DNA from: an uncultured Eubacteriales bacterium
GTDB lineage: Bacteria; Bacillota; Clostridia; Christensenellales; Aristaeellaceae
DNA: 64,000 nt
Assembly: GCA_902799045.1 (NCBI GenBank)
Contig: CADBZH010000008.1
Location: 32,547-96,546, forward strand
Direction: 5' to 3'
A program made the position numbers and the translations under genes. Below, one piece after another: positions 1-64,000 of this stretch. Below the pieces are notes generated by a model. It searched no databases, had not been told where the DNA came from, and saw nothing but the letters and a program-made list of their open reading frames with translations. How positions within the stretch are numbered: position 1 is the first letter of the stretch; each line of letters begins with the position of its first letter.

Positions 1-3000
1 TGCCGTATTCGTCATAGATATACTTCGTGATCAGTATACCCGGCTTCTTGTATCTGCCTTCCTCGTCAGCGCCAATGGTGAAGTCCATGCCGCTGCCGCC
101 CCATGCGTCATGAGGAATCTTATGATCCTTCCAATCCTGAACGAACGCCCCTTCCGGAACCCATCCCTCGTGCAATACAGGGCACGCATTCAACGGATCC
201 CAATAATCGAAACTGCTGGTCAATTCCACGATGGTTTCAGTTTTTAGCCGTTTCCCGTTCGCATCGTAAAGGTCAATCACCTTGTTCGTTTCTGGATCCT
301 TGTAAGTATAGTAAAATGTTACCTTTTTCTTAGTCGATATATCGTAGAAAACCCTGTCTTTATATCTTTTGTTCAGTTCCTCTGTGCTTTGATTATCTTC
401 ATCCTTGAAAATCTTCGCGTTCTGGGAATCCTTATCGTTGAAATAAGTCGAGACCAGGAACCGACCCTCGACGCGCACCTGGGTATCAGTAATGCCTCTG
501 GGCGCGTTGCCGGAATAGCCCGTGATGGTATAGGCGTCGTCAATATAGTTCTTGACGCCGTTATTCTTCGTGTATGCAGTGATGGTCGCGTTCTTCAAAT
601 CCTGAGGCGTCACATCGACGTGTTCCTCAAGGTTCAAAATCCGATCCCCGGGAATCGTAATCTCGTTGTGATTCGCGTCGTACACCTTGCCATTGCCCAG
701 CGGAACCGTCAGCCGCGCCTTGGCGTTGACCTCGATATCGATGTGATTGACAAGGTTATACGGTCTGAGATTTTCCTGTTTGAGTTCAACCTGAAACTGA
801 TCCGCCGTGGCAAAGTATACCTTTGCTGCATCACTCTGGTTCCATACCTGAGTCATGCCCGTTCCATCCTCATTCACGCCCAAATACGAATTATCCGAAA
901 CGCTCTGAATCACGTTATTCGCCGGATCAATTCGAACAGCGCTGTTTATCTTCAGCTCCCTGTTGTCTTCCCACTCACCATAGGTGGTGGATTCGCCATA
1001 CTTCACGACAGGCATTACCGTTTCTGTGTTGACACCTACAGTGCCGTTTGTATTGCCACTGGGCGTCATATACCTGTAATACCAGTCGGCAGGCAATGAT
1101 AAGTTGTCCGTTTTCTTGACGAAAGCCTTATGGTTGATATAATACTTGTTCTCACCGCTATCCTTTTCCAGGTTCCACATCATGGGTTGAGAAACGACGA
1201 ATTTCTCGACGCCATCGATCACTCGCTTTTCAACCTTTTCCAGCGTGCCGTCATTCAACACTTCATAATAGTTATCTCCCTTTTGCAGGATAACCATGTA
1301 CTCTTTGTTGTCCTGTGTCGGATAAGAAACCACGTCCAGCTGGAATCTTTCATTGATATTCGGGCTCTTATCATCGCGATAGCCGGCAAGCCCCTGGCTT
1401 TGACCCCAATCGTCCAGATAATAGCTCTCTGATCCGTTTACATACCCCAAGAACGTATAGATATTGCTGTTGTTGTATCTTTGAATACTGAAATGATTGC
1501 CATTTCCCGCACCCAGGACGACATGGGCCGAGCTATCGGTTCTTTTCGAAAAGGACACCTGCCGCTCCTGTCCGGACGAATCAAACGTATAGAGAATATA
1601 ATTGCCGCCATTGCCCACAGGTTTAATGTACCATACAGCAGCCTCTGATTTGCTGTCTGCCGGAAGCAGCCTGGCAGGATCTCCACCCAGATTGGAAGTG
1701 AAGTAATGGCCGTTATGGTAGATGGTAAAGCCCTTGCCCACCAGTTCGCTCACATCCGCGCCAAACTGATAGGTGACAGGATACGTCACCACGCCATACA
1801 CCGAGAAGGAATCAGTAACGACGTTCAGGTCCGCCGCCTCGCCGATCTCCGGATCCATCACAACCGGGCCGTCCTCCTCGTCGAAGTGAACGACCTTGAT
1901 CGTGTTCTCGTTCGTATCTTCCGGCGTGTTGTCCAGCGTGATGTTCAGGGTGACGGGCGCGGCGGGCTCGATCTTTTCGCCGTCCACCCGGATCTCGATG
2001 TCGAAGAAGCGGGCGAAGGTGATGAGGTTATCGCCGTCCTCGCTGATAGCGGCGGAGGATTCGTTCACATAGCGCTGGTAATCCTCGTCGTCGATGCCGA
2101 TCTCGCGGGCCGTCAGCTCCGCTCCGGCGGGGATCTCGGCGTCCTGGCCATAGCCCACGGTGATGTTGAAGGCAGCGCCGTCGGCGGCGATGTACCTGGT
2201 TTCGATGGTCTCGGTGACGACCACGGCGTACACGGAGAAGGCGTCGGCCTCGAAGGCAACGTCGGTCGCGGGGGCCGCCTCTTCGACGATCTCCAGGGCG
2301 TCGCCGGTCACGTCTTCGCTCTCATCGGTGGCTTCCTCGGCGCCGGCCTCCTCGAACTGCTCGACAGCTTCCTCAGAGGCCTGCTCAACGGCCTGCTCGA
2401 CGGCTTCCTCGGCGGGCTGCTCTTCGATTTCCTCAGAAGGCTCCTCGGCGGGCTGCTCTTCGGTTTCCTCAGAGGGCTCCTCGGCGGGCTGCTCCCCGGT
2501 TTCCTCAGAGGGCTCCTCGGCAGGCTGCTCCCCGGTTTCCTCAGTGGTCTCCTCGGCCAGCTGGCTCTCCAGCTCGGCGCGCATCGCGTCGGCGTTCTCG
2601 GCGGCGGGCAGCTCCACGTTCAGGGCGCGCTCCGCGTCCGCGCTCTGGGACGCCTCGCTCTGCTCCATCACTTCGGCGTTGCCGGCGTCGTCCATGTGCA
2701 CGACCACGGCGTCCTGATGCTCCTCGATCTCCTCCACGGTCATCACCACTGCGATGGGCAGCAGCGGCTCGATCTCCGCGCCCTCGGCGTCGAAGAAGGC
2801 GATGTCCACGGCCAGCACGCGCTTGACCTCGACGAAATCCTCGGTCACGGTGTCGGCGATGCTGTCCAGGGTCTCCTGCTCCTCGACGGGAGTGAGCACC
2901 ATCGCGGTATCGGCGGGGAACGCGCCGACCCCGGCGTTCACGTTGACGCGGATGTTGCCCGCGTAATCCTCGAACGACTGCGCCGGATAGAGCGTCTCGA

Positions 3001-4537
3001 TGTCCACGGCCTCGGGCTCCTCGCCAGCCCCATAGGATTCCTCCTCCGCTTCCTTGGAATCGCCTTCAGTGGCTTCCTCAGTCTCTTCCTTATTCTCCTC
3101 GGCGGACTCTTCCTCAGTCTCAGATTCTTCCTTATTCTCTTCGGTGGTTTCTTCTTCAGTTTCGTCTTTATTCTCCTCGGTGGCTTCCTCGGTTTCGGTC
3201 TCCTCGGTTTCTTCCTCGGCGGTTTCTTCGGTCTCGGTTTCTTCTTTATTCTCTTCGGCAGATTCTTCTTCGGTCTCGGCTTCTTCCTTATTCTCCTCGG
3301 CGGTTTTTTCTTCGATTTCTTCTTTATTCTCTTCGGCGGACTCTTCTTCGGTCTCGGCTTCTTCCTTATTCTCCTCGGCAGGCTCTTCTTCGGCTTCGGC
3401 TTCTTCCTTATTCTCCTCGGCGGTTTTTTCTTCGATTTCTTCTTTATTCTCTTCGGCGGACTCTTCCTCGGTCTCGGTCTCCTCGGTTTCCATTTCCTCG
3501 GCGGCTTTCTCGGTTTCAGCCTCTTCCTTATTCTCTTCGGCAGATTCTTCCTCGGTCTCGGCTTCCTCGGAATTCTCCTCGACGAGCTCTTCCTCGGTTT
3601 CAGATTCCTCGGATTCCGTTTCTTCAGCTTCTTCCTTGTTTTCTTCGGCGGTTTCTTCTTCGGTTTCTTTCTCCTCGGTTTCCGTTTCCTCGGCGGCCTC
3701 CTCGGGGATCTGTTCGCTCTGCTCGGCGGCCTCCTCAACGCTGTTCTCAGTGCCCTCTTCGCTGTTTTCCTCGACGGCCTCCCCAATCGCTTCCTCCGCG
3801 ACCGCCTCGCTCTCCCCGGCCGGCTCCGCCGGCGCCCTGCCGTTCAGCAGGGTCACGGTGAAGATATCGTCGGCGGTGACGATGGCGATCTCCGCGGCGT
3901 CGAAGTCGCGCAGCGCGGAAATGATCACGTCCTGCTCCGTCAGGCCCACGGCCACGGGCGCGTCGGACGAGCCGTCGTCCACCAGGCCGACCATCTGGAT
4001 CTGCTCGCGGCGCACCGGCAGCTCCGTCGCCGCCAGCACCTCGCCCAGCAGCGCCTGGTTCGCGCCGTTCAGGTCAAACCAGCAGGCAAGTCCCGCGTCC
4101 TCAACCGCCGCTTCCTCCGCCTCGTCGCTCTCGACGGGTTCGTCGCCCTCCTCGTTCTCCTCGCTTCCGATGGTCTCGTCGCTCTCCCAGGTGACGTCCG
4201 CCAGGTCCTGCTCCTCCTCCTCGAAGGTCTCCTCCTCCGGGCTCTCCTCGTCGCTCGCGGCGGCGTCGGGCGTCTCCTGATAGCAGGCGTCGGTGTGCTC
4301 ATGCAGCCCGCAGACCAGCGCGCCGGCCTCGTCGCGGCAGTCATCGGTGTGCTCGTGGTCGTATTCATAGCCGCAGGTGGGGACGCGCTCCATGGCCACC
4401 GCCATGCGCTTGAGGGCGTCCATCGTGAACAGCAGCACCAGCACCGACAACAGGGCAACGCCCCGCTTCATCAGCCGCATGCGACGGCTGCGCTTCGCCA
4501 GGCTCTCCATCAGGCGGAAATCGTTCTTACGCTCCAT
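1..4537 (-). CDS. Giant Glu-rich cell-surface protein (3' end off window)
   Basis: About 1,512 codons are visible; the reading frame stays open from 4537 to the window edge, so the C-terminus and any sortase signal are missing. The ATG at 4537 follows an AGGGAG ribosome site. Residues about 20-45 are a basic, hydrophobic export/anchor segment, followed by paired Cys/His motifs (CGYEYDHEHTDDC and CGLHEHTDACY) also present in the 2,920-residue protein at 7841-16603. Residues about 250-490 are almost pure Glu/Thr/Ser/Ala/Lys/Asn with EESAEENKEE units, and about 660-715 repeat EEPSEETGEQPA. The middle and C-terminal parts are beta-rich and Asn/Tyr-rich like adhesin domains. Surface location and an adhesin or spacer role are inferred; the exact function is unknown. 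Confidence 0.8.
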   Translation of the reverse strand, partial: MERKNDFRLMESLAKRSRRMRLMKRGVALLSVLVLLFTMDALKRMAVAMERVPTCGYEYDHEHTDDCRDEAGALVCGLHEHTDACYQETPDAAASDEESPEEETFEEEEQDLADVTWESDETIGSEENEEGDEPVESDEAEEAAVEDAGLACWFDLNGANQALLGEVLAATELPVRREQIQMVGLVDDGSSDAPVAVGLTEQDVIISALRDFDAAEIAIVTADDIFTVTLLNGRAPAEPAGESEAVAEEAIGEAVEENSEEGTENSVEEAAEQSEQIPEEAAEETETEEKETEEETAEENKEEAEETESEESETEEELVEENSEEAETEEESAEENKEEAETEKAAEEMETEETETEEESAEENKEEIEEKTAEENKEEAEAEEEPAEENKEEAETEEESAEENKEEIEEKTAEENKEEAETEEESAEENKEETETEETAEEETEETETEEATEENKDETEEETTEENKEESETEEESAEENKEETEEATEGDSKEAEEESYGAGEEPEAVDIETLYPAQSFEDYAGNIRVNVNAGVGAFPADTAMVLTPVEEQETLDSIADTVTEDFVEVKRVLAVDIAFFDAEGAEIEPLLPIAVVMTVEEIEEHQDAVVVHMDDAGNAEVMEQSEASQSADAERALNVELPAAENADAMRAELESQLAEETTEETGEQPAEEPSEETGEQPAEEPSEETEEQPAEEPSEEIEEQPAEEAVEQAVEQASEEAVEQFEEAGAEEATDESEDVTGDALEIVEEAAPATDVAFEADAFSVYAVVVTETIETRYIAADGAAFNITVGYGQDAEIPAGAELTAREIGIDDEDYQRYVNESSAAISEDGDNLITFARFFDIEIRVDGEKIEPAAPVTLNITLDNTPEDTNENTIKVVHFDEEDGPVVMDPEIGEAADLNVVTDSFSVYGVVTYPVTYQFGADVSELVGKGFTIYHNGHYFTSNLGGDPARLLPADSKSEAAVWYIKPVGNGGNYILYTFDSSGQERQVSFSKRTDSSAHVVLGAGNGNHFSIQRYNNSNIYTFLGYVNGSESYYLDDWGQSQGLAGYRDDKSPNINERFQLDVVSYPTQDNKEYMVILQKGDNYYEVLNDGTLEKVEKRVIDGVEKFVVSQPMMWNLEKDSGENKYYINHKAFVKKTDNLSLPADWYYRYMTPSGNTNGTVGVNTETVMPVVKYGESTTYGEWEDNRELKINSAVRIDPANNVIQSVSDNSYLGVNEDGTGMTQVWNQSDAAKVYFATADQFQVELKQENLRPYNLVNHIDIEVNAKARLTVPLGNGKVYDANHNEITIPGDRILNLEEHVDVTPQDLKNATITAYTKNNGVKNYIDDAYTITGYSGNAPRGITDTQVRVEGRFLVSTYFNDKDSQNAKIFKDEDNQSTEELNKRYKDRVFYDISTKKKVTFYYTYKDPETNKVIDLYDANGKRLKTETIVELTSSFDYWDPLNACPVLHEGWVPEGAFVQDWKDHKIPHDAWGGSGMDFTIGADEEGRYKKPGILITKYIYDEYG

Positions 4538-4629
4538 CGTCTCACTCCCTACAGCCTCTCGGGCCGGCCGTTCCTGGATCATCGGGTTACGCATCGGTTT
4601 GTAAAAATCCCATTGATAGCTTACCAACA

Positions 4630-4635
4630 TTATAC
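4630..4635 (-). promoter_or_regulatory. Extended -10 promoter of the Glu-rich surface protein gene
   Basis: Read on the minus strand the sequence is AACATGGTATAATG, an extended -10 (TGG before TATAAT) about 90 bases upstream of the start codon. No good -35 is visible; a 10-bp-spaced direct repeat TGAAAAC lies just upstream. A similar AACATGGTATTAT string lies upstream of the coiled-coil gene near 17870. Confidence 0.45.
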
Positions 4636-5094
4636 CATGTTTTCATCCGTTTTCACATCCCTTTCAAGGACCCTTCAACCAGAGAGTAGGGACAAATCTA
4701 GCCCTCCTGTTGCGATTTAACATTTGTCCGGATTTGGCCAAAAATCCCGCATTATCACGCTTTTTATGTTTTCATGCTGTAACAAAACCGTTTTATTCCA
4801 ATAATGAACCAGCGGACAAAAGGCCAAATTCAGCAGACATTATTAGCTGTCTTTTTCCGCCATGGGATGGCTCCGTCCCGCCGGCTGAGGGTTACATTGA
4901 AAACGCGATGTAACTATTCTTTCAGTTTTCAGATTATTTTCATTGATTTTCAAACATGGGCAGCGTTTTTTCATTTTCGCGACGGCGCAACCCTCCAAAA
5001 GGGCTCAGCACGGAAGCCTGTGGGGTGCATGGAAATATATGGTTCTTCACGTTTTTCTGGAGAATGCCCCTCTCAGTCAGCCTTCGGCTGCCAG

Positions 5095-5161
5095 CTCTCC
5101 CCCTCACGGGGGCGAGCCGAGCGCTGAATAAAACCTTGCCCCGCCCCCGTGAGGGGGAGAG
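5095..5161. repeat. 20-bp inverted repeat, intergenic
   Basis: CTCTCCCCCTCACGGGGGCG at 5095-5114 is perfectly inverted at 5142-5161, separated by 27 bases. It lies in the non-coding stretch 4538-5430, which otherwise holds the promoter of the surface protein gene, a copy of a dispersed repeat (5162-5271), a short inverted GTTACAT/ATGTAAC pair (4891-4914) and the pilin terminator. Confidence 0.7.
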
Positions 5162-5271
5162 GGTTCGAGCGCCCGGAAAACAGTCCTGTGGACTGTTTTC
5201 AGCGAGAACGGGCCCGTCCGTGCGCGATGGGACCCAATGCGGCAGCATTGGGCGCGCGCGTTTGGCAGGCC
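5162..5271 (+). repeat. Dispersed intergenic repeat, family 2, copy 1
   Basis: This block (starting GGTTCGAGCGCCCGGAAAAC) recurs at 53701-53839 with few changes. It contains nested palindromes: AAAACAGTCC/GGACTGTTTT and CCCAATGC/GCATTGGG. The second copy carries about 28 extra bases between the two palindromes. No open reading frame is conserved between copies, so it is taken as a non-coding dispersed repeat. Confidence 0.75.
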
Positions 5272-5332
5272 CATGGAGCCCGTAGGGCGGAGAGGGGGAT
5301 CTTCTCAATTCCCCAAATTTCCGTGAAGAGCC

Positions 5333-5366
5333 ACAAAAAAACCCTCTCCGGCGAACCGGAGAGGGT
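5333..5366 (-). terminator. Rho-independent terminator of the pilin gene
   Basis: On the minus strand an 11-bp perfect stem (ACCCTCTCCGG / CCGGAGAGGGT, 4-base loop) is followed directly by a run of T. It lies about 65 bases past the pilin stop codon. Confidence 0.9.
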
Positions 5367-5430
5367 GGGAAGGAGGTTGTGCGCGACCGCGCGTGAATGA
5401 AGGTGCGCGCGGCCAGCGCTTGGGAAGCAA

Positions 5431-7206
5431 TTAGTCGTTGGCGTTCATGCGACGCTTGGTGATCAGCAGGATCGCCGCAGCCAGCACCAGGACGGAGCCC
5501 GCGATGTAGAGGATCGTGGTGCCCATGCCGCCGGTGGAGGGCAGGGTCTGACCAGAGAAGTTCTGCAGGGTGATCGAGAACTTCACACCATCATCGGTCA
5601 TTGTGAAGCCAGCATCTTTAGATGCCTGATCAATGGAGAAACCACCAGACACATTGTCCTTATTAAGAGCAGCAGCGCGGTCCCAACCAATATGCAGCTC
5701 ATAGCTATCCTCAAGCTTGTTATAGCCGTCGGGAGCCTTGGTCTCAGTGATGGTGTAGGTGCCTTCCTTCAGACCCTTGATAGTAATCTTACCTTGAGAG
5801 TTAGAGATCGCAGTGATCGTAACATCTTCCGGCACAACCACGGTGTCGGTATACTCCTCCTTGTTGTAGCGCGCATAGGGGGTCACATACTGGGTGGTGT
5901 TCATGTTCGGAGTCTCAGGATTAGTGGTGGTATAGGAACCATCGAGCAGAGCCCAGTAGTCGCCATCAGCAGCCGCCACGAATCTCTCACCAGTCACCAG
6001 AGTGGTGTTGTACTGAGTACCAGTGATTGTGAACTCAGCGCCAGCCAGGGGATTGTTGTTGTTGCCGCCGTCAACCTTGATGATCTCAAGGGTGGTCACA
6101 TGGGTGATGGTCTTGCTGTGCGGGGTCTCGCCCTTGGGCTCGTCCGGGCCGAAGTCATCACCATGATAATCGTGGTTGGGATTGTTGGAATAGTCGAAGT
6201 ACACTTCGTTCTCGTTGCCGGTCTCGCCATACACAGCGTCATCATTCACAACGGCAGTGTAGGTGATGACCATCTTCTGGCCGATGTAGTTCTTGCCAGC
6301 AGTCTCAGCGAAAGCCTTGAAGCCGGGGAACACGATCTTGATATCCTGGCCGCCAGCAGCAGTAACAGCATCCGTAGGCGCGGTATAGGCCTTGTACTCA
6401 TCGCCGTCCTTAACGGTCATCGTGTAATTGACATTATCATTGCCAACCTTAACGGAGGAGATACCAGTCAGAGTCAGGCCGGCGGGCAACTGGTCGTGCA
6501 TGACAAAGACGAAATGATCCTTATACTGGGTGGTATCAGGAACGTCGATCTGAACTTCGAACGTCACGGTATCGCCGATCTGCGCAGAGTCTGCCTTGAC
6601 GCGCTGGAACTGAGCAGGATCCTCGCCCTGTGCAATCAGGATGTTCTTATCGGGAGCGATAACAGTATCCTTGGCAGCCACGGAGACGTCCTTCACAACG
6701 TTCAGCATGAACTTGGAGTAGGTATCGCCAGCAGCCAAGTTCGCGGTGGTATCCTTGATGAAGTAGTAGCCATCACCACTCACATTGATAGTGTACGGAG
6801 TTCCATCCTGGGTAGAAGCACCGGCAGCAGTGCCCAGATGATCACCAATCACGCGGGCAACCGCATCCAGCTTGGCGGAATTGTCGCCATAACCAGCCAG
6901 AACCTTGGCAACATCCTCAGCAGTGGTGCAAGCAGCAAAATCAGTATGATTGGCAAAGGTATCAGCCTTCAGGGCAGCCAGCAGGGCCGTGCCATTAACG
7001 CCATTGCCCCACGCGATATCGGACAGTGTGCCTTCGGTGGCGTCCAGGTTGCCGGAGAACACCTGATAAGCGGTGTACTCATGCTTACCAGTCGCATTGG
7101 CATTGGTAATGGTGATGGTGTGATTGTTAGTCTCGGCCGCGAACGCGACGCTCATGCTCGCCACGATCAGCAGCACAGCAACCAACAGAGCAAGAATCTT
7201 CTTCAT
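5431..7206 (-). CDS. Isopeptide-type pilin / SpaA-like LPSTGG surface protein
   Basis: 591 residues. ATG at 7206 is chosen because it begins a clean signal peptide (MKKILALLVAVLLIVASM, cleavage near residue 23) after an AGGAAG site; an upstream in-frame codon would add only a charged tail. Residue order: signal peptide, a FimA/SpaA-like N-domain, a candidate pilin-motif lysine at about 187 (IAPDKN), two Ig-like domains, an E-box (ETKAPDGYNKL) typical of Cna-B/SpaA domains, then LPSTGG, a membrane helix and a KRR tail for sortase. This is the architecture of a major pilin subunit that is polymerised by a class C sortase and cross-linked by internal Lys-Asn isopeptide bonds. No sortase gene lies in the window, so pilus formation is inferred. 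It has its own promoter and terminator. Confidence 0.85.
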   Translation of the reverse strand: MKKILALLVAVLLIVASMSVAFAAETNNHTITITNANATGKHEYTAYQVFSGNLDATEGTLSDIAWGNGVNGTALLAALKADTFANHTDFAACTTAEDVAKVLAGYGDNSAKLDAVARVIGDHLGTAAGASTQDGTPYTINVSGDGYYFIKDTTANLAAGDTYSKFMLNVVKDVSVAAKDTVIAPDKNILIAQGEDPAQFQRVKADSAQIGDTVTFEVQIDVPDTTQYKDHFVFVMHDQLPAGLTLTGISSVKVGNDNVNYTMTVKDGDEYKAYTAPTDAVTAAGGQDIKIVFPGFKAFAETAGKNYIGQKMVITYTAVVNDDAVYGETGNENEVYFDYSNNPNHDYHGDDFGPDEPKGETPHSKTITHVTTLEIIKVDGGNNNNPLAGAEFTITGTQYNTTLVTGERFVAAADGDYWALLDGSYTTTNPETPNMNTTQYVTPYARYNKEEYTDTVVVPEDVTITAISNSQGKITIKGLKEGTYTITETKAPDGYNKLEDSYELHIGWDRAAALNKDNVSGGFSIDQASKDAGFTMTDDGVKFSITLQNFSGQTLPSTGGMGTTILYIAGSVLVLAAAILLITKRRMNAND

Positions 7207-7397
7207 GTTCTTCCTATCCTTTCTTTTTTCGCGCCTTGCGCGTATTCGTTCCATGCCCCCGCATGGTGAGAGTGGATTCCTCCGGACGCCGGGGTGCGCC
7301 CGGTTGGGGCGACCCTCGCCCCGCGGGATTGGCCTTCGGCGGCCTTGCGGCGCGCCGGACTGGAAAACGAAATCGTTTCTCCGAGCCTTGCACCCAT

Positions 7398-7430
7398 ATT
7401 ATAACAAGTCAAGGTTACGTAGTGGGTTAC
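7398..7430 (-). promoter_or_regulatory. Pilin promoter with GTAACC direct repeats
   Basis: On the minus strand GTAACCCACTACGTAACC (7430-7413) is followed after 9 bases by TATAAT (7403-7398). The two GTAACC boxes are 12 bp apart and occupy the -35 region, where no consensus -35 is found. The same arrangement with identical spacing occurs at 17958-17990. It fits the binding site of an activator touching RNA polymerase at -35, as with OmpR/PhoB-family regulators; the regulator is not identified. Confidence 0.65.
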
Positions 7431-7484
7431 TTGGCCGTAAATCGATGTTCGAATTCCAAAAAATGTGGGACAAAACCTGCCATT

Positions 7485-7518
7485 TTGGAAATTTTCATCG
7501 TGAAATGAAAATTTCCAA
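7485..7518. repeat. 34-bp palindrome upstream of the pilin promoter
   Basis: TTGGAAATTTTCAT (7485-7498) is perfectly inverted at 7505-7518 with a 6-base spacer. No T-run follows on either strand, so it is more likely an operator or cruciform site than a terminator. The rest of the gene-free stretch 7207-7840 holds the pilin promoter and the GC-rich hairpins after the adhesin stop codon. Confidence 0.6.
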
Positions 7519-7775
7519 CTCTGTCGCGCGGCAGGCCGTGCGCCCGCCCCGCGCCGCCGAAGCGGCCTGTGGCCCCGGCTCATCCCTCCTTTACACGGCG
7601 CGGCCCACGGGCCTCAACCCGTTGACTGCGCCCAAAGGATGGCGGCCCCGTGCCCGGACCAGTCGACCTTCCCCCCGGCTTGCCCCTGATGTGAGGCACT
7701 ATCTTCCTTCGCATCCTGTCGTGGGCCACCCCCTTTCATGGTGTCTTCACGAACGCCCCGTGGGGCGTGGGTGAC

Positions 7776-7831
7776 AAAAATGGCGTTCGGCGCGCCCCGT
7801 GGGGGGCGGCTCCCCCGTGGAGGCCGCCCCC
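7776..7831 (-). terminator. Probable terminator after the giant adhesin
   Basis: Directly after the adhesin stop codon there is a very GC-rich stem (7801-7814 with 7818-7831), then a small GGCG/CGCC stem followed by ATTTTT on the minus strand (T-run at 7776-7780). Confidence 0.5.
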
Positions 7832-7840
7832 CGGGCGGAA

Positions 7841-10800
7841 TTACGCGTCGGTATCGCGCTTGCGGGCCTTCAGCAGGCAGCCCGCCAGGGCCAGCAGCAG
7901 CAGCGCCACGCCCGCGGCGGTGAACATGCCCGTGCCCATGCCGCCCGTCGAGGGCAGCTGGACGCCCGCGTTGTTGCCGATGGTGAAGGTGGCATTCTCG
8001 AAGGTGACGAGCTCGTTCCCGTTCTCATAGGTCACCGTGCCATCGGCGTTGATGGTGAAGGTGAAGACGCTGTCCGTGAGGATGTATCCCGGAGGCGCCT
8101 GGATCTCCTGCACCTGGTATTCGCCGGGCAGCAGATCCTGAATCGTCAGGCCGTCCGTGCTGGTGATCGTCACCGGGCCCATCTTCTTCATCTCATTGCC
8201 GACTTTGATCTCCTCAAACTGATTGTTTTCGAAGCGGGCAAAGTCGTCGTCCGTGCTGCCCAGCTCGCGGCGCATCAGCTGGAACTTCGCGTTGGACAGC
8301 TTCCTGGTGTGGTCCACGCTGTCCACCTTCACGAGGTCGATGTCGACCTCGCTCAGATCGTTGGTGATCGTCGTGGTGTAGAGCGCGCCGTTTTCCACGG
8401 GGACGCCCTCGCTGTGCACGAAGCGGCCGATCAGGTTGTTGGTGCCCGCCTCCGCGTCCGCCTGGGAGGCATAGACGCCGGTCTCCACGACGGAATAGCT
8501 GTACGCCGCGCCCGTTTCGGGGTCGTATTCGGCGAGGTCATTCCACGTGTAGGACCAATTATTGTTAGCCTTGCCAACCGTCTGGGTATCCAGCACCGTC
8601 TCGCCGCGCTTCAGCTGCAGCGTGATGTAGTAGTCGTCAAACCGGGTGCCGACGGCGACGGCGGAACGATCGCCGTTGATCTTCCAGACCTTTTCGCCCT
8701 TTACCTCGACCAGGCTGTTCTTCAACGCCGTGACATCGCCAAGCACCGTGCAGGTCGTGTAGCGACCGTCAGGATAGTTATTGCCATCCTTGTCGCACTC
8801 GACAACGGAATACTCGCTGTGGTTGCCCGGCAGGTTGGTGAACTCCTTGATCCAGTGCAGCACGGTTTCGCCCTTGGTCACGGTCACGCCCGCGTCGGTC
8901 TCGGTCTTCCAGGCCGTCTCGGCCATGGCATAGGTGAGGGGGATGACCGGCTGGTCGCTGCCCGTCGCCTGCTTGCCGTCTTTGTCGAAGTACGTCTCGC
9001 TGCCGTTTACGGTCCGCTTCAGCTTAAAGTAGATGGTCTTGACGTCGTCGGCGCCGGCGCCATAATCGTCATCCCAGGTGCCGTTGCTGCGCATCCAGCG
9101 CTTCTGGACGACATAGTCGGTCACCACTTTGTTGGTGTATTCCACCGTGCCCGAAGTGTTCGAGGCATTGATGGTGACGGAGGGCGAGGAGGTAGTCACC
9201 GTGAAATGGATGTTGCTCTTGGTGACCTGGCCGTCCTTGATCGGATAGCGCGTCTTCACGCCGTTGACCTCGACCTCGTCCGTCAGCTCGTACACCCAGT
9301 ATGTGCCATAGGGCAGCGGGTTGGAAGTGACGGTATTACTATAGTTGTCCGCGCTGTAGGCCTGGCAATGCAGGGTTTCGACCAGATCGTTCGCTTCCTG
9401 ATCTCTATAGATGCCGAACCAGTAATCCCAGGTCTTCAAGGCATCGTATCTGGTCGTATCACTGTCCAGCACTTTCCGGATCGTGATGGTGCCCTTGGGC
9501 ACAATCGGGGTGTTGGTCGCCGTGAGGGTCGCGATGGTGCCGCCCAGCTGGGAGCCCGGAACCGGCGAGGGCTGGCTGTAGCTGACGTTGTAATTGGACG
9601 GCACGTTATACTCCACGAGCATATAATAGTAGTCGTTGCCGTCAGCGTCCACCTTCGGCAGGTCGGTCAGAGTCTCGGACAGGTGACCGGGAGTCAGCTT
9701 CACATACCGCCATCCTTCGCTGTCCAGCTCATAGCCTTCAGGGATATTGATGCCGCTGGCGATGCCCGCAGGCAGCGCGCCCGGCGTGCCTTCGTCCGCA
9801 TACGCCACGAAGGGGTTGAAGGCCATCTGGAAGGGGGAGAGGGCGGAGGCGGAAGGCTGGCTGTAGAATGCAGTTATGGTGACATTAAGTTCGTTACTAC
9901 CATTAAACGAATCAGGAGAAACGAGGACACCTGTCATTTCAGAACTACAAGATACACCAACTCCACCAAATTGCTCTCCATTCGCACTTAGATTAGTGGA
10001 ATCAACCGTAATACTGCCGCGCCAATTTGTTGAAGCGTTTATTGTCACGCTGCCTAATGGATTGCTCCAACTTGATCTAACAGACAATACTATACTTCCA
10101 TTTTCCAATTCAGGCGCAGGGCCGCAATCATACCCTATGTTCCCATATCTCCAGTTTACACCAACAATGTTTACAGTAGCAGTATTATTGCCCGCGTTCG
10201 AGCTCTGCCTCTCCCTCAACTCATGGCTCACGTTCACAGTCGCAGTATTGCCCGCCGTCACATTGACGGAGGCCGTCTGCGTTGCATTTTGCACATCGTA
10301 GGTCGTATCGCTGCCGGTGACCTCGACAGTGTAGTTGCCGGGCACCAGGCCAGAGAATGTCGCGCCCGCCTTGTTGTTATAGCTGCCGCTGCTGACCGGG
10401 TTGCCATCCTTCCTCACGGTATAGCTGCCGGTGAAGGTGGAGGAGCTCGCGCCAGCGCCCGTCAGGGTCTGGGCAATGACAATGCTGCCCGTGGTCGGAA
10501 CCGTCACAGGGGTTGTCAGCTCGTGGCTCACATACGCGTCGGCCGTTTGATTCGCCGTCACAGTGACCATGGCGGTGCTCAGGGCTGTGGTCACATCGTA
10601 AGTCGTATCGCTGCCGGTGACCTCAACCGTATAGTTGCCAGGCTCCAAGCCAGAGATGGTCGCGCCATTTGTGCTGCTATAGCTGCCGCTTCTGACCTCG
10701 ACGTCATCCTTCTTCACGACATAGCTGCCGGTGAAGGTGGAGGAGTCCGCGCCAGCGCCCGTCAGGGTCTGGACGATGCGCAGAGAGCCCGTAGTCGGGG

Positions 10801-13800
10801 TTTCCGGCACGGGATCGGGCTGTGCGGTTCCGCCTGTCTTCTTGAACCGCAGCAGGTACATCTCGGCGTTCAGGTTGCTGGGATTGCCGTCGGACCAGAC
10901 CTTCCGCACCTCCACGCTGGTATTATCAATATACTCATTGACAATGGTGGCCACGGAGCCGTTCGCGTCCAGCGCGCCGACCGCCTCGCCGTCCGGGGTG
11001 ACGACGCCGTAGCCCGCGGGCATACCGGTCGTATTCTCCACGAAGGCATAGTTCAGGCCCTGGGGCAGGCCGCTGATGTTGATCTCCTGGCCGTTGGTGA
11101 GCGTGAAGCCGCTCCAGACGCCGGCAACATGCTCACCATGCTCATCATCATAGCTGCCGCTCGACAGGATTATCGACGCGGTGGTGCCGGTGACCGTCAG
11201 ACCGCTGGTCTCCGTAAAGGCCGTGTAGGTCGTCTCGTGGGTGGACTCGTCCTCCGTCTCGCTCCACAGGTACAGGTCAAAGTGGAACTGGGTGCCGTCG
11301 TTCGCGGGGGCGTTGTTCACGGTCTTGCGCAGCGTCAGTCCGGTCTTGCGCAGGTCGTTGGTGACGGTGACCTTCTGCGTCGTGCCCTTAACGATGGCGC
11401 CATTGGCCGTCTCGCCCGCAACGATGGTGCCGTTGACGGCGGAGTTGACGTGCACATAGTGCGCGGTCGCGGGCGTGGTGATCTCCTCGACGGCATAGGT
11501 CGTGCCCTCGGGAAGGTTCGCGATGGTTACGGTGTTGTCGGCGCGCACTTCAACAAAGGCCACGCCGCTTTCGTCAAAGGTGACCTCATTGCCCTCCTTC
11601 AAGCCCGAAGCCGGGAAGGACTGGCCCTGCACCTTGCTGGGTTCATTGGTATCCGACAGCGTCACCTTGAAGGTGAAGTAGGTGATCTTGTCCTTGATGC
11701 TGTCGCTCGCAAACGCCTTAATCAGCTCCAGCATGCCGACATTGGGCTCGCCGACGATGTTCTGGATGGTGATGTTCAGCGTCTGGCGCTGGTTGGGATT
11801 GTAGGAGTGAAGCTCGCCGCCATTCCTGTTGACCTCTTTGGAAATGATCGTGCCGCCGAAATCGCCAGTCAAGTAATGGGCATTGGCCCAGGGTGCCAGA
11901 ATGATGCCCGCGCCTGTCTTGCTGGTATTAAACTCTTGTGGACTCCCATCTTCGCAATACCCTTTTGTGCCATCATCATTGAGCAGATTAAAGAGTACCT
12001 TCGTAGCGTATTCCTTGCCGTGGCTCTCGAATTGAGCATCGAGGCCCACGCCGTCAAACTTCACCAATGGACAGAAATTTTCCTGGTCCATCATCACGTT
12101 GATCACGACATAACGCCCGTCGTCTTCCAGATCAATGCCTTCGTCGGAAATGTCAGACGCTTTATAATTCAGCACACGAACGGTGGTGCTGTCCGTCGCG
12201 CCAATCAGCTCCTTCGACAGCACGCGAAGCCGCTTCATGTCATTGACAATGTCATATTTCTTGTAGCCGCCCGTGCCGTTCTGGTAGACTGTAACGTCGC
12301 TTACGTTCCCAGCGGTAACAGCTGTATTAACCTCTTCTGGTTCATCGGTGAGTATCACCAAAGGTACGCGAGTGCCTTTATTCAACACTTCTGCAAGGGT
12401 ACTTGGGTTGTCATAAGCGACTTGTCCAAAGTAATTGAGGTTGGTATTGTTCAGGAAATGAGCTTCCGTCGCGCTGAAATCCACATACAAACCCCCAACC
12501 TGGGCCGCTCCGCTTTGCGTGATTTCCTGGTCGTCTATGACTTCGGAAACGCTATAATCTCCGGGCTCCAGCCCGTCAAACTCCACCTGGAACCTGCCGT
12601 TCGTGCCGGTGTTGCCCTGTTTTTCCGCTACTGTATTGCCAGCCTTGTCTTTCAGGCGAATCGTAACATCCTTATTTTGAATGGGTTTGCCGTCCTGATC
12701 CGTGTACACCTTTAAGACTTTGAGAACATTGACCTTGAGATTTCTGCCGGAATAGCCGAAGTCAGCCTCGCCTGTTCCAGCTGGGCCGTCTGTAATCACA
12801 GCAGACATCACTGCCGCGCCGATCGTGGCTTCAATGTCAGCAGTATGGTTCTTATACTCTTCCGTATAGTAGCCAAAGTCGGTAGCATCCTTCATGAAGC
12901 TGTCGATGTAGGCCTTGGAAATGGTGCCGGTGGGCGTGGCGAAGGTCAGGCTGTTATACCAGTACCTGATCATGTTCGTATCGTCCACGGAAGACAGCAT
13001 CTCATCAGTCGGAGAATTATAGTGAAGGTTATAGCAGGAAATCGAATAGCCCTCGACGATCGTATCCACGTTGTTCGGCTCTCTCAAATCGGCAACGCTT
13101 TGGATGGTCTTATTCGACTTCTTCTTTAGAACAGAAACCTGTGCATTCATGTCTGCGGAGATTTGCATGTTGGAAACCGCAGTGCCGTTATTGTCGAACC
13201 ATTCCGTGATCGGAATATCCACAGTCGTCTGATCGGGCCCGATAATCAACCTGGAGGCGCCGAAGAAATATCGGTCACTGTTATCTTGAGTGGGTGCAGG
13301 CACCTTCACAAACACATAGTAGTCGTCCGCTTCATCAATCTCCAGGCCAGCTTCCTGAACGTAGACGCGCACACCGTACTTTTCGGTATACGAAAGCACC
13401 TGCTGGAAATTGAGGGTTACTTTATTTTGAGATGCGTCAATCACATAGCCGTCTGTTTCTTTGAGAGCAAAGCCCTGCAACTCGGAGAGATGCGCATTGT
13501 TGACATTGTTCTGATCAGGACTATCCTTCCACTGCTGCAAGGTAAAAACATTGTTTACGTCGTCAAGGATTTTGAAAGTGACGGTGTCGCCAGAATTCGG
13601 CACATTCATATCTTTGAACGAAGTGACCTCGGACGCAGAATTGAACTGCACGCCGGTAAAACGATTACTATTCCCTCCATTGGAATACGTAATCTCTTCC
13701 TGAATGCCAAAGACTCTGTTCTTCAGCGCATCGAGGGCAGCACCGCTGATTAAATTGTTGCCCGAATAATCATAGAGATTAATTGTGACTTGCCAAAATA

Positions 13801-16603
13801 CATCGTCCGTCACGATGATAGTATATTCGGTCTCGTCCACGGTCATGGTGAGCGTATAGGTGTCGTCGAAGGCGGCGTCGCTGTTGATGAAGTATTCGCC
13901 GGTCTCCTCGTCCTGGGTCAGGTAGAGGTCCTTTTCGCCGGCCTCGCCCACCAGCTCGGTGAGAACCAGGTCGGCCGCGGTGATGGCCTCGCCCTGGATG
14001 TCCAGCGCGTCCAGCACCTCCATGAGGCTGTGGCTGCCGGTGCCGGGGAAGCTCCAGGTGTGCTCGGCGCCTTCCCCGTCGGTATAGCTGAAATCCACGG
14101 TATACCTCACCACGTAGGTGGAGAAGCCGTTGGTGGTGAAGGAGAAGGAGGTGACGTTGCCGTCGGCGTCGTGCTTGAAATCGACGTTTTCGACGGGCTC
14201 GGCGGTGCCGTCGGCGTGGATGTGGATCAGCTCGAAGTGCACGTTTTCAGGCGTGGCGCCCTCGGGCAGCTCGGCGAACACGTTCAGGTTTTCGGGCATG
14301 ACGACCACGGCGACCTCGCCGGTCTGGGAGAGCTCGTCCTGCTTTTCGTTGTGGATGGAGATATCATAGGCGACGGCGGCCTCGTGGGTGCCCTCCTCCG
14401 GGGCGGAGGCGACCTCGATGCCCTCGGGCACCTCGACCTCGGTCAGGGTGGCGTAGGCGTCGTTCGGAAGGCTCGTCTCCTCGGCGGGCACGATCGTCAC
14501 GGTGCCGTTGGTGGTGTCGCCGGCGTTGTCGATGGCGTCGGTGGTGCGTCCGGTGTAGCCGGTCAGCTCAAAGTTCACCGTCTGGGTGGTGACGGTGGTC
14601 ACGTCGTCCTCGGTGGACTCGGTCTGCATCTCCAGGGAGACGCTGCCGCTCTCCAGGGCGTCGGCGGTCAGGATGATGCTGCCATCCTCCACGTCGACAT
14701 CGCTGTTGGTGACGGTGGCCTCGCTGGCAAAGACCTCGTGGTCCACGTCCAGCTCGCCCTCCACCAGGTTGACGGAATCGTCCTCCGCGGCCAGCAGGTC
14801 CGTGACGGACAGCTTCACGGTGTCGCCCTCGACGGTGGCGGCCTGCATCAGGTCCACGCTGGACAGGTCCACGCTGATGTTGGCGCTCAGGGTCGGCCCC
14901 TCAACGGTGGCGTTGTCCCCGGTCTCGGGCTCAGCTTCGGTTTCAGACTCGGTCTCGGCTTCGGTCTCGGCTTCGGTCTCGGTCTCGGCTTCGGTCTCAG
15001 TATCAGCTTCTGTCTCGGTCTCAGTCTCGGTCTCGGATTCAGCTTCGGTCTCGGATTCAGCTTCGGTCTCAGTCCCAGACTCGGTCTCGGATTCAGCTTC
15101 AGTTTCAGTTTCGGTCTCGGTCTCGGTCTCGGCTTCGGTCTCGGATTCAGCTTCGGTCTCAGTCCCAGACTCGGTCTCGGATTCAGCTTCAGTTTCAGTT
15201 TCGGTCTCAGTCTCGGATTCAGCTTCAGCCTCGGCTTCGGTCTCAGTCTCGGTTTCGGGCTCAGTCTCAGTTTCAGGCTCAACTTCAGTCTCGGTTTCAG
15301 CCTCGGCTTCGGTTTCAGCTTCGGTTTCAGGCTCAGCTTCAGTCTCGGTCTCGGATTCAGCTTCGGTCTCGGTCTCAGCTTCGGTCTCGGTCTCGGATTC
15401 AGTCTCGGTCTCTACCTCTGCTTCAGTTTCAGTTTCGGTCTCAGGCTCAGACTCAGCTTCGGTCTCGGTCTCGGATTCAGCTTCGGTCTCGGTCTCGGAC
15501 CCGGTTTCAGTTTCAGGCTCAGTCTCGGTCTCGGTCTCAGCTTCGGTCTCGGTCTCGGACCCGGTTTCAGTTTCAGGCTCAGTCTCGGTCTCAGCTTCGG
15601 TCTCGGTCTCGGATTCAGTCTCGGTCTCTACCTCTGCTTCAGTTTCAGTTTCGGTCTCAGGCTCGGTCTCAGGCTCGGCCTCGGTTTCAGGCTCAGCTTC
15701 AGTCTCGGTCTCGGTCTCAGCTTCGGTCTCGGTCTCGGATTCAGCTTCGGTCTCGGTCTCGGACCCGGTTTCAGTTTCGGTCTCAGACTCGGTTTCGGTC
15801 TCAGCCTCTACCTCGGCTTCGGTCTCAGCTTCAGGCTCGTTTTCAGTTTCGACCGCCGCGGTTTCGGCGTCGGCGTCGGTCTCGGTCTCAGGCTCGGCCA
15901 CAGGCGTGGCGACCTCGTCCACATGGGCGACGCCCTGGGTGAGGATCACGCTCTGGATGTCGTCTTCGGTGATGATCGCCAGCTCGGCCAGGTCAAAGTC
16001 CGCCATGGCGTAGACGCGCACGTCGCCCTCCACGACCTCGACGCCCACGCGACCGGCCTCGTCCGCGCTGTTCACGACCTGCCCCACCTCGCGCACGTCG
16101 CGCAGGGACACGGGCAGCTGCAGCGCGTCGATGATGGCGCTCAGGCGCGCCTCCTCGCCCAGCACGAATTCCGGCAGCGGGGCCTCGGCCTCGACGGCGT
16201 CTTCAACGGTCGCTTCCTGCTCCTCGACTTCGGTCTCGTCGGCGGCATCGGCCCCGGTGGCCTCCTCCAGGGAGATCTCCTCATCGGAAGCCGTCTCCAG
16301 CGGCGCCTCCTCCTCGTCGGCCTCGTCCTTGACGGGGCGCTGCTGATAGCAAGCGTCGGTGTGCACGTGCGCCTCCAGGCCGCAAATCAGCTCACCCTCG
16401 GCGTCATAGCACGCCTCGGTGTGCTCGTGCTCCTCCAAATGGCACATCGGAATGCGCTCCAGGGTATCGGCGCTCTTCTTCAGCGTGTTCATCGTAAAGA
16501 GCATGACAAACGCTGAAAGGACCGCGACGATCCGTTTCAGATGAGCATGCACCTTCTTGCGCTTCAGGAACGCTTCTGCTTGACTGCGCTCGACCTTTTT
16601 CAT
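7841..16603 (-). CDS. Giant LPSTGG-anchored adhesin with Glu-Thr spacer
   Basis: 2,920 residues. ATG at 16603 (MKKVERSQ) sits 9 bases after GAGG; a TTG 21 bases upstream lacks a ribosome site. Order: basic N-terminus and export helix (about residues 25-45), paired HEHT/Cys motifs ([26 protein letters not shown]), an acidic domain, about 300 residues (250-555) of ET/ES/EA/EP dipeptides, then a long array of beta-rich adhesin and Cna-B/SpaA-like domains. Residues about 1935-2130 hold two near-identical units ([18 protein letters not shown] and [19 protein letters not shown]). The end is [11 protein letters not shown], a membrane helix and a basic tail for sortase. It is probably co-transcribed with the signal peptidase and coiled-coil genes just upstream. 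The adhesin role is inferred from architecture; the ligand is unknown. Confidence 0.88.
14930..15860 (-). repeat. Low-complexity Glu-Thr/Ser/Ala coding repeat
   Basis: About 0.9 kb of GA/TC-rich hexamer-like repeats encoding alternating Glu with Thr, Ser, Ala or Pro inside the giant adhesin. Longer blocks are duplicated (for example the segments around 15050 and 15165). The opposite strand stays open here only because of the composition. Such arrays readily change length by slippage. Confidence 0.85.
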
Positions 16604-16654
16604 AGCCTTATGCCTCGCTATCAAATGTCGTTATGGTTTAAGGATGCCCGCTGC

Positions 16655-17236
16655 CTACTTGATGACGCTGATGCGGTCCAGGGGCCAGACCCTCAGCACG
16701 ACGCGCCCGACGACCTGCTCCTGGGCCACGCAGCCCACCGCGGTGTTGCGGCTGTCGGAGGAGGTGGCGCGATGGTCGCCCATCACAAAGATCTTTCCGT
16801 CCGGTACCTGATAGGGCAGCGTGATGTTGCAGTCGCCGAAGGCCTTTTCCTGCACGTAGGGCTCCTCCAGCGGCACGTCGTTGATGAACACATTGCCGTC
16901 GGCGTCGATGTTCACCCACTCGCCGGCATTCGCGATCACGCGCTTCACCAGGATCTTGTTGTTGTAGTAAAAGGCGATGACATCGCCCTTCTGGAACGCG
17001 GTGCCCTTCGGGGCCACCACGATCTCGCCCTGATAGAGCGAGGGCGTCATGGATTCGCCCACCACCTGCAGCACCGGCAGCGCCAGCATCGACACCAGCA
17101 CCGCCACCGCCGCGACGATCACCAGCGCGCTGACGGTGCTCAGCAGCGTCGAGCGATAGCTGCGCCTGTGCTGTTCCCGCCGCAGCTCGCTTTCCAGCTG
17201 CTGCACCGTGGGGTTCTCGGTCAATACTCGCTTCAT
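16655..17236 (-). CDS. lepB: Signal peptidase I
   Basis: 193 residues. One N-terminal membrane helix (about 30-57), then the catalytic motifs of type I signal peptidases: GESMTPSL with the nucleophile Ser, GDVIAFYYNNKILVKRVI with the general-base Lys, and the GDHRATSSDSRN box. It removes signal peptides on the outer face of the membrane. Its start overlaps the stop of the coiled-coil gene by 4 bases and the giant adhesin starts 51 bases after its stop, so the three genes appear to form an operon; a dedicated peptidase for the neighbouring surface proteins is a reasonable inference. Confidence 0.93.
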   Translation of the reverse strand: MKRVLTENPTVQQLESELRREQHRRSYRSTLLSTVSALVIVAAVAVLVSMLALPVLQVVGESMTPSLYQGEIVVAPKGTAFQKGDVIAFYYNNKILVKRVIANAGEWVNIDADGNVFINDVPLEEPYVQEKAFGDCNITLPYQVPDGKIFVMGDHRATSSDSRNTAVGCVAQEQVVGRVVLRVWPLDRISVIK

Positions 17237-17709
17237 GCCTTGCGGTTCCTCCCGAACAGGCCGCGGCGCTTGCCCTCATCCGGCTGCGGCGCCGACTGCG
17301 GCGCGCTCTGCGCCGCCGGTTCAATGCTCGCGCCCTTCGCGCGTTCGCCCTCTTCGCGGGCCTGGCGCAGGATGCGCTCCGCCTCGCCGCGCGCGCTTTG
17401 CAGCACGTCCTCGGCCACGACCCTGGCCTTGTCCGCCTCGGCCTGGGCCTGCGCCCGCAGCGCGTCGGCATCCGCCTGCGCCTGCTGCAAATACTGGTCG
17501 GCGGCGGCCTGGGCCGATTCAAACACGCCGTTCAGCTTCAGCGCAGCCTCCGCCAGCGAGCCGGACTGCTCGATGGCGATGCGCCGGTCCTCCAGCGCTT
17601 CCTTCGCCCTGGCCAGTTCGCCGTTCAATTCGTCGATCTGGCGCTGCTGGTTTATGAGAATTTGCAACAGGTCGTCCCGCCTGAGCTTCCGAAGCTCCTT
17701 ATCCGTCAT
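17233..17709 (-). CDS. Small Ala/Gln-rich coiled-coil protein, lepB operon
   Basis: 158 residues, no signal peptide or membrane helix. MTDKELRKLRRDDLLQIL begins the protein; residues about 20-125 are heptad-rich and Ala/Glu/Gln-rich (coiled coil), and the tail is basic (KRRGLFGRNRKA). Proteins with this start are often found next to signal peptidase and LPXTG genes in gut Clostridia and are annotated variably; I do not know a proven function. Its 4-base overlap with lepB implies translational coupling. A scaffold role in surface-protein export is speculation. Confidence 0.8.
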   Translation of the reverse strand: MTDKELRKLRRDDLLQILINQQRQIDELNGELARAKEALEDRRIAIEQSGSLAEAALKLNGVFESAQAAADQYLQQAQADADALRAQAQAEADKARVVAEDVLQSARGEAERILRQAREEGERAKGASIEPAAQSAPQSAPQPDEGKRRGLFGRNRKA

Positions 17710-17957
17710 CTGCGCAACCCCTCAATCCGAAATATTACGAAATTATGTCCTGTTCAATGCCGCATTTAACGCACTTTTTACCCGCTTTGGCCCTTGTCGC
17801 AAATCTCAACCTTTTGGCCGTCCCGTCGAGCCAAAGCCCGGCAATTCGTGCAAATACCACACTACTATAATACCATGTTGCAATTTTTGGTATCTTCTGA
17901 AGAGGTTTTCGTCCCTTTTTCTCTGTGAGATACTACCTCGCCTACTTTTACGCTATC

Positions 17958-17990
17958 ATGATACCACTTCCTGGTTACATAACGGGTTAC
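17958..17990 (-). promoter_or_regulatory. Promoter of the coiled-coil/lepB/adhesin operon with GTAACC direct repeats
   Basis: On the minus strand GTAACCCGTTATGTAACC (17990-17973) is followed after 9 bases by TATCAT (17963-17958), the same geometry as at the pilin promoter (7398-7430). A second possible start signal, AACATGGTATTAT, lies nearer the gene around 17870. The rest of the gap 17710-18093 holds the transporter terminator. Confidence 0.6.
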
Positions 17991-18026
17991 ATTTTCCCTT
18001 GTCAATTTTTTGTAACAATTCAAAGC

Positions 18027-18066
18027 AAAAAATGACCGCCTCGGCGCAATGATTGCGCCAAGGCGG
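18027..18066 (-). terminator. Terminator of the sugar ABC operon
   Basis: A 15-bp stem with one mismatch and a one-base loop (18036-18050 with 18052-18066) is followed on the minus strand by TCATTTTTT. It lies 28 bases after the last permease gene. Confidence 0.9.
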
Positions 18067-18093
18067 CCAGACGGCCGCTGATGCGGTGTAGAA

Positions 18094-19296
18094 TCAGCTG
18101 TCGCGCTTCTTGGAGAGGATGTCGAACACCACGGCGGCCAGCAGCACGAAGCCCTTGACCACGCGCTGATAGTTCGCGTCCAGGTTGATCTGGAACATGC
18201 CCAGGTTGATGACGCCGATCAGCGTGGCGCCGATCACCATGCCCAGCACGGTGCCCGAGCCGCCGCTGGCGGAGACGCCGCCCACCACGCAGGCGGAGAT
18301 GGCGTCCATCTCGAAGTTCTTGCCGGCGTCGGCGTTGGCCGCGGTGAAGCGGGAGATGACCGTCATTGCCGAGATCGAGGTGAGGATCGCCATGTTCAGG
18401 TAGGCCAGGAACATGATCCGCTTGGTGTTCACGCCGGAGAGGCGCGCCGCCTCGATATTGCCGCCCACCACGTAGAAGTGGCGGCCGATGGTGGTCTTGC
18501 TGGTGATGAAGGCGTACAGCAGCACGACCGCCGCCACCCAGACCAGCACGGTGGGGATGCCGCCGGACAGCGCCAGCTTGTACATCACCAGCAGGATGAC
18601 CGCCGCGCCGAGGACGCTCTTGGCCGCGTCCATGGCCAGGGTGTCCACCTCATAGCCCTTGCGCAGCCGCACCGCCCGGGAGCGGAAGATCAGCGCCACA
18701 ACCAGCACCGCGGCCACGATGCCCACGATCAGGCAGGGCATGTTCAGCTGGCCCTCGGGGGTCTTGAACAGCGTGCCGGAGAAGATGTTCAGGAAATCCG
18801 GGCTGTCCTTGAAGGAAATGGAGTTGGTGGTGGACACGCCCAGTATGGAGGTGCCCAGGCCGCGGAAGGCCAGGTAACCCGCCAGGGTGGCGATCCACGG
18901 CGGAACCATCACGTAGGCGATCAGCGCGCCCAGGCCGCAGCCGTAGATGACGCCGATCAGCAGCATGGCCGCCAGGGAGACGCCGGTCCCCCACTTCCAG
19001 ACGACCATCATCATGCCGCTAAGCGCGCCGAGCAGGCAGACGAAGGCGCCGCAGGACAGGTCGATGTTGCCGCCGGTGAGCATGCACATCAGCATGCCGC
19101 AGCCGAGGATATACACGTAGGCGTTCTGATTGATCAGCGAGGCGAAGCTGGTCGGCTTGAACATCCGGCCCTTGGTCATGATCGTGAAAAAGATATACAC
19201 CAGCACCAGGATGATGAGCATGGCATTCTTTTTCAACATGGAAACCGGATTCGGCCTCCTGATGTTGGATTGGTTCACAGCTTTATTCTCCATCAT
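18094..19296 (-). CDS. Sugar ABC transporter permease 2 (GguB/MmsB type)
   Basis: About 400 residues with some ten membrane helices and the family signature [13 protein letters not shown] near the N-terminus and CVVGGVSASGGSGT near the C-terminus, as in RbsC/XylH/GguB permeases. AAAGGAGG is immediately upstream of a first ATG at 19302; the ATG at 19296 has better spacing, and 19293 is also possible. It is the last gene of the operon, 15 bases after a second, clearly different permease. Most systems of this family have one permease that forms a homodimer, so a heterodimer is likely here. Confidence 0.9.
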   Translation of the reverse strand: MMENKAVNQSNIRRPNPVSMLKKNAMLIILVLVYIFFTIMTKGRMFKPTSFASLINQNAYVYILGCGMLMCMLTGGNIDLSCGAFVCLLGALSGMMMVVWKWGTGVSLAAMLLIGVIYGCGLGALIAYVMVPPWIATLAGYLAFRGLGTSILGVSTTNSISFKDSPDFLNIFSGTLFKTPEGQLNMPCLIVGIVAAVLVVALIFRSRAVRLRKGYEVDTLAMDAAKSVLGAAVILLVMYKLALSGGIPTVLVWVAAVVLLYAFITSKTTIGRHFYVVGGNIEAARLSGVNTKRIMFLAYLNMAILTSISAMTVISRFTAANADAGKNFEMDAISACVVGGVSASGGSGTVLGMVIGATLIGVINLGMFQINLDANYQRVVKGFVLLAAVVFDILSKKRDS

Positions 19297-19311
19297 TGCC
19301 ATCCTCCTTTC

Positions 19312-20505
19312 CTACCGCTTCTGTCGCTTGGACATGACGTCGAACACGACCGCCAGCAGCAGCACCAGGCCCTTGACCACGCGCTGCAGGTTGGAATCCA
19401 CGCCCACCATGTTCATGCCCTGGTTGATGACGCCCATCAGCACGGCGCCGATGATCATGCCGGACACCTTGCCGGTGCCGCCGTAGGCCGAGGCGCCGCC
19501 GATGAAGCAGGACGCGATGGCGTCCATCTCATAGCCTTCGCCGTAGGTGGGGTCGATGCCCTTGGCGCGGGCGGCTGTCAGGATGCCGGCCAGGCCGGCC
19601 ATCAGGCCGATGCTGGCATAGGCGAACCAGTAGACGTTGCGCGTCTTGACGCCGGAGAGGGCCGTGGCCTTCTCGTTGCCGCCGACGGCATACAGGTGGC
19701 GGCCCATGGCCGTCTTGGTGGTGATGTACTGGTACACACCCAGCACCAGCGCGATCCAGATCAGCACCGTGGGGATGCCGCGGAAGCTGGCCATCTGCCA
19801 GGTGATGAACAGCACGACCGCGCAGATCGCGCAGGTGGTGAGCACCTGGCCCAGGATGGACTGATGGATGTTCAGCTTCTTCTGGACGTGGATCCGCCGC
19901 ACGGTCATCAGCGCGTAGACCGCGACGGCGACGATGCCGATGGCCAGGCAGGTCAGGTTCGGCTTGCCCTCCGTGCCCATCAGCTGGCGCACGTAGTCGG
20001 GGATGTAGCAATCCCTGCCGCCGCCAAACAGGAACAGGAACTGCTCGTTGCTGATGTCAACGCGATAGCCCTGCAGCACCACGTTGCTCAGGCCGCGGAA
20101 GGCGTACATGCCGGACAGCGTGGCGATGAAGGCCGGCACGTGCACCTTGGCGATCCAGAAGCCCTGGAACACGCCGATGGCCAGGCCGATGGCCAGCATG
20201 GCCAGCACCGCCAGCCACATGTTCATGCCCCGGTCCATCATCACGCAGCCTATGGAGGCCGCGAAACAGACCACCGAGCCGACGGACAGATCGATGTTGC
20301 CGCCGGTCAGGATGCACAGCAGCATGCCGGACGCCAGCACAAATACGTAACCGTTCTGGGAGATCAGGTTGTTGATGCTTCCGGGCTTCAGCGAGCCGCC
20401 GCCGGTGGCGATGGCAAAGAATACCACCACGACCACCAGCGCGATGACCATGGTATATTTCCGGAAAAAAGCGCCAACGCTCATTCTGCTTTCACTCATC
20501 GTCAT
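19312..20505 (-). CDS. gguB: Sugar ABC transporter permease 1 (GguB type)
   Basis: 397 residues, multi-pass. Carries [12 protein letters not shown] and the C-terminal [17 protein letters not shown] motif typical of GguB/XylH-like permeases, with the long central insert of that subgroup. The ATG at 20505 overlaps the stop of the ATPase gene (ATGA), giving translational coupling; an ATG two codons later is an alternative. It forms the membrane pore for the sugar bound by the ChvE-like protein at 22149-23198. Confidence 0.92.
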
Positions 20506-22046
20506 GCACCCCTTCCCGACTGGAGGATCAGCGCCATGATGTTCTCCTGGGTCGCGTCCTCCGCCTTCATCTCGCCGACCATCCTGCCCTCGTTCATGAT
20601 GTAGATTCGGTCGCTCATGCCCAGCACCTCGGGAAGCTCCGAGGAGATCATGACGACGCACTTGCCCTGGGCCGCCAGGTCGTTGATGATGCAGTAGATC
20701 TCATATTTCGCGCCCACGTCGATGCCTCGGGTGGGCTCGTCCAGCAGCATGATGTCCGGCTCGGCGAACATCCACTTCGCCAGCAGCACCTTCTGCTGGT
20801 TGCCGCCGGAGAGGTTGCCCACCAGCTGCTCCACTGTGGGGGTCTTGGTCTTGAGCTTGTCGCGGTATTCCTCGGCCACGGCGTATTCCCTGTCCTGGTC
20901 GATGACGCCCATGCTGGCCAGGCTGGAAAGGTTGGCCAGCGAGGTGTTCACCTTGATGGACTGGCTGAGGATCAGGCCGTTGCCCTTGCGGTCCTCGGTG
21001 ACATAGGCGATCTTGTGCTTGATGGCGTCGCTGACGCTCTTTTTCATCTTCACGGGCTTGCCGTCGATCTTCAGCTCGCCGGAGAAGTTCGCGCCGTAGC
21101 TCTGGCCGAAGATGGACATGGCCAGCTCCGTGCGGCCGGCGCCCATCAGGCCGTAGATGCCCACGACCTCGCCCTTGCGCACGTACATGGACACGTCGTC
21201 CACCACCTTGCGCTCCGGATACAGCGGATGGTGCACCGTCCAGTGGTCCACCTCCATCATCACGTCGCCGATCTTCACGCCCTGGCGCGGCGGGAAGCGG
21301 TTGGTCATCTCGCGGCCGACCATGCCCTTGATGATGCGCTCCTCGGACACGGGCTCCGGGCCGCGGTTGTCGATGGTTTCGATGGTGGTGCCGTCGCGAA
21401 TGACGGTTATCTTGTCCGCGACATAGGCGACCTCGTTGAGCTTGTGGGAGATGATGATCATCGTCATCCCCTGCTTCTTGAAGCCCAGCATCAGGTCCAG
21501 CAGCGCGCGGGAATCCTCTTCGTTCAGGGAGGAGGTGGGCTCGTCCAGGATCAGCAGCCTGGCCTGCTTGGCCAGCGCCTTGGCGATCTCGACCAGCTGC
21601 TGCTTGCCGGTGCCGATGGTCTTGACCTGCACCTTGCTGCTCTCCTCCAGGTTCACCATGCGCAGGTACTTGTCCGCCTCGGCATAGGTGGTGTTCCAGT
21701 CGATGGCGAACTTGCTGCCCCGCTCGTTGCCCAGGAACATGTTTTCTCCGATGGTCATCTCCGGGACCAGCGCCAGCTCCTGGTGGATGATGACGATGCC
21801 CAGCTTTTCGGAATCCTTGATGTTTGAGAACTTACAGACCTGCCCGTTGTAGACGATGTCGCCCTCATAGGTGCCGAAGGGATAGATGCCGCTGAGCACG
21901 TTCATCAGCGTGGACTTGCCCGCGCCGTTTTCGCCGACCAGCGCGTGGATCTCTCCCTCCTCCACCTGGAGATTGACATTGTCCAGGGCCTTCACGCCGG
22001 GGAAGGTCTTGGTAATGTTCTTCATTTCCAGCAATATCTTTGCCAT
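20502..22046 (-). CDS. gguA: Sugar ABC transporter ATP-binding protein (GguA type)
   Basis: 514 residues with two ABC domains. Domain 1 has Walker [10 protein letters not shown] and a degenerate signature (GTGKQQ); domain 2 has a degenerate Walker A (GLMGAGRTE) and an intact LSGGNQQ signature with [14 protein letters not shown]. This asymmetry is normal for RbsA/MglA/GguA ATPases. The whole chain follows GguA closely ([35 protein letters not shown]). ATG at 22046 follows GGAGG. Powers uptake of monosaccharides such as arabinose, xylose, galactose or glucose; the substrate cannot be fixed from sequence. Confidence 0.95.
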
Positions 22047-22096
22047 GGCTCTTCCTCCAACTCCTGGCGGCCGCATGCGCCCGCCAATACCTTAAA

Positions 22097-22127
22097 TGAT
22101 GCAGGCGGGACAGGCCCGCCTGCATCA
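22097..22127 (-). promoter_or_regulatory. Intercistronic hairpin after the binding-protein gene
   Basis: GATGCAGGCGGG (22098-22109) pairs with CCCGCCTGCATC (22115-22126). There is no T-run on the minus strand. Stable hairpins here usually protect the highly expressed binding-protein message from 3' decay and reduce read-through into the ATPase gene. Confidence 0.7.
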
Positions 22128-22148
22128 AAATGGCTCTTGCGTTCTGTA

Positions 22149-23198
22149 TTACTTCAGATCGTCCTCGGTGTAGTAGCCGGACTCGATCAGGATCTCGGCG
22201 TAGTTGTTGGCATCCGCGAACACGGGATCGCACAGGAAGGAGGGAACGACCTTCACGTTGTTGTCATAGGTCTCGGTGTCGTTCACGTCCACTTCCTCGC
22301 CAGCCAGGATCTGGCCGACCATCTTCACGACCTGCGCAGCCAGAGTACGGGTGTCCTTGAACACGGACATGCTCTGCTTGCCGGCGATCATGTTCTTGGT
22401 GTTGGCGATGTCGCAGTCCTGACCGGTGATGATGGGCCAGTTCTCGCCAGCGTAGTTGGCTTCCAGAGCGTTGGTCACGCCCAGGGCGGTGGAGTCGTTG
22501 GAGCACAGCCAGGCATCGATCTCCTCGCCGCCGGCATAGTTGGCGGTCAGGATATCCTCGGCGCGCTTCTGGGCGACGTCGGTCTTCCAGGTGGGGGTGG
22601 CAACCTGGTCAAACTCGATCTGGCCAGAGGGCACGGTGATCTTGCCGGCGTCGATGTAGGGCTTCAGCACATCGATGGCGCCCTGATAGAAGTAACGGGC
22701 ATTGTTGTCGCCGGGGTCGCCAGCGGTGATCTCCATCACGAACGGGCCTTCGGCGTTGTCCAGATCCAGCTGATCCTTGATGTAGGTGCCCTGCACGGTG
22801 CCGACCTTGTAGTTGTCGAAGGTGGCATAGTAGTCAACGTTGCCGTTGTCCATCAGCAGGCGGTCATAAGCGATGACCTTGACGCCCTTCTCGGCGGCCT
22901 TGTCCAGGGCGGTGCCCAGGGAGGAGCCTTCGATGGCGGCGATGACGATGACCTGGCAGCCGTCGTCGATCATGGTCTCGATCTGGTTCAGCTGGGTGGG
23001 AACGTCGTTGGAGGCGAACTGCAGCTCGACCTCATAGCCGGCTTCCTTCAGCTTCTCTTCCATGTAGGCGCCGTCCTGATTCCAACGCTGCAGGTCCTTG
23101 GTGGGCATGGAAACGCCGACCAGTTCGCCTTCAGCCAGAGCGGCGGTGCAGCTCAGTGCGAGCAGCGCAACAAGCAGCATAGCGAGAATCTTCTTCAT
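22149..23198 (-). CDS. chvE: Sugar-binding protein of ABC transporter (ChvE-like)
   Basis: 349 residues. Signal peptide MKKILAMLLVALLALSC, with the Cys at residue 17 in a possible lipobox; then a periplasmic-binding-protein fold with VGVSMPTKDLQRWNQDG, QIETMIDDGCQVIVIAAIEG and VIAYDRLLMDNGNVDYYATFDN, closely matching ChvE/MglB-like multiple-sugar binding proteins. ATG at 23198 is preferred over a GTG that touches the AAAGGAG ribosome site. First gene of the operon, followed by a hairpin and then ATPase and permease genes. Confidence 0.94.
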   Translation of the reverse strand: MKKILAMLLVALLALSCTAALAEGELVGVSMPTKDLQRWNQDGAYMEEKLKEAGYEVELQFASNDVPTQLNQIETMIDDGCQVIVIAAIEGSSLGTALDKAAEKGVKVIAYDRLLMDNGNVDYYATFDNYKVGTVQGTYIKDQLDLDNAEGPFVMEITAGDPGDNNARYFYQGAIDVLKPYIDAGKITVPSGQIEFDQVATPTWKTDVAQKRAEDILTANYAGGEEIDAWLCSNDSTALGVTNALEANYAGENWPIITGQDCDIANTKNMIAGKQSMSVFKDTRTLAAQVVKMVGQILAGEEVDVNDTETYDNNVKVVPSFLCDPVFADANNYAEILIESGYYTEDDLK

Positions 23199-23316
23199 AC
23201 TGGGATACACTCCTTTGCGTTATTGTGCAGGCCTTTCGGCCCTGCATCCGAATGTTTTGCCGAATGTGAGTTACGCGCCCGTCACGCCATTGAGCGATGT
23301 GCACAATTTGCGCCGC

Positions 23317-23336
23317 GGAAAACGCACTTTTCATCC
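23317..23336. promoter_or_regulatory. cre-like operator of the sugar operon
   Basis: On the minus strand the site reads TGAAAAGTGCGTTTTCC, with GAAAA and TTTTC arms. It begins about 10 bases downstream of the -10 hexamer, where a CcpA/LacI-family protein would block transcription. The match to the cre consensus is partial. Confidence 0.4.
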
Positions 23337-23346
23337 GACAATATTG

Positions 23347-23375
23347 ATTATAGCACAACCGTTGCGGAATGTCCA
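23347..23375 (-). promoter_or_regulatory. SigmaA promoter of the sugar ABC operon
   Basis: TGGACA (-35, 23375-23370), 17-bp spacer, TATAAT (-10, 23352-23347) on the minus strand, about 150 bases upstream of the binding-protein start. Confidence 0.75.
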
Positions 23376-23504
23376 GCCTTAACTTTGTCTTTTCTTGGCT
23401 TTAATTCAGCAATTATTGTCATTTCTTTGATGTGCTAAAGCGGCAAAGCGCAACCGCCGCGCATTTCTTTGCCCATCCCGCTTCCCCCGCCGACTGAAAT
23501 ATGA

Positions 23505-23510
23505 TATACT
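23505..23510 (+). promoter_or_regulatory. Extended -10 element upstream of ppaC
   Basis: TGATATACT, an extended -10, lies about 60 bases before the ppaC start. No clear -35 is present. Confidence 0.4.
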
Positions 23511-23570
23511 GAATGGGAAACCCGGCCCGCCGCGCGGCGACGGGCCGAACCACAATCGGGAGGTGACTTC

Positions 23571-25187
23571 ATGGATCCCATCTACGTCACCGGGCATCGC
23601 AACCCGGACACCGATTCCATCGTCTCGGCGATGGCCTACGCCCAGCTGCGCAACGCCCTGGGCGACCGGGAATACGTGGCGGCGCGGCTGGGGCGGCTCA
23701 GCGACGAGACCCAGCTGGTGCTGGACCGCTACGGCTTTGATCCGCCGGTGCTGATCCACAACCTGAAGACCCAGGTGTCCGACCTGAGCTTCGACACCCC
23801 GCCGGCGCTGAACAAGGCCGTGACGGTGGACCGGGCCTGGCAGCTTTTGCACCGGGACGAGACCACCGTGGCCCTGCCGGTGGTGGAGGACGACGGCACG
23901 CTGTTCGGCATGCTCTCCACCAACACCGTCGCCACCCACGACATGCGCTCGGTGCTGCACCCGGAGGTGGAGGATATCCCGGTGTTCAACCTGGTCAGCG
24001 CGCTGGAGGGCAGCATCGTGCTGGACGGCACGACCCCCACCAACCGCGTCAGCGGCCGGGTGACCATCGCCCTGCCCACCGGCGGCGAGGAGGCCATTCC
24101 CCTGTCGAAGGACACGCTGCTGATCTGCGGCCACCAGCCGGAGGTCCTCATGGAAGCGCTTCGCGCGGGCGTGGCCTGCGTGGTGGTGTGCCAGGCCTCC
24201 GTGCCAGAGGCCGTTCGCGAGATCCCCTCGGAAACGCTGGTCATCTCCACGCCCCACGAGCCCTATCGCGCCGCGCGGATGATCTTCCAGGCGCTGCCGG
24301 TGTCCCGGGTGTGCCGCACGACGAACCTCTGCCCGGCGCGGCTTTCCGACTACGTGGACGACGTGCGCCAGATGGCCCAGGACAACAAGCACCGCGCCTT
24401 TCCCGTGATCGACGAGGACGGCAGGGTGGTGGGCACGCTCAGCCGCATCCACCTGCTCAAGCCCCGCCGCAAGCGGGTGGTGCTGGTGGACCACAACGAG
24501 CTGGCCCAGTCCGTGCCGGGGCTGGAGCAGGCGGAGATCGTGGCCATCATCGACCACCACCGCCTGGCCGACGTGCAGACCGGCAGCCCGGTCTACATGC
24601 GCAACGAGCCCGTGGGCTCCACGGCCACCATCGTGGCCAGCATGTTCATGGAGCGCGGCCTGATGCCCACCACGCGGATGGCCGGCCTGCTCACCTGCGC
24701 CATCATCAGCGACACGCTGATGTTCAAGAGCCCCACCTGCACCCCGCGCGACCGGCAGACGGCCGAGCGCATGGCCTCCATCGCCCACGAATCCATCGAC
24801 GCGCTGGGCCAGCTGATCTTCTCCGCCTCCACCAGCGACGACAAGTCCGCCGGGGATATCCTGTTCCAGGACTACAAGGAATTCATGCTCTCCGGCCACA
24901 CGCTGGGCGTCGGCCAGGCGGTGACGCTGGATTCCGGGCGCGTGCTGAAGCGCTCCGAAGAGTTCCTCGCCGCCATGCGCCAGCGCCAGGAGGAGAGCCA
25001 TCTGGACATGCTGCTGTTCATGATCACCGACATGCTCCAGGAGGGCACCCACCTGCTCTTCCTCGGCCCGCCGGACGTGATCGCCCAGGCCTTCAACGTC
25101 CGCCCCGAGGAGAACCGCGCCTTCCTCCCCGGCATCCTCTCCCGAAAGAAGCAGGTCATCCCGTCGCTGTCCGTGTTCTGGGGGTAA
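23571..25187 (+). CDS. ppaC: Manganese-dependent inorganic pyrophosphatase with CBS-DRTGG insert
   Basis: 538 residues. N-terminal DHH domain with GHRNPDTDSI (metal ligands), then a CBS pair split around a DRTGG-type domain (about residues 70-300), the DHH motif in VAIIDHHRLAD, and the C-terminal DHHA2 domain with SRKKQVIPSL, the hallmark of family II pyrophosphatases. The enzyme hydrolyses pyrophosphate in the cytoplasm; CBS domains in relatives bind adenine nucleotides and regulate activity. GGGAGGTGA precedes the ATG. It appears monocistronic. Confidence 0.95.
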   Translation: MDPIYVTGHRNPDTDSIVSAMAYAQLRNALGDREYVAARLGRLSDETQLVLDRYGFDPPVLIHNLKTQVSDLSFDTPPALNKAVTVDRAWQLLHRDETTVALPVVEDDGTLFGMLSTNTVATHDMRSVLHPEVEDIPVFNLVSALEGSIVLDGTTPTNRVSGRVTIALPTGGEEAIPLSKDTLLICGHQPEVLMEALRAGVACVVVCQASVPEAVREIPSETLVISTPHEPYRAARMIFQALPVSRVCRTTNLCPARLSDYVDDVRQMAQDNKHRAFPVIDEDGRVVGTLSRIHLLKPRRKRVVLVDHNELAQSVPGLEQAEIVAIIDHHRLADVQTGSPVYMRNEPVGSTATIVASMFMERGLMPTTRMAGLLTCAIISDTLMFKSPTCTPRDRQTAERMASIAHESIDALGQLIFSASTSDDKSAGDILFQDYKEFMLSGHTLGVGQAVTLDSGRVLKRSEEFLAAMRQRQEESHLDMLLFMITDMLQEGTHLLFLGPPDVIAQAFNVRPEENRAFLPGILSRKKQVIPSLSVFWG

Positions 25188-25204
25188 TACTGGTATAAGC
25201 ATGC

Positions 25205-25242
25205 AAAGCACCATGCCGGCGCGCCGACATGGTGCTTTGTTG
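25205..25242 (+). terminator. Hairpin terminator after ppaC
   Basis: AAAGCACCATG (25205-25215) pairs with CATGGTGCTTT (25228-25238), followed by a short GTTGT tract 18 bases after the stop codon. Confidence 0.65.
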
Positions 25243-25244
25243 TC

Positions 25245-25384
25245 ATACTAAATTCCTTCTAAAACATGTACAAATGCGGAGTGGATTTTTTGTTCTGGCA
25301 AAGCTGAGCGGAGGGAGGCGATGCAGCGCATCGTTGACCGAAGAGGCACCCGCAGATGTGCATGGATTAGATGGAATTTAGTAT
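25245..25384. mobile_element. MITE-like element, copy 1 (140 bp)
   Basis: Begins ATACTAAATTCC and ends GGAATTTAGTAT; the outer 24 bases are inverted repeats with three mismatches. The interior has a small hairpin (CGATGC/GCATCG). A 134-bp copy lies at 42658-42791, nearly identical apart from a small internal deletion. No transposase is encoded, so it would be moved in trans. Its last T is the first base (on the plus strand) of the stop codon of the minus-strand glycerol-1-phosphate dehydrogenase gene, so the insertion may have reset the 3' end of that gene. Confidence 0.75.
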
Positions 25385-26760
25385 CAGTTGAACGACCGCA
25401 GGAACGCGGCGTATGCGTCGGTCAGGCCCATGTCCCACAGCAGCGAGCACGTGAGGTACTTGTCCCGCACGTCCCGGGCGCAGACGAAGGCGTCCACCAC
25501 GTCGTCCGTGGGAATGCCGATGTCCGCGGGCGTCAGCGGCATGCCGGTGGCGGCCATGGTCTCGTACAGGTATCGATAGTCCGGCAGCTCCTCGCCGATG
25601 ATCGCGAGGATCTCGTTCCAGTGCGCCAGGATGTTCTCCAGCCGCCGGGCGTGCTTCGCCGGGTCGTTCTTGCCGGTCTGCGCCTCGATCTGAAGGATCT
25701 GCCCGGCGGTCTTTCCGAACACCCGCTTCACCCGCGCCTCCCACGCCGCAGGATCGAACGCGGCCATGTGGGCCTCGGCCTTCGCGCGGTCCGGCCTCGT
25801 GCCGTCCGCCAGCAGCTTCTGATAGATCCTCATCGTCAGCAGCGTCCCCACGCCCACCTGGATGCCGTGCAGATCATAGGGCACGCCCCGCTCCAGGGCC
25901 ATCATCTCCCACATGTGGCTGAAATAGTGCTCCAGGCCGGAGGCGGGTCGGGAGATGCCGGCGAAGGCCATGCCGATGCCCGCCAGCACCAGCCCCTCGG
26001 CGATGGAGCCGATGGCCTCCACGTCCCGCGCGGCGATCCTATCCGCCGCCGCCATCAGCCGGCGCAGCGCCGAGCGCATCAGCTCCGCCACGTCGGGGCA
26101 GTAGTATTCGCCGGTCACGAGGCTTGAAATGCGCCACTCGCACACGGCCACGTACTTGGCCACCATGTCGCCCAGCCCCGCCCAGAGCATGCGCATCGGG
26201 GCCTTCGACAGGATCTCCGTGTCCAGCAGGATCCCCTGGGGCGCGGCGGCGTAGAGGGACACCTTCACGTGGTTCACCTCCATCGAGCCGCTGTTGGAGG
26301 CGTAGCCGTCCATGCTGGGCGCGGTGCCCACCACGGCGCTGGGCCGGCCCAGGGCGTGGGCCGTCACCTTGCACAGGTCGTTCACCACGCCGCTGCCCAC
26401 CGCCAGCAGCATGTCGCAGGAGGGGTCGAAGTGCATCACCAGGCTGCCCGTCTCCCACTCCGCCGGGGCGATGCGCCCGGCCTTTGCATCGTGCAGCGGG
26501 ATCACGCAGTTCACGTGTTCGACGCCCGCGGCGCTCAGGATCTCGTCCACCCGTCTGCCCGCCGCCTCCCAGGTGTTGTCGTCCGAGACCACGAAGGGCT
26601 TTTTCTTCCCCATCGCCGCGATCATTCCCGGCGTCTGTTCCACGATCCCCGCGCCGATGTTCAGGTACTTCATCGCGCAGACGTGCCGCCTGCCGCAGGC
26701 GCACTCAAATCCCTCCGGGCGAACCAGCTCGGAGAGGGGCATCTTCGCAAAATTGGGCAT
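25384..26760 (-). CDS. egsA: sn-glycerol-1-phosphate dehydrogenase (AraM/EgsA type)
   Basis: 458 residues of the iron-alcohol-dehydrogenase-like superfamily. Visible: VGSGVVNDLCKVTAHALGRP (NAD(P)H site), GTAPSMDGYASNSGSM, and metal-binding His in SGLEHYFSHMWEM and YDLHGIQVGVGTLL. Catalyses reduction of dihydroxyacetone phosphate to glycerol-1-phosphate; in Gram-positive bacteria this feeds heptaprenylglyceryl phosphate made by PcrB. GGGAGG precedes the ATG. In Bacillus subtilis the homologue sits in the arabinose operon; here a sugar transporter is nearby but on a separate transcript. The stop codon overlaps the end of a MITE-like element. Confidence 0.92.
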   Translation of the reverse strand: MPNFAKMPLSELVRPEGFECACGRRHVCAMKYLNIGAGIVEQTPGMIAAMGKKKPFVVSDDNTWEAAGRRVDEILSAAGVEHVNCVIPLHDAKAGRIAPAEWETGSLVMHFDPSCDMLLAVGSGVVNDLCKVTAHALGRPSAVVGTAPSMDGYASNSGSMEVNHVKVSLYAAAPQGILLDTEILSKAPMRMLWAGLGDMVAKYVAVCEWRISSLVTGEYYCPDVAELMRSALRRLMAAADRIAARDVEAIGSIAEGLVLAGIGMAFAGISRPASGLEHYFSHMWEMMALERGVPYDLHGIQVGVGTLLTMRIYQKLLADGTRPDRAKAEAHMAAFDPAAWEARVKRVFGKTAGQILQIEAQTGKNDPAKHARRLENILAHWNEILAIIGEELPDYRYLYETMAATGMPLTPADIGIPTDDVVDAFVCARDVRDKYLTCSLLWDMGLTDAYAAFLRSFN

Positions 26761-26794
26761 GGTCAGTCCTCCCGATTGTTAATAGGCTGTTATC

Positions 26795-26823
26795 ATTATA
26801 AATGAAATGATCCCTCGCGTCAA
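26795..26823 (-). promoter_or_regulatory. SigmaA promoter of the glycerol-1-phosphate dehydrogenase gene
   Basis: TTGACG (26823-26818), 17 bp, TATAAT (26800-26795) on the minus strand, 35 bases before the start codon. Confidence 0.8.
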
Positions 26824-26994
26824 CAAACATTGGCTTGGGGGCCCTATCGCCCCTTCGGGGCACTTCCCCACTGCGGTGGGGAAGCTTCGCTTCGCGCCCG
26901 CCGCACTCCCGGCCTCCCTGCCACAGCGGGGAGGTGGCCCGAAGGGCCGGTGGGTCATTCAAACAGATATGTACAGATTCCGACGCTTCGCCAG

Positions 26995-27053
26995 AAAAAA
27001 CGCTACGCTCAGAATGACATTCATACCGTGTCGTTGCCATTCTGAGCGTAGCG
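26995..27053 (-). terminator. Terminator of the XRE regulator gene
   Basis: CGCTACGCTCAGAATG (27001-27016) and its exact inverse (27038-27053) form a 16-bp stem followed on the minus strand by TTTTTT. The stem sequence resembles a common dispersed repeat. The rest of 26824-26994 shows short GC-rich hairpins and no gene. Confidence 0.75.
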
Positions 27054-27085
27054 AAGAATCTGTACGAATCGTTATATGCTTTATG

Positions 27086-27415
27086 CTATTTATCCCGCAG
27101 CGTTTCCACCACCTGCTGAACGCACGCCCGTTCCTTCGGGGACAGAGCGCGGTACTTGGCGATCAGGTCGGATTCGGATTCGTTCAAATAAAAAGCAATA
27201 GTATCCTGAACAGGATAACGGGTGTTGGCATAGCCCAATATATAATCCACCGTCGTGCCAAAGTAATCTGCCATCCTTTTCAACATGGCAATATCCGGCT
27301 CAATAGTTTTGTTCTCATAGTTGTTGATCGACTGCTGGCTGGTTCCCATCGCTTCAGCCAGCATCTGTTGGCTGATACCCTTTTCTCTGCGCAGCAACTT
27401 CAAGTTTGGCAGCAT
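27086..27415 (-). CDS. XRE-family transcriptional repressor
   Basis: 109 residues. Residues 3-60 form a Cro/CI-type helix-turn-helix (LKLLRREKGISQQMLAEAMGTSQQSINNYE); the rest is a short helical tail. ATG at 27415 follows GAGGTGG and starts exactly at the HTH; longer in-frame starts run through operator DNA. It is divergent from a secreted Cys-repeat protein, and the spacer holds several AACAA...TTGTT sites, one of them a perfect palindrome inside the neighbour's promoter. Autoregulation and repression of the neighbour are inferred. Confidence 0.88.
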   Translation of the reverse strand: MLPNLKLLRREKGISQQMLAEAMGTSQQSINNYENKTIEPDIAMLKRMADYFGTTVDYILGYANTRYPVQDTIAFYLNESESDLIAKYRALSPKERACVQQVVETLRDK

Positions 27416-27440
27416 ATCTTCCACCTCTCGCCAACAGTTT

Positions 27441-27531
27441 AACAAGCATTGTTGGTTGAAGAAAAACACAAATCTTGTTATTGACAACAAAATAATTTTG
27501 TTGTAGAATGATGCAACAATAATTATTTGTT
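27441..27531. promoter_or_regulatory. Operator cluster for the XRE repressor
   Basis: Three AACAA/TTGTT dyads: 27441-27453 (3-base spacer), a 21-bp perfect palindrome at 27484-27504 with half-site ACAACAAAAT, and 27515-27531 (7-base spacer). The local AT content is far above that of the flanking genes. Confidence 0.7.
27481..27509 (+). promoter_or_regulatory. Promoter of the Cys-repeat secreted protein, overlapped by the operator
   Basis: TTGACA (27481-27486), 17-bp spacer, TAGAAT (27504-27509). The 21-bp palindrome fills the spacer, so repressor binding would exclude RNA polymerase. Confidence 0.82.
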
Positions 27532-27545
27532 AAGGAGGCATAATT

Positions 27546-29102
27546 GTGTGTAGAAAAACATGGAGTTCAATACTGTGTATTTTTTTAGTCTTAATACTCG
27601 CTGGAACTGCCTATGGCATTGTTGAGAAAACCGACATGCCTGATGCTGGTGAATTGAACAACGCAACAAACATAGAGATTGGTACTTTGTTTTTCATTGA
27701 CAAGAGCAATTGCAATTTGCCACAGTGGTCTATGAACCGCTCCTACGGTTTTTACTGTTTTACTGCACCAGAAGAAGGCACCTACTGTTTTTATGGCAAA
27801 CCAATTTCTGGAGAAATGGAAATTGATGTTGTAAATAAATATGAGGAATTTATAACTGGAACAAATGACTTTTATTATGGTTTCAAAGAAGCCAAGAGAT
27901 ACACTGCCGAATTGGAAGCTGGGCAACCATATTATATTAGAATACTCCTTCCTGATTATACAAAGAAAGCAGATTTTGCCATCTGCTCCCCTTCCCAACA
28001 CGCACTTCCCGGTGAAATGCAGGTCAAGAAGAAACCCACCTGCACTGAACCCGGCTACTCCTCGAGCATCTGCCAAATCTGCGGCGTAGAGGTTAGCCGC
28101 GAGGAAATCCCCGCCATGGGCCACACTCCCGGCGAGTGGGAGGTCGGCACCGCCGCCACCTGCACGGAGGCAGGCCAGATGGTGCAAAAGTGCACCGTCT
28201 GCGGCGAGATACTGGCGACGAACGAAATCCCCGCCACGGGCCACACTCCCGGAGAGTGGGCTGTGACGCTGGAGCCCAGCTGCATGCAGAAGGGCATCAA
28301 GGCCGTCCAGTGTACCACCTGCAACGCGGTTTTGGAATCGGAGGAGCTGCCGCTGGCCGACCACGTTTATGGCAAGATGGTCACCGTCAGCCCCGCCACC
28401 TGCGTTGAGGACGGTCGCGGCGAACAGCGCTGCACGGTCTGCGACACGCTCTTGAACAGCGAAACCATTCCCGCCTTCGGCCACAAGACCGGCGAGTGGG
28501 AGGCCGTGGAGTATCCCACCTGCACCGAAGCAGGTATACAAAAGCGATTCTGCACCGAGTGCGGCGAGGTATTGGCCGAGGAGGAGCTTCCCGCCCGGGG
28601 CCACGCCTTTGTCGACTGGACAGAGATCACCGTCGAACCCACCTGCGACGCACCCGGCGAGGAGGCCCATTACTGCGACTGGTGCGAGCAAATCATCGAA
28701 ACCGTCGAGCTTCCCGCTCACGGCCACAAGGCCGACGCCTGGGTCACAGAGCGCGCGGCCACCTGCACCGCCGAAGGACGCCGGACGCAATACTGCGTCT
28801 ACTGCAACGCGACGCTGAGCACCGAGGCCGTCGAAGCCTTCGGCCACAGCACCGGCGAATGGGAAATCGTCCGCGAAGCGGCCTGCGGCCATTCCGGCCT
28901 GAAGGAAAAGCGCTGCAGCGTCTGCGCCGCTTCACTGGAGCGCGAGGAAATCCCTGCCCTTGGCCATGAGTATACCGAATGGGAAACCATCACGGAGGCT
29001 ACCAAGGAAGCCGAGGGCGAAAAGCGCCGACACTGCATCCATTGCGGCGACACCCAATCCGAGATCATTCCGAAGGTGCCAAAGGTCCTGGGCATTTTCT
29101 AA
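27546..29102 (+). CDS. Secreted protein with about eight CxxC repeats
   Basis: 518 residues from a GTG start seven bases after AAGGAGG. A signal peptide (about 1-23) is followed by a domain of about 125 residues (aromatic- and Asn-rich) and then about eight repeats of roughly 45 residues with the pattern PTCTEPG...CxxCG...EIPAxGHTxGEW. Such repeats occur in surface and secreted proteins of gut Firmicutes; paired CxxC suggests zinc or disulfide knuckles. The N-terminal third is AT-rich with rare codons while the repeat region is GC-rich like the rest of the window, hinting at a fusion or acquisition. No LPXTG or membrane anchor is seen at the end. Function unknown; it is probably controlled by the adjacent XRE repressor. 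Confidence 0.82.
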   Translation: MCRKTWSSILCIFLVLILAGTAYGIVEKTDMPDAGELNNATNIEIGTLFFIDKSNCNLPQWSMNRSYGFYCFTAPEEGTYCFYGKPISGEMEIDVVNKYEEFITGTNDFYYGFKEAKRYTAELEAGQPYYIRILLPDYTKKADFAICSPSQHALPGEMQVKKKPTCTEPGYSSSICQICGVEVSREEIPAMGHTPGEWEVGTAATCTEAGQMVQKCTVCGEILATNEIPATGHTPGEWAVTLEPSCMQKGIKAVQCTTCNAVLESEELPLADHVYGKMVTVSPATCVEDGRGEQRCTVCDTLLNSETIPAFGHKTGEWEAVEYPTCTEAGIQKRFCTECGEVLAEEELPARGHAFVDWTEITVEPTCDAPGEEAHYCDWCEQIIETVELPAHGHKADAWVTERAATCTAEGRRTQYCVYCNATLSTEAVEAFGHSTGEWEIVREAACGHSGLKEKRCSVCAASLEREEIPALGHEYTEWETITEATKEAEGEKRRHCIHCGDTQSEIIPKVPKVLGIF

Positions 29103-29117
29103 GGCTCCAAAACAGTT

Positions 29118-29145
29118 TGCGCCCCCGCCATTCGGCGGGGGCGCG
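29118..29145. terminator. Hairpin between convergent genes
   Basis: GCGCCCCCGCC with GGCGGGGGCGC, 4-base loop, between the Cys-repeat gene and the 3' end of alaS. The T-tract is poor on both strands; it probably serves both transcripts. Confidence 0.55.
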
Positions 29146-29167
29146 TCATATCATCCTGTATTCTGTT

Positions 29168-31037
29168 TTATTCCCCGATGACGGCCTTGATGCGGCGCAC
29201 GCCGGCGGAGGAGGCCTCCTCCTTCTTGATCTTGAAGGACTTCAGATCGCCGGTGTTGCTGGCGTGGGGGCCGCCGCAGATCTCCTTGGAGAACTCGCCC
29301 ATGGTGTACACCTTGACGCGCTCGCCATACTTGCTCTCGAACAGGCCGATGGCGCCCTGGGCCTTGGCCTCGGCCACGGTCATCTCCTCGCAGGTGATGG
29401 GCGCGGCGGCCTGGATGTACTCGTTCACCAGGCGCTCGACCTCCTTCCGGCCCGAGTACCTTGCGCAGGGCCGCGTGGAGCAGGTGGGTGGCGGTGTGCA
29501 GCTTGGTGGTCTGCTCGCTGTGATCCTGCAGGCCGCCCTTGAAGCGCTGCTCGGCGCCGGCGTGGCTGGCCTCCTGGTGCTTCTTGAAGCGCTCGTTGAA
29601 GCCGTCCACATCCACGGAGATGCCCTTTTCGGCGGCCATCTCGCAGGTGATCTCCACCGGGAAGCCGTAGGTGTCGTAGAGCTTGAAGGCGCTGCGGCCG
29701 TCCATGGTGGCGCAGCCCGCCAGCAGCGCGTCGATGGTCGCGTCGTCGATGGTGCCGTCCTTCACCTTTTCGATGACGGGCTTGTTCTCCGGGCTGGGCG
29801 GCAGCACCTTCAGCGCCGCGGCCACGGCGTCGGGATCGGCCCGGTTGGCCCTGAGGGCGGTGAAGGCGTCGCGCCGGCGCTGCATGTTGCCGGTGACCTT
29901 CTCGAACTCGGCCATGCCCTTTTTCAGTGTCCGCTGGAAGCGCTCCTCCTCCAGCTTCAGCTGCTCGAGGATGAAGTCCGCGTGGCGGTCCAGCTCGGGA
30001 TAGACGTCCTTGTACTGGTCGATGATGACCTTCGCGATCTCGCAGGTAAAGCCGGCCTCCATGCCCAGCTTCATGCCGTGGCGCACGGCACGGCGGATCA
30101 GGCGGCGCAGCACGTAGCCCTGGTCCACGTTGGAGGGGGTCACGCCGCGGTCGTCGCCGATGATGAAGGTGGCGGTGCGCATGTGGTCGCTGATGATGCG
30201 GATGGACTTGGTGGTCTCCTCGTCCTGGCCGTACTTCTTGCCGGACAGCGCCTCGATCTTGCCGATGATGCCGGCGAAGATCTCGGTCTCGTACACGGTG
30301 TTGGCGCCCATCAGCACGCAATAGGTGCGCTCCAGGCCCATGCCGGTGTCCACGTTCTTCTGCTTCAGCGGAATGAACGTGCCGTCCTTCTGCTTCTCAT
30401 ACTGCATGAACACGTCGTTCCAGATCTCCAGATACCGTCCGCAGGAGCAGGCGGGGGAGCAGTCCGGGCCGCAGGGGGGCTGGTCGCGGATGATGAACAT
30501 CTCGGTGTCCGGGCCGCAGGGGCCGGTGATGCCGGCGGGACCCCACCAGTTGTGCTTCTTGGGCAGGTAGAACAGGTTCTCGTCCTTCACGCCCTTCTGG
30601 CGCCAGAGGTTCGCGGCCTCCTCGTCGCGGGGGCAGTCGCTGTCGCCCTCAAACACGGTGAAGGCCAGCTTGTCGGGGTCCAGGCCCAGCCATTCCTTGC
30701 TGGTCAAAAATTCCCAGCTCCAGGGGATCATCTTCTCCTTGAAATAGTCGCCCAGGCTCCAGTTGCCCAGCATTTCAAAGAACGTCAGGTGGCTGGAATC
30801 GCCCACCTCGTCGATGTCGCCGGTGCGGATGCACTTCTGCACGTCGGTCAGCCGCGTGCCCATCGGGTGCTTCTCGCCCATCAGATAGGGCACCAGCGGG
30901 TGCATGCCGGCGGTGGTGAACAGCACGGTCGGGTCGTTCTCGGGAATGACCGACGCGCTGGGGATGCGGGCGTGGCCCTTCTCCTCGAAGAAGCGCAGGA
31001 ACAGGCTGCGCAGCTCGTTGGCGGATTGGATGTTCAT
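29168..31037 (-). pseudogene. alaS: Alanyl-tRNA synthetase, short form, with internal deletion/frameshift
   Basis: ATG at 31037 (MNIQSANELRSLFL) follows GGAGG. The class II catalytic domain is intact (motifs around FTTAGMHPLVPYL and NVDTGMGLERTYCVL), then the editing domain begins with [16 protein letters not shown]. Near 29445-29455 the frame shifts: the first frame runs into non-alaS sequence, while the next frame resumes with [18 protein letters not shown] and continues through the second editing motif [12 protein letters not shown] to a stop at 29168. Compared with the family about 28 residues (the GSxVxxxRLRFDF segment) are missing at the junction. The C-terminal C-Ala domain is also absent, as in known short AlaRS forms. 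The gene is either broken or carries a sequencing/assembly error; alaS is normally essential. Confidence 0.8.
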
Positions 31038-31149
31038 AGGGTTGCTTCCTCCTCTGATTCCGGAAAGTGGGAAACAGGCGGCGGGGCGCGGAAACAGCCG
31101 GCCGCCGTTTCCGTCCCCCATTCCCCGTTCCTCATTCCTCATTATAATA

Positions 31150-31395
31150 TAGCGCACCTGTTCTTCAAGGACGAACAGATGCGCTTCGCGGTACCACCCT
31201 GATTGGCTTCGCCGTGGCAAAGCCCACTTTTGTCCGGTAACGGGGAAAACCGCCGCGCCATTTCCTGCGCGGAGCCGGGGAGGCACGCCTCCCGACGGGG
31301 CTGGCCGGCCTCCCTCTCCCCTGCCGCCTCGCACCGCCCGGCGGCTCTCTGTCAGGATCGAAGGACGCGCGTCCCCTCGGCCGTTTGATATCGGC
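31150..31395 (-). promoter_or_regulatory. T-box leader of alaS
   Basis: On the minus strand AGGGTGGTACCGCG (31200-31187) is the canonical T-box that pairs with the acceptor end of uncharged tRNA. Directly downstream GCGCATCTGTTC pairs with GAACAGGTGCGC (31184-31152), the competing terminator. The upstream part of the leader is GC-rich with several stems; the Ala specifier codon was not pinned down. Uncharged tRNA-Ala would raise alaS transcription. Confidence 0.9.
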
Positions 31396-31398
31396 ACC

Positions 31399-31427
31399 AT
31401 TATAGCATCGGAAAGGTTAAGATTCAA
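31399..31427 (-). promoter_or_regulatory. SigmaA promoter of the alaS T-box transcript
   Basis: TTGAAT (31427-31422), 17 bp, TATAAT (31404-31399) on the minus strand. It overlaps the last codons of the upstream GGDEF gene. Confidence 0.85.
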
Positions 31428-33306
31428 GGCCCGGGAGACCGCCGCGGGGCTGCTTGCGCCGCATCTTGTCGGAATACAGCATGCGGTCCGCCTCCACCAG
31501 CAGCTGGCCCAGCGTGGCCAGATCCCGCACCGGGCGGGAGCAGGCGCCGAGGCTGGCGGAGATGCGGTATTCCCTCGGCCCGCAGACCTCCCGGGCGCCT
31601 TCCTCGATGCGCTCGCGGATCGCGTCCAGCTGCGGAAGGAAGGAATCCTCCGCCAGCACCGCGAAGGCGAATTCGTCCCCGCCGTAGCGGGCGCAGATGC
31701 CCTTGCCCTCCATTTCCGACTGGATCGCCCGGGCCAGGCACTGTATGGCGTGATCGCCCTCGTGGTGGCCGAAGCGGTCGTTGATGCCCTTCAGGCCGTC
31801 CATGTCCATGGAGAACAGCGTCAGGGTCAGGCCCTGGGCCCTGGAAAGCTGCAGGCGGCGCTCCAGCTCGCGCAGGAAGCCCCGGCGGTTGTACAGGCCG
31901 GTCAGGTAGTCGTGCTCGGCCACGCGGAGGATGGCCTCGTTGGCCTGCTCCAGCCGGTGATTGCCGATGACCGCGTTGAGCGCGGCGGATAGGAACAGCA
32001 CCTGCTCCTCGAAGCGCTCCTGCTCCCACAGGTCCCACTTGTTCACGCCGGAGACGAGGTAACCCATGGTCTCCTCCTCGTTTTGCAGCAGCTGCGCCAG
32101 CATGATGCGCACGGACGGGTCGGCCTTCAGGATTTCAATGTCCGGCACCAGCGCGCCCTTCCAGCGGAATCTGTCGTCGGAGGAAAAGCGGCCGTGCACG
32201 CCGTGGATGAGGGGCCGGGCGAATTCCGGGTCGCGCTCGTCCAGCACGGCGGCAAAGCAATAGGGGTTCTGCCACATGGTGAACAGCGGCCGGATCTCGT
32301 CGGCCAGCTTCTCCAGCGAATTCATGCTCAGCGTCTTGCGGATGAAGTTGCCCATGCTGCGGATGTGGCGGGTATAGGTCAGGTTGAGCATCTTCAGCAT
32401 GCCGATCTTCTTCGTCGTGCTGAAGGCGTCCGCCCGCTCGCAGCCGCAGGACTCCCGCGGCGTCAGCTCAAAGGGCACGGTCCACGCCTCCATCCGCCCG
32501 CTCTCCTCCGGCCGCCAGGCCTCGATCTTCTCCAGCATCTTCCGGAACATTCCCGTGTAATCCGGGCGGGCCGTGGTGATGGTGGGCTCGTGGTATTCGC
32601 CCTGCAGGATGCCGTCGAACCCGGCCACGCGCACCTGGTCCGGCACCTGGATGTTCCGCTCCGTCAGGTAGATGCACACCGCGATCGCCATGGCGTCGTT
32701 GCAGCAGACGAACGCCTCCGGCGTCGCCCCGCCCGCGCCGAAATAGGCGTTCAGCGCCCGCGTCGTGGGCTCGTCCCAGAAATCCCCGTAGAGGATGCGC
32801 TCCTGCGGAAGCGCGCTGCCGTGCTCCTCCAGGATGCGGCGGCACAGGTCGATGCGCTCCTCGGAATAGACGTTCCCGCGGATGCCGGCGACCATGACGA
32901 CGTTCCGGCACCCGTGGTCCTCCACGATGTGCCGCGCCACCCGCTCGAAGCCCTCCCGGTACGCCAGGGACAGGTTGATGCAGCCCTCGTACTGGCGCTC
33001 CAGCATGAACACGGGCAGCTCCCTGCCGTGGGCAAAGCGAATCAGCTGGCGGTTGATGGTATCCGAGCGGATCATCTCGCCGAACAGCAGAAAGCCCGCG
33101 AGGTTCTCCACCTCAAAGACGGACAGGAACTCCCGGATGCTCTCTTCCCCGCGCGATTCGATGCTGCTTCGGTCAAAGGCGACCAGCATCGGCAGATAGT
33201 CCGTCCCCTCCGTCACCTGGATCATATGATACAGCACGAGATTCAGGTTTTCCACGTCCTCCCAGGACGCGCATACGGCGATGACCTTCCGTTCCTTGCT
33301 ATCCAT
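31417..33306 (-). CDS. LacI-type sensor domain fused to GGDEF diguanylate cyclase
   Basis: 629 residues. ATG at 33306 (MDSKERKVIAVCASW) follows AGAGGA. Residues about 6-300 form a periplasmic-binding-protein/LacI-like sugar-sensor fold (VAGFDGILQGEYHEPTITT) but without an N-terminal DNA-binding HTH and without a signal peptide; about 300-460 is a helical linker; about 460-620 is a GGDEF domain with RYGGDEFAFAV, the active signature, and no RxxD inhibitory site at the usual place. It probably makes cyclic di-GMP in the cytoplasm in response to a small ligand. Confidence 0.88.
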   Translation of the reverse strand: MDSKERKVIAVCASWEDVENLNLVLYHMIQVTEGTDYLPMLVAFDRSSIESRGEESIREFLSVFEVENLAGFLLFGEMIRSDTINRQLIRFAHGRELPVFMLERQYEGCINLSLAYREGFERVARHIVEDHGCRNVVMVAGIRGNVYSEERIDLCRRILEEHGSALPQERILYGDFWDEPTTRALNAYFGAGGATPEAFVCCNDAMAIAVCIYLTERNIQVPDQVRVAGFDGILQGEYHEPTITTARPDYTGMFRKMLEKIEAWRPEESGRMEAWTVPFELTPRESCGCERADAFSTTKKIGMLKMLNLTYTRHIRSMGNFIRKTLSMNSLEKLADEIRPLFTMWQNPYCFAAVLDERDPEFARPLIHGVHGRFSSDDRFRWKGALVPDIEILKADPSVRIMLAQLLQNEEETMGYLVSGVNKWDLWEQERFEEQVLFLSAALNAVIGNHRLEQANEAILRVAEHDYLTGLYNRRGFLRELERRLQLSRAQGLTLTLFSMDMDGLKGINDRFGHHEGDHAIQCLARAIQSEMEGKGICARYGGDEFAFAVLAEDSFLPQLDAIRERIEEGAREVCGPREYRISASLGACSRPVRDLATLGQLLVEADRMLYSDKMRRKQPRGGLPGLES

Positions 33307-33368
33307 CGATGGGAGTCCTCTCTTTGCAATGTCCTGCGTTAATGCCGAAATCATATTCCGTCAATTAT

Positions 33369-33397
33369 ATTATAACACACCGCCGCGACAAATTCAA
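33369..33397 (-). promoter_or_regulatory. SigmaA promoter of the GGDEF gene
   Basis: TTGAAT (33397-33392), 17 bp, TATAAT (33374-33369) on the minus strand. Confidence 0.75.
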
Positions 33398-33625
33398 CCG
33401 TCGGCGCCCCTGCTCCGGGCGACCTCTTTTGCCCTGTTCTTGAAAGACCTCATCCGTCTTTGACGAAAAATGCAGGCATTTTCCGTCAAATCCACCTTCC
33501 CCATCGGGGGAAGGCCTGACAAGCCCTCCGGCGCTGCGCGCCACCTCCCCTTACACAGGGGAGGCGTTGGGCGGGCGGCGCGGATCGGAATCGCGTGCGC
33601 ACCGATTCCCGGGATAAAAGAGACC

Positions 33626-33731
33626 GGATTGCCACGTCGGCCTGAAGGCCTCCTCGCAATGACGTACAGCGATGCATCATCGAACAACGTCATTGCGAGG
33701 AGGGACATGCAATGTCCCGACGTGGCAATCC
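33626..33731. repeat. Dispersed repeat family 1, paired inverted copy A
   Basis: GGATTGCCACGTC...CGCAATGACGT followed by AACGTCATTGCGAGG...GACGTGGCAATCC: two half-elements in inverted orientation forming a long imperfect hairpin. This is the best-preserved of at least ten copies in the window. The gap 33307-33846 otherwise holds two promoters and GC-rich remnants such as CCCTCCGGCGCTGCGCGCC (near 33520 and 33770). Confidence 0.8.
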
Positions 33732-33798
33732 GGGTCCTTGCCTTTCCCAAAGGGAAGGTCTGACAACCCCTCCGGCGCTGCGCGCCCCTGTTCCCCCC

Positions 33799-33828
33799 TT
33801 GCGAAAATTCCCCTCCCTCGTGTATAAT
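33799..33828 (+). promoter_or_regulatory. Promoter of mnmG
   Basis: TTGCGA (33799-33804), 18 bp, TATAAT (33823-33828), 18 bases upstream of the start codon. Confidence 0.65.
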
Positions 33829-33846
33829 ATCCCCCGAGGTGATTCC

Positions 33847-35643
33847 ATGACAACCGACATCTTCGACGTCGTCGTGATCGGCGCGGGGCACGCGGGGTGC
33901 GAGGCGGCGCTGGCCTGCGCCCGGATGGGCCATTCCACGCTGCTGACCACGCTGAACCTGGACGCGCTGGCGATGATGCCCTGCAACCCGTCCATCGGCG
34001 GCACGGCCAAAGGCCACCTGGTGCGGGAGCTGGACGCCCTGGGCGGCGAGATGGGCCGCGCCATCGACGACGTGTTCATCCAGTCGCGGATGCTGAACAC
34101 CCGCAAGGGCCCGGCGGTGCACTCGCTACGCGCCCAGGCGGACAAGAAGGCCTACCAGCGCCGGATGCGCCGCGCCGTGGACGACTGCGAAAACCTGGTG
34201 CTGCGGCAGGCGGAGGTCAGCCGGATCGTCGTGGAGCGCGGCCGCGTCGCCGGCGTGGAGACCACCACCGGCGGGCGCGTGGCCTGCAAGGCCGTAATCG
34301 TGTGCAGCGGGGTGTACCTGAACAGCCGCATCATCATCGGCGAGTGCGCCTGGAACGGCGGGCCCCAGGGCCTGCTGGCCGCGAACGCGCTCACCCAAAG
34401 CCTCGTGGACCTGGGCTTTGCCGTCCGCCGCTTCAAGACGGGCACGCCCGCCCGGCTGGACGGCCGCACCATTGATTTTTCCAAAATGGAGCCCCAGGCG
34501 GGCGACGAGCCGGTGGTGCCCTTCTCCTTCATGACGGACGCGTCGACGCTTCAAAACAAAGCCCTGTGTTACCTGACCTACACCACGCCCCGGACCCACG
34601 AGATCATCCTGAACAACCTGCACCGCGCGCCAATGTATTCCGGCACGATCCATGGCACCGGCGCGCGCTACTGCCCGTCCATCGAGGACAAGGTGGTGCG
34701 CTTCAGGGACAAGGACCGGCATCCCGTGTTCATGGAGCCGGAGGGGCTGGACACGAACGAGTGGTACGCCCAGGGCATGTCCACCTCCATGCCGGAGGAC
34801 GTGCAGCGAGCGATCTACGCCTCGATCCCGGGGCTGGAGAACGCCCGGCTGCTGCGCCTGGCCTACGCCATCGAATACGACTGCATCGACCCCACCCAGC
34901 TGACCGCCAGCTTTCAGGCCCGCGACGTGGCCGGCCTGTTCTGCGCCGGCCAGGTGAACGGCACCAGCGGCTATGAGGAGGCCGCGGCCCAGGGCCTCTA
35001 CGCCGGCATCAACGCCGCGCTCTGGCTCGAGGGGCGCGCGCCGATGCTGCTCACCCGGGCGGACGCCTACCTGGGCGTCCTGGTGGACGACCTGATCACC
35101 AAGGGCGTGGACGAGCCCTACCGCATGATGACCAGCCGCGCCGAATACCGGCTGCTGCTGCGCCAGGACAACGCCGACCTGCGGCTGACGGAGCTGGGCC
35201 GCGCGGCCGGGCTGGTTTCCGAGGCGCGCTACCAAAAGATGCTGGAAAAAAAGCGCCTCACCCGCGAGGGGCGGGCGCTGCTGGACAAGCTCCGCCTGAC
35301 GGATCAGCTGCGCCATCCGGAGGCCACCTACAACGCGCTCAGGCAGGCGCGGCCGGACCTTCCGGATTACCCCGCGGACGTGAAGGAGCAGCTGGAGATC
35401 GAGGCCCGCTACGAGGGCTACATCGCCCGCCAGACCGCCGACCGCCAGCGCTTCCTCGCCATGGAGGACACCCCCCTGCCCCCGGACGCCGACTACCTGA
35501 ACATGTCCGGCCTGCGCATCGAGGCCCGGCAGAAGCTGGACGCCCAGCGCCCCGCCTCCCTCGGCCAGGCCAGCCGCATCCCCGGCATCAACCCGGGTGA
35601 CGTCACGGTGCTGATGATCTGGCTTCGCGCAAGGGGGGAATGA
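33847..35643 (+). CDS. mnmG: tRNA uridine-5-carboxymethylaminomethyl modification enzyme
   Basis: 598 residues. ATG at 33847 follows GAGGTGATT; more upstream starts fall in repeat DNA. Shows the FAD-binding motif VVVIGAGHAGCEAALACARMG, PCNPSIGGTAKGHLVRE, the catalytic Cys region around NKALCYLTYTT, and CAGQVNGTSGYEEAAAQGL near residue 370, with the C-terminal MnmE-interaction domain (YEGYIARQ). With MnmE it modifies U34 of certain tRNAs. Usually it neighbours mnmE and rsmG; neither is next to it here, so it appears to be a single transcription unit. Confidence 0.96.
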   Translation: MTTDIFDVVVIGAGHAGCEAALACARMGHSTLLTTLNLDALAMMPCNPSIGGTAKGHLVRELDALGGEMGRAIDDVFIQSRMLNTRKGPAVHSLRAQADKKAYQRRMRRAVDDCENLVLRQAEVSRIVVERGRVAGVETTTGGRVACKAVIVCSGVYLNSRIIIGECAWNGGPQGLLAANALTQSLVDLGFAVRRFKTGTPARLDGRTIDFSKMEPQAGDEPVVPFSFMTDASTLQNKALCYLTYTTPRTHEIILNNLHRAPMYSGTIHGTGARYCPSIEDKVVRFRDKDRHPVFMEPEGLDTNEWYAQGMSTSMPEDVQRAIYASIPGLENARLLRLAYAIEYDCIDPTQLTASFQARDVAGLFCAGQVNGTSGYEEAAAQGLYAGINAALWLEGRAPMLLTRADAYLGVLVDDLITKGVDEPYRMMTSRAEYRLLLRQDNADLRLTELGRAAGLVSEARYQKMLEKKRLTREGRALLDKLRLTDQLRHPEATYNALRQARPDLPDYPADVKEQLEIEARYEGYIARQTADRQRFLAMEDTPLPPDADYLNMSGLRIEARQKLDAQRPASLGQASRIPGINPGDVTVLMIWLRARGE

Positions 35644-35650
35644 GAGGGCC

Positions 35651-35756
35651 GGATTGCCACGTCGGCCTGAGGGCCTCCCCGCAATGACATCCAGCGAAGC
35701 ATCATCGAACAACGTCATTGCGAGGAGGGACATACAATGTCCCGACGTGGCAATCC
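35651..35756. repeat. Dispersed repeat family 1, paired inverted copy B
   Basis: Same organisation as 33626-33731: GGATTGCCACGTCGGCC on the left and GACGTGGCAATCC on the right, starting 8 bases after the mnmG stop codon. Confidence 0.8.
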
Positions 35757-35810
35757 GGGTCCCCTGTTATTGAATTACCTCTACTGCTGCTCCCCATCGG
35801 AAAAAGAGAC

Positions 35811-35895
35811 CAGATTGCCACGTCGGCCTGAGGGCCTCCTCGCAATGACGTACTGCGAAGCATGATCGAACAACGTCATTGCGAGGCCGCAGGCC
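35811..35895. repeat. Dispersed repeat family 1, decayed copy C
   Basis: AGATTGCCACGTCGGCCTGA and CAACGTCATTGCGAGGCCGC arms are recognisable but the outer right arm has diverged. Together with copy B it fills most of the gap 35644-36056. Confidence 0.65.
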
Positions 35896-36009
35896 ATGGC
35901 AAAACGAGTCCAAGCCTTCCCCTTTGGGGAAGGCTTGGACAACCCCTCCGGCGCTTCGCGCCACCGGCGGGGGCCTGACAAAGGCGCTCTTCGCTTTCCG
36001 GCCAATGAA

Positions 36010-36046
36010 AACCCCCGCCGAAATCCAAAGGATTTCGGCGGGGGTT
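36010..36046 (-). terminator. Terminator of the beta-helix protein gene
   Basis: A 17-bp perfect stem (36010-36026 with 36030-36046) with a 3-base loop; on the minus strand it is followed by TTCATT, 10 bases past the stop codon. Confidence 0.85.
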
Positions 36047-36056
36047 CGTCTGTGGA

Positions 36057-38042
36057 TCAGCCCACGACGGTCTCTCTTTTCCCCGTTGCGAACGGGCCGG
36101 GGATCGTGGCGAGGCCGCGATGCTCGCCCAGGTAGTCCCGGTCGAAGATGATCGCGGTGCCGTCGGGGTTCTCGAAGCGCTGCTCCGGCTCGAAGGCCTT
36201 GCCGAGGATATCGCTGGTGATGATGCCGTCGGTGAAGTCGCCCAGCAGGTCGTAAGCGTTGGTCTGAAGCACGAGCCGGCCGTCCTTCTCCGCCAGCTCC
36301 ACCTTCACCTCGCCCTCCGGCGAAATGCCGTGGGCCTCGTGCTTGCCGGCCACCGCGCCGTTCAGGTAGGCGTTGCCGGCCACCCACACGGGCAGATGGC
36401 CGAAGTGATAGGTGCCCAGCGCGCCCATGTCCGGCTCTTTGGTGAAGTCGAAGTGGGAGATCCACTCCTCGTAGGAGGGGAAGATGTCGAAGGGCGCGGT
36501 GCCGACGATCTGGTGATCGGGGGCCTGCGGCGGGATGCTCGCGTCGGTGACGGGCCACTTCTGCACGAAGATGTTGTTGTAGACGCGGTCGTCGCCGTGG
36601 AGGATGGTCATGAAGCCGGCCACCTCCGTGCGATGGCGGATGTGGTAGGGCGTGTAGCGGGGCTCGCGCTGGCCGTTCACCACGCTGTCCACGCCGGAAT
36701 TGATGAGGCCGAAGTTGCCGCACATCAGGTTGTGCACGCAGGCGATGCCCTCGCTGGGCAGCACGGCGCTGGTTTTGGACAGCATCACGTTGTTGTCGAT
36801 CAGCGTCGGCCCGTGGCCCACCTCGATGAACACGTCGCAGTTGAACATCGCGCCCCTGGCCTGGGGGGTGCCCTCCGGCCGCTGGTTGTCGTGGAACAGG
36901 TTCTGGCTCACCCGCGCGCCCTGGGCCTCCCAGTCCAGCCAGACGCCCATGATGCAGTTGTGGATGTGGTTGCGGCGGATGGTCACGTCGATGGCGGCGT
37001 GCAGCTTGATGCCGGCGGTCTCCGCGCCGCCCAGCTGCTGGCTGTTGCAGACGTGGTGGATGTGGCAGTCCTCGATGGTGGAGAACACGCCGCCCATGCG
37101 GCCCACGATGCCGGTCTGCTCACAGTGGTGCACGTGGCAGCGGCGCACGATGTGGCCGCCCACCTTCTCCTTCAGCCAGCCGTGATACTGGCCGCGGCAC
37201 ACGGCGTCGCGCTCCATCTGGGTGGGGCTCTTCACCTGCTTGTGGAAGAAGTACATGTCGTTCTCCGGGTCCAGATACTTGCCCAGGCTGATGCCGCAGC
37301 ACTTGCTGCCCCAGATCTCGCAATCCTCGATGATCCAGCCCTTCGACCAGTGCGGGCCGATCATGCCGTCCTGATAGGCGGCGGGCGGCGCCCAGGTGGT
37401 GGCGGCCTTGTTGATGTTGAAGCCCGACACGGTGATGTAGCCGATGCCGTTCTCATCCGGCATGAAGCAGTTGCGCCGCACCAGGATCTCCACCTTCTCC
37501 CGGTTAGGGTCCAGGTCCTTGAAGTTGGCGTAGAGCACGGTCTCGTCGCCGTCCTGCTCGGTGTACCACTTCCAGGTAGACGCCTCCTTGTCGAAGGCAC
37601 AGGGATCGGCCTCCGCTGCCGCGCACTCCGCCAGCGACGTGGTCTCATACATCATACTGTCGTTGAGGAACACCGCGCCGGTGTGGCGGATCTCCGGGGC
37701 GAAGTACCAGTCGCCGCGCACGGCGGTGGTGTAGGGGTTGTAGGCGCCGAACACGCCGTTGTTCACGCGGTTCACCCACACATTGCCCTCGTGGCGCGTC
37801 CAGCCGGCAAGCGGCTCCGCGCCGGTGATCACCGCGCCCAGCGGCTCCACCGAGCGATAGACGATGCGGGCGTCCTCCCGGCCGGCGTTGCGGGGCGTCA
37901 CCTTTTCGCGGTAGATGCCCGGCGCGACGAGGACCTCGTCCCCCGCCACGGCGATCCGCGCCGCGTCGTCGATATGCCTGAAGGGCATGGCCTTCGAGCC
38001 GTCGCCGTCCCGGGAAGCGCTTGCGTTCACATAATAGATCAT
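36057..38042 (-). CDS. Right-handed parallel beta-helix protein, probable glycan-active enzyme
   Basis: 661 residues; ATG at 38042 follows AAAGGAG and no signal peptide is present, so it is cytoplasmic. MIYYVNASASRDGDGSKAMPFRHI begins the protein (typical of DUF1565/pectate-lyase-like beta-helix enzymes), followed by an Ig-like/beta insert (about 90-190) and many short beta-helix coils rich in HIHN/NVM turns (for example IRRNHIHNCIMGV, IEDCHIHHVCNSQQLGG). The family includes polysaccharide lyases and glycoside hydrolases; the specific reaction cannot be assigned. Own promoter and terminator. Confidence 0.8.
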   Translation of the reverse strand: MIYYVNASASRDGDGSKAMPFRHIDDAARIAVAGDEVLVAPGIYREKVTPRNAGREDARIVYRSVEPLGAVITGAEPLAGWTRHEGNVWVNRVNNGVFGAYNPYTTAVRGDWYFAPEIRHTGAVFLNDSMMYETTSLAECAAAEADPCAFDKEASTWKWYTEQDGDETVLYANFKDLDPNREKVEILVRRNCFMPDENGIGYITVSGFNINKAATTWAPPAAYQDGMIGPHWSKGWIIEDCEIWGSKCCGISLGKYLDPENDMYFFHKQVKSPTQMERDAVCRGQYHGWLKEKVGGHIVRRCHVHHCEQTGIVGRMGGVFSTIEDCHIHHVCNSQQLGGAETAGIKLHAAIDVTIRRNHIHNCIMGVWLDWEAQGARVSQNLFHDNQRPEGTPQARGAMFNCDVFIEVGHGPTLIDNNVMLSKTSAVLPSEGIACVHNLMCGNFGLINSGVDSVVNGQREPRYTPYHIRHRTEVAGFMTILHGDDRVYNNIFVQKWPVTDASIPPQAPDHQIVGTAPFDIFPSYEEWISHFDFTKEPDMGALGTYHFGHLPVWVAGNAYLNGAVAGKHEAHGISPEGEVKVELAEKDGRLVLQTNAYDLLGDFTDGIITSDILGKAFEPEQRFENPDGTAIIFDRDYLGEHRGLATIPGPFATGKRETVVG

Positions 38043-38078
38043 GGCATATGCTCCTTTGTGGTTTATTTGGATGCTTCC

Positions 38079-38107
38079 ATTATAAAGGGTTTTCGCGCGG
38101 ATCGCAA
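38079..38107 (-). promoter_or_regulatory. SigmaA promoter of the beta-helix gene
   Basis: TTGCGA (38107-38102), 17 bp, TATAAT (38084-38079) on the minus strand. Confidence 0.75.
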
Positions 38108-38156
38108 CGGCTTTTATTGATGGATTCTCATCTGCTGTTGCGATATCCTTCAAAGA

Positions 38157-39077
38157 TCAGCCGCCGAAGGCCGCCAGCACGCCGAAGCCGAGGATGGCCA
38201 CCAGCGTGGACACGGAAAGCGCCGAGGACACGTAGACCCGCTGGTCGGCGTCGTCGGCGAACACCGGCAGCACGAAGGGCGGCGGCAGGATGAACATCAC
38301 GTTCACCGCGGCCCCCAGCCCGGCCCGGGGCCAGAGCCAGCCCAGCACCGCCACCAGCGCCAGCCGCAGCAGCATCATGATGGCGAAGCGCACCCCCACC
38401 ACCTTCAGCGTGTTCAGCCAGGGGATGTCGCCCAGCACCAGATCATAGCCGATGGCCAGCAGGATGATGGCGCTGGTCGGCGCGGCCACGAAGTCCGCGC
38501 AGGCGCTGATCAACCCCGCCGCGCCGGAGGGCTCCAGCGCCCGGTACAGCCCCGTCGCCCCCAGCAGCACGCCGCAGACGATGGCCAGGATGATCGGCGA
38601 GAGCGCCATCTCCTTCAGCAGCGCGCCGGGCCTGGCCTTCTCCCGGCCCTCCAGCCCCAGCAGCAGCTTGTAGGCCGTGAACACGAACAGCACCTGGCCC
38701 AGGTCGATCCGGGCGAACTCCGCCGTGCGGGCGGAGCCGTAGAGCATGTTGAACAGCGCGTAGCCCAGCATGCCCGCCTCGAAGCCCGTGGTCAAAAACG
38801 GCACGAACCGGGACGGCATGCGCAGCAGCCGCGCCGCCGCCTTCCCCAGCGCCCATGCCGCCAGGCACACCGCGAACATCATCAGCGGGATCACCACGTC
38901 CATCAGCGTGTAGCGGGTCGTGGCGAACGCGTTCAACAGCACCGCCGGCAGCGTGATGTTCACCACCACGCTCTTCATGGCGTCCACGCCCTCCCGGGCG
39001 ATCAGCTTCTTCCGCCGCGCCAGCATGCCGATGGCCAGCATCACGATGACCGGCAGGATCGTTTTGAGTACTTCCAT
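38157..39077 (-). CDS. AEC-family membrane transporter
   Basis: 306 residues, about ten membrane helices. MEVLKTILPVIVMLAIGMLARRKKLI is the typical opening of auxin-efflux-carrier/malate-permease-like proteins, followed by NITLPAVLLNAF and near the end FILPPPFVLPVFADDADQR, the second half of the inverted-repeat transporter. Substrate unknown; relatives carry organic acids. GAGGGG precedes the ATG. It lies 114 bases upstream of the beta-helix gene on the same strand. Confidence 0.87.
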   Translation of the reverse strand: MEVLKTILPVIVMLAIGMLARRKKLIAREGVDAMKSVVVNITLPAVLLNAFATTRYTLMDVVIPLMMFAVCLAAWALGKAAARLLRMPSRFVPFLTTGFEAGMLGYALFNMLYGSARTAEFARIDLGQVLFVFTAYKLLLGLEGREKARPGALLKEMALSPIILAIVCGVLLGATGLYRALEPSGAAGLISACADFVAAPTSAIILLAIGYDLVLGDIPWLNTLKVVGVRFAIMMLLRLALVAVLGWLWPRAGLGAAVNVMFILPPPFVLPVFADDADQRVYVSSALSVSTLVAILGFGVLAAFGG

Positions 39078-39122
39078 GCTCTGCCCCTCCGCGTCGATAT
39101 TGGGATGGTCGGGTATGGAAAC

Positions 39123-39151
39123 ATCATACCAGATTCGCCGCCGCGGGGCAA
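39123..39151 (-). promoter_or_regulatory. SigmaA promoter of the AEC transporter gene
   Basis: TTGCCC (39151-39146), 17 bp, TATGAT (39128-39123) with a TGG extension, on the minus strand. Confidence 0.6.
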
Positions 39152-39166
39152 GGGCGGAACGCGAAT

Positions 39167-39259
39167 TTGCCACGTCGGCCTGAAGGCTTCCCCGCAATGA
39201 CGCAGTGCGAAACAGAATCGAACAACGTCATTGCGAGGAGCGAAGCGACGTGGCAATCC
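39167..39259. repeat. Dispersed repeat family 1, paired copy D
   Basis: TTTGCCACGTCGGCCTGAAG and GAAGCGACGTGGCAATCC arms around a central AACGTCATTGCGAGG block, between two minus-strand genes. Confidence 0.75.
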
Positions 39260-39309
39260 GGGTCCCCTTGCCTTCCCCCTCTGGGGAAGGCAATGTCAAC
39301 CCCTCCGTC

Positions 39310-41529
39310 CTATTGATTGAACAGGGGCTCCAGCGACTCGCGCTCATCCTCCAGCGCCTCGAGCACCCACTCGCTCCAGTGGCGGGCGTCGGTGTCCTCG
39401 TCGCCGAACACATAGTCCTCCTGGCCGTAGTCGATCACGTCGAACCCGGGCACGGCCTTGCTGGCCCCGCTGGTGCGATAGGCCATGCCGTCCGCCAGGG
39501 TGAAGTCCACCTGTCCGTCCTCCGACAGCGTCACCCAGCCGGACAGGTCGGTGCCGGTGGGGCTTTCGGCGTCGCCGTTCACGCCCTCGGGGATCGCCCC
39601 GGCCTTCTCCACCGCCACGCCGTCGTCGGCGTATTCGCCGACCATCCGATCCACCCACAGCGCCAGGCTCTCGCCCAGCACCTCGCCGGGCACGTGGCCG
39701 CCGTCCCACTGCCATTCAATGGTGGCCTCGATGTCGGCGTTCAGCGCCGCCAGCTGCACATTCAGCGAGTTGAACATGGCGATATCGCCCTCCACCGCGC
39801 CGCAGACGATGCGCAGCCAGTCCGGGTCCTCGGTGTCGGAATCGCCGATGTAGTCCAGCGGGTTGTACAGGTCCACCGGGTTGTTGCCGTAGCGGTCGCC
39901 CGCGTCCAGCGCCTCCAGGTCCGCCTCGTAGGCGGCGAGCAGCTCGTCATAGCTGGCGTAGTTCTTCGAATCCACGGCGCTGCCCGCCGCCTGGGTCGTG
40001 CCCGCGTCGGGGGTGCCCACGGCCAGCTCGTCGCCGGAGAGGCTTTCGCCGCCTTCAAAGTCCGGCTTTTCGCCGCCGAAGTCCGGCATTTCGCCGCCTT
40101 CAAAGTCCGGCTTTTCGCCGCCAAAGTCCCCACGGCCGTTCATGCCGGACGGGCCCATGCCGCCAAAGCCGCCAGCGGGGCTCCCGCCGCCGCCGGGGCC
40201 GCCAAAGCCGCCAGCGGTCGAGCCCTTGGCATAGCGGCCCTCGATGAAGGCCAGCGCGCGGTCGGCGTCGCTCATCGCCGCCACGGCCTCGTCGGACAGG
40301 GCGCTGCCGTCGGCGTCAAACCAGGTCCAGCCCTCGGCGTAGGCCAGGTTGTCCACATACCACTGCAAATTCGACCGCAGCTCCGCAAGGTACAGATCCA
40401 GGTAGCTGCCGCCGTAGCCGTTGGTGGCGGCGTACTTCTCCTCGTCGTACTCGATGGTCAGCGCGACCGTGCTCTCCAGCGCCCCGTCGCCGTCCAGGTC
40501 GAAGCCCACCTTCTCCTCGTCCACGGTCAGGTCCTGTTCGTTGATGTAGTCCATGTATTCCCGCGACAGCGCCCCGGCCAGCGCCTGCTGGAAATCGGTG
40601 TTGAAGCTGAAGCCGGGGTTCAGCGTGTATTCGAAGGCCAGGGCCATGTCCGCCTCGTACAGCGGGGTGATGGCGCTGTAGGCCACGCAGCCCCAGGCGC
40701 CGTCGGAGAGCTCGTATTCCTCGCCGTCGATGGTCACCTCCGTGGAATAGCTGCCGTCCGCCAGGCGATAGACGCCCACCGCGCCCAGCTCGATCTGGTA
40801 GTCGTAGAAGTCGGGGTGGTTGGACGTGGCCGCGAACATCACCGCGTGGGCCCCGCCGCCGCTGCCGCCGGTGGACACCCAGTAATCCACGCTGCCGGGG
40901 AGGTTGCCCAGCAGGATGTTGTACTTCACGAAGCGGGCCGCCGCCTTCTGGTCCGCCAGGCAGCTGGGCGCGTCGCCGGTGTAGACGGTGTCGCCGCTTT
41001 CGTCCACATAGCTGTCCTGCTTGCCGCGGTTGCCGCAGGCCACGTTCACATAGCCCTGGGCGGCGTAGGTGGCCGCGGCGGCGGTGCTGGTGGAATTGCC
41101 GTAGCCCGCCGCGCCGGTGTTCAGGATCACGGGCGCGGTGTCGGCGGTGTAGACCTGGCCGTTTTCGCTGGTGACCTCGGCCTCATAGTCGATCACCAGC
41201 GCGCCGGCGACGGCCCCGGAGGCGGTTTCCGCCGTCACGTCCGCCGCGCCGTCGCCGTCGGTGTCGATGCCGGTCACATAGGCCCCCGGCACGCACACCG
41301 ACACGCCCTCCTCGCTCTCGATGACCGGCTTCGTCACCGCCGTCACCACCGAAAGCGTCCAGGCGTCGGACTCGGCGCTGTAGGTCCACTCCTGGCCCAT
41401 GTTCTTCAGGTTCAGCGCCGCCTCGATGGCCTCGCGATCCGAGACCTCGAAGGCCGCCGCCTCCGCCAGGCCGCCGAAGCAGCCCGCCAGCAGCGCCAGC
41501 GCCATGAACCACGCAAACGCTCTCTTCAT
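39310..41529 (-). CDS. Secreted tannase-like alpha/beta hydrolase with Gly-rich insert
   Basis: 739 residues; ATG at 41529 begins a lipoprotein-type signal (MKRAFAWFMALALLAGCFGG, lipobox Cys near residue 17). An alpha/beta-hydrolase core shows APVILNTGAAGYGNSTST, AQGYVNVACGNRGK, DQKAAARFVKYN and the nucleophile elbow STGGSGGGAHAVMFAATS, resembling bacterial tannase/feruloyl esterases. Two EF-hand-like Ca loops (DTDGDGAADV and DLDGDGALES) are present. About residues 465-530 are a Gly/Pro/Asp/Glu low-complexity insert (FGGEKPDFEGGEMPDFGG). Probably an extracellular esterase; tannic or feruloyl esters are only a guess. Confidence 0.75.
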   Translation of the reverse strand: MKRAFAWFMALALLAGCFGGLAEAAAFEVSDREAIEAALNLKNMGQEWTYSAESDAWTLSVVTAVTKPVIESEEGVSVCVPGAYVTGIDTDGDGAADVTAETASGAVAGALVIDYEAEVTSENGQVYTADTAPVILNTGAAGYGNSTSTAAAATYAAQGYVNVACGNRGKQDSYVDESGDTVYTGDAPSCLADQKAAARFVKYNILLGNLPGSVDYWVSTGGSGGGAHAVMFAATSNHPDFYDYQIELGAVGVYRLADGSYSTEVTIDGEEYELSDGAWGCVAYSAITPLYEADMALAFEYTLNPGFSFNTDFQQALAGALSREYMDYINEQDLTVDEEKVGFDLDGDGALESTVALTIEYDEEKYAATNGYGGSYLDLYLAELRSNLQWYVDNLAYAEGWTWFDADGSALSDEAVAAMSDADRALAFIEGRYAKGSTAGGFGGPGGGGSPAGGFGGMGPSGMNGRGDFGGEKPDFEGGEMPDFGGEKPDFEGGESLSGDELAVGTPDAGTTQAAGSAVDSKNYASYDELLAAYEADLEALDAGDRYGNNPVDLYNPLDYIGDSDTEDPDWLRIVCGAVEGDIAMFNSLNVQLAALNADIEATIEWQWDGGHVPGEVLGESLALWVDRMVGEYADDGVAVEKAGAIPEGVNGDAESPTGTDLSGWVTLSEDGQVDFTLADGMAYRTSGASKAVPGFDVIDYGQEDYVFGDEDTDARHWSEWVLEALEDERESLEPLFNQ

Positions 41530-41663
41530 GATGATGCCCTCCTGTTTCAATGGGGAATGAAGAATGGGGGTCGGGATCCGGAGTTCGAGGGAGCTGGCTG
41601 GCCGAAGGGCAGACTGAGGGAGTTCTCCGCAGACGCCCCGGCGCTCCGCCATGGATCCCATTC

Positions 41664-41693
41664 ATTATAACATTTGAAATGATTCAAAATCAA
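41664..41693 (-). promoter_or_regulatory. Promoter of the tannase-like gene
   Basis: TTGATT (41693-41688), 18 bp, TATAAT (41669-41664) on the minus strand. The -35 is the end of the preceding gene's terminator. Confidence 0.6.
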
Positions 41694-41716
41694 GGAGGAG
41701 GCCGGGGCCTCCTCCT
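41688..41716 (-). terminator. Terminator of the PAEKPDDV-repeat gene
   Basis: AGGAGGAGGCC (41693-41703) pairs with GGCCTCCTCCT (41706-41716), followed by TTGATTTTG on the minus strand, 10 bases after the stop. Confidence 0.75.
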
Positions 41717-41725
41717 GCGAAGGGG

Positions 41726-42559
41726 TTACTTCGCGCTTTGCTGCCAGGCGGTGATGGCGTCGTACTCCTCCTGGGAGATCACGCCGTCGTTCAGCAGGTC
41801 CTTCAGCAGGTCAGGCTGCTCGCCGTCCGCGGGGGCCTCGCCCTCAGCGGGAGCCTCGCCCTCAGCGGGGGCCTCGCCCTCAGCGGGGGCCTCGGCACCG
41901 GGCTGTTCGGGATGCCCGCTGTTGGCGGGGGCGTGTGCCTTCATATAGGCGTCGATGCTGTCGCGGGTCTCCTGGGAGATCACGCCGCTGCGCACCATCG
42001 CGTCGAAGTCCAGTCGCATGCCGTGACCCGCCTTGCCGCCGCGCATCCCCTTGCCGTTGGGCTGCTGGCCGTTGGGCTGCTGGCCGTTTCCGTTGGGCTG
42101 CTGCGCGTTCCGGTTCGGCATCTGGTTCTGATTCGGCATCTGGTTCCGGTTCGGCATCTGGCCCCGCTGACCGAAGTTCGGCTGCTGTCCGGAAGCCGGC
42201 TGCTGGCCGTTGCCATTGGGCATCTTGCCGTTGGGGCGCTGACCGTTGGGCTGCTGGCCGTTGGGCTGCTCGTTCTGGGCAGGCTGTTCGCTCTGGGCAG
42301 GCTGTTCGCTCTGGGCGTCGTCGCTCTGCTCGGGCACGTCGTCCGGCTTCTCCGCCGGCACGTCGTCCGGCTTCTCCGCCGGCACGTCGTCCGGCTTCTC
42401 CGCCGGCACATCCTCCGGCACGTCGTCCGGCTTCTCGGCCGGGGCCTGGTTCTCGGTGGTCTGCTGCTCGGGGGCCGTCGCCTCCTCCGCCATCGCGGGC
42501 AGCACGGTGCAGGTCGCCATCACGGCGAGGGTCAGCATCATCGCTAACAGTTTTTTCAT
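41726..42559 (-). CDS. Secreted low-complexity protein with PAEKPDDV repeats
   Basis: 277 residues; ATG at 42559 opens a clear signal peptide (MKKLLAMMLTLAVMATCTVLPAMA, cleavage near 24). Residues about 45-75 are tandem PAEKPDDV units, about 85-165 are Gln/Pro/Asn-rich (NGQQPNGQRPNG, MPNRNQMPNQNQ), and the tail has PAEGEA repeats flanking two short helices (MVRSGVISQETRDSIDAYM and LLNDGVISQEEYDAITAW) that resemble SHOCT-like or dockerin-like hairpins. No anchor motif. Its composition resembles that of the Gly-rich insert of the neighbouring esterase. Function unknown. Confidence 0.75.
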   Translation of the reverse strand: MKKLLAMMLTLAVMATCTVLPAMAEEATAPEQQTTENQAPAEKPDDVPEDVPAEKPDDVPAEKPDDVPAEKPDDVPEQSDDAQSEQPAQSEQPAQNEQPNGQQPNGQRPNGKMPNGNGQQPASGQQPNFGQRGQMPNRNQMPNQNQMPNRNAQQPNGNGQQPNGQQPNGKGMRGGKAGHGMRLDFDAMVRSGVISQETRDSIDAYMKAHAPANSGHPEQPGAEAPAEGEAPAEGEAPAEGEAPADGEQPDLLKDLLNDGVISQEEYDAITAWQQSAK

Positions 42560-42657
42560 GATCTTATCCTCCATTTCGTTGATTGTTTTTGGAAGCTTCT
42601 TCCCTGTCGACAATGGCATGATAACAGGGTTTCCTTAAACGAAAATTGAAGGATTTC

Positions 42658-42791
42658 ATACTAAATTCCTTCTAAAACATGTACAAATGCGGAGTGGATT
42701 TTTCGTTCTGGCAAAGCTGAGCGGAGGGAGGCGATGCAGCGCATCGTTGACTGAAGACGCAGATGTGCATGGATTAGATGGAATTTAGTAT
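42658..42791. mobile_element. MITE-like element, copy 2 (134 bp)
   Basis: Same ATACTAAATTCC...GGAATTTAGTAT ends as 25245-25384 and the same internal hairpin, with a few bases missing after GTTGACTGAAGA. It lies between the promoter region of the secreted low-complexity gene and the terminator of the DUF4037 gene. No convincing target duplication is visible at either copy. Confidence 0.75.
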
Positions 42792-42809
42792 CAGGTTTAT
42801 TGAAACGGC

Positions 42810-42836
42810 AAAAGCCGGGACGCTGTCCCGGCTTTT
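42810..42836 (-). terminator. Terminator of the OAH sulfhydrylase/TPR/DUF4037 operon
   Basis: AAAAGCCGGGAC (42810-42821) pairs with GTCCCGGCTTTT (42825-42836), 3-base loop, ending in TTTT on the minus strand just after the DUF4037 stop codon. Confidence 0.9.
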
Positions 42837-42852
42837 GGATGAGCGCTCCCCG

Positions 42853-43797
42853 TCACACCGCCGCCAGCACGTGCAGGTTTCGCAGCCGCGCGTCGGCGAT
42901 CGCGTCGTTGACGGAATAGGCGTGCTTCTCCAGGTCGCCGCAATCCGCGCGGGTGAGCCCCTCGTCGACCAGCGCGTCGATCACGTCGGCGGCCATGCCC
43001 TCGATCACGTCGCGCTTGGCCGCGGCCAGGTCGCCCTCGTTGTCGGTGGAGATCAGGTATTCCACCAGCTCGGCGTGCAGCGAAAGCCTCGGCAGCCGGC
43101 GCATGGCCCGTAGCGCCCACTTGTAGTAGGGCTGGTAGACGCCGTTCAGCAGGAACGCGGCGCTCATGGCGGCGCGGGCGAACTCGATGGCCGCCAGCTG
43201 GGCCGCGCCCTTCTCGCCGTGGGCGAGGCAGCGCGGATAGTTGTACTGCCCGGCCTGGCCCATCAGCAAGAGCTGTCCGGCCAGCTTCTTTTTGCGCACG
43301 TCCTCGGGATACCGGGCCAGGCGAGCGCGGATGGCCGTCACCTCGCCCGGGCCGTCGAAGAAGATCTCGCCGTTCACGGCCTCGGCCAGTGCGTATTCCG
43401 GCAGGGCCAGCCACTGGTCCACCGACAGCACGCCGTCCGCCGAGCCCACCCGGTCCGTGAACACCTCCGCCGCGCGCAGCACGCCGCGGCGCGGCCCGCC
43501 CACCGGCTGCATGCGGCCCCTCTCGAGGCCCATGAACGCCTTCGGCAGCCTCGCGTAGGCGCGCTCCAGCAGGAAGGCCGTGCGGCGGTCCACCACATCC
43601 TCCCCCGGCAAGAGCAGCATGAAGCCCGGCTCGAAGTCGTGATCGCGGGAGATCTCGTCGTCGAAGCCGAAGCACTCCGAGCCGCTGCCGAACAGCCCCG
43701 CGGCCACCCTGCCCCGAAGCTGAGGGAACTGCTCGCGCAGCATCGGCTCGCCATGCTGCTCCCAGTAGGCGCGAGCCAGATCAATCCCCCGCTGCAT
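42853..43797 (-). CDS. DUF4037 nucleotidyltransferase-like protein
   Basis: 314 residues, soluble. Near residue 37 GSGSECFGFDDEISRDHDFEPG matches the DUF4037 signature, which resembles a nucleotidyltransferase Gly-Ser...Asp-x-Asp motif; the remainder is helical. Substrate and role are unknown. Its start overlaps the end of the TPR gene by 17 bases, so the two are co-translated. Confidence 0.85.
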   Translation of the reverse strand: MQRGIDLARAYWEQHGEPMLREQFPQLRGRVAAGLFGSGSECFGFDDEISRDHDFEPGFMLLLPGEDVVDRRTAFLLERAYARLPKAFMGLERGRMQPVGGPRRGVLRAAEVFTDRVGSADGVLSVDQWLALPEYALAEAVNGEIFFDGPGEVTAIRARLARYPEDVRKKKLAGQLLLMGQAGQYNYPRCLAHGEKGAAQLAAIEFARAAMSAAFLLNGVYQPYYKWALRAMRRLPRLSLHAELVEYLISTDNEGDLAAAKRDVIEGMAADVIDALVDEGLTRADCGDLEKHAYSVNDAIADARLRNLHVLAAV

Positions 43798-44551
43798 AGA
43801 TTCGCTCCGCCTCCTCCCTCAGCGCCGCCGCCTCGGCAAACCAGCCGTAGTAATCGAAGGTCGGCGCGCACTTTTCGCACACGAAGGCATAGTAGCCGTC
43901 GTGGTCGATGCCGTCCCGGTGCAGAAGGTCCGCGGCCCGCTCGACCAGGTCGAATATGGCGCGCTCCCCGGCCTCCAGGCCGTCCCGGGCCTCCACCAGG
44001 TTCGCCCGGTTCAGGCAGGTCATGGCCTGCTCCAGCGCGCCGGTCGGCACCCGGGCCATCGCCTCCATGGCGCGGTCATAGAGGGCGTCGGCCTCCTCCC
44101 AGCGGCCCAGGGCCGCGCAGGTCAGCGCCATGTTGTTATAGAGCCCGCCCAGCAGCGAAGGCTCCGCGGCCGCGCTTTGCTCATAGATGGGCCGCGCCCG
44201 CTCAAACAGCACCAGCGCCCGCGCGTCCTCCCCGAAGGCGTTGAGCATCGTGGCGATGTTCACATAGGCGGTCGCGGCGCTGAGGGACCCTTCATAGTCC
44301 AGCGCGTCGATCAGCCGGAGGGCCTCGTCGGCGCTTTCCATGGCCTTCTCGCGCTCGCCCGTCTTGCGGTAGTGGCCCACCAGCTCGCCGCGCACCATCA
44401 GCTCGCCGCGCAGATCGCCGCCCGCCCGGGCCTCCTTAAGCCAGTACAGCAGGTGGCGCTCCGCCCCGGCATAGTCCCGCCGGGCCATGTACGCGTCCAT
44501 TTTGTCGATGATCCGCTGCTGGGGGATCGAATGATTCAACGCTTCGTTCAT
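43781..44551 (-). CDS. Tetratricopeptide repeat protein
   Basis: 256 residues of helical repeats, including ALRLIDALDYEGSLSAATAYVNIATMLNAFGEDARALVLFERA-type TPR units between about residues 25 and 200; no signal peptide. Such TPR/DUF4037 pairs recur together in Clostridia; a shared role is inferred, not known. It begins 52 bases after the O-acetylhomoserine sulfhydrylase gene and likely belongs to its transcript. Confidence 0.85.
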   Translation of the reverse strand: MNEALNHSIPQQRIIDKMDAYMARRDYAGAERHLLYWLKEARAGGDLRGELMVRGELVGHYRKTGEREKAMESADEALRLIDALDYEGSLSAATAYVNIATMLNAFGEDARALVLFERARPIYEQSAAAEPSLLGGLYNNMALTCAALGRWEEADALYDRAMEAMARVPTGALEQAMTCLNRANLVEARDGLEAGERAIFDLVERAADLLHRDGIDHDGYYAFVCEKCAPTFDYYGWFAEAAALREEAERIYAAGD

Positions 44552-44603
44552 GTTCTGCTCCAGTCGTGGTTGAGGGGGACTAACTCCTCATTCAAGCGAA
44601 GCG

Positions 44604-45887
44604 TCAGGCTTCCTCCAGCGCCTGGGCGATGTCGGCGATCAAATCCTCCGCGTCCTCCAGGCCGCAGGAAACGCGGATCAGGCCCGCGGGAACGCCGGCA
44701 GCCTTCAGCTGCTCGTCGGTCATCTGGCGGTGGGTGCTGCTGGCGGGGTTCAAGCAGCAGGTGCGGGCGTCGGCCACGTGGGTCTCGATGGCGGCCAGGC
44801 GCAGCGCCTTCATGAACCGGCTGGCGGCGTCCCTGCCGCCCTTCAGCTCAAAGCTGACCACGCCGCAGGAGCCGTTCGGCAGATACTTCTTCGCCCGCTC
44901 GTGGTAGGGGCTGTCCTTAAGGTCGCAGTAGCTGACGGAGGCGACCTTCTCATGCCCCTCCAGGAACTTCGCCACGGCCAGGCCGTTTTCGCAATGCCGC
45001 TTCATGCGCACGTGCAGGCTCTCCAGGCCCAGGTTCAGGTAGAAGGCGTGCTGGGGCGACTGGATGGAGCCGAAGTCGCGCATCAGCTGGGCGGTGCACT
45101 TGGTGATGAAGGCGCCGGCGTTTCCAAACTTCTCGGCGTAGGTGATGCCGTGGTAGCTCTCGTCGGGGGTGCACAGGCCCGGGAACTTTTCGGCGTGGGC
45201 CATCCAGTCGAAGTGGCCGCTGTCCACGATGGCGCCGCCGACGCTCACGCCGTGGCCGTCCATGTACTTGGTGGTGGAGTGGGTCACGATGTCCGCGCCC
45301 CACTCGAAGGGCCGGCAGTTCACCGGGGTGGCGAACGTGTTGTCGATGATCAGCGGCACGCCGTGGGCGTGGGCCGCCCGGGCAAACTGCTCGATGTCCA
45401 GCACCGTCAGCGCCGGGTTGGCGATGGTTTCGCCGAACACGGCCTTCGTGTTGGGCCTGAACGCGGCGTCCAGCTCCTCGTCGGTGCAGTTCGGGTCCAC
45501 GAAGGTCACCTCGATGCCCATCTTCGCCATCGTCACGGAGATCAGGTTGAAGGTGCCGCCGTAGATGGTGGAGGAGGAGACGATGTGGTCCCCGCAGGTG
45601 CATATGTTGAACAGCGCGAAGAAATTCGCCGCCTGGCCGGAGCTCGTCAGCATGGCGGCGGTGCCGCCCTCCAGCTCCGCGATCTTCGCCGCCACATAGT
45701 CGTTGGTGGGGTTCTGCAGGCGGGTGTAGAAGTAGCCGCTGGCCTCCAGGTCAAAGAGCTTGCCCATGTCCTCGCTGGTGTCATACTTGAAGGTGGTGGA
45801 CTGGATGATGGGGATCTGGCGCGGCTCGCCGTTCTTCGGGGTGTAGCCGCCCTGCACGCACCGCGTGCCCAGGCCGTTGTTTCGCAT
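44604..45887 (-). CDS. metY: O-acetylhomoserine sulfhydrylase (Cys/Met PLP enzyme)
   Basis: 427 residues. Typical Cys/Met-metabolism PLP fold: YTRLQNPTNDYVAAKIAELEGG, the PLP Lys in THSTTKYMDGHG, and NPASSTHRQM at the C-terminal substrate site. Converts O-acetylhomoserine and sulfide to homocysteine; related enzymes act on other O-acyl homoserines or on methionine (gamma-lyase), but the length and motifs favour MetY. ATG at 45887 follows AAGGAGG. Own sigmaA promoter; TPR and DUF4037 genes follow. Confidence 0.93.
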   Translation of the reverse strand: MRNNGLGTRCVQGGYTPKNGEPRQIPIIQSTTFKYDTSEDMGKLFDLEASGYFYTRLQNPTNDYVAAKIAELEGGTAAMLTSSGQAANFFALFNICTCGDHIVSSSTIYGGTFNLISVTMAKMGIEVTFVDPNCTDEELDAAFRPNTKAVFGETIANPALTVLDIEQFARAAHAHGVPLIIDNTFATPVNCRPFEWGADIVTHSTTKYMDGHGVSVGGAIVDSGHFDWMAHAEKFPGLCTPDESYHGITYAEKFGNAGAFITKCTAQLMRDFGSIQSPQHAFYLNLGLESLHVRMKRHCENGLAVAKFLEGHEKVASVSYCDLKDSPYHERAKKYLPNGSCGVVSFELKGGRDAASRFMKALRLAAIETHVADARTCCLNPASSTHRQMTDEQLKAAGVPAGLIRVSCGLEDAEDLIADIAQALEEA

Positions 45888-45927
45888 GGTGATTGCCTCC
45901 TTGGTTCTATGAACTCGCTTTATATCC

Positions 45928-45956
45928 ACTATAGTTTATCGCGTGGGCGTTGTCAA
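45928..45956 (-). promoter_or_regulatory. SigmaA promoter of the OAH sulfhydrylase operon
   Basis: TTGACA (45956-45951), 17 bp, TATAGT (45933-45928) on the minus strand; no S-box or T-box leader fits into the short 5' region. Confidence 0.85.
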
Positions 45957-45982
45957 GAGGCGATGACCCCTGGCCCCGCTCT

Positions 45983-47284
45983 TCACTCCCCTCCTCCATC
46001 CAATTCCCGGCACATCGCCTTTCCCAGTCGCGACAGGCTCAGCGCCGCGCCGAGGATGCCCACGACGGTGAACATCACGGCGATGCCCGCGCCGGCTCCC
46101 GCGCCGAAGACGCGCGACAGCAGCCTTTGAATCGGCGAATCCGCCGCCATGAACGGCTCAAGCACGCCGTCCGCGAGTATGCCGCCCAGCAAAAGCCCCA
46201 GCGGGATCAAGCTGTTCTTCAGCGTGTCGCTCGCGGAAAACACGCGTCCCTGCATCTCAACCGGCACCTGCTCCCGCAGAACGGTCGTCAGGTGGACGTT
46301 CATCCAGACGGCCGCCAGGTAGCTGAAAAACAGCGCGACGCACCAGAGCCATGGCCTTGCCGTCAGGCCAAGAACGATGTTGCCGCAGAACACGACGGCG
46401 CAGGTGACGCATATGAACCGTGCCTTCTTCCGCGCGGGTTTCACGACAGTCATCAACAGGCTCCCCGCCATCAGCCCCGTAGCCACCGCACTCTGAGCAA
46501 GGCCCAGCAGCCTCTGGTCGTTGCCCGTCCGCGCCAATACGAACGGCGACAGCAGGCCGTCGTCGCCCAGCTTCGCCAGGAAGTTGACCGCGGCGAAGAA
46601 AAGCGAGAGCCTCAAGATCGCCCGATGCTCCCGAAGCCAGCGGACGCCGCCCAACAGGCTCTGCCGAAGCGGCTCCCTTTCCCCCGGCGCGCGCTTTGCA
46701 TCCGGGATCCGGATGCAGAGCAGGAGTACCAGAAACGCGACCAGGAAGCTCAACAGGTCGCAGGTCAGCACCAGCCGCAGCCCGCCGAGCGCCAGCAGGG
46801 CGCTGCCCAGCGCCGGGGCCAGTATGGCGACGACCGAGCCGGACAGGCCCTGCAGGGCGCCGGCGCGGGCGTAGTGCGCCTTCGGCACCAGCAGGCTGGT
46901 CGCCACAAAGGCGGCCGGAACCTGAAAGGCGTTCATGCCGCTGAGCAGCAGGTTGATCAGGTAAAGATGCCAGACGCGAAGCGCAGAGGCGGCATGCAGC
47001 GCAAACACGGCCGCCGTGCCCAGCGCTGCAATGAGGTCGCACGCCAGCATGACGCGCTTCTTGTCCCAGCGGTCCGCGAGCGCCCCCGCCGCGAAGCGCA
47101 GCAGGATCGTCGGCATGAAGGCGCACAGCGTCAGCCGCGTGACGCTGGAGGCAGTGCCTTCCTGCCCATATGCCCAGACGATCAGGGCATAGTCCGTCAT
47201 GGCGGTGCCCAATTCGGAAACCGCCTGGGAAGCCCACAGGAGTAAAAAGCTCCGGAGCTCCTGGATATGTAATTGTCTTTTCAT
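45983..47284 (-). CDS. MFS efflux transporter, Mef-like (MFS_3)
   Basis: 433 residues with twelve predicted helices. LWASQAVSELGTAMTDYAL, LADRWDKKRVMLACDLI (the MFS loop 2-3 motif) and VPVEMQGRVFSASDTLKNSLIPLG match the MFS_3/Mef-type drug exporters, which expel macrolides in Gram-positive bacteria; other substrates are possible. The start codon directly follows a stem arm (GCAAGGCC) whose partner lies 33 bases upstream, and a 34-codon leader ORF precedes it. This layout suggests antibiotic-induced translation, but the substrate is not proven. Confidence 0.85.
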   Translation of the reverse strand: MKRQLHIQELRSFLLLWASQAVSELGTAMTDYALIVWAYGQEGTASSVTRLTLCAFMPTILLRFAAGALADRWDKKRVMLACDLIAALGTAAVFALHAASALRVWHLYLINLLLSGMNAFQVPAAFVATSLLVPKAHYARAGALQGLSGSVVAILAPALGSALLALGGLRLVLTCDLLSFLVAFLVLLLCIRIPDAKRAPGEREPLRQSLLGGVRWLREHRAILRLSLFFAAVNFLAKLGDDGLLSPFVLARTGNDQRLLGLAQSAVATGLMAGSLLMTVVKPARKKARFICVTCAVVFCGNIVLGLTARPWLWCVALFFSYLAAVWMNVHLTTVLREQVPVEMQGRVFSASDTLKNSLIPLGLLLGGILADGVLEPFMAADSPIQRLLSRVFGAGAGAGIAVMFTVVGILGAALSLSRLGKAMCRELDGGGE

Positions 47285-47386
47285 GGCCTTGCTCCTTAGC
47301 GAATTTTTTCAAATCACAAGCAGCGCAAGGCCCGTTTCGGACGATGGTCTATCGTTTCGGTTCATCGCTCCACGCGGGCATCGTCC
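47285..47386 (-). promoter_or_regulatory. Candidate translational attenuator of the MFS pump
   Basis: Two 8-bp perfect stems in order: GGACGATG inside the leader ORF (47386-47379) with CATCGTCC just after its stop (47346-47339), then GGCCTTGC (47332-47325) with GCAAGGCC (47292-47285), the latter ending exactly before the pump ATG and holding the AAGGAG ribosome site at its base. A ribosome stalled in the leader would disturb the first stem and could free the second. Confidence 0.6.
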
Positions 47387-47453
47387 CTCTTCGGACCTCG
47401 CGCGGAGCCAGGACATCTGCGGACAGCAGCAGATAGCACGGATTCAGTGTCAT
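47349..47453 (-). CDS. 34-residue leader peptide upstream of the MFS pump
   Basis: ATG at 47453 follows GGGGAGGTGA with ideal spacing and lies about 30 bases after a strong promoter; stop at 47349. It starts MTLNPCYLLLSADVL and ends in a basic, polar tail, with no known domain. Codons 20-25 overlap the first attenuator stem arm. Position and structure match regulatory leader peptides of erm and mef genes; a bioactive small peptide exported by the pump is the alternative. Confidence 0.65.
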   Translation of the reverse strand: MTLNPCYLLLSADVLAPREVRRGTMPAWSDEPKR

Positions 47454-47475
47454 CGGCTGTCACCTCCCCTTTTCT

Positions 47476-47504
47476 TTATTCTACCATGCCTCAATGAATT
47501 GTCA
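47476..47504 (-). promoter_or_regulatory. SigmaA promoter of the leader/MFS transcript
   Basis: TTGACA, a 16-bp spacer and TAGAAT on the minus strand, directly upstream of the leader ORF. Confidence 0.75.
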
Positions 47505-47523
47505 ATCGACCGCAAATACGGAT

Positions 47524-47552
47524 TTGTATTTTCCTATGTTTCATGATATGAT
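47524..47552 (+). promoter_or_regulatory. SigmaA promoter of the GH32 operon
   Basis: TTGTAT (47524-47529), 17 bp, TATGAT (47547-47552), 39 bases upstream of the GH32 start; divergent from the MFS promoter. Confidence 0.65.
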
Positions 47553-47591
47553 AGACGCAGCAGATTAAACCAACGAAAGGGGCGAACGAAC

Positions 47592-49064
47592 ATGAAGGAA
47601 TGGACCCGCGAGGAGCGGTATCGCGTGCTCAAGGGGCCGGAGGACATCCGGGACCTCTACGAGCGGACCCAGGCCTCTCCCTACCGGCAGCTCTGGCACG
47701 TGCAGCCCATCACCGGGCTGTCCAGCGACCCGAACGGCTTCGCGCTGCACAAGGGCACCTGGCACCTGTGCTACCAGTGGTGTCCCTGGGGCGCGGTGCA
47801 CGGGCTGAAGTACTGGTATCACGTTGTAAGCCCGGACCTGGTGCACTGGACCAACGCCGGCATCGGCCTGGCGGCGGATCGGGACTACGACAACCGCGGC
47901 GCCCACTCCGGCAGCGCCATCACCCGGGGGGACGACCTGATCTTCTTCTACACCGGCAACCACCGGGACGAGGACTGGACCCGCACCCCCTACACCTGCG
48001 CCGCCGTGCTGGGCGAGGACAACCGCCCGAAGAAGCTGGACGCGCCGCTGTTCGGCCCCCGGGACGACCACAGCGAGCACCAGCGGGACCCGAAGGTGGT
48101 GTGGAACGAGCAGAAGCAGAAGTTCTACATCCTTCTGGGCGCGCAGACGCTGGACAAGCGGGGCTGCGTGCTGGTATATGAATCGAAGGAGCCCCTCTCC
48201 GGCTGGCAGTTCGCCGGCGAACTGAAGGTGCCCGGCTACGAGGCCTTCGGCGGCATGTGGGAGTGCCCCTACATCGTGAACATCTCCGGCAGAGACGTGC
48301 TGATCTTCTCCCCCCAGTACACGAAGCTGCCCGGCCGGGGCGAGAGCACCAACCACAACGTGTACCTCGTCGGCCATATGGACTACGACACCCTGACCTT
48401 CACCCCCGACGGCCCCTACCGCCACCTGGACTACGGCTTCGACTTCTACGCCGCCCAGGGCGCGGCGATCGAGCCCGCCGCCTGTGACCCGGACCGGGCC
48501 ATACTGATCGCCTGGATCGGCCTGCCGGACAACCACTACCCCACCGCCGACGAGGACGCCGACTGGGAGGGCAGCCTGTCCCTGCCGAGGGAGCTGCGGG
48601 TGAAGGGCGGAAAGCTCGTCCAGACGCCCATCCCGGCGCTGGAAGCGCTTCGGGACAAGGCCATCGCCGCGGACGGCACGCTGCCCGACGCCTGCGAGCT
48701 GGCCATCACCGCCCCGGACGGAAACTTCGAGATCGCCCTGTTCACCCGTGAGGACGGCGCCGGCGGCATGAAGCTGAGCTATGACGCCGCCCGCCGGGTC
48801 TGCACCGTGGACCGCACCGGCATGGCCAACCGCTTCAACCGGCAGGTGGGCGAGGTGCTGGAGATCCCGCTGGACGCGCCGCTTCGCACCCTGCGCGCCT
48901 TCATCGACCGCAGCTCCGCCGAGCTGTTCCTGAACGACGGCGAGGCCACCTTCACCACCCACACCTATCCCACCGCGGACGAGCATCACTACGCCGCCGG
49001 CGCGGGCGTGACCGTGAAGGGCTGGACGCTGAAAAGGGCCGTGACGGACGAGTTTGTTGTTTGA
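47592..49064 (+). CDS. GH32 beta-fructofuranosidase / sucrose-6-phosphate hydrolase
   Basis: 490 residues, no signal peptide. Five-bladed propeller motifs are visible: the nucleophile Asp in SSDPNGF (usually NDPNG), FYTGNH, RDPKVVW with the transition-state Asp, and the acid/base Glu in MWECPYI. The C-terminal beta-sandwich ends in the typical FIDRSSAELFLNDGEATF. Cleaves fructose from sucrose, sucrose-6-phosphate or short fructans in the cytoplasm. No PTS or transporter gene adjoins it; a HAD phosphatase follows. Confidence 0.93.
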   Translation: MKEWTREERYRVLKGPEDIRDLYERTQASPYRQLWHVQPITGLSSDPNGFALHKGTWHLCYQWCPWGAVHGLKYWYHVVSPDLVHWTNAGIGLAADRDYDNRGAHSGSAITRGDDLIFFYTGNHRDEDWTRTPYTCAAVLGEDNRPKKLDAPLFGPRDDHSEHQRDPKVVWNEQKQKFYILLGAQTLDKRGCVLVYESKEPLSGWQFAGELKVPGYEAFGGMWECPYIVNISGRDVLIFSPQYTKLPGRGESTNHNVYLVGHMDYDTLTFTPDGPYRHLDYGFDFYAAQGAAIEPAACDPDRAILIAWIGLPDNHYPTADEDADWEGSLSLPRELRVKGGKLVQTPIPALEALRDKAIAADGTLPDACELAITAPDGNFEIALFTREDGAGGMKLSYDAARRVCTVDRTGMANRFNRQVGEVLEIPLDAPLRTLRAFIDRSSAELFLNDGEATFTTHTYPTADEHHYAAGAGVTVKGWTLKRAVTDEFVV

Positions 49065-49146
49065 GTCAGGAGTTCAAGGAAGCGACGCGCCGGCTGAATG
49101 CCAAAAGCTTCCCCACCCCACCCCAACATTTTCCCCGGAGGTTACT

Positions 49147-49914
49147 ATGAAAAAGAAAGTCTTTGCCAGCGATTTTGACGGCACGCTGTACTTTTACAAG
49201 GCCGAGGACAAGCTGCCCGCGGCGAACGTGGAGGCGATCCGCCGCTACCAAGCGGCGGGCCACCGCTTCGGCCTGTGCACCGGCCGCCAGGTGGGCGGGC
49301 TCACGCCGTTCATCACGGGCCTCGTGAAGCCGGATTTCTACATCACCTCCAGCGGCGCGAACATCGTCGACGGCGACATGCGGCCCATCCTGAAGCGGGG
49401 CGTGGACCGGGACGTGGCCGACGCGCTGGTGCGCGAGCTGAACCCGCAGGGCTATCGCCTGACGCTGGACGTGGAGGGCGATATCTGCGTGTTCGCCCCG
49501 ATGGACTATCCCGGAAAATACTACGTGATCACCGGCGTGGACGACGCACCGAAGGGCCTGATCCACCAGGTCAGCGTGCACACCGAGAGCCTGGAGGACG
49601 CCGCGCGCCTCGCCGCCTCCATCAACGATCGCTTCGGCGACCGGGTGGAGGCCTTCCAGAATGTCGTGGAGATCGACATCGCCCCGAAGGGCTGCAGCAA
49701 GGGCAAGGGCGTCCAGGCGCTGCGGGACCACCTGCGCGAGAGCCTGGGCGATTTCACGCTCTACGGCATCGGCGATTCCATCAACGACCTGCCGCTGCTG
49801 GACGCCGCCGACGTCTCCTACACCTTCCCCTACGCGCCGGACATTTGCAGGCAGCGCGCCGACAAGGTGGTGGACACCATCGTGGACGCGCTGGAGGACA
49901 GCATGGAGGACTGA
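49147..49914 (+). CDS. HAD-superfamily (Cof-type) sugar phosphatase
   Basis: 255 residues. DFDGTLYF (motif I, catalytic Asp), SSGANIVD, and GIGDSINDLPLLDAAD (motif IV) identify a Cof/HAD-IIB phosphatase. GGAGG precedes the ATG at 49147. Likely dephosphorylates sugar phosphates, consistent with its position after the GH32 gene; substrate not determined. Confidence 0.92.
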   Translation: MKKKVFASDFDGTLYFYKAEDKLPAANVEAIRRYQAAGHRFGLCTGRQVGGLTPFITGLVKPDFYITSSGANIVDGDMRPILKRGVDRDVADALVRELNPQGYRLTLDVEGDICVFAPMDYPGKYYVITGVDDAPKGLIHQVSVHTESLEDAARLAASINDRFGDRVEAFQNVVEIDIAPKGCSKGKGVQALRDHLRESLGDFTLYGIGDSINDLPLLDAADVSYTFPYAPDICRQRADKVVDTIVDALEDSMED

Positions 49915-49917
49915 GCC

Positions 49918-50388
49918 GTGGATTTCATCGATCGCTATGCCTCGCCGCTGGGCGGCATCACCCTCGCCAGCGACGGCGAAGCCCTGATCGGGCTGTGGTT
50001 CGACGGCCAGGCGCACTTCGGCCCCGGCCTGTCCGAAAGGGCCGCGGAGGGCGCCCTGCCTGTGTTTGACGAGGTCCGGCGCTGGCTGGAGCTGTACTTC
50101 AGCGGCCGGGAGCCCGGCTTCACCCCGCCCGTCGCCCCCCGGGGCACGGCGTTCCAGAAGCGGGTGTGGGCCGCGCTGGCCGAGATCCCCTACGGCCAGA
50201 CGACCACCTACGGCGCGCTGGCCGGGCGGCTCGGCTCGTCGGCCCGGGCCGTGGGCGGCGCGGTGGGCCGCAACCCCGTGTCGCTGATCGTCCCCTGCCA
50301 CCGGGTGCTCGGCGCGGGCGGCAGCCTGACGGGCTATGCCGGCGGCCTGGACCGGAAGCGCGCGCTGCTGGCGCTGGAGGGGATCTGA
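49918..50388 (+). CDS. ogt: Methylated-DNA--protein-cysteine methyltransferase
   Basis: 156 residues from a GTG start 3 bases after the HAD stop codon, with GGAGG inside the preceding gene. FQKRVWAALAEIPYGQTTTYGALA is the winged helix and VGRNPVSLIVPCHRVLG contains the acceptor Cys. Repairs O6-alkylguanine in DNA by suicidal transfer. Coupled to the HAD gene. Confidence 0.95.
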   Translation: MDFIDRYASPLGGITLASDGEALIGLWFDGQAHFGPGLSERAAEGALPVFDEVRRWLELYFSGREPGFTPPVAPRGTAFQKRVWAALAEIPYGQTTTYGALAGRLGSSARAVGGAVGRNPVSLIVPCHRVLGAGGSLTGYAGGLDRKRALLALEGI

Positions 50389-50648
50389 GAGGCGGACGGG
50401 GCGGTTTCAAGGCGCGTCATCGCCCGGCGGGTATGCCTCCGCGGAGGGACAGTGCCCACGCTGCAATACAGGCCCGGATTGGGCATGCGCCGCAGGCCGG
50501 ATTCATGCCGGCCCTTTCCTTCCCATGCCGCCCCATCATATTGCGGCAGCCACATTTAAACTTCCATTCACGCACTCTTCATCTTTCCGCGGTATGCTTT
50601 ATCATGTATTATCAGGCGTTTACAGAGGAAAAATCGCGGGGGCGGCGT

Positions 50649-53573
50649 ATGAGGATAGGGCTGGACATCGGGTCGACGACGATCAAGGCGGTGGTGCTGA
50701 ACGACGCGGGGGAGATCGTCTTTCGCCGCTACGAGCGCCATCGCGCGCAGATCGCGCTGCTGAGCGAGGTGCTGCTGCACGCCATCATGTCCCGGTTTCC
50801 CGGCGAGACATTCCAGCTGGGCATCAGCGGCTCGGCGGGCATGGGCCTGGCGGAGGAACTGGACATCGACTTTATGCAGGAGGTCTACGCCACCCGCGTA
50901 GCCCTGCGGAAGCTGGCCCCGAAGGCGGACGTGGCCATCGAGCTGGGCGGCGAGGACGCGAAGATCCTGTTCCTCTCCGGCGCGGGCGGCCTGGAGGTGC
51001 GCATGAACGGCACCTGCGCCGGCGGCACCGGCGCCTTCATCGACCAGATGGCCACGCTGATGGACGTGCCCGTGGAGCAGCTGGAGGCGCTTTCCCAGTG
51101 CCACGAGCGCAGCTACGCCATCGCCAGCCGCTGCGGCGTGTTCGCCAAGAGCGACATCCAGCCCCTTTTGAACCAGGGCGCGCGCAAGGAGGACGTGGCC
51201 CGCAGCATCTTCGAAGCCGTGGCGGGGCAGACCATCGCCGGCCTGGCCCAGGGGCGGGAGATCGCCGGGAACGTGGTGTATCTCGGCGGCCCGCTGACGT
51301 TCTTCGGCCAGCTGCGCGACTGCTTCGACCGGGCGCTGGGCATCCGGGGCACGCATCCGGCGGACGCCCTCTACGCCGTGGCCCTCGGTGCGGCCATGCA
51401 GGCCGCCCGGGAGACGGACCTGGAAAACCTGATCCTGCGTATCCGCGCCCGGGCGCGGGGCGCGCGCTACGCCGCCTGCCCGCCGCTGTTTGAAAGCGAG
51501 GAGGAATACCGCGCCTTCCGCCAGCGCCACGCCCTTGCCCGGGTGGAAACCGTCGAAAAGCCCGGCTACGCGGGCAAGGTGTATATCGGCATCGACTCCG
51601 GCTCCACCACCGTCAAGGCCGTGGTGATCGACTCGGAATTCAACCTGCTCAAGACCGCCTATCTCTCCAACAAGGGCAACCCGCTGCCCGCCGTGCGCCG
51701 CTTCCTGGAGGAATTCTACGCCGAATACCCGAACGCCACCGTGGCCGCGGCCGGGGCGACCGGCTATGGCGAGGCGCTGATGAAGGCGGCGTTCCGGCTG
51801 GACACCGGCGTGGTGGAGACCGTGGCCCACTTCATCGCCGCCAGACAGCTGCAGCCCGACGTGGATTTCATCATCGACATCGGCGGCCAGGACATCAAGT
51901 GCTTCCGCATCCGCGACGGGGCCATCGACGACATCTTCCTGAACGAAGCCTGCTCCTCCGGCTGCGGCTCGTTCATACAGACCTTCGCCGCCGCGGCGGG
52001 CGGCATGCCGGTGGAGGAATTCGCCCGGCGCGGCCTGCTGGCCCGCCACCCGGTGGACCTGGGCAGCCGCTGCACGGTGTTCATGAATTCCTCGGTGAAG
52101 CAGGCCCAGAAGGACGGCGCGACCCTGGAGGACATCTCCGCCGGGCTCTCCATCTCCATCGTGAAGAACGCGCTCTACAAGGTGATCCGCACCGCCAGCG
52201 CCGCCGACCTGGGCAACCACGTGGTGGTGCAGGGCGGCACGTTCTTGAACGACGCCGTGCTGCGGGCCTTCGAGCGCGAGATCGGCAAGCCCGTCATCCG
52301 GCCGAACATCGCCGGGCTGATGGGCGCCTGGGGCGTGGCGGTGTACAGCGCCGCCCACGCGCCCGAGGGCGGCAGCACGCTGCTCACGCCCGGCGAGCTG
52401 GCGGCCTTCTCCCAGAAATCCACGAACGCCCGCTGCCAGGGCTGCCAGAACCACTGCCTGCTGACGATCCTCCAGTTCTCCAACGGCACCCGGCACGTCA
52501 CCGGCAACCGCTGCGAGCGCATGACCGGCGGCGGCAGGGCGGCCCTTCCCAACCTGTTCGAGGAGAAGCGGCGGATGCTCTCAGGGCTGGGCATGGGCGA
52601 CAACCGGCGCGGGCGCATCGGCATACCGATGGGACTGAACATGTACGAGCTGTTCCCCTTCTGGCACGCGCTGTTCACGAAGCTGGGCTTCCAGGTGGTG
52701 CGCTCGCCGGAGTCGGACCACGCGCTCTACGCCGCCGGCCAGCGGACGATCCCCTCGGACACGGCCTGCTACCCGGCGAAGCTGATGCACGGCCACATCG
52801 AGTGGCTGCTGAACCAGGGCGTGGACGCCATATTCTATCCCTGCCTGACCTACAACCTGAACGAGCACCGCGGCGACAACCACTTCAACTGCCCCGTGGT
52901 GGCCTACTACCCGGAGGTGCTGCGGCTGAACGTGCCGGGGCTGAAGCAGGCGCGGTTCATCTGCGACTACCTGGGGCTGCACCGGCCCAAGGACTTTGAG
53001 AGGAAGTTCGCCCGGGTGCTGGATCGCTACTTCCCCGGCATCCCCCGCCGCGAGGTGACCGCCGCCGTGCGCGGGGCCTACGCCGCCTACGAGGCCCACA
53101 TGGCCGCCGTTCGCGCCCGGGGCGCGGCGATGCTGGCGGAGGCCCGGGAGAAGGGCCTGCCGGTGGTGGTGCTCTGCGGGCGGCCCTACCACATCGACCC
53201 GGAAATCAGCCACGGCATCGACCGGCAGATCTCCCAGCTGGGCGCGGTGGTGGTCACCGAGGACGCCGTGAATATGAACGTGGAGAAATTCCCCGTGGCC
53301 GTGCTGAACCAGTGGACCTACCACGCCCGCCTGTATTCCGCAGCGAAGTTCGTGGCGGCGTGCGGCGACGCCAACGTCAACCTGGTGCAGCTGGTGTCCT
53401 TCGGCTGCGGCGTCGACGCCATCACTACCGACGAGGTGCGCCGCATCCTCCAGGACGGCGGCAAGCTCTATACCCAGCTGAAGATCGACGAGATCTCCAA
53501 CCCCGGCGCCGTGCGCATCCGCCTGAGGAGCCTGTTCGCCGCGCTGGAGGGGGAAGCAGGGAGTAGGGAGTAG
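50649..53573 (+). CDS. 2-hydroxyacyl-CoA dehydratase activase, N-terminal two-thirds (BadF/BcrD type)
   Basis: 974 residues. Two tandem BadF/BadG/BcrA/BcrD ATPase domains: RIGLDIGSTTIKAVVLND with NGTCAGGTGAFIDQMA (domain 1), and YIGIDSGSTTVKAVVIDS with NEACSSGCGSFIQTFA (domain 2, with the 4Fe-4S-cluster Cys region), followed by a DUF2229-type part (LNMYELFPFWHALFTKLGF, PSDTACYPAKLMHGHIEWL). In many Clostridia this is one protein of about 1,400 residues that continues into an HgdB-like domain; here that domain is a separate gene at 53925-55184. It is taken to deliver electrons by ATP hydrolysis to a dehydratase; the partner is unknown. The ribosome site is weak. The 260 bases before it hold no gene. 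Confidence 0.88.
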   Translation: MRIGLDIGSTTIKAVVLNDAGEIVFRRYERHRAQIALLSEVLLHAIMSRFPGETFQLGISGSAGMGLAEELDIDFMQEVYATRVALRKLAPKADVAIELGGEDAKILFLSGAGGLEVRMNGTCAGGTGAFIDQMATLMDVPVEQLEALSQCHERSYAIASRCGVFAKSDIQPLLNQGARKEDVARSIFEAVAGQTIAGLAQGREIAGNVVYLGGPLTFFGQLRDCFDRALGIRGTHPADALYAVALGAAMQAARETDLENLILRIRARARGARYAACPPLFESEEEYRAFRQRHALARVETVEKPGYAGKVYIGIDSGSTTVKAVVIDSEFNLLKTAYLSNKGNPLPAVRRFLEEFYAEYPNATVAAAGATGYGEALMKAAFRLDTGVVETVAHFIAARQLQPDVDFIIDIGGQDIKCFRIRDGAIDDIFLNEACSSGCGSFIQTFAAAAGGMPVEEFARRGLLARHPVDLGSRCTVFMNSSVKQAQKDGATLEDISAGLSISIVKNALYKVIRTASAADLGNHVVVQGGTFLNDAVLRAFEREIGKPVIRPNIAGLMGAWGVAVYSAAHAPEGGSTLLTPGELAAFSQKSTNARCQGCQNHCLLTILQFSNGTRHVTGNRCERMTGGGRAALPNLFEEKRRMLSGLGMGDNRRGRIGIPMGLNMYELFPFWHALFTKLGFQVVRSPESDHALYAAGQRTIPSDTACYPAKLMHGHIEWLLNQGVDAIFYPCLTYNLNEHRGDNHFNCPVVAYYPEVLRLNVPGLKQARFICDYLGLHRPKDFERKFARVLDRYFPGIPRREVTAAVRGAYAAYEAHMAAVRARGAAMLAEAREKGLPVVVLCGRPYHIDPEISHGIDRQISQLGAVVVTEDAVNMNVEKFPVAVLNQWTYHARLYSAAKFVAACGDANVNLVQLVSFGCGVDAITTDEVRRILQDGGKLYTQLKIDEISNPGAVRIRLRSLFAALEGEAGSRE

Positions 53574-53627
53574 GGAGTAGGGAGCAGGGAGCAGGGAGTA
53601 GGGAGTAGGGAGTAGGGATAGCGGCGT
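53545..53627 (+). repeat. GGGAGTA/GGGAGCA heptamer tandem repeat
   Basis: About nine heptamers, mostly GGGAGTA with two GGGAGCA, straddling the 3' end of the activase gene. Shorter arrays occur at 55433-55455 (inverted) and around 57541-57592. Confidence 0.8.
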
Positions 53628-53692
53628 ATAACGTCATTGCGAGGAGGGACATACAATGTCCCGACGTGGCAATCCGGTCCCCTGGCCCTCCC
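53600..53692 (+). repeat. Inverted flank copy 1 (family 1 repeat copy E plus heptamers)
   Basis: This segment recurs in inverted orientation at 55365-55457 with about one mismatch and encloses the detached HgdB-like gene. It contains a family 1 core (ACGTCATTGCGAGG...GACGTGGCAATCC, 53631-53677). Confidence 0.75.
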
Positions 53693-53700
53693 CTATGGGG

Positions 53701-53839
53701 GTTCGAGCGCCCGGAAAACAGTCCAGTGGACTGCATGGACGCTTCGCTAGACGCCCTTTGGGCGTTGCAGCGAGAACGGGTCCGTCCGTGCGCGATGGGA
53801 CCCAATGCGTCAGCATTGGGCGCGCGCGTTTGGTAGACC
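53701..53839 (+). repeat. Dispersed intergenic repeat, family 2, copy 2
   Basis: Near-identical to 5162-5271 but with an extra segment carrying another short palindrome (GACGCTTCGCTAGACGCCC region). It fills the space between the two parts of the activase/dehydratase pair. Confidence 0.75.
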
Positions 53840-53924
53840 CCCGGCAGGTGGCCGAGCGCAGCGAGGTCGGATGAGGTCGCCCCCCGCCGCAAACCAGCAC
53901 TCAATCGACACGAAAGCGATCAAC

Positions 53925-55184
53925 ATGGAACAGCGCATTGAATTTACCAGGGAAATGAAGCGGGATTACACGATCCTGATCCCGAACATGCTGCCGGTAC
54001 ACCTCAAGCTCATCAAGAGCGTGTTTGAGCTGCACGGCTATCGCATGGAGCTGCTGGAAAACGAGGGCCCGGAGGTGGTGGAGGCGGGGCTGAAATACGT
54101 CCACAACGACACCTGCTATCCGGCGCTTTTGTGCATCGGCCAGTTCATCTCGGCGCTTCAGAGCGGAAAATACGACGTGCACCGAACCGCGCTGATCATC
54201 ACCCAGACCGGCGGCGGCTGCCGCGCCAGCAACTACATCTTCCTGCTGCGCAAGGCGTTGAAGAAGGCGGGGCTGGGCTTCGTGCCGGTGATCAGCCTGA
54301 ACCCGCTGGGCATGGAAAAGAACAGCGGCTTCAGGATCACACTGACGCTGTTTTTGCAGGCGATGATGATGATACTGTACGCGGACGTGCTGATGTGCCT
54401 GAAGAACCAGGTGGAGCCCTACGAGGACGAGGCGGAAACCTGCGCCCGCCTGATGGAAAGCTGGGCGGCGCGGTTGACGGAGCAGTTCCGGCGCGATCCG
54501 CGGCTGGCGGCGCTGCGCTTTCGGGCGAACCTGGGGCGCATCGCCCGGGATTTCGACCGCGTGCCCCACACCCCCGCCGAAAAGATCCAGGTGGGCATCG
54601 TGGGCGAGATCTACGTGAAGTATTCTCAGCTGGCCAACAACCACCTGGAGCGCTTCCTGCTCTCCCAGGGCTGCGAGGTGCACGTGCCGGGGCTGATGGG
54701 CTTTTTGCTGAACGCGCTGGACCACAACATCGACGACGTGAACCTCTACGGCGGAAGCCGCCTGAAAAAGGCGGGCGTGCAGGTCGTGATGCGCTGGGCG
54801 GACCACATCGAAAGGGTGATCGCGCGGTCCATCCGCGACAACTGCCGCCTGGAGCCGCCGGCCCCCTATCGCGTCACCCGCCGGAAGCTGGGCGGCGTGC
54901 TGGGCGTGGGCTGCAAGATGGGCGAGGGCTGGCTGCTGACCGCGGAGATGTGCGAGCTGATCGATTCCGGCGTGCCGAACATCGTGTGCGTGCAACCCTT
55001 CGGCTGCCTTCCCAACCACATTGCCGGCAAGGGCACCATCCGCGCCCTGCGGGAAAAGTACCCCTCCGCCAACATCGTGCCCATCGACTACGACCCCGGC
55101 GCCACCCGCGTCAACCAGGAAAACCGGCTCAAGCTGATGCTGTCCGTCGCGCGGGAGAAGGTCGGGGGCGCCGGGTTGGGATAA
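53925..55184 (+). CDS. 2-hydroxyacyl-CoA dehydratase (HgdB-like) domain protein, detached from activase
   Basis: 419 residues. FTREMKRDYTILIPNMLPVHLKLI, VHNDTCYPALLCIGQ and TQTGGGCRASNYIFLLRKAL are the 2-hydroxyacyl-CoA dehydratase-like motifs with Cys ligands; IVCVQPFGCLPNHIAGKG is the C-terminal Cys motif. In relatives this is the C-terminal third of the activase polypeptide. Here the ATG at 53925 lacks a good ribosome site, as expected if the start arose after a split. Repeats occupy the 351 bases between the genes and inverted repeats flank this gene. Confidence 0.85.
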   Translation: MEQRIEFTREMKRDYTILIPNMLPVHLKLIKSVFELHGYRMELLENEGPEVVEAGLKYVHNDTCYPALLCIGQFISALQSGKYDVHRTALIITQTGGGCRASNYIFLLRKALKKAGLGFVPVISLNPLGMEKNSGFRITLTLFLQAMMMILYADVLMCLKNQVEPYEDEAETCARLMESWAARLTEQFRRDPRLAALRFRANLGRIARDFDRVPHTPAEKIQVGIVGEIYVKYSQLANNHLERFLLSQGCEVHVPGLMGFLLNALDHNIDDVNLYGGSRLKKAGVQVVMRWADHIERVIARSIRDNCRLEPPAPYRVTRRKLGGVLGVGCKMGEGWLLTAEMCELIDSGVPNIVCVQPFGCLPNHIAGKGTIRALREKYPSANIVPIDYDPGATRVNQENRLKLMLSVAREKVGGAGLG

Positions 55185-55364
55185 AGGGATTCTTCGCGGA
55201 AAAATGGCTTCCCCTTTGGGGAAGCTGGCTGGCCGAAGGCCAGACTGATGAGGTCCCCTCACATTTCGATTTGCGCCTCTGTCGCGATAGAGGCGCGAAG
55301 CCATCCATAACGGACCTCATCCGTCATTTGCTCCGCAAATGCCACCTTCCCCAAGGGGGAAGGC

Positions 55365-55457
55365 CAGGGAACCGGATTGCCACGTCGGGACATTGTATGT
55401 CCCTCCTCGCAATGACGTTATACGCCGCTATCCCTACTCCCTACTCCCTACTCCCCA
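55365..55457 (-). repeat. Inverted flank copy 2 (family 1 repeat copy F plus heptamers)
   Basis: Inverse of 53600-53692, including the heptamer array (TACTCCC). It slightly overlaps the 3' end of the following minus-strand gene. The rest of the gap 55185-55447 has short GC-rich hairpins and nothing coding. Confidence 0.75.
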
Positions 55458-56296
55458 TACCACTCCAAGAAGCTGTGCGCCTCCCCGCGGCTCTTCCAGC
55501 CGGGGAAGGTATCCAGGCAGACGGCGTGGATGGCGTTGAACACGCTCTTTTCCACGTCGGGGTTGTCGCGCCGCAGCGCCTTGAGCAGCTGCTTCACCTC
55601 CTGGCGCTTGGAGGCCCCGACGCCGTCGCCGCTTTCGGACACGGCCTCGGTGAACCGGCAGGCGCACTGCAAAAACGTCAGGTGGTTGTAGCGCCGCCAG
55701 GCGACGATGTCCTCCTCGTGGACGCAGTAGAGGGGGCGGATCAGCTCCATGCCGGGGAAGTTGGCCGAGCGCACCTTTGGCATCATGCCCTGCAGCTGCG
55801 CCCCCCAGAGCATGCCCATCACGGTGGTCTCGATCACGTCATTGAAGTGGTGGCCCAGGGCGATCTTGTTGCAGCCCAGCCCTTGCGCCTGGCTGTAGAG
55901 ATGGCCTCGGCGCATCCGGGCGCAGAGGTAGCAGGGGTTCTTCTCCACGGAGAAGGTCACGTCGAATATGTCCGTCTCGAAGATGCGCGCCGGCACGCCC
56001 AGCAGCGCCGCGTTCTGCTCGATCTGGCGGCGGTTTTCCGGGTTGTAGCCCGGGTCCATCACGATGAATTCCAGCTCGAAGGGCGCGTCGCTGTGCCTTT
56101 GCAGCAGCTGCATCAGCTTCGCCAGCAGCATGGAATCCTTCCCGCCGGAGATGCACACGGCGATCCGGTCGCCCGGCTGGATCAGCGCGTAGCGCTTCAC
56201 GGCGGCAACGAACGGCGACCACAGCTCCTTGCGATATTTCTTCTGGATGCTGCGCTCGATCAGCTGCTTCGGCGTCAGTTCGCGGCTCACGGGCAT
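55448..56296 (-). CDS. TtcA-family PP-loop ATPase (tRNA 2-thiolation type)
   Basis: 282 residues. PP-loop CISGGKDSMLLAK binds ATP; CYLCARMRRG and FLQCACRF supply the Cys pairs that coordinate an iron-sulfur cluster in TtcA-like tRNA 2-thiocytidine synthetases. ATG at 56296 lies very close to AAAGGGGG, so the GTG two codons later (56290) may be the true start. The last codons run into a repeat copy. The modified base is inferred from family. Confidence 0.85.
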   Translation of the reverse strand: MPVSRELTPKQLIERSIQKKYRKELWSPFVAAVKRYALIQPGDRIAVCISGGKDSMLLAKLMQLLQRHSDAPFELEFIVMDPGYNPENRRQIEQNAALLGVPARIFETDIFDVTFSVEKNPCYLCARMRRGHLYSQAQGLGCNKIALGHHFNDVIETTVMGMLWGAQLQGMMPKVRSANFPGMELIRPLYCVHEEDIVAWRRYNHLTFLQCACRFTEAVSESGDGVGASKRQEVKQLLKALRRDNPDVEKSVFNAIHAVCLDTFPGWKSRGEAHSFLEWYGE

Positions 56297-56345
56297 TCCC
56301 CCTTTGATGGATATTCTAGCACGAATCGGAATAGGATTCAATGGT

Positions 56346-56374
56346 TTGACGCGCCCGGCGGGCGGTGTTATAAT
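56346..56374 (+). promoter_or_regulatory. SigmaA promoter of the flavoprotein/GreA-like operon
   Basis: TTGACG (56346-56351), 17 bp, TATAAT (56369-56374), 32 bases upstream of the start codon. Confidence 0.85.
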
Positions 56375-56406
56375 GAGAAAAACCCATACGCAAAGGAGCG
56401 ATTCGC

Positions 56407-57024
56407 ATGAAGGTATTGCTGATCAACGGCAGCCCCAGGGCCAACGGCAACACGGCCCGCTGCCTGAAGGAGATGGAGGCCATCTTCCAGGCCCAGGGCA
56501 TCGAAAATGAGATCGTCCACGTCGGCAACAAGGCCATCCGCGGCTGCATCGGCTGCGGCGGCTGCCACAAGACGGGCAGGTGCGTGTTCGACGACCTGGT
56601 GAACGAGACCGCGCCGAAGTTCGAAGCCGCCGACGGCATCGTGGTGGGCAGCCCCGTCTACTACGCCGGGCCCAACGCCACCGTCACCGCCTTCCTGGAC
56701 CGCCTGTTCTATTCCACCCACTTCGACAAGACCATGAAGGTGGGCGCCTGCGCGGTGGTGTGCCGCCGCGGCGGGGCCTCCGCCTCCTTCGACCGGCTGA
56801 ACAAGTATTTCACCATCTCCGGCATGCCCGTGGCCTCCAGCCGCTACTGGAACAGCGCCCACGGCATGGACTCCGGCGAGGTGACGCAGGACGAGGAGGG
56901 CCTGCGCACCATGCGCACCCTGGCCCGGAACATGGCCTTCCTCATCAAGAGCATCGCCCTGGGCAGGGAAAAGTTCGGCGTGCCGGAGGTCGAGCAGGGG
57001 CCGATGACCAACTTTATCAGGTGA
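56407..57024 (+). CDS. NAD(P)H-dependent FMN oxidoreductase, iron-sulfur flavoprotein type
   Basis: 205 residues with a flavodoxin-like fold: MKVLLINGSPRANGNTARCL binds FMN phosphate, IRGCIGCGGCHKTGRC is a Cys cluster, and GSPVYYAGPNATVTAFLDR is the second flavin loop. AAAGGAG precedes the ATG. Reduces flavins or small electron acceptors; partner unknown. A GreA-like gene starts 4 bases after its stop. Confidence 0.9.
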   Translation: MKVLLINGSPRANGNTARCLKEMEAIFQAQGIENEIVHVGNKAIRGCIGCGGCHKTGRCVFDDLVNETAPKFEAADGIVVGSPVYYAGPNATVTAFLDRLFYSTHFDKTMKVGACAVVCRRGGASASFDRLNKYFTISGMPVASSRYWNSAHGMDSGEVTQDEEGLRTMRTLARNMAFLIKSIALGREKFGVPEVEQGPMTNFIR

Positions 57025-57028
57025 TATC

Positions 57029-57532
57029 ATGTACAACGAATTGAGCGAAGTGGACATCCGCAAGATGCAGGAGGAGATCGACTACCGCATGCGCGTGGTG
57101 CGCCCGAAGTGCATCGAGGATCTGCAAACCGCCCGGGGCTTCGGCGATCTGAGCGAGAATTATGAATACAAGGCCGCCAAGCAGGAGCTGCGCCGCTGCG
57201 ACAGCCGCCTGCGCTACCTGCGGCGCATGATCGCCACCGCCAAGGTGATAAAGTCCGACACCCGCGAGGGCGTGGCCGGCCTGTTCGACAAGGTGGAGAT
57301 CGAATACGAGGACGACGGCGAGCGCGAGACCATCACCCTGATGACCACCCTGCGCGAGGACGCCGTGAACGGCATCATCAGCAAGGAATCGCCCCTCGGC
57401 CGCGCCGTGATGGGCCGCCGCGTGGGCGAGCGCGCGCTGGTGAAGGTGAACGAGGACACGCAATACTATGTCAAAATCCTCTCCGTCACCAAGGGCCAGG
57501 ACGACGACACCCTGCCGATCAGCAGCTATTGA
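57029..57532 (+). CDS. GreA/GreB-like transcription elongation factor
   Basis: 167 residues. An N-terminal coiled coil with GFGDLSENYEYKAAKQELRR carries the conserved acidic tip that stimulates RNA cleavage by RNA polymerase; the C-terminal FKBP-like domain ends in GRRVGERALVKV. Slightly longer than typical GreA and probably a second paralogue rather than the main greA. Co-transcribed with the flavoprotein gene. Confidence 0.87.
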   Translation: MYNELSEVDIRKMQEEIDYRMRVVRPKCIEDLQTARGFGDLSENYEYKAAKQELRRCDSRLRYLRRMIATAKVIKSDTREGVAGLFDKVEIEYEDDGERETITLMTTLREDAVNGIISKESPLGRAVMGRRVGERALVKVNEDTQYYVKILSVTKGQDDDTLPISSY

Positions 57533-57615
57533 GGGAAGAGGGAAGAGGGAGTAGGGAGTAGTCCCTACTCCCTACTCCCTACTCCCCCTTAACCCATTCC
57601 TAACCTCCCGATCTA

Positions 57616-57644
57616 TTGACAAACGCGTCCAAAAGGCCTACAAT
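57616..57644 (+). promoter_or_regulatory. SigmaA promoter of the TSCPD/flavodoxin/OhrR-like operon
   Basis: TTGACA (57616-57621), 17 bp, TACAAT (57639-57644). Just downstream CAATTAATTG (57655-57664) is a palindrome within a longer TCAAT...ATTGA dyad, a plausible operator for the MarR-type regulator encoded by the third gene. Confidence 0.8.
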
Positions 57645-57681
57645 CAATTTGATCCAATTAATTGAATCGGAGGCGACGACC

Positions 57682-57945
57682 ATGCATCACGACATGCCCA
57701 CCCAAATGACCTGCTCCACCCTGGTCAGCTTTGACCTGGACGGCAACGTGGTCACCAATGTCAGCTTCACCGGCGGCTGCAACGGCAATCTGAAGGCCAT
57801 TTCCAAGCTGGTGAACGGCATGACGGTGGAAAAAATCGAGGAATACCTGCTGGGCAACCTCTGCGGCCGGAGGCCCACCTCCTGCGCAGACCAGCTGGCA
57901 AGGGCCGTGCGCAAGGCCTATGAACAGGAAAAGAAGGGAGCGTAA
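57682..57945 (+). CDS. TSCPD-domain small Cys protein (TIGR03905 type)
   Basis: 87 residues; ATG at 57682 follows GGAGG. VSFTGGCNGNLKAISKLVNGM and CGRRPTSCADQLARAV match the small TSCPD domain family, related to the C-terminal extension of vitamin B12-dependent ribonucleotide reductases. Role unknown, possibly nucleotide or metal binding. First gene of a three-gene operon. Confidence 0.85.
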   Translation: MHHDMPTQMTCSTLVSFDLDGNVVTNVSFTGGCNGNLKAISKLVNGMTVEKIEEYLLGNLCGRRPTSCADQLARAVRKAYEQEKKGA

Positions 57946-57948
57946 ACC

Positions 57949-58371
57949 ATGAGAATCGATGTGCGCTATTACAGCAAGGGCGGCGGCACGAAGAAGCTGG
58001 CCGAGGCCATCGCCAAGGCCGTGAACGCCGAGTGCAAGACGGTGGACCAGCCGCTTGAGAAGTATGCCGACGTGGTGTTCCTGGGCGCCAGCGTCTATGG
58101 CGGCAAGCCCGACCCGGCGGTGGTGAAGTTCATCGCGGACAACGCCAGGAACATCGGCAAGATCGTCGTGTTCGGCAGCGCCTGCACCGGCAAGTCCACC
58201 TTCCCGGCCATCAAGTCCGCCGCGGCGGCCCAGGCCGTGAAGACCGCGGAAGTGTTCTTCCAGTGCAAGGGCGAGTGGCTGTTCTTCAACAAGGGCCGCC
58301 CGAACGACCAGGATTGCGCCGACGCCGCGGACTTCGCGAAGAAGCAGATCAAGATCCTGGGAGTCACCTGA
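57949..58371 (+). CDS. Flavodoxin
   Basis: 140 residues. VRYYSKGGGTKKLAEAIAKA is the FMN phosphate loop and VFLGASVYGGKPDPAVVKFI the second loop. A small electron carrier. It starts 3 bases after the TSCPD gene and its stop overlaps the start of the regulator gene (TGATG). Confidence 0.88.
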   Translation: MRIDVRYYSKGGGTKKLAEAIAKAVNAECKTVDQPLEKYADVVFLGASVYGGKPDPAVVKFIADNARNIGKIVVFGSACTGKSTFPAIKSAAAAQAVKTAEVFFQCKGEWLFFNKGRPNDQDCADAADFAKKQIKILGVT

Positions 58372-58808
58372 TGGACGGGGTGCGCAACGACCCGCTGCTG
58401 CTGGAAAACCAGCTCTGCTTTCCGCTGTACGCCTGCGCCCGCGAGGTGATGAAGCGCTACAAGCCCTTCCTGGACGCCATCGACCTGACCTACACCCAGT
58501 ACGTCACGATGATGGTGCTCTGGGAGGTCGGCCAGACCACCTCCAAGGACATCGGCGAACGGCTGCACCTGGATTCCGGCACGCTGACGCCGGTCATCAA
58601 AAAGCTGGAGGAGAAGGGCTTTGTCACCCGCTGCCGCTCCCGCGAGGACGAGCGCAACCTCTGCGTCGCCATCACGGAGGCCGGCCGCGCCCTGAAGGCC
58701 CGCGCCGCGCAGATCCCCGGCCAGGTGGGCCGCTGCCTGTGCCTCTCCCCCGACGAAGCCGGCCAGCTGTACGTCATGCTGTACAAGCTACTGGGCAATT
58801 TGAGCTGA
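58371..58808 (+). CDS. MarR-family regulator, OhrR-like
   Basis: 145 residues. N-terminal ENQLCFPLYACAREV carries the Cys that OhrR/SarZ-type repressors use to sense organic peroxides; the winged helix has TTSKDIGERLHLDSGTLTPVIKKLEEKGFVTR. It probably represses its own operon through the dyad near the promoter and connects the flavodoxin genes to oxidative or thiol stress. Confidence 0.87.
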   Translation: MDGVRNDPLLLENQLCFPLYACAREVMKRYKPFLDAIDLTYTQYVTMMVLWEVGQTTSKDIGERLHLDSGTLTPVIKKLEEKGFVTRCRSREDERNLCVAITEAGRALKARAAQIPGQVGRCLCLSPDEAGQLYVMLYKLLGNLS

Positions 58809-58845
58809 CGGCCCGGTTGCCCTTATAAATTAACCTTATAACCCA

Positions 58846-58874
58846 TTGACAAAATAGGCTTATTCCTGTATACT
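58846..58874 (+). promoter_or_regulatory. SigmaA promoter of the amino-acid ABC permease operon
   Basis: TTGACA (58846-58851), 17 bp, TATACT (58869-58874). Upstream CCTTATAA is directly repeated (58821 and 58834), a possible regulator site. Confidence 0.88.
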
Positions 58875-58901
58875 CTACCCATCAAAAGGGAGGGCGTATC
58901 C

Positions 58902-58973
58902 ATGAGCAAGCGGCGCGTTCTGTCTGCCATCGGGGCCGCGTGTTGTCGCGGGGCCTGCTTTGCCATGTCCTGA
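58902..58973 (+). CDS. Cys-rich leader peptide 1 (23 residues)
   Basis: ATG at 58902 follows AAAAGGGAGGG; stop TGA at 58971. The peptide begins MSKRRVLSAIGAA and has Cys at positions 14, 15 and 19, encoded by adjacent TGT TGT and a later TGC. A small stem, CCGCG/CGCGG, has the two TGT codons in its loop. A strong hairpin with T-run follows before the permease genes. Cys codons in so short a peptide fit a cysteine-sensing attenuator; a second such peptide precedes the binding-protein gene of the same transporter. Confidence 0.75.
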   Translation: MSKRRVLSAIGAACCRGACFAMS

Positions 58974-58996
58974 CGCCGCCCGTTTCTATCCAACCC

Positions 58997-59026
58997 AAAC
59001 AGCGGCCCGGGCGGGCCGCTGTTTTT
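58997..59026 (+). terminator. Attenuator hairpin upstream of the permease genes
   Basis: AAACAGCGGCCCG (58997-59009) pairs with CGGGCCGCTGTTT (59012-59024) and ends in TTTTT. GGGCCGC inside the leader ORF (58933-58939) can pair with GCGGCCC of the left arm, giving a possible alternative fold. Confidence 0.82.
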
Positions 59027-59061
59027 GCATTCGCCAACCAGGCCAGGAAGGGACTGATCCC

Positions 59062-59727
59062 ATGGACCTCGACTTCATCCAACGCTTCGCGCCGATGTAT
59101 GCCCGGGCGGCGGGGCTGACGCTGCGCATCGGGCTGATCGGCATCGCCCTGTCGCTGGCGGTGGGCGTGCTCTGCTGCCTGGCGAGGTACTTCCGGGTGC
59201 CGGGGCTTCGCCAGCTCGCCGCCGCCTATATCGAGCTGGCCCGGAACACGCCGCTGCTGGTGCAGCTATTCTTCCTGTACTTCGGGCTGCCGAAGGTGGG
59301 CGTGAAGCTGAGCGCCGAGGCCTGCGCCATCACGGGGCTGACGTTCCTGGGCGGGGCCTACATGGCCGAGGCCCTGCGCAGCGGCCTGGAGGCGGTGGAT
59401 CGCACCCAGGCGGAATCGGGCCTGTGCATCGGGCTGACGACGCTGCAAAACCTGCGCTTCGTGATCCTGCCCCAGGCGCTGGCGACGGCCATCCCGGCCA
59501 TCGGGGCCAACGCCGTGTTCCTGATCAAGGAGACCAGCGTGTTCAGCGCCGTGGCCCTGGCGGACCTGATGTACGTCGCCAAGGACCTGATCGGCATGTA
59601 CTACAAGACGGACGAGGCGCTTCTGATGCTGACGGCGGCCTACCTGGTGCTGCTGCTGCCGCTCTCCATCGCGTTTTCATGGATCGAAAGGAGGCTGCGC
59701 CATGCAGGATTTGGCGGTGCTGTTTAG
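59062..59727 (+). CDS. Polar amino acid ABC transporter permease 1
   Basis: 222 residues, HisM/ArtM type. Five or so helices; ARNTPLLVQLFFLYFGLPKVG and the EAA loop EALRSGLEAVDRTQAESGLCIGLT are diagnostic. ATG at 59062 follows AGGAAGGGA. Forms a heterodimeric pore with permease 2, whose gene overlaps its end by 26 bases. Cysteine or cystine is the suggested substrate because of the leader peptides and the CjaA-like binding protein. Confidence 0.92.
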   Translation: MDLDFIQRFAPMYARAAGLTLRIGLIGIALSLAVGVLCCLARYFRVPGLRQLAAAYIELARNTPLLVQLFFLYFGLPKVGVKLSAEACAITGLTFLGGAYMAEALRSGLEAVDRTQAESGLCIGLTTLQNLRFVILPQALATAIPAIGANAVFLIKETSVFSAVALADLMYVAKDLIGMYYKTDEALLMLTAAYLVLLLPLSIAFSWIERRLRHAGFGGAV

Positions 59728-60370
59728 GGGCAGCAACCTGGCGCGGCTGCTGGGCGGCCTGGGCGTGACGCTGAAGCTGTCGCTGGTGTCGGTGGCGCTG
59801 TCGGTGGCGCTGGGGCTGGTGGTCGGCGCGCTGATGACGCTGAAAAACCCCGTCGTGCGGGCCTTCTTCCGGCTCTGGCTGGAGACGGTGCGCATCGTGC
59901 CCCAGCTGGTGCTGCTGTTCCTGGTCTACTTCGGCCTGGCGAAGGCCTTCAACCTCCAGATCAGCGGCGAGGCCGCGGCGGTGGCCGTGTTCACGTTCTG
60001 GGGCGCGGGCGAGATGGGCGACCTGGTGCGCGGCGCGATCACGTCCATCCCGGTCCACCAGCGCGAGAGCAGCGCCGCCCTGGGGCTCACCCGGGGCCAG
60101 TGCTGGCGCTTCGTGCTGCTGCCGCAGGCGGCCCGGCGGCTGGTGCCCCAGGCCATCAACCTCGCCACCCGCATGATCAAGACCACCTCGCTGGTGATGC
60201 TGATCGGCGTGGTGGAGGTTCTGAAGGTGGGCAGCCAGATCATCGACGCCGCCCGCTACGACGCGCCCCAGGCCGCCGTCTGGGTCTACGCCGCGGTGTT
60301 CTTCCTCTATTTCCTCGCCTGCTGGCCGATTTCGCTGGTGGCGGGACGGCTGGAGAAGCGGTGGAGCTGA
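59702..60370 (+). CDS. Polar amino acid ABC transporter permease 2
   Basis: 222 residues of the same family: ETVRIVPQLVLLFLVYFGLAKAF and the EAA-type loop GAITSIPVHQRESSAALGLT. The 26-base overlap with permease 1 couples their translation. A family 1 repeat (60438-60569) separates it from the ATPase gene. Confidence 0.92.
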   Translation: MQDLAVLFRGSNLARLLGGLGVTLKLSLVSVALSVALGLVVGALMTLKNPVVRAFFRLWLETVRIVPQLVLLFLVYFGLAKAFNLQISGEAAAVAVFTFWGAGEMGDLVRGAITSIPVHQRESSAALGLTRGQCWRFVLLPQAARRLVPQAINLATRMIKTTSLVMLIGVVEVLKVGSQIIDAARYDAPQAAVWVYAAVFFLYFLACWPISLVAGRLEKRWS

Positions 60371-60437
60371 TTCAGTGAGGCGTTAGTGTGTGGAGTTCAG
60401 GAAGAAATCCTGACGGGTTTCTTTGATTGAACGGGAA

Positions 60438-60569
60438 CCGGATTGCCACGTCGCTTCGCTCCTCGCAATGACGTGGCAGGATACGGCAGACTGCTTTTCT
60501 ATTGCAACGAGTCCCAGTAATTCCAGCGACGTCATTGCGAGGAGGCCACAGGCCGACGTGGCAATCCGG
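60438..60569. repeat. Dispersed repeat family 1, paired copy G
   Basis: CCGGATTGCCACGTCGC...CGCAATGACGTGG and CGACGTCATTGCGAGG...CGACGTGGCAATCC arms. It occupies most of the 268 bases between the permease and ATPase genes of one transporter. Confidence 0.8.
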
Positions 60570-60638
60570 TTCCCGGGCATTCTATAGCTCCACACTCCAC
60601 TCTCCTCACTGCACACTCAAAAGAACGGAGCGATCCAT

Positions 60639-61400
60639 ATGAGCAACCAACCAATCCTACAGGTGAACCATCTCAGCAAGAATTTCGACGGCAACGGCGT
60701 GTTGAAGGACGTGACGTTTTCGCTGAACGAGGGCGAGGTCATCGTGGTGGTGGGCCCCAGCGGCTGCGGCAAGAGCACGCTGCTGCGGTGCGTGAACGGC
60801 CTGGAGCGGCCGGACAGCGGCGAGATCCTGCTGGACGGCGCGCGCATCGACGACGCCGCGGACCTGGTGCGCGTGCGGCGACAGGTGGGCATGGTGTTCC
60901 AGAGCTACGACCTGTTCCCCCACATGGACGTGCTGGCGAACCTGACCCTCGGGCCGGTGAAGGCCCTGAAGCGCCCGCGGGCGGAGGTGGAGGCCGAGGC
61001 GGAGCGGGCGCTGGCGCGTGTGGACCTGGCCGACAAGCTGCACGCCCTGCCCCGCCAGCTCTCCGGCGGGCAGAAGCAGCGCGTGGCGCTGGTGCGGGCC
61101 ATGCTGATGCGCCCGCGGCTTTTGCTGCTGGACGAGATCACCGCCGCGCTGGACCCGGAGATGGTGCGCGAGGTGCTGAACGTGGTGCTGGACCTGGCCC
61201 GGGACGGCATGACCATGCTGATCGTCACCCACGAGATGCGCTTTGCCGAGGCCGTGGCGGACCGCGTGCTGTTCCTGGAGGGCGGCAGCGTGCTGGAATC
61301 CGCCCCTCCGAAGGCATTCTTCCACCACCCCCAGACCGACCGCGCCCGGCGGTTTTTGGATACGTTCGAATTCGACGCGGTGAAACAGAGAGTGGAGTGA
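60639..61400 (+). CDS. Polar amino acid ABC transporter ATP-binding protein
   Basis: 253 residues, GlnQ/HisP type. Walker A VVGPSGCGKSTLLRCVNGLE, Q-loop MVFQSYDLFPHM, signature RQLSGGQKQRVALVRAM, Walker B LLLLDEITAALD (Ile where Pro is usual), and switch His in LIVTHEMRFAEAVAD. Energises the two permeases just upstream. Confidence 0.94.
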   Translation: MSNQPILQVNHLSKNFDGNGVLKDVTFSLNEGEVIVVVGPSGCGKSTLLRCVNGLERPDSGEILLDGARIDDAADLVRVRRQVGMVFQSYDLFPHMDVLANLTLGPVKALKRPRAEVEAEAERALARVDLADKLHALPRQLSGGQKQRVALVRAMLMRPRLLLLDEITAALDPEMVREVLNVVLDLARDGMTMLIVTHEMRFAEAVADRVLFLEGGSVLESAPPKAFFHHPQTDRARRFLDTFEFDAVKQRVE

Positions 61401-61430
61401 GGCGTGTGGAGTTATAGAGTGCCCGGGAAC

Positions 61431-61468
61431 CGGATTGCCACGTCGCTTCGCTCCTCGCAATGACGTGG
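61431..61468 (-). repeat. Dispersed repeat family 1, single copy H
   Basis: CGGATTGCCACGTCGCTTCG...CGCAATGACGTGG; a half-element between the ATPase and binding-protein genes. The remainder of 61469-61579 shows no gene. Confidence 0.8.
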
Positions 61469-61579
61469 CGGGAAAGCAAAAATCGTTTCTATAGAAATGA
61501 AGCGCAAATCCCTTTTGAACGTCACTCTATAACTCCACCCTCCACCCTTCGCCCTCATTGTTAAGTTCCTGCGAACCTA

Positions 61580-61608
61580 TTGACAAGCCGACCGCCGCGC
61601 ATTATAAT
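61580..61608 (+). promoter_or_regulatory. SigmaA promoter of leader 2 / binding-protein gene
   Basis: TTGACA (61580-61585), 17 bp, TATAAT (61603-61608): consensus strength. A small hairpin CTACAG-AAA-CTGTAG (61620-61634) lies at the predicted 5' end of the RNA. Confidence 0.92.
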
Positions 61609-61652
61609 GTCGGCAATTCCTACAGAAACTGTAGTGAAAGGAGGGCGACCCG

Positions 61653-61730
61653 ATGAAGCGGAGTATTCGCGTTCAGAGCCTGTGTTGTATGTGCCGACGG
61701 CGTCGCCCGATGCCCTGCCGGTACTGTTGA
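61653..61730 (+). CDS. Cys-rich leader peptide 2 (25 residues)
   Basis: ATG at 61653 follows AAAGGAGGG; stop TGA at 61728. It begins MKRSIRVQSL, has Cys at positions 11, 12, 14, 22 and 25, and is otherwise strongly basic with four consecutive Arg. The first two Cys are adjacent TGT codons exactly as in leader 1. A long hairpin lies between it and the binding-protein gene. Interpreted as a cysteine-responsive leader. Confidence 0.78.
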   Translation: MKRSIRVQSLCCMCRRRRPMPCRYC

Positions 61731-61749
61731 CGTGTTCCGAGGGAACCCG

Positions 61750-61811
61750 ATATATACAGGCGGAGCGGAATGGACGACGCGCGTTCATTTCGCTCCGCCT
61801 GTTTATATATA
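61750..61811 (+). terminator. Attenuator hairpin upstream of the binding-protein gene
   Basis: CAGGCGGAGCG (61757-61767) pairs with CGCTCCGCCTG (61791-61801), extended by AT-rich arms (ATATATA with TTTATATAT). The T-tract is interrupted by A, so termination may be partial. It lies 20 bases after the leader stop codon. Confidence 0.7.
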
Positions 61812-61841
61812 TAAAGACGACACATCGAAGGAGAGATCATC

Positions 61842-62660
61842 ATGAAGAAACTGTTTGCGCTGATTCTGGTTCTGGCCATTGCCCTGATTCCCACGGCCCT
61901 TGCCGACGCCAAGGCCCGCACCCTGGACGAGATCAAGGAGAGCGGCACGCTGACCATCGGCGTGTTCAGCGACAAGAAGCCCTTTGGCTATGTGGACGAG
62001 ACCGGCGAATACCAGGGCTACGACGTTTACTTTGCCCGCCGCCTGGCCCAGGACCTGGGCGTGGCGCTGGAACTGGTGAGCGTGGACGCGCCGAACCGCG
62101 TGGAATACCTGACCAGCGCCAAGGTGGACATCATCCTGGCCAACTTCACCGTCACCCCGGAGCGCGCCGAGGTCGTGGACTTCGCCCTGCCCTACATGAA
62201 GGTGGCCCTGGGCGTGGTCAGCCCGGACGACGCGCTGATCACCGACATTGAAGGCCTGCGGGGCAAGACCCTGATCGTCTCCAAGGGCACCACCGCCGAG
62301 ACCTGGTTCACCGCCAACGAGCCGGACGTGAACCTGCTCAAGTTCGACACCTACACCGAGACCTTCAACGCCCTGCTGGACGGCCGCGGCGACGCCCTGT
62401 CCACCGACAACACCGAGGTGCTGGCCTGGGCCATCGAGAACCCCGGCTTCACCGTGGGCATCGAGAGCCTGGGCAGCCTGGACACCATCGCCCCCGCCGT
62501 GCAGAAGGGCAACGACACCGTCCTGGCCTTCATCAACGAGGAGATCGAGGCCCTCGCCGCCGAAAACTTCTTCCACGCCGACTATGACGCCACCCTCAAG
62601 GACGTCTACGGCGACGCCGTCGACCCCGACAACCTGGTCGTCGAGGGCGGCGTGATCTAA
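61842..62660 (+). CDS. Polar amino acid ABC transporter substrate-binding protein (CjaA/Peb1-like)
   Basis: 272 residues with signal peptide MKKLFALILVLAIALIPTALA. Class 3 solute-binding fold: TIGVFSDKKPFGYVDETGEYQGYDVYFARRLA, VDIILANFTVTPERAEVVDFALPYM and KTLIVSKGTTAETWF, closest in style to CjaA/Peb1-type proteins; CjaA binds cysteine. AAGGAG precedes the ATG. It has its own promoter and leader although it belongs functionally with the permease/ATPase genes upstream. Confidence 0.92.
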   Translation: MKKLFALILVLAIALIPTALADAKARTLDEIKESGTLTIGVFSDKKPFGYVDETGEYQGYDVYFARRLAQDLGVALELVSVDAPNRVEYLTSAKVDIILANFTVTPERAEVVDFALPYMKVALGVVSPDDALITDIEGLRGKTLIVSKGTTAETWFTANEPDVNLLKFDTYTETFNALLDGRGDALSTDNTEVLAWAIENPGFTVGIESLGSLDTIAPAVQKGNDTVLAFINEEIEALAAENFFHADYDATLKDVYGDAVDPDNLVVEGGVI

Positions 62661-62701
62661 GCGCAGGGCGCTTAACCCCAATAGCTACCGCCTTACTGAA
62701 G

Positions 62702-62740
62702 CAGCCCCCATGCGCCACTGATTCCAGCGCATGGGGGCTG
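62702..62740 (+). terminator. Hairpin terminator after the binding-protein gene, unit 1 of a hairpin array
   Basis: CAGCCCCCATGCGC (62702-62715) pairs with GCGCATGGGGGCTG (62727-62740), followed by TGTTTGCG. The loop CACTGATTCCA is repeated in two further hairpins downstream. Confidence 0.7.
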
Positions 62741-62744
62741 TGTT

Positions 62745-63060
62745 TGCGGAAGGCAGAGGGAACGGATTCCAACATCGCTGCCGTGCTGAGCGCGGGGCGC
62801 TCGACCCCGTTCGCTGCCGCGCGGAGCATGGGATGCTCCATCCCTCTCGCTGCCGCGCTCCTGCACCAAACCCCATGCGCCACTGATTCCAGCGCATGGG
62901 GTTTGCGTTCGCGGGGCGTCACCGCCCCCCGAGTGCAGCGCGCTCCATCCCTCTCGCTGCCGCGCGGAGCATGGGATGCTCCATCCCTCTCGCTGCCGCG
63001 CTCCTGAACCAAACCCCATGCGCCACTGATTCCAGCGCATGGGGTTTGCGTTCGCGGGGC
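62745..63060. repeat. Tandem hairpin repeat array
   Basis: Two further hairpins with arms CAAACCCCATGCGC/GCGCATGGGGTTTG and the same 11-base loop lie at 62867-62905 and 63010-63048. Between them CCATCCCTCTCGCTGCCGCG recurs about three times (near 62838, 62947 and 62981). The unit resembles duplicated terminator plus spacer. No conserved ORF; gap 62661-63272 otherwise holds repeat copy I and the comEB promoter. Confidence 0.75.
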
Positions 63061-63090
63061 ATCCGCCGCTCCTCCAGAATAATTATCGAA

Positions 63091-63129
63091 CCACGTCATT
63101 GCGAGGAGCGAAGCGACGTGGCAATCCGG
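63091..63129 (+). repeat. Dispersed repeat family 1, single copy I
   Basis: CCACGTCATTGCGAGGAGCG continuing into AAGCGACGTGGCAATCCGG, a short form with palindromic ends CCACGTC/GACGTGG. Confidence 0.85.
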
Positions 63130-63209
63130 GGCCCCCTTTTTTGCAGGGGCGGCATCTCGTGCGCGGTGCGCGCGCGCGATTCCGGTCTGCGCCGCCCGCC
63201 CGAATCCAT

Positions 63210-63238
63210 TTGCATTTCCCCCACCGATAGACTATAAT
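63210..63238 (+). promoter_or_regulatory. SigmaA promoter of the dCMP deaminase gene
   Basis: TTGCAT (63210-63215), 17 bp, TATAAT (63233-63238), 34 bases before the start codon. Confidence 0.8.
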
Positions 63239-63272
63239 AGTACCATCAAACTCACCCAAAGGGGGCATCCGA

Positions 63273-63728
63273 ATGGACAAGTGGGACGCGCGGTTCATGG
63301 AGCTGGCGAAGGTGATCGCCTCGTGGGCCAGCTGCTACAAGCCGAACCGGAAGATCGGCGCGGTGATCGTGAAGAACAAGCGCATCGTGACGACGGGCTA
63401 CAACGGCGCGCCGGCGGGCATCAAGACCTGCGTGGAGCGCGGCGAATGCCTGCGGGAGAAGCTGGGCATACAGTCCGGCACGCACCACGAGATCTGCTAC
63501 GCCGTGCACGCCGAGCAGAACGCCATCATCCAGGCGGCGCGGCTGGGCAGCAGCATCGACGGCGCGACGCTCTACTGCACCCACCAGCCCTGTGTGCTCT
63601 GCGCGAAGATGATCGTCAATGCCGGCATCAAGCGCGTGGTGTACCAGGAGGGCTATCCCGACGAATTCTCGCTGGAGATCCTGAACGAGAGCGGCGTGGA
63701 GCTGCAGCGCTACGCGCCGGAGGAGTGA
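63273..63728 (+). CDS. comEB: Deoxycytidylate deaminase (ComEB type)
   Basis: 151 residues. Zinc-binding deaminase motifs CYAVHAEQNAIIQAA (His-Ala-Glu) and CTHQPCVLCAKMIVNAG (Pro-Cys-x-x-Cys), with KIGAVIVKNKRIVTTGYNGAPAG typical of dCMP deaminase. Converts dCMP to dUMP for thymidylate synthesis. AAAGGGGG precedes the ATG. Appears to be a single gene. Confidence 0.95.
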   Translation: MDKWDARFMELAKVIASWASCYKPNRKIGAVIVKNKRIVTTGYNGAPAGIKTCVERGECLREKLGIQSGTHHEICYAVHAEQNAIIQAARLGSSIDGATLYCTHQPCVLCAKMIVNAGIKRVVYQEGYPDEFSLEILNESGVELQRYAPEE

Positions 63729-63800
63729 GGAGTTATAGAATGCCTGGGAGCCGGAATCGCAGGGACTCGTTCCAATAGAAAAGCAGTCTGCATATCGTAC

Positions 63801-63839
63801 CACGTCATTGCGAGGAGCGAAGCGACGTGGCAATCCGGT
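63801..63839 (+). repeat. Dispersed repeat family 1, single copy J
   Basis: Matches copy I: CACGTCATTGCGAGGAGCGA and AGCGACGTGGCAATCCGG. The rest of 63729-64000 has no gene apart from the promoter below. Confidence 0.85.
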
Positions 63840-63960
63840 TCTCCTTTAATTGAACAAATCCCGAATGGATTTGCACCACAACTCCTCGCTCCACACTTTA
63901 TACTAGTGTCTGCTTCCAAGGCAAAATACACTGTAATAACAGGGCATCCAGCCAGAAATG

Positions 63961-63969
63961 TGGTATAAT
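63961..63969 (+). promoter_or_regulatory. Extended -10 promoter pointing out of the window
   Basis: TGGTATAAT, an extended -10, with AAGGGAAATG a few bases later; the gene it drives lies beyond the end of the window. Confidence 0.5.
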
Positions 63970-64000
63970 AGATGCAAGGGAAATGACCCGAAACCGGGAA

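Follow-up and report, generated by a model that had tools for sequence, protein, structure and literature searches.

Cysteine-codon leader peptides before the permease and binding-protein genes of a predicted L-cysteine importer in an uncultured Clostridia bacterium

Organization of the transporter locus and its two leaders

The window, a 64,000-nucleotide stretch of DNA from an uncultured Eubacteriales bacterium, contains genes for two ABC permeases, an ABC ATPase and a family-3 solute-binding protein, and a short open reading frame (ORF) with tandem Cys codons lies upstream of both the first permease gene and the binding-protein gene (Table 1). The solved structures nearest to the binding protein are 1xt8 (E = 5.9e-84) and 2yjp (E = 3.7e-79), the similarity spanning the whole domain, and the ligand of both is presumably cysteine. 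An initial annotation had described the two Cys-codon ORFs, their TGT TGT pairs and additional Cys codons, and the accompanying sigmaA-consensus promoters, ribosome sites and hairpins, all of which are present in the sequence. Its statement that the leaders precede the two halves of one transporter stands in the sense that leader 1 leads into the permease and ATPase genes and leader 2 into the binding-protein gene.

Table 1. Features of the transporter locus, in window coordinates
Feature	Position	Strand	Details
Promoter 1	58846-58874	+	TTGACA-17-TATACT; 11/12 consensus positions
Leader 1, segment 1 (SD and start region)	58887-58917	+	Complementary to segment 2
Leader peptide 1	58902-58973	+	23 aa, MSKRRVLSAIGAACCRGACFAMS; TGT TGT at codons 14-15, one further Cys
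Leader 1, segment 2	58950-58982	+	58976-58982 able to pair with 59008-59014 (proposed antiterminator)
Intrinsic terminator 1	58998-59026	+	Hairpin 58998-59023, then T's
ABC permease 1	59062-59727	+	Amino-acid family
ABC permease 2	59702-60370	+	
ABC ATPase	60639-61400	+	Best NCBIfam model TcyN, score under its cut-off
Promoter 2	61580-61608	+	TTGACA-17-TATAAT; 12/12 consensus positions
Leader 2, segment 1	61640-61649	+	SD GGAGGGCGAC; 61643-61649 complementary to 61702-61708
Leader peptide 2	61653-61730	+	25 aa, MKRSIRVQSLCCMCRRRRPMPCRYC; TGT TGT at codons 11-12, 5 Cys in total
Local hairpin in leader 2	61691-61724	+	Directly past Cys codons; minimum-energy fold of one sequence
Leader 2, segment 2 (proposed antiterminator strand)	61700-61719	+	Partner 61759-61780; core 61700-61709 with 61771-61780
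Terminator 2	61757-61812	+	Stem 61757-61801 and T-rich interrupted tail; 5' arm and loop = segment 3
Solute-binding protein, family 3, CjaA-like	61842-62660	+	Similarity to 1xt8

The Shine-Dalgarno sequences (SDs), AGGGAGGG for leader 1 and AAAGGAGGG for leader 2, lie about 7 nt before the ATG, which follows the -10 box by 27 nt in leader 1 and 44 nt in leader 2. With Cys assumed at 1.3% of codons, the probability of 3 Cys in the 23 codons of leader 1 is 0.003, and that of 5 in the 25 codons of leader 2 is 1.6e-5. Neither peptide matches an NCBIfam or Pfam model, and Rfam returned no match anywhere within the window. Between positions 58700 and 62800 there are 3 promoter-like sites, against a mean of 0.7 in shuffled sequence; a simple scan found 4 terminator-like sites, not clearly more than the 2.6 in shuffles. 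Terminator 1 is absent from the list of that scan and was picked up by another script, and the stem of terminator 2 is followed by TTTATATATA, a T tract with an interruption.

Distribution of the leaders among relatives

The conservation of Cys codons and leader frames in relatives, which the initial annotation had named as a check, is borne out: among the orthologues retrieved, 19 of 19 binding-protein genes and 16 of 20 permease-1 genes have a Cys-Cys leader upstream, versus 1 of 21 (TTG-start ORFs only) in a similar scan before non-orthologous binding-protein and permease genes. Because Cys codons are a selection criterion of the scan, presence and position, rather than Cys content, are the fair measure. 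Beyond the genus, leader 2 was recovered at 12 of 72 further loci, after eight candidates were discarded by eye (L122, L127, L129, L131, L132, L138, L141 and L142), one of which, L127 (MTREWLMMCSCTARLSSTMGF), is nonetheless a plausible thirteenth. Outside the genus, 16 of 63 permease-1 loci likewise carry a Cys leader, five candidates having been discarded in the same way (L081, L091, L097, L119 and L144).

Cys leaders unrelated in sequence also precede cysK at 7 of 24 loci in the genus. These 24, out of 30 cysK-family loci, are those whose start was located by motif; the start of L173 is probably wrong, only 112 nt lie upstream in L150, and L158 was discarded by eye. The cysK-family locus of the window's own genome (L171) was not resolved. 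As additional targets, cysS and cysE gave no hits, with Cys leaders at 0 of 27 and 0 of 26 loci in the genus, respectively (L186 and L229 discarded by eye), the cysE count including often uncertain starts and several doubtful ORF assignments. Attenuation of amino acid genes in Firmicutes is usually ascribed to T-boxes, and the Rfam models for these detected none in 15 transporter loci and none in 20 cysK loci.

Promoters, terminators and alternative pairings

The promoters and hairpins recur with the ORFs in relatives. Promoters matching at least 10 of 12 consensus positions occur at 16 of 16 leader-1 loci in the genus (0.6% of shuffles) and at 31 of 31 leader-2 loci (1.8% of shuffles). A loose terminator finder also reports hairpins in 32 to 91% of shuffled tails, and the case for terminators therefore rests on a strict criterion of at least 8 pairs, zero mismatch and a T-rich tail. 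Such terminators lie downstream of 47 of the 69 leaders: 16 of 16 leader-1 loci in the genus (3.7% of shuffles), 18 of 31 leader-2 loci (0.6%), 7 of 15 distant leaders (2.0%) and 6 of 7 cysK leaders (1.4%). For terminator finding, the start of L087, a distant permease-1 leader, was shifted to an internal ATG, and L083, which is near-identical to L077, was left out. A separate hairpin between promoter and SD, with a stem of at least 6 bp, is present in 11 of 15 distant leaders, 8 of 31 leader-2, 5 of 16 leader-1 and 1 of 7 cysK sequences.

We propose that the segment past the Cys codons (segment 2) could pair alternatively with the leader's own SD and start region (1:2) or with the 5' arm and loop of the terminator (2:3); both pairings are present as sequence complementarity. 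In leader 1, the 1:2 duplex has a computed energy of -33.0 kcal/mol and covaries, cognate combinations exceeding swapped ones among 16 genus sequences (P = 0.001), and pairing of the SD within a narrow window gives no signal (mean z, -0.13). Complementarity for 2:3 is present in leader 1, but covariation is absent (P = 0.36), and 0 of 16 sequences beat single-sequence shuffles. A different 1:2 hairpin within leader 1, joining GGCGGCG and CGCCGCC on either side of the Cys codons, is readily seen in L036, L038 and L041, with a similar one in L042; because this hairpin is broken in leader 1 of the window itself, pairing with the SD and start region was preferred. Past the Cys codons of leader 1, inspection by eye suggests that the RNA rather than the peptide is kept: the frame is shifted in L040 and the stop codon lost in L035 and L039, the DNA remaining similar in each.

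For leader 2, a hand-made alignment of 18 genus sequences has 151 of 171 cells paired in 2:3, versus 35 to 72 when the strands are slid, a count to be read with the fact that the pairs were chosen from the same sequences and that shuffled columns already reach 144.7 of 171. Compensating changes in the antiterminator include G-C/A-U/G-U at one pair and U-A/C-G/U-G at another. Single-sequence shuffles give significance in only 5 of 31 sequences, and the cognate pairing exceeds the row median in 19 of 31 for 2:3 and in 23 of 31 for the SD; with wider windows and the genus only, P = 0.09 for 2:3 and P = 0.68 for 1:2. The local hairpin directly past the Cys codons is a possible competitor of the predicted antiterminator. 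Among the cysK leaders, 2:3 complementarity is kept (6 of 7 at P ≤ 0.05 against shuffles; cognate P = 0.002), and 1:2 gives no signal (P = 0.44). By these comparisons, 2:3 is well supported for leader 2 and the cysK leaders only.

The computed antiterminator is more than 3 kcal/mol stronger with a ribosome at the Cys codons than with one at the stop codon in 16 of 16 leader-1, 19 of 31 leader-2, 7 of 15 distant and 7 of 7 cysK sequences. The terminator of leader 2 is more stable than its antiterminator (-39.4 versus -28.6 to -31.9), so the switch must be kinetic.

A cysteine-sensing attenuator and its alternatives

Each leader very probably senses cysteine and acts, through the translating ribosome, as a transcription attenuator of an L-cysteine ABC importer; the cysteine-responsive attenuation suggested in the initial annotation draws its support from comparison, namely, the orthologue counts, the cysK leaders and the likeness to 1xt8 and 2yjp. 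Weighing against this reading are the missing 2:3 signal in leader 1, the modest shuffle and cognate tests for leader 2, the absent 1:2 signal in cysK, the interrupted T tract of terminator 2, the Arg codons of leader 2, and cysS and cysE loci that have no Cys leader. We infer that the leaders are translated, that ribosomes stall in them, that cysteine is the signal and that shortage favors expression. When Cys-tRNA is scarce, a ribosome would stall at the Cys-Cys pair, its leading edge just short of segment 2, blocking 1:2 and allowing 2:3 to form, such that polymerase would continue into the gene. With ample cysteine, the ribosome would reach the stop codon, covering or passing segment 2, and the terminator hairpin (3:4) would end transcription, after which 1:2 would sequester segment 2 and close the leader's SD. 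Two separate copies would allow supply of permease and ATPase and supply of binding protein to be set independently from one signal.

Control might instead operate chiefly at translation or through Rho, possibilities considered for mycobacterial Cys leaders, the hairpins not being the switch. The reach of 1:2 into the leader's SD and start codon, the unsupported 2:3 of leader 1 and the Cys leaders of Actinobacteria lacking conserved terminators (in the accessible text of PMC1262725) are all compatible with such control, but the strict terminators far exceed shuffles in all four leader sets and the 2:3 alternative exists in leader 2 and the cysK leaders, making it improbable. Less probable still is that leader 2 senses arginine or slow translation in general, an idea raised because four Arg codons (RRRR, codons 15 to 18) come after its Cys codons; Arg is also the second commonest residue across the 69 leaders (13.3%). 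The Arg run, however, varies in relatives (CRQRRP, CRGRRP, CGSLRPS, CSSVRLS and CKKRPS), whereas the Cys cluster is retained (in a scan that selects for Cys); moreover, the Arg/Pro codons coincide with RNA segment 2, cysK too has Cys leaders, and the binding protein is CjaA-like. That the ORFs are fortuitous, merely lying between a promoter and an ordinary terminator, or encode functional Cys-rich peptides, is hardly credible: leader 1 by itself has only 3 Cys, but the orthologue counts far outstrip the controls, the terminators separate each promoter from the gene that it would be expected to transcribe, and the C-terminal frame of leader 1 is not kept.

Attenuators of the trp and his type rely on mutually exclusive 1:2, 2:3 and 3:4 pairings governed by ribosome position. 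The window's leaders share this logic and differ in their Cys codons and in having the leader's SD and start region as segment 1. Cys-codon leaders without conserved terminators are described for cys operons of Actinobacteria in the accessible part of PMC1262725, and polycysteine leaderless small ORFs for mycobacteria (Canestrari 2020, as cited in passages of PMC9031893, PMC9094748 and PMC13236596). Like these, the window's leaders are short ORFs in which Cys codons form runs, upstream of cysteine genes, but they have SDs and terminator hairpins, belong to a Clostridia host and occur as a pair at one transporter locus; the SDs and -10 spacing show that, unlike the mycobacterial ORFs, they are not leaderless. 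The uORFC-8-2 motif before cysS of Rhodobacterales, for which ribosome-mediated attenuation is proposed, resembles leader 1 in the position of its tandem Cys codons, usually 14-15, and in the presence of a terminator stem followed by a run of U (PMC8632094, in the part available); it belongs to a different phylum and different genes, cysS rather than transporter genes. In bacilli, a histidine leader peptide precedes hisS* and hisZ (PMC2965389, in the sections available), called there the first regular leader peptide in Firmicutes to its authors' knowledge; as here, a regular amino-acid leader peptide in Firmicutes takes the place of a T-box, with His codons and other genes. Our literature search found no report of a Cys leader from Clostridia: the type of switch is already known, and its use on this importer looks new.

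A broader reading, to which we give about an even chance, is that Clostridia possess a cysteine attenuator that is widespread and has evolved repeatedly, that serves cysteine import and synthesis (cysK), and in which the leader's own Shine-Dalgarno/start region and a terminator arm compete for one leader segment, and that the family of the window has it a second time, with its own promoter, before the binding-protein gene, so that the ratio of importer subunits would be set separately from one cysteine signal. A conserved Cys leader in front of both importer genes and cysK would define a further regulon, responsive to cysteine and recognizable by sequence in gut bacteria that are uncultured, and would identify the transporters concerned as importers of cysteine. 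The presence of two attenuators at one transporter locus would also offer a natural test of the reasons for separate control of binding-protein and translocator genes (compare the available portion of PMC9045158). From its sequence, this gut bacterium appears to monitor the supply of cysteine at two points, each leader switching on one part of the importer when cysteine is short.

Two cysteine leaders in one transporter locus

In the 3' part of the window, TSCPD, flavodoxin-like and OhrR/MarR-type genes precede the transporter genes (see table below). The initial annotation claimed two leader elements, and both are present, one between the OhrR/MarR-type gene and the permease 1 gene and the other between the ATPase and binding-protein genes, each with a promoter, an SD, a short ORF carrying TGT TGT and a terminator hairpin. 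A simple terminator scan listed terminator 2 and missed terminator 1, and the window yielded no Rfam family matches. A REP-like palindromic element, CCACGTCATTGCGAGGAGCGAAGCGACGTGGCAATCCG, is repeated in both orientations, and a hairpin, CCCCATGCGCCACTGATTCCAGCGCATGGGG, occurs downstream of the binding-protein gene.

Features of the transporter locus and its surroundings (window coordinates)
Feature	Position	Remark
Leader ORF 1	58902-58973	23 aa; TGT TGT at codons 14-15
Permease 1	59062-59727	
Permease 2	59702-60370	
REP-like element	60425-60481	permease 2/ATPase gap
ATPase	60639-61400	
REP-like element	61417-61473	ATPase/leader 2 gap
CTACAG-AAA-CTGTAG hairpin	61620-61634	small; between leader 2 promoter and SD
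Leader ORF 2	61653-61730	25 aa; TGT TGT at codons 11-12
Proposed leader 2 antiterminator, upstream strand	61700-61719	
Proposed leader 2 antiterminator, downstream strand	61759-61780	complementary to 61700-61719; 5' arm and loop of terminator 2
Family-3 binding protein	61842-62660	
CCCCATGCGCCACTGATTCCAGCGCATGGGG hairpins	62670-63057	three, inside 80-nt repeats
REP-like element	63084-63143	further on
REP-like element	63793-63852	further on

Conservation of the leaders in relatives, proposed earlier as a check, is borne out. In 60 genomes, comprising that of the window and those of 59 relatives, 19 binding-protein orthologues with upstream DNA were found (74-100% identity), 18 in the window's genus, its own included, and one in genome G033 of another genus, with a fragment in G023 left out; all 19 are preceded by leader 2, a Cys-rich ORF with an SD and the typical core MCCMCRxRRPMPCR. 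Leader 1, likewise a Cys-rich ORF with an SD (typical core CC...FAM), precedes 16 of the 20 permease 1 orthologues in these genomes, and the four scanned loci that have no Cys leader belong to G022, G023, G027 and G033. When 21 other binding-protein and permease genes obtained in these searches were scanned as a control by like criteria, one locus matched, with TTG starts only. Leader 2 of G018 is displaced upstream by ~250 nt relative to its position in close relatives, through either an insertion or a misassembly. At three leader-1 loci of relatives (L035, L039 and L040), the frame past the Cys codons is shifted or its stop lost, but the DNA, compared by eye, is still similar, so that here the RNA rather than the peptide seems to be conserved. 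At locus L037, which has no leader 1, the end of the preceding gene resembles, as read by eye, an O-acetylhomoserine sulfhydrylase, which suggests a sulfur-metabolism context for this permease.

Leaders outside the genus and before cysK

A wider scan of named genomes returned at least 593 stretches from at least 390 relatives. The best 80 of the 390 were analysed: most are Clostridia assembled from metagenomes, 13 are isolate genomes to judge by their titles, and 8 are genus genomes occurring a second time. Of these 80, 20 were judged to have leader 2 (all 8 genus repeats and 12 of the 72 others, e.g., MKRQMMMCCCMCGSLRPSRRELCLR), with locus L127 a plausible addition to the 12, and none was convincing at the sample's Lachnospiraceae, Streptococcus, Treponema or Pectinatus loci. 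Permease 1 has 150 nt or more of DNA upstream of it at 70 of the sample's loci. A Cys leader precedes it at 22 of these, and at 16 of the 63 that lie outside the genus, among them loci of Peptoniphilus (L138), a Faecalibacterium MAG (L146) and Herbinix MAGs (L079 and L104); of the 15 such distant leaders taken into further analysis, 11 contain runs of CCC or longer. By these counts, therefore, among the best 80 of 390 the operon-head leader is scattered across the sampled loci, and leader 2, ahead of the binding protein, was observed only in the window's genus and its nearer relatives.

At 9 of the 12 non-genus leader-2 loci in this sample (L077, L078, L081, L082, L083, L085, L086, L093 and L096), the leader-2 terminator is followed, ahead of the binding-protein gene, by another short ORF that carries an SD and an A(T/K/R)DRC motif (e.g., MFHISRATDRCFSI). 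This ORF may be an additional Cys element, acting on translation. Four genus loci (L013, L014, L016 and L017) carry a small ORF of another kind in this position. In Pectinatus frisingensis, a SAM riboswitch (RF00162; L090:5312-5410) lies downstream of the binding-protein orthologue.

Within the genus, Cys leaders also precede cysK: of the 24 loci whose start could be located, 7 have one (e.g., ...DRCCCCAHSYEISWD and ...ARCCCRACFFC), and all 7 leaders are followed by a hairpin. None was found at 27 cysS or 26 cysE loci. Of the seven genomes in which a leader precedes cysK, five (G003, G004, G006, G009 and G013, with cysK loci L160, L164, L159, L152 and L176, respectively) yielded no close orthologue of the window's binding protein, their best matches having E values of 5e-14 to 4e-32. 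Genomes that have the window-type importer and genomes that lack it thus seem to use the leaders differently. Among solved structures, the binding protein is closest to 1xt8 and 2yjp, which we take to be cysteine binders. The relatives' leaders that were compared do not retain the Arg run of leader 2.

Predicted promoters, terminators and competing pairings

Promoters scoring at least 10/12 precede 31 of 31 leader-2 elements (shuffles, 1.8%), 16 of 16 genus leader-1 elements (0.6%), 13 of 15 distant leaders (6%) and 7 of 7 cysK leaders (1.4%). For the 31 leader-2 elements, the best hairpin of at least 10 pairs was taken, with the T tract optional; the tail of L019 is T-poor and the assigned hairpin of L076 is poor. 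A loose rule (hairpin plus T-rich tail) is satisfied by 38 of 38 other leaders but also by 32-91% of shuffled tails. When a T-rich tail and a mismatch-free stem of 8 or more pairs, 3 or more of them G-C, were required (the strict rule), terminators follow 18 of 31 leader-2 elements (shuffles, 0.6%), 16 of 16 genus leader-1 elements (3.7%), 7 of 15 distant leaders (2.0%) and 6 of 7 cysK leaders (1.4%), and several leaders failing this rule have stems that are longer but contain one or two mismatches. The strict shuffle control thus supports predicted terminators in all four sets. Between promoter and SD, stems of at least 6 bp occur in 8 of 31 leader-2 elements (shuffles, 6%) and 11 of 15 distant leaders (14%), in a searched stretch that can include the promoter.

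A ribosome paused on the Cys-Cys codons would expose segment 2, which follows them, directly in front of it, and a ribosome on the stop codon would cover this segment partly or wholly. Segment 2 would have two competing partners, segment 1 (the leader SD/start; pairing 1:2) and segment 3 (the terminator 5' arm and loop; 2:3, the proposed antiterminator). Computed as duplex energies with assumed ribosome footprint sizes, not as kinetic simulations, the antiterminator of leader 2 has -28.6 to -31.9 kcal/mol with the ribosome stalled versus -17.9 at the stop, and that of leader 1 has -19.9 versus -8.5; the stalled form is stronger by >3 kcal/mol in 19 of 31 leader-2, 16 of 16 leader-1, 7 of 15 distant and 7 of 7 cysK elements. 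Terminator 2 (-39.4) is more stable than the leader 2 antiterminator, and therefore the order of synthesis must decide.

Across the 18 genus sequences, 151 of 171 cells of the ten-pair leader 2 core are paired, compared with 35-72 when the partner is slid, a comparison biased in favour of the core because its pairs were picked from the same sequences. Shuffling the columns gives a mean of 144.7 of 171, with 1 of 2,000 shuffles reaching 151, in an alignment made by hand with one gap placed for one variant. Across lineages, one core pair is G-C, A-U or G-U and another U-A, C-G or U-G. In leader 2, cognate segments pair better than segments swapped among sequences, both for 2:3 and for SD:segment 2 (each P = 5e-5; 19 of 31 exceed their row median for 2:3 and 23 of 31 for SD:segment 2). 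In wider windows, P is 0.013 for 2:3 in all 31 and 0.09 in the genus only, and 0.020 and 0.68, respectively, for SD:segment 2. In leader 1, cognate beats swapped for the SD/start region with the leader end (1:2, P = 0.001), with no signal for 2:3 (P = 0.36). Distant leaders give a signal for both pairings (P = 0.0004 and 0.0008), from swaps that mix genomes of differing base composition. The cysK leaders give no such signal for 1:2 (P = 0.44). Per-sequence shuffles of 2:3 reach P ≤ 0.05 in 5 of 31 leader-2, 0 of 16 leader-1, 3 of 15 distant and 6 of 7 cysK elements; the cysK pairings comprise several unrelated sequences, namely AAAUCUCCUG with CAGGAGAUUU (L152), UCUCCUG with CAGGAGA (L153 and L154) and UGCGGAA with UUCCGCA (L176).

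Precedents for cysteine leaders

Cys leaders as such are already known. They have been described in Actinobacteria, there without conserved terminators (PMC1262725), and have been reported to be functional in mycobacteria (Canestrari 2020, as cited in PMC13236596, PMC9094748 and PMC9031893). Upstream of cysS in Rhodobacterales, a uORF has been predicted that combines Cys-Cys with a U-run terminator stem (PMC8632094), and a histidine leader has been reported in Firmicutes (PMC2965389). No cysteine leader in Clostridia was recognised in the literature searched, which comprised mostly titles and abstract openings, with few subscription papers and no bioRxiv preprints. The leaders described here are therefore of a known type with two less usual traits, their double use in one transporter locus and the SD/start region as the proposed competing strand.
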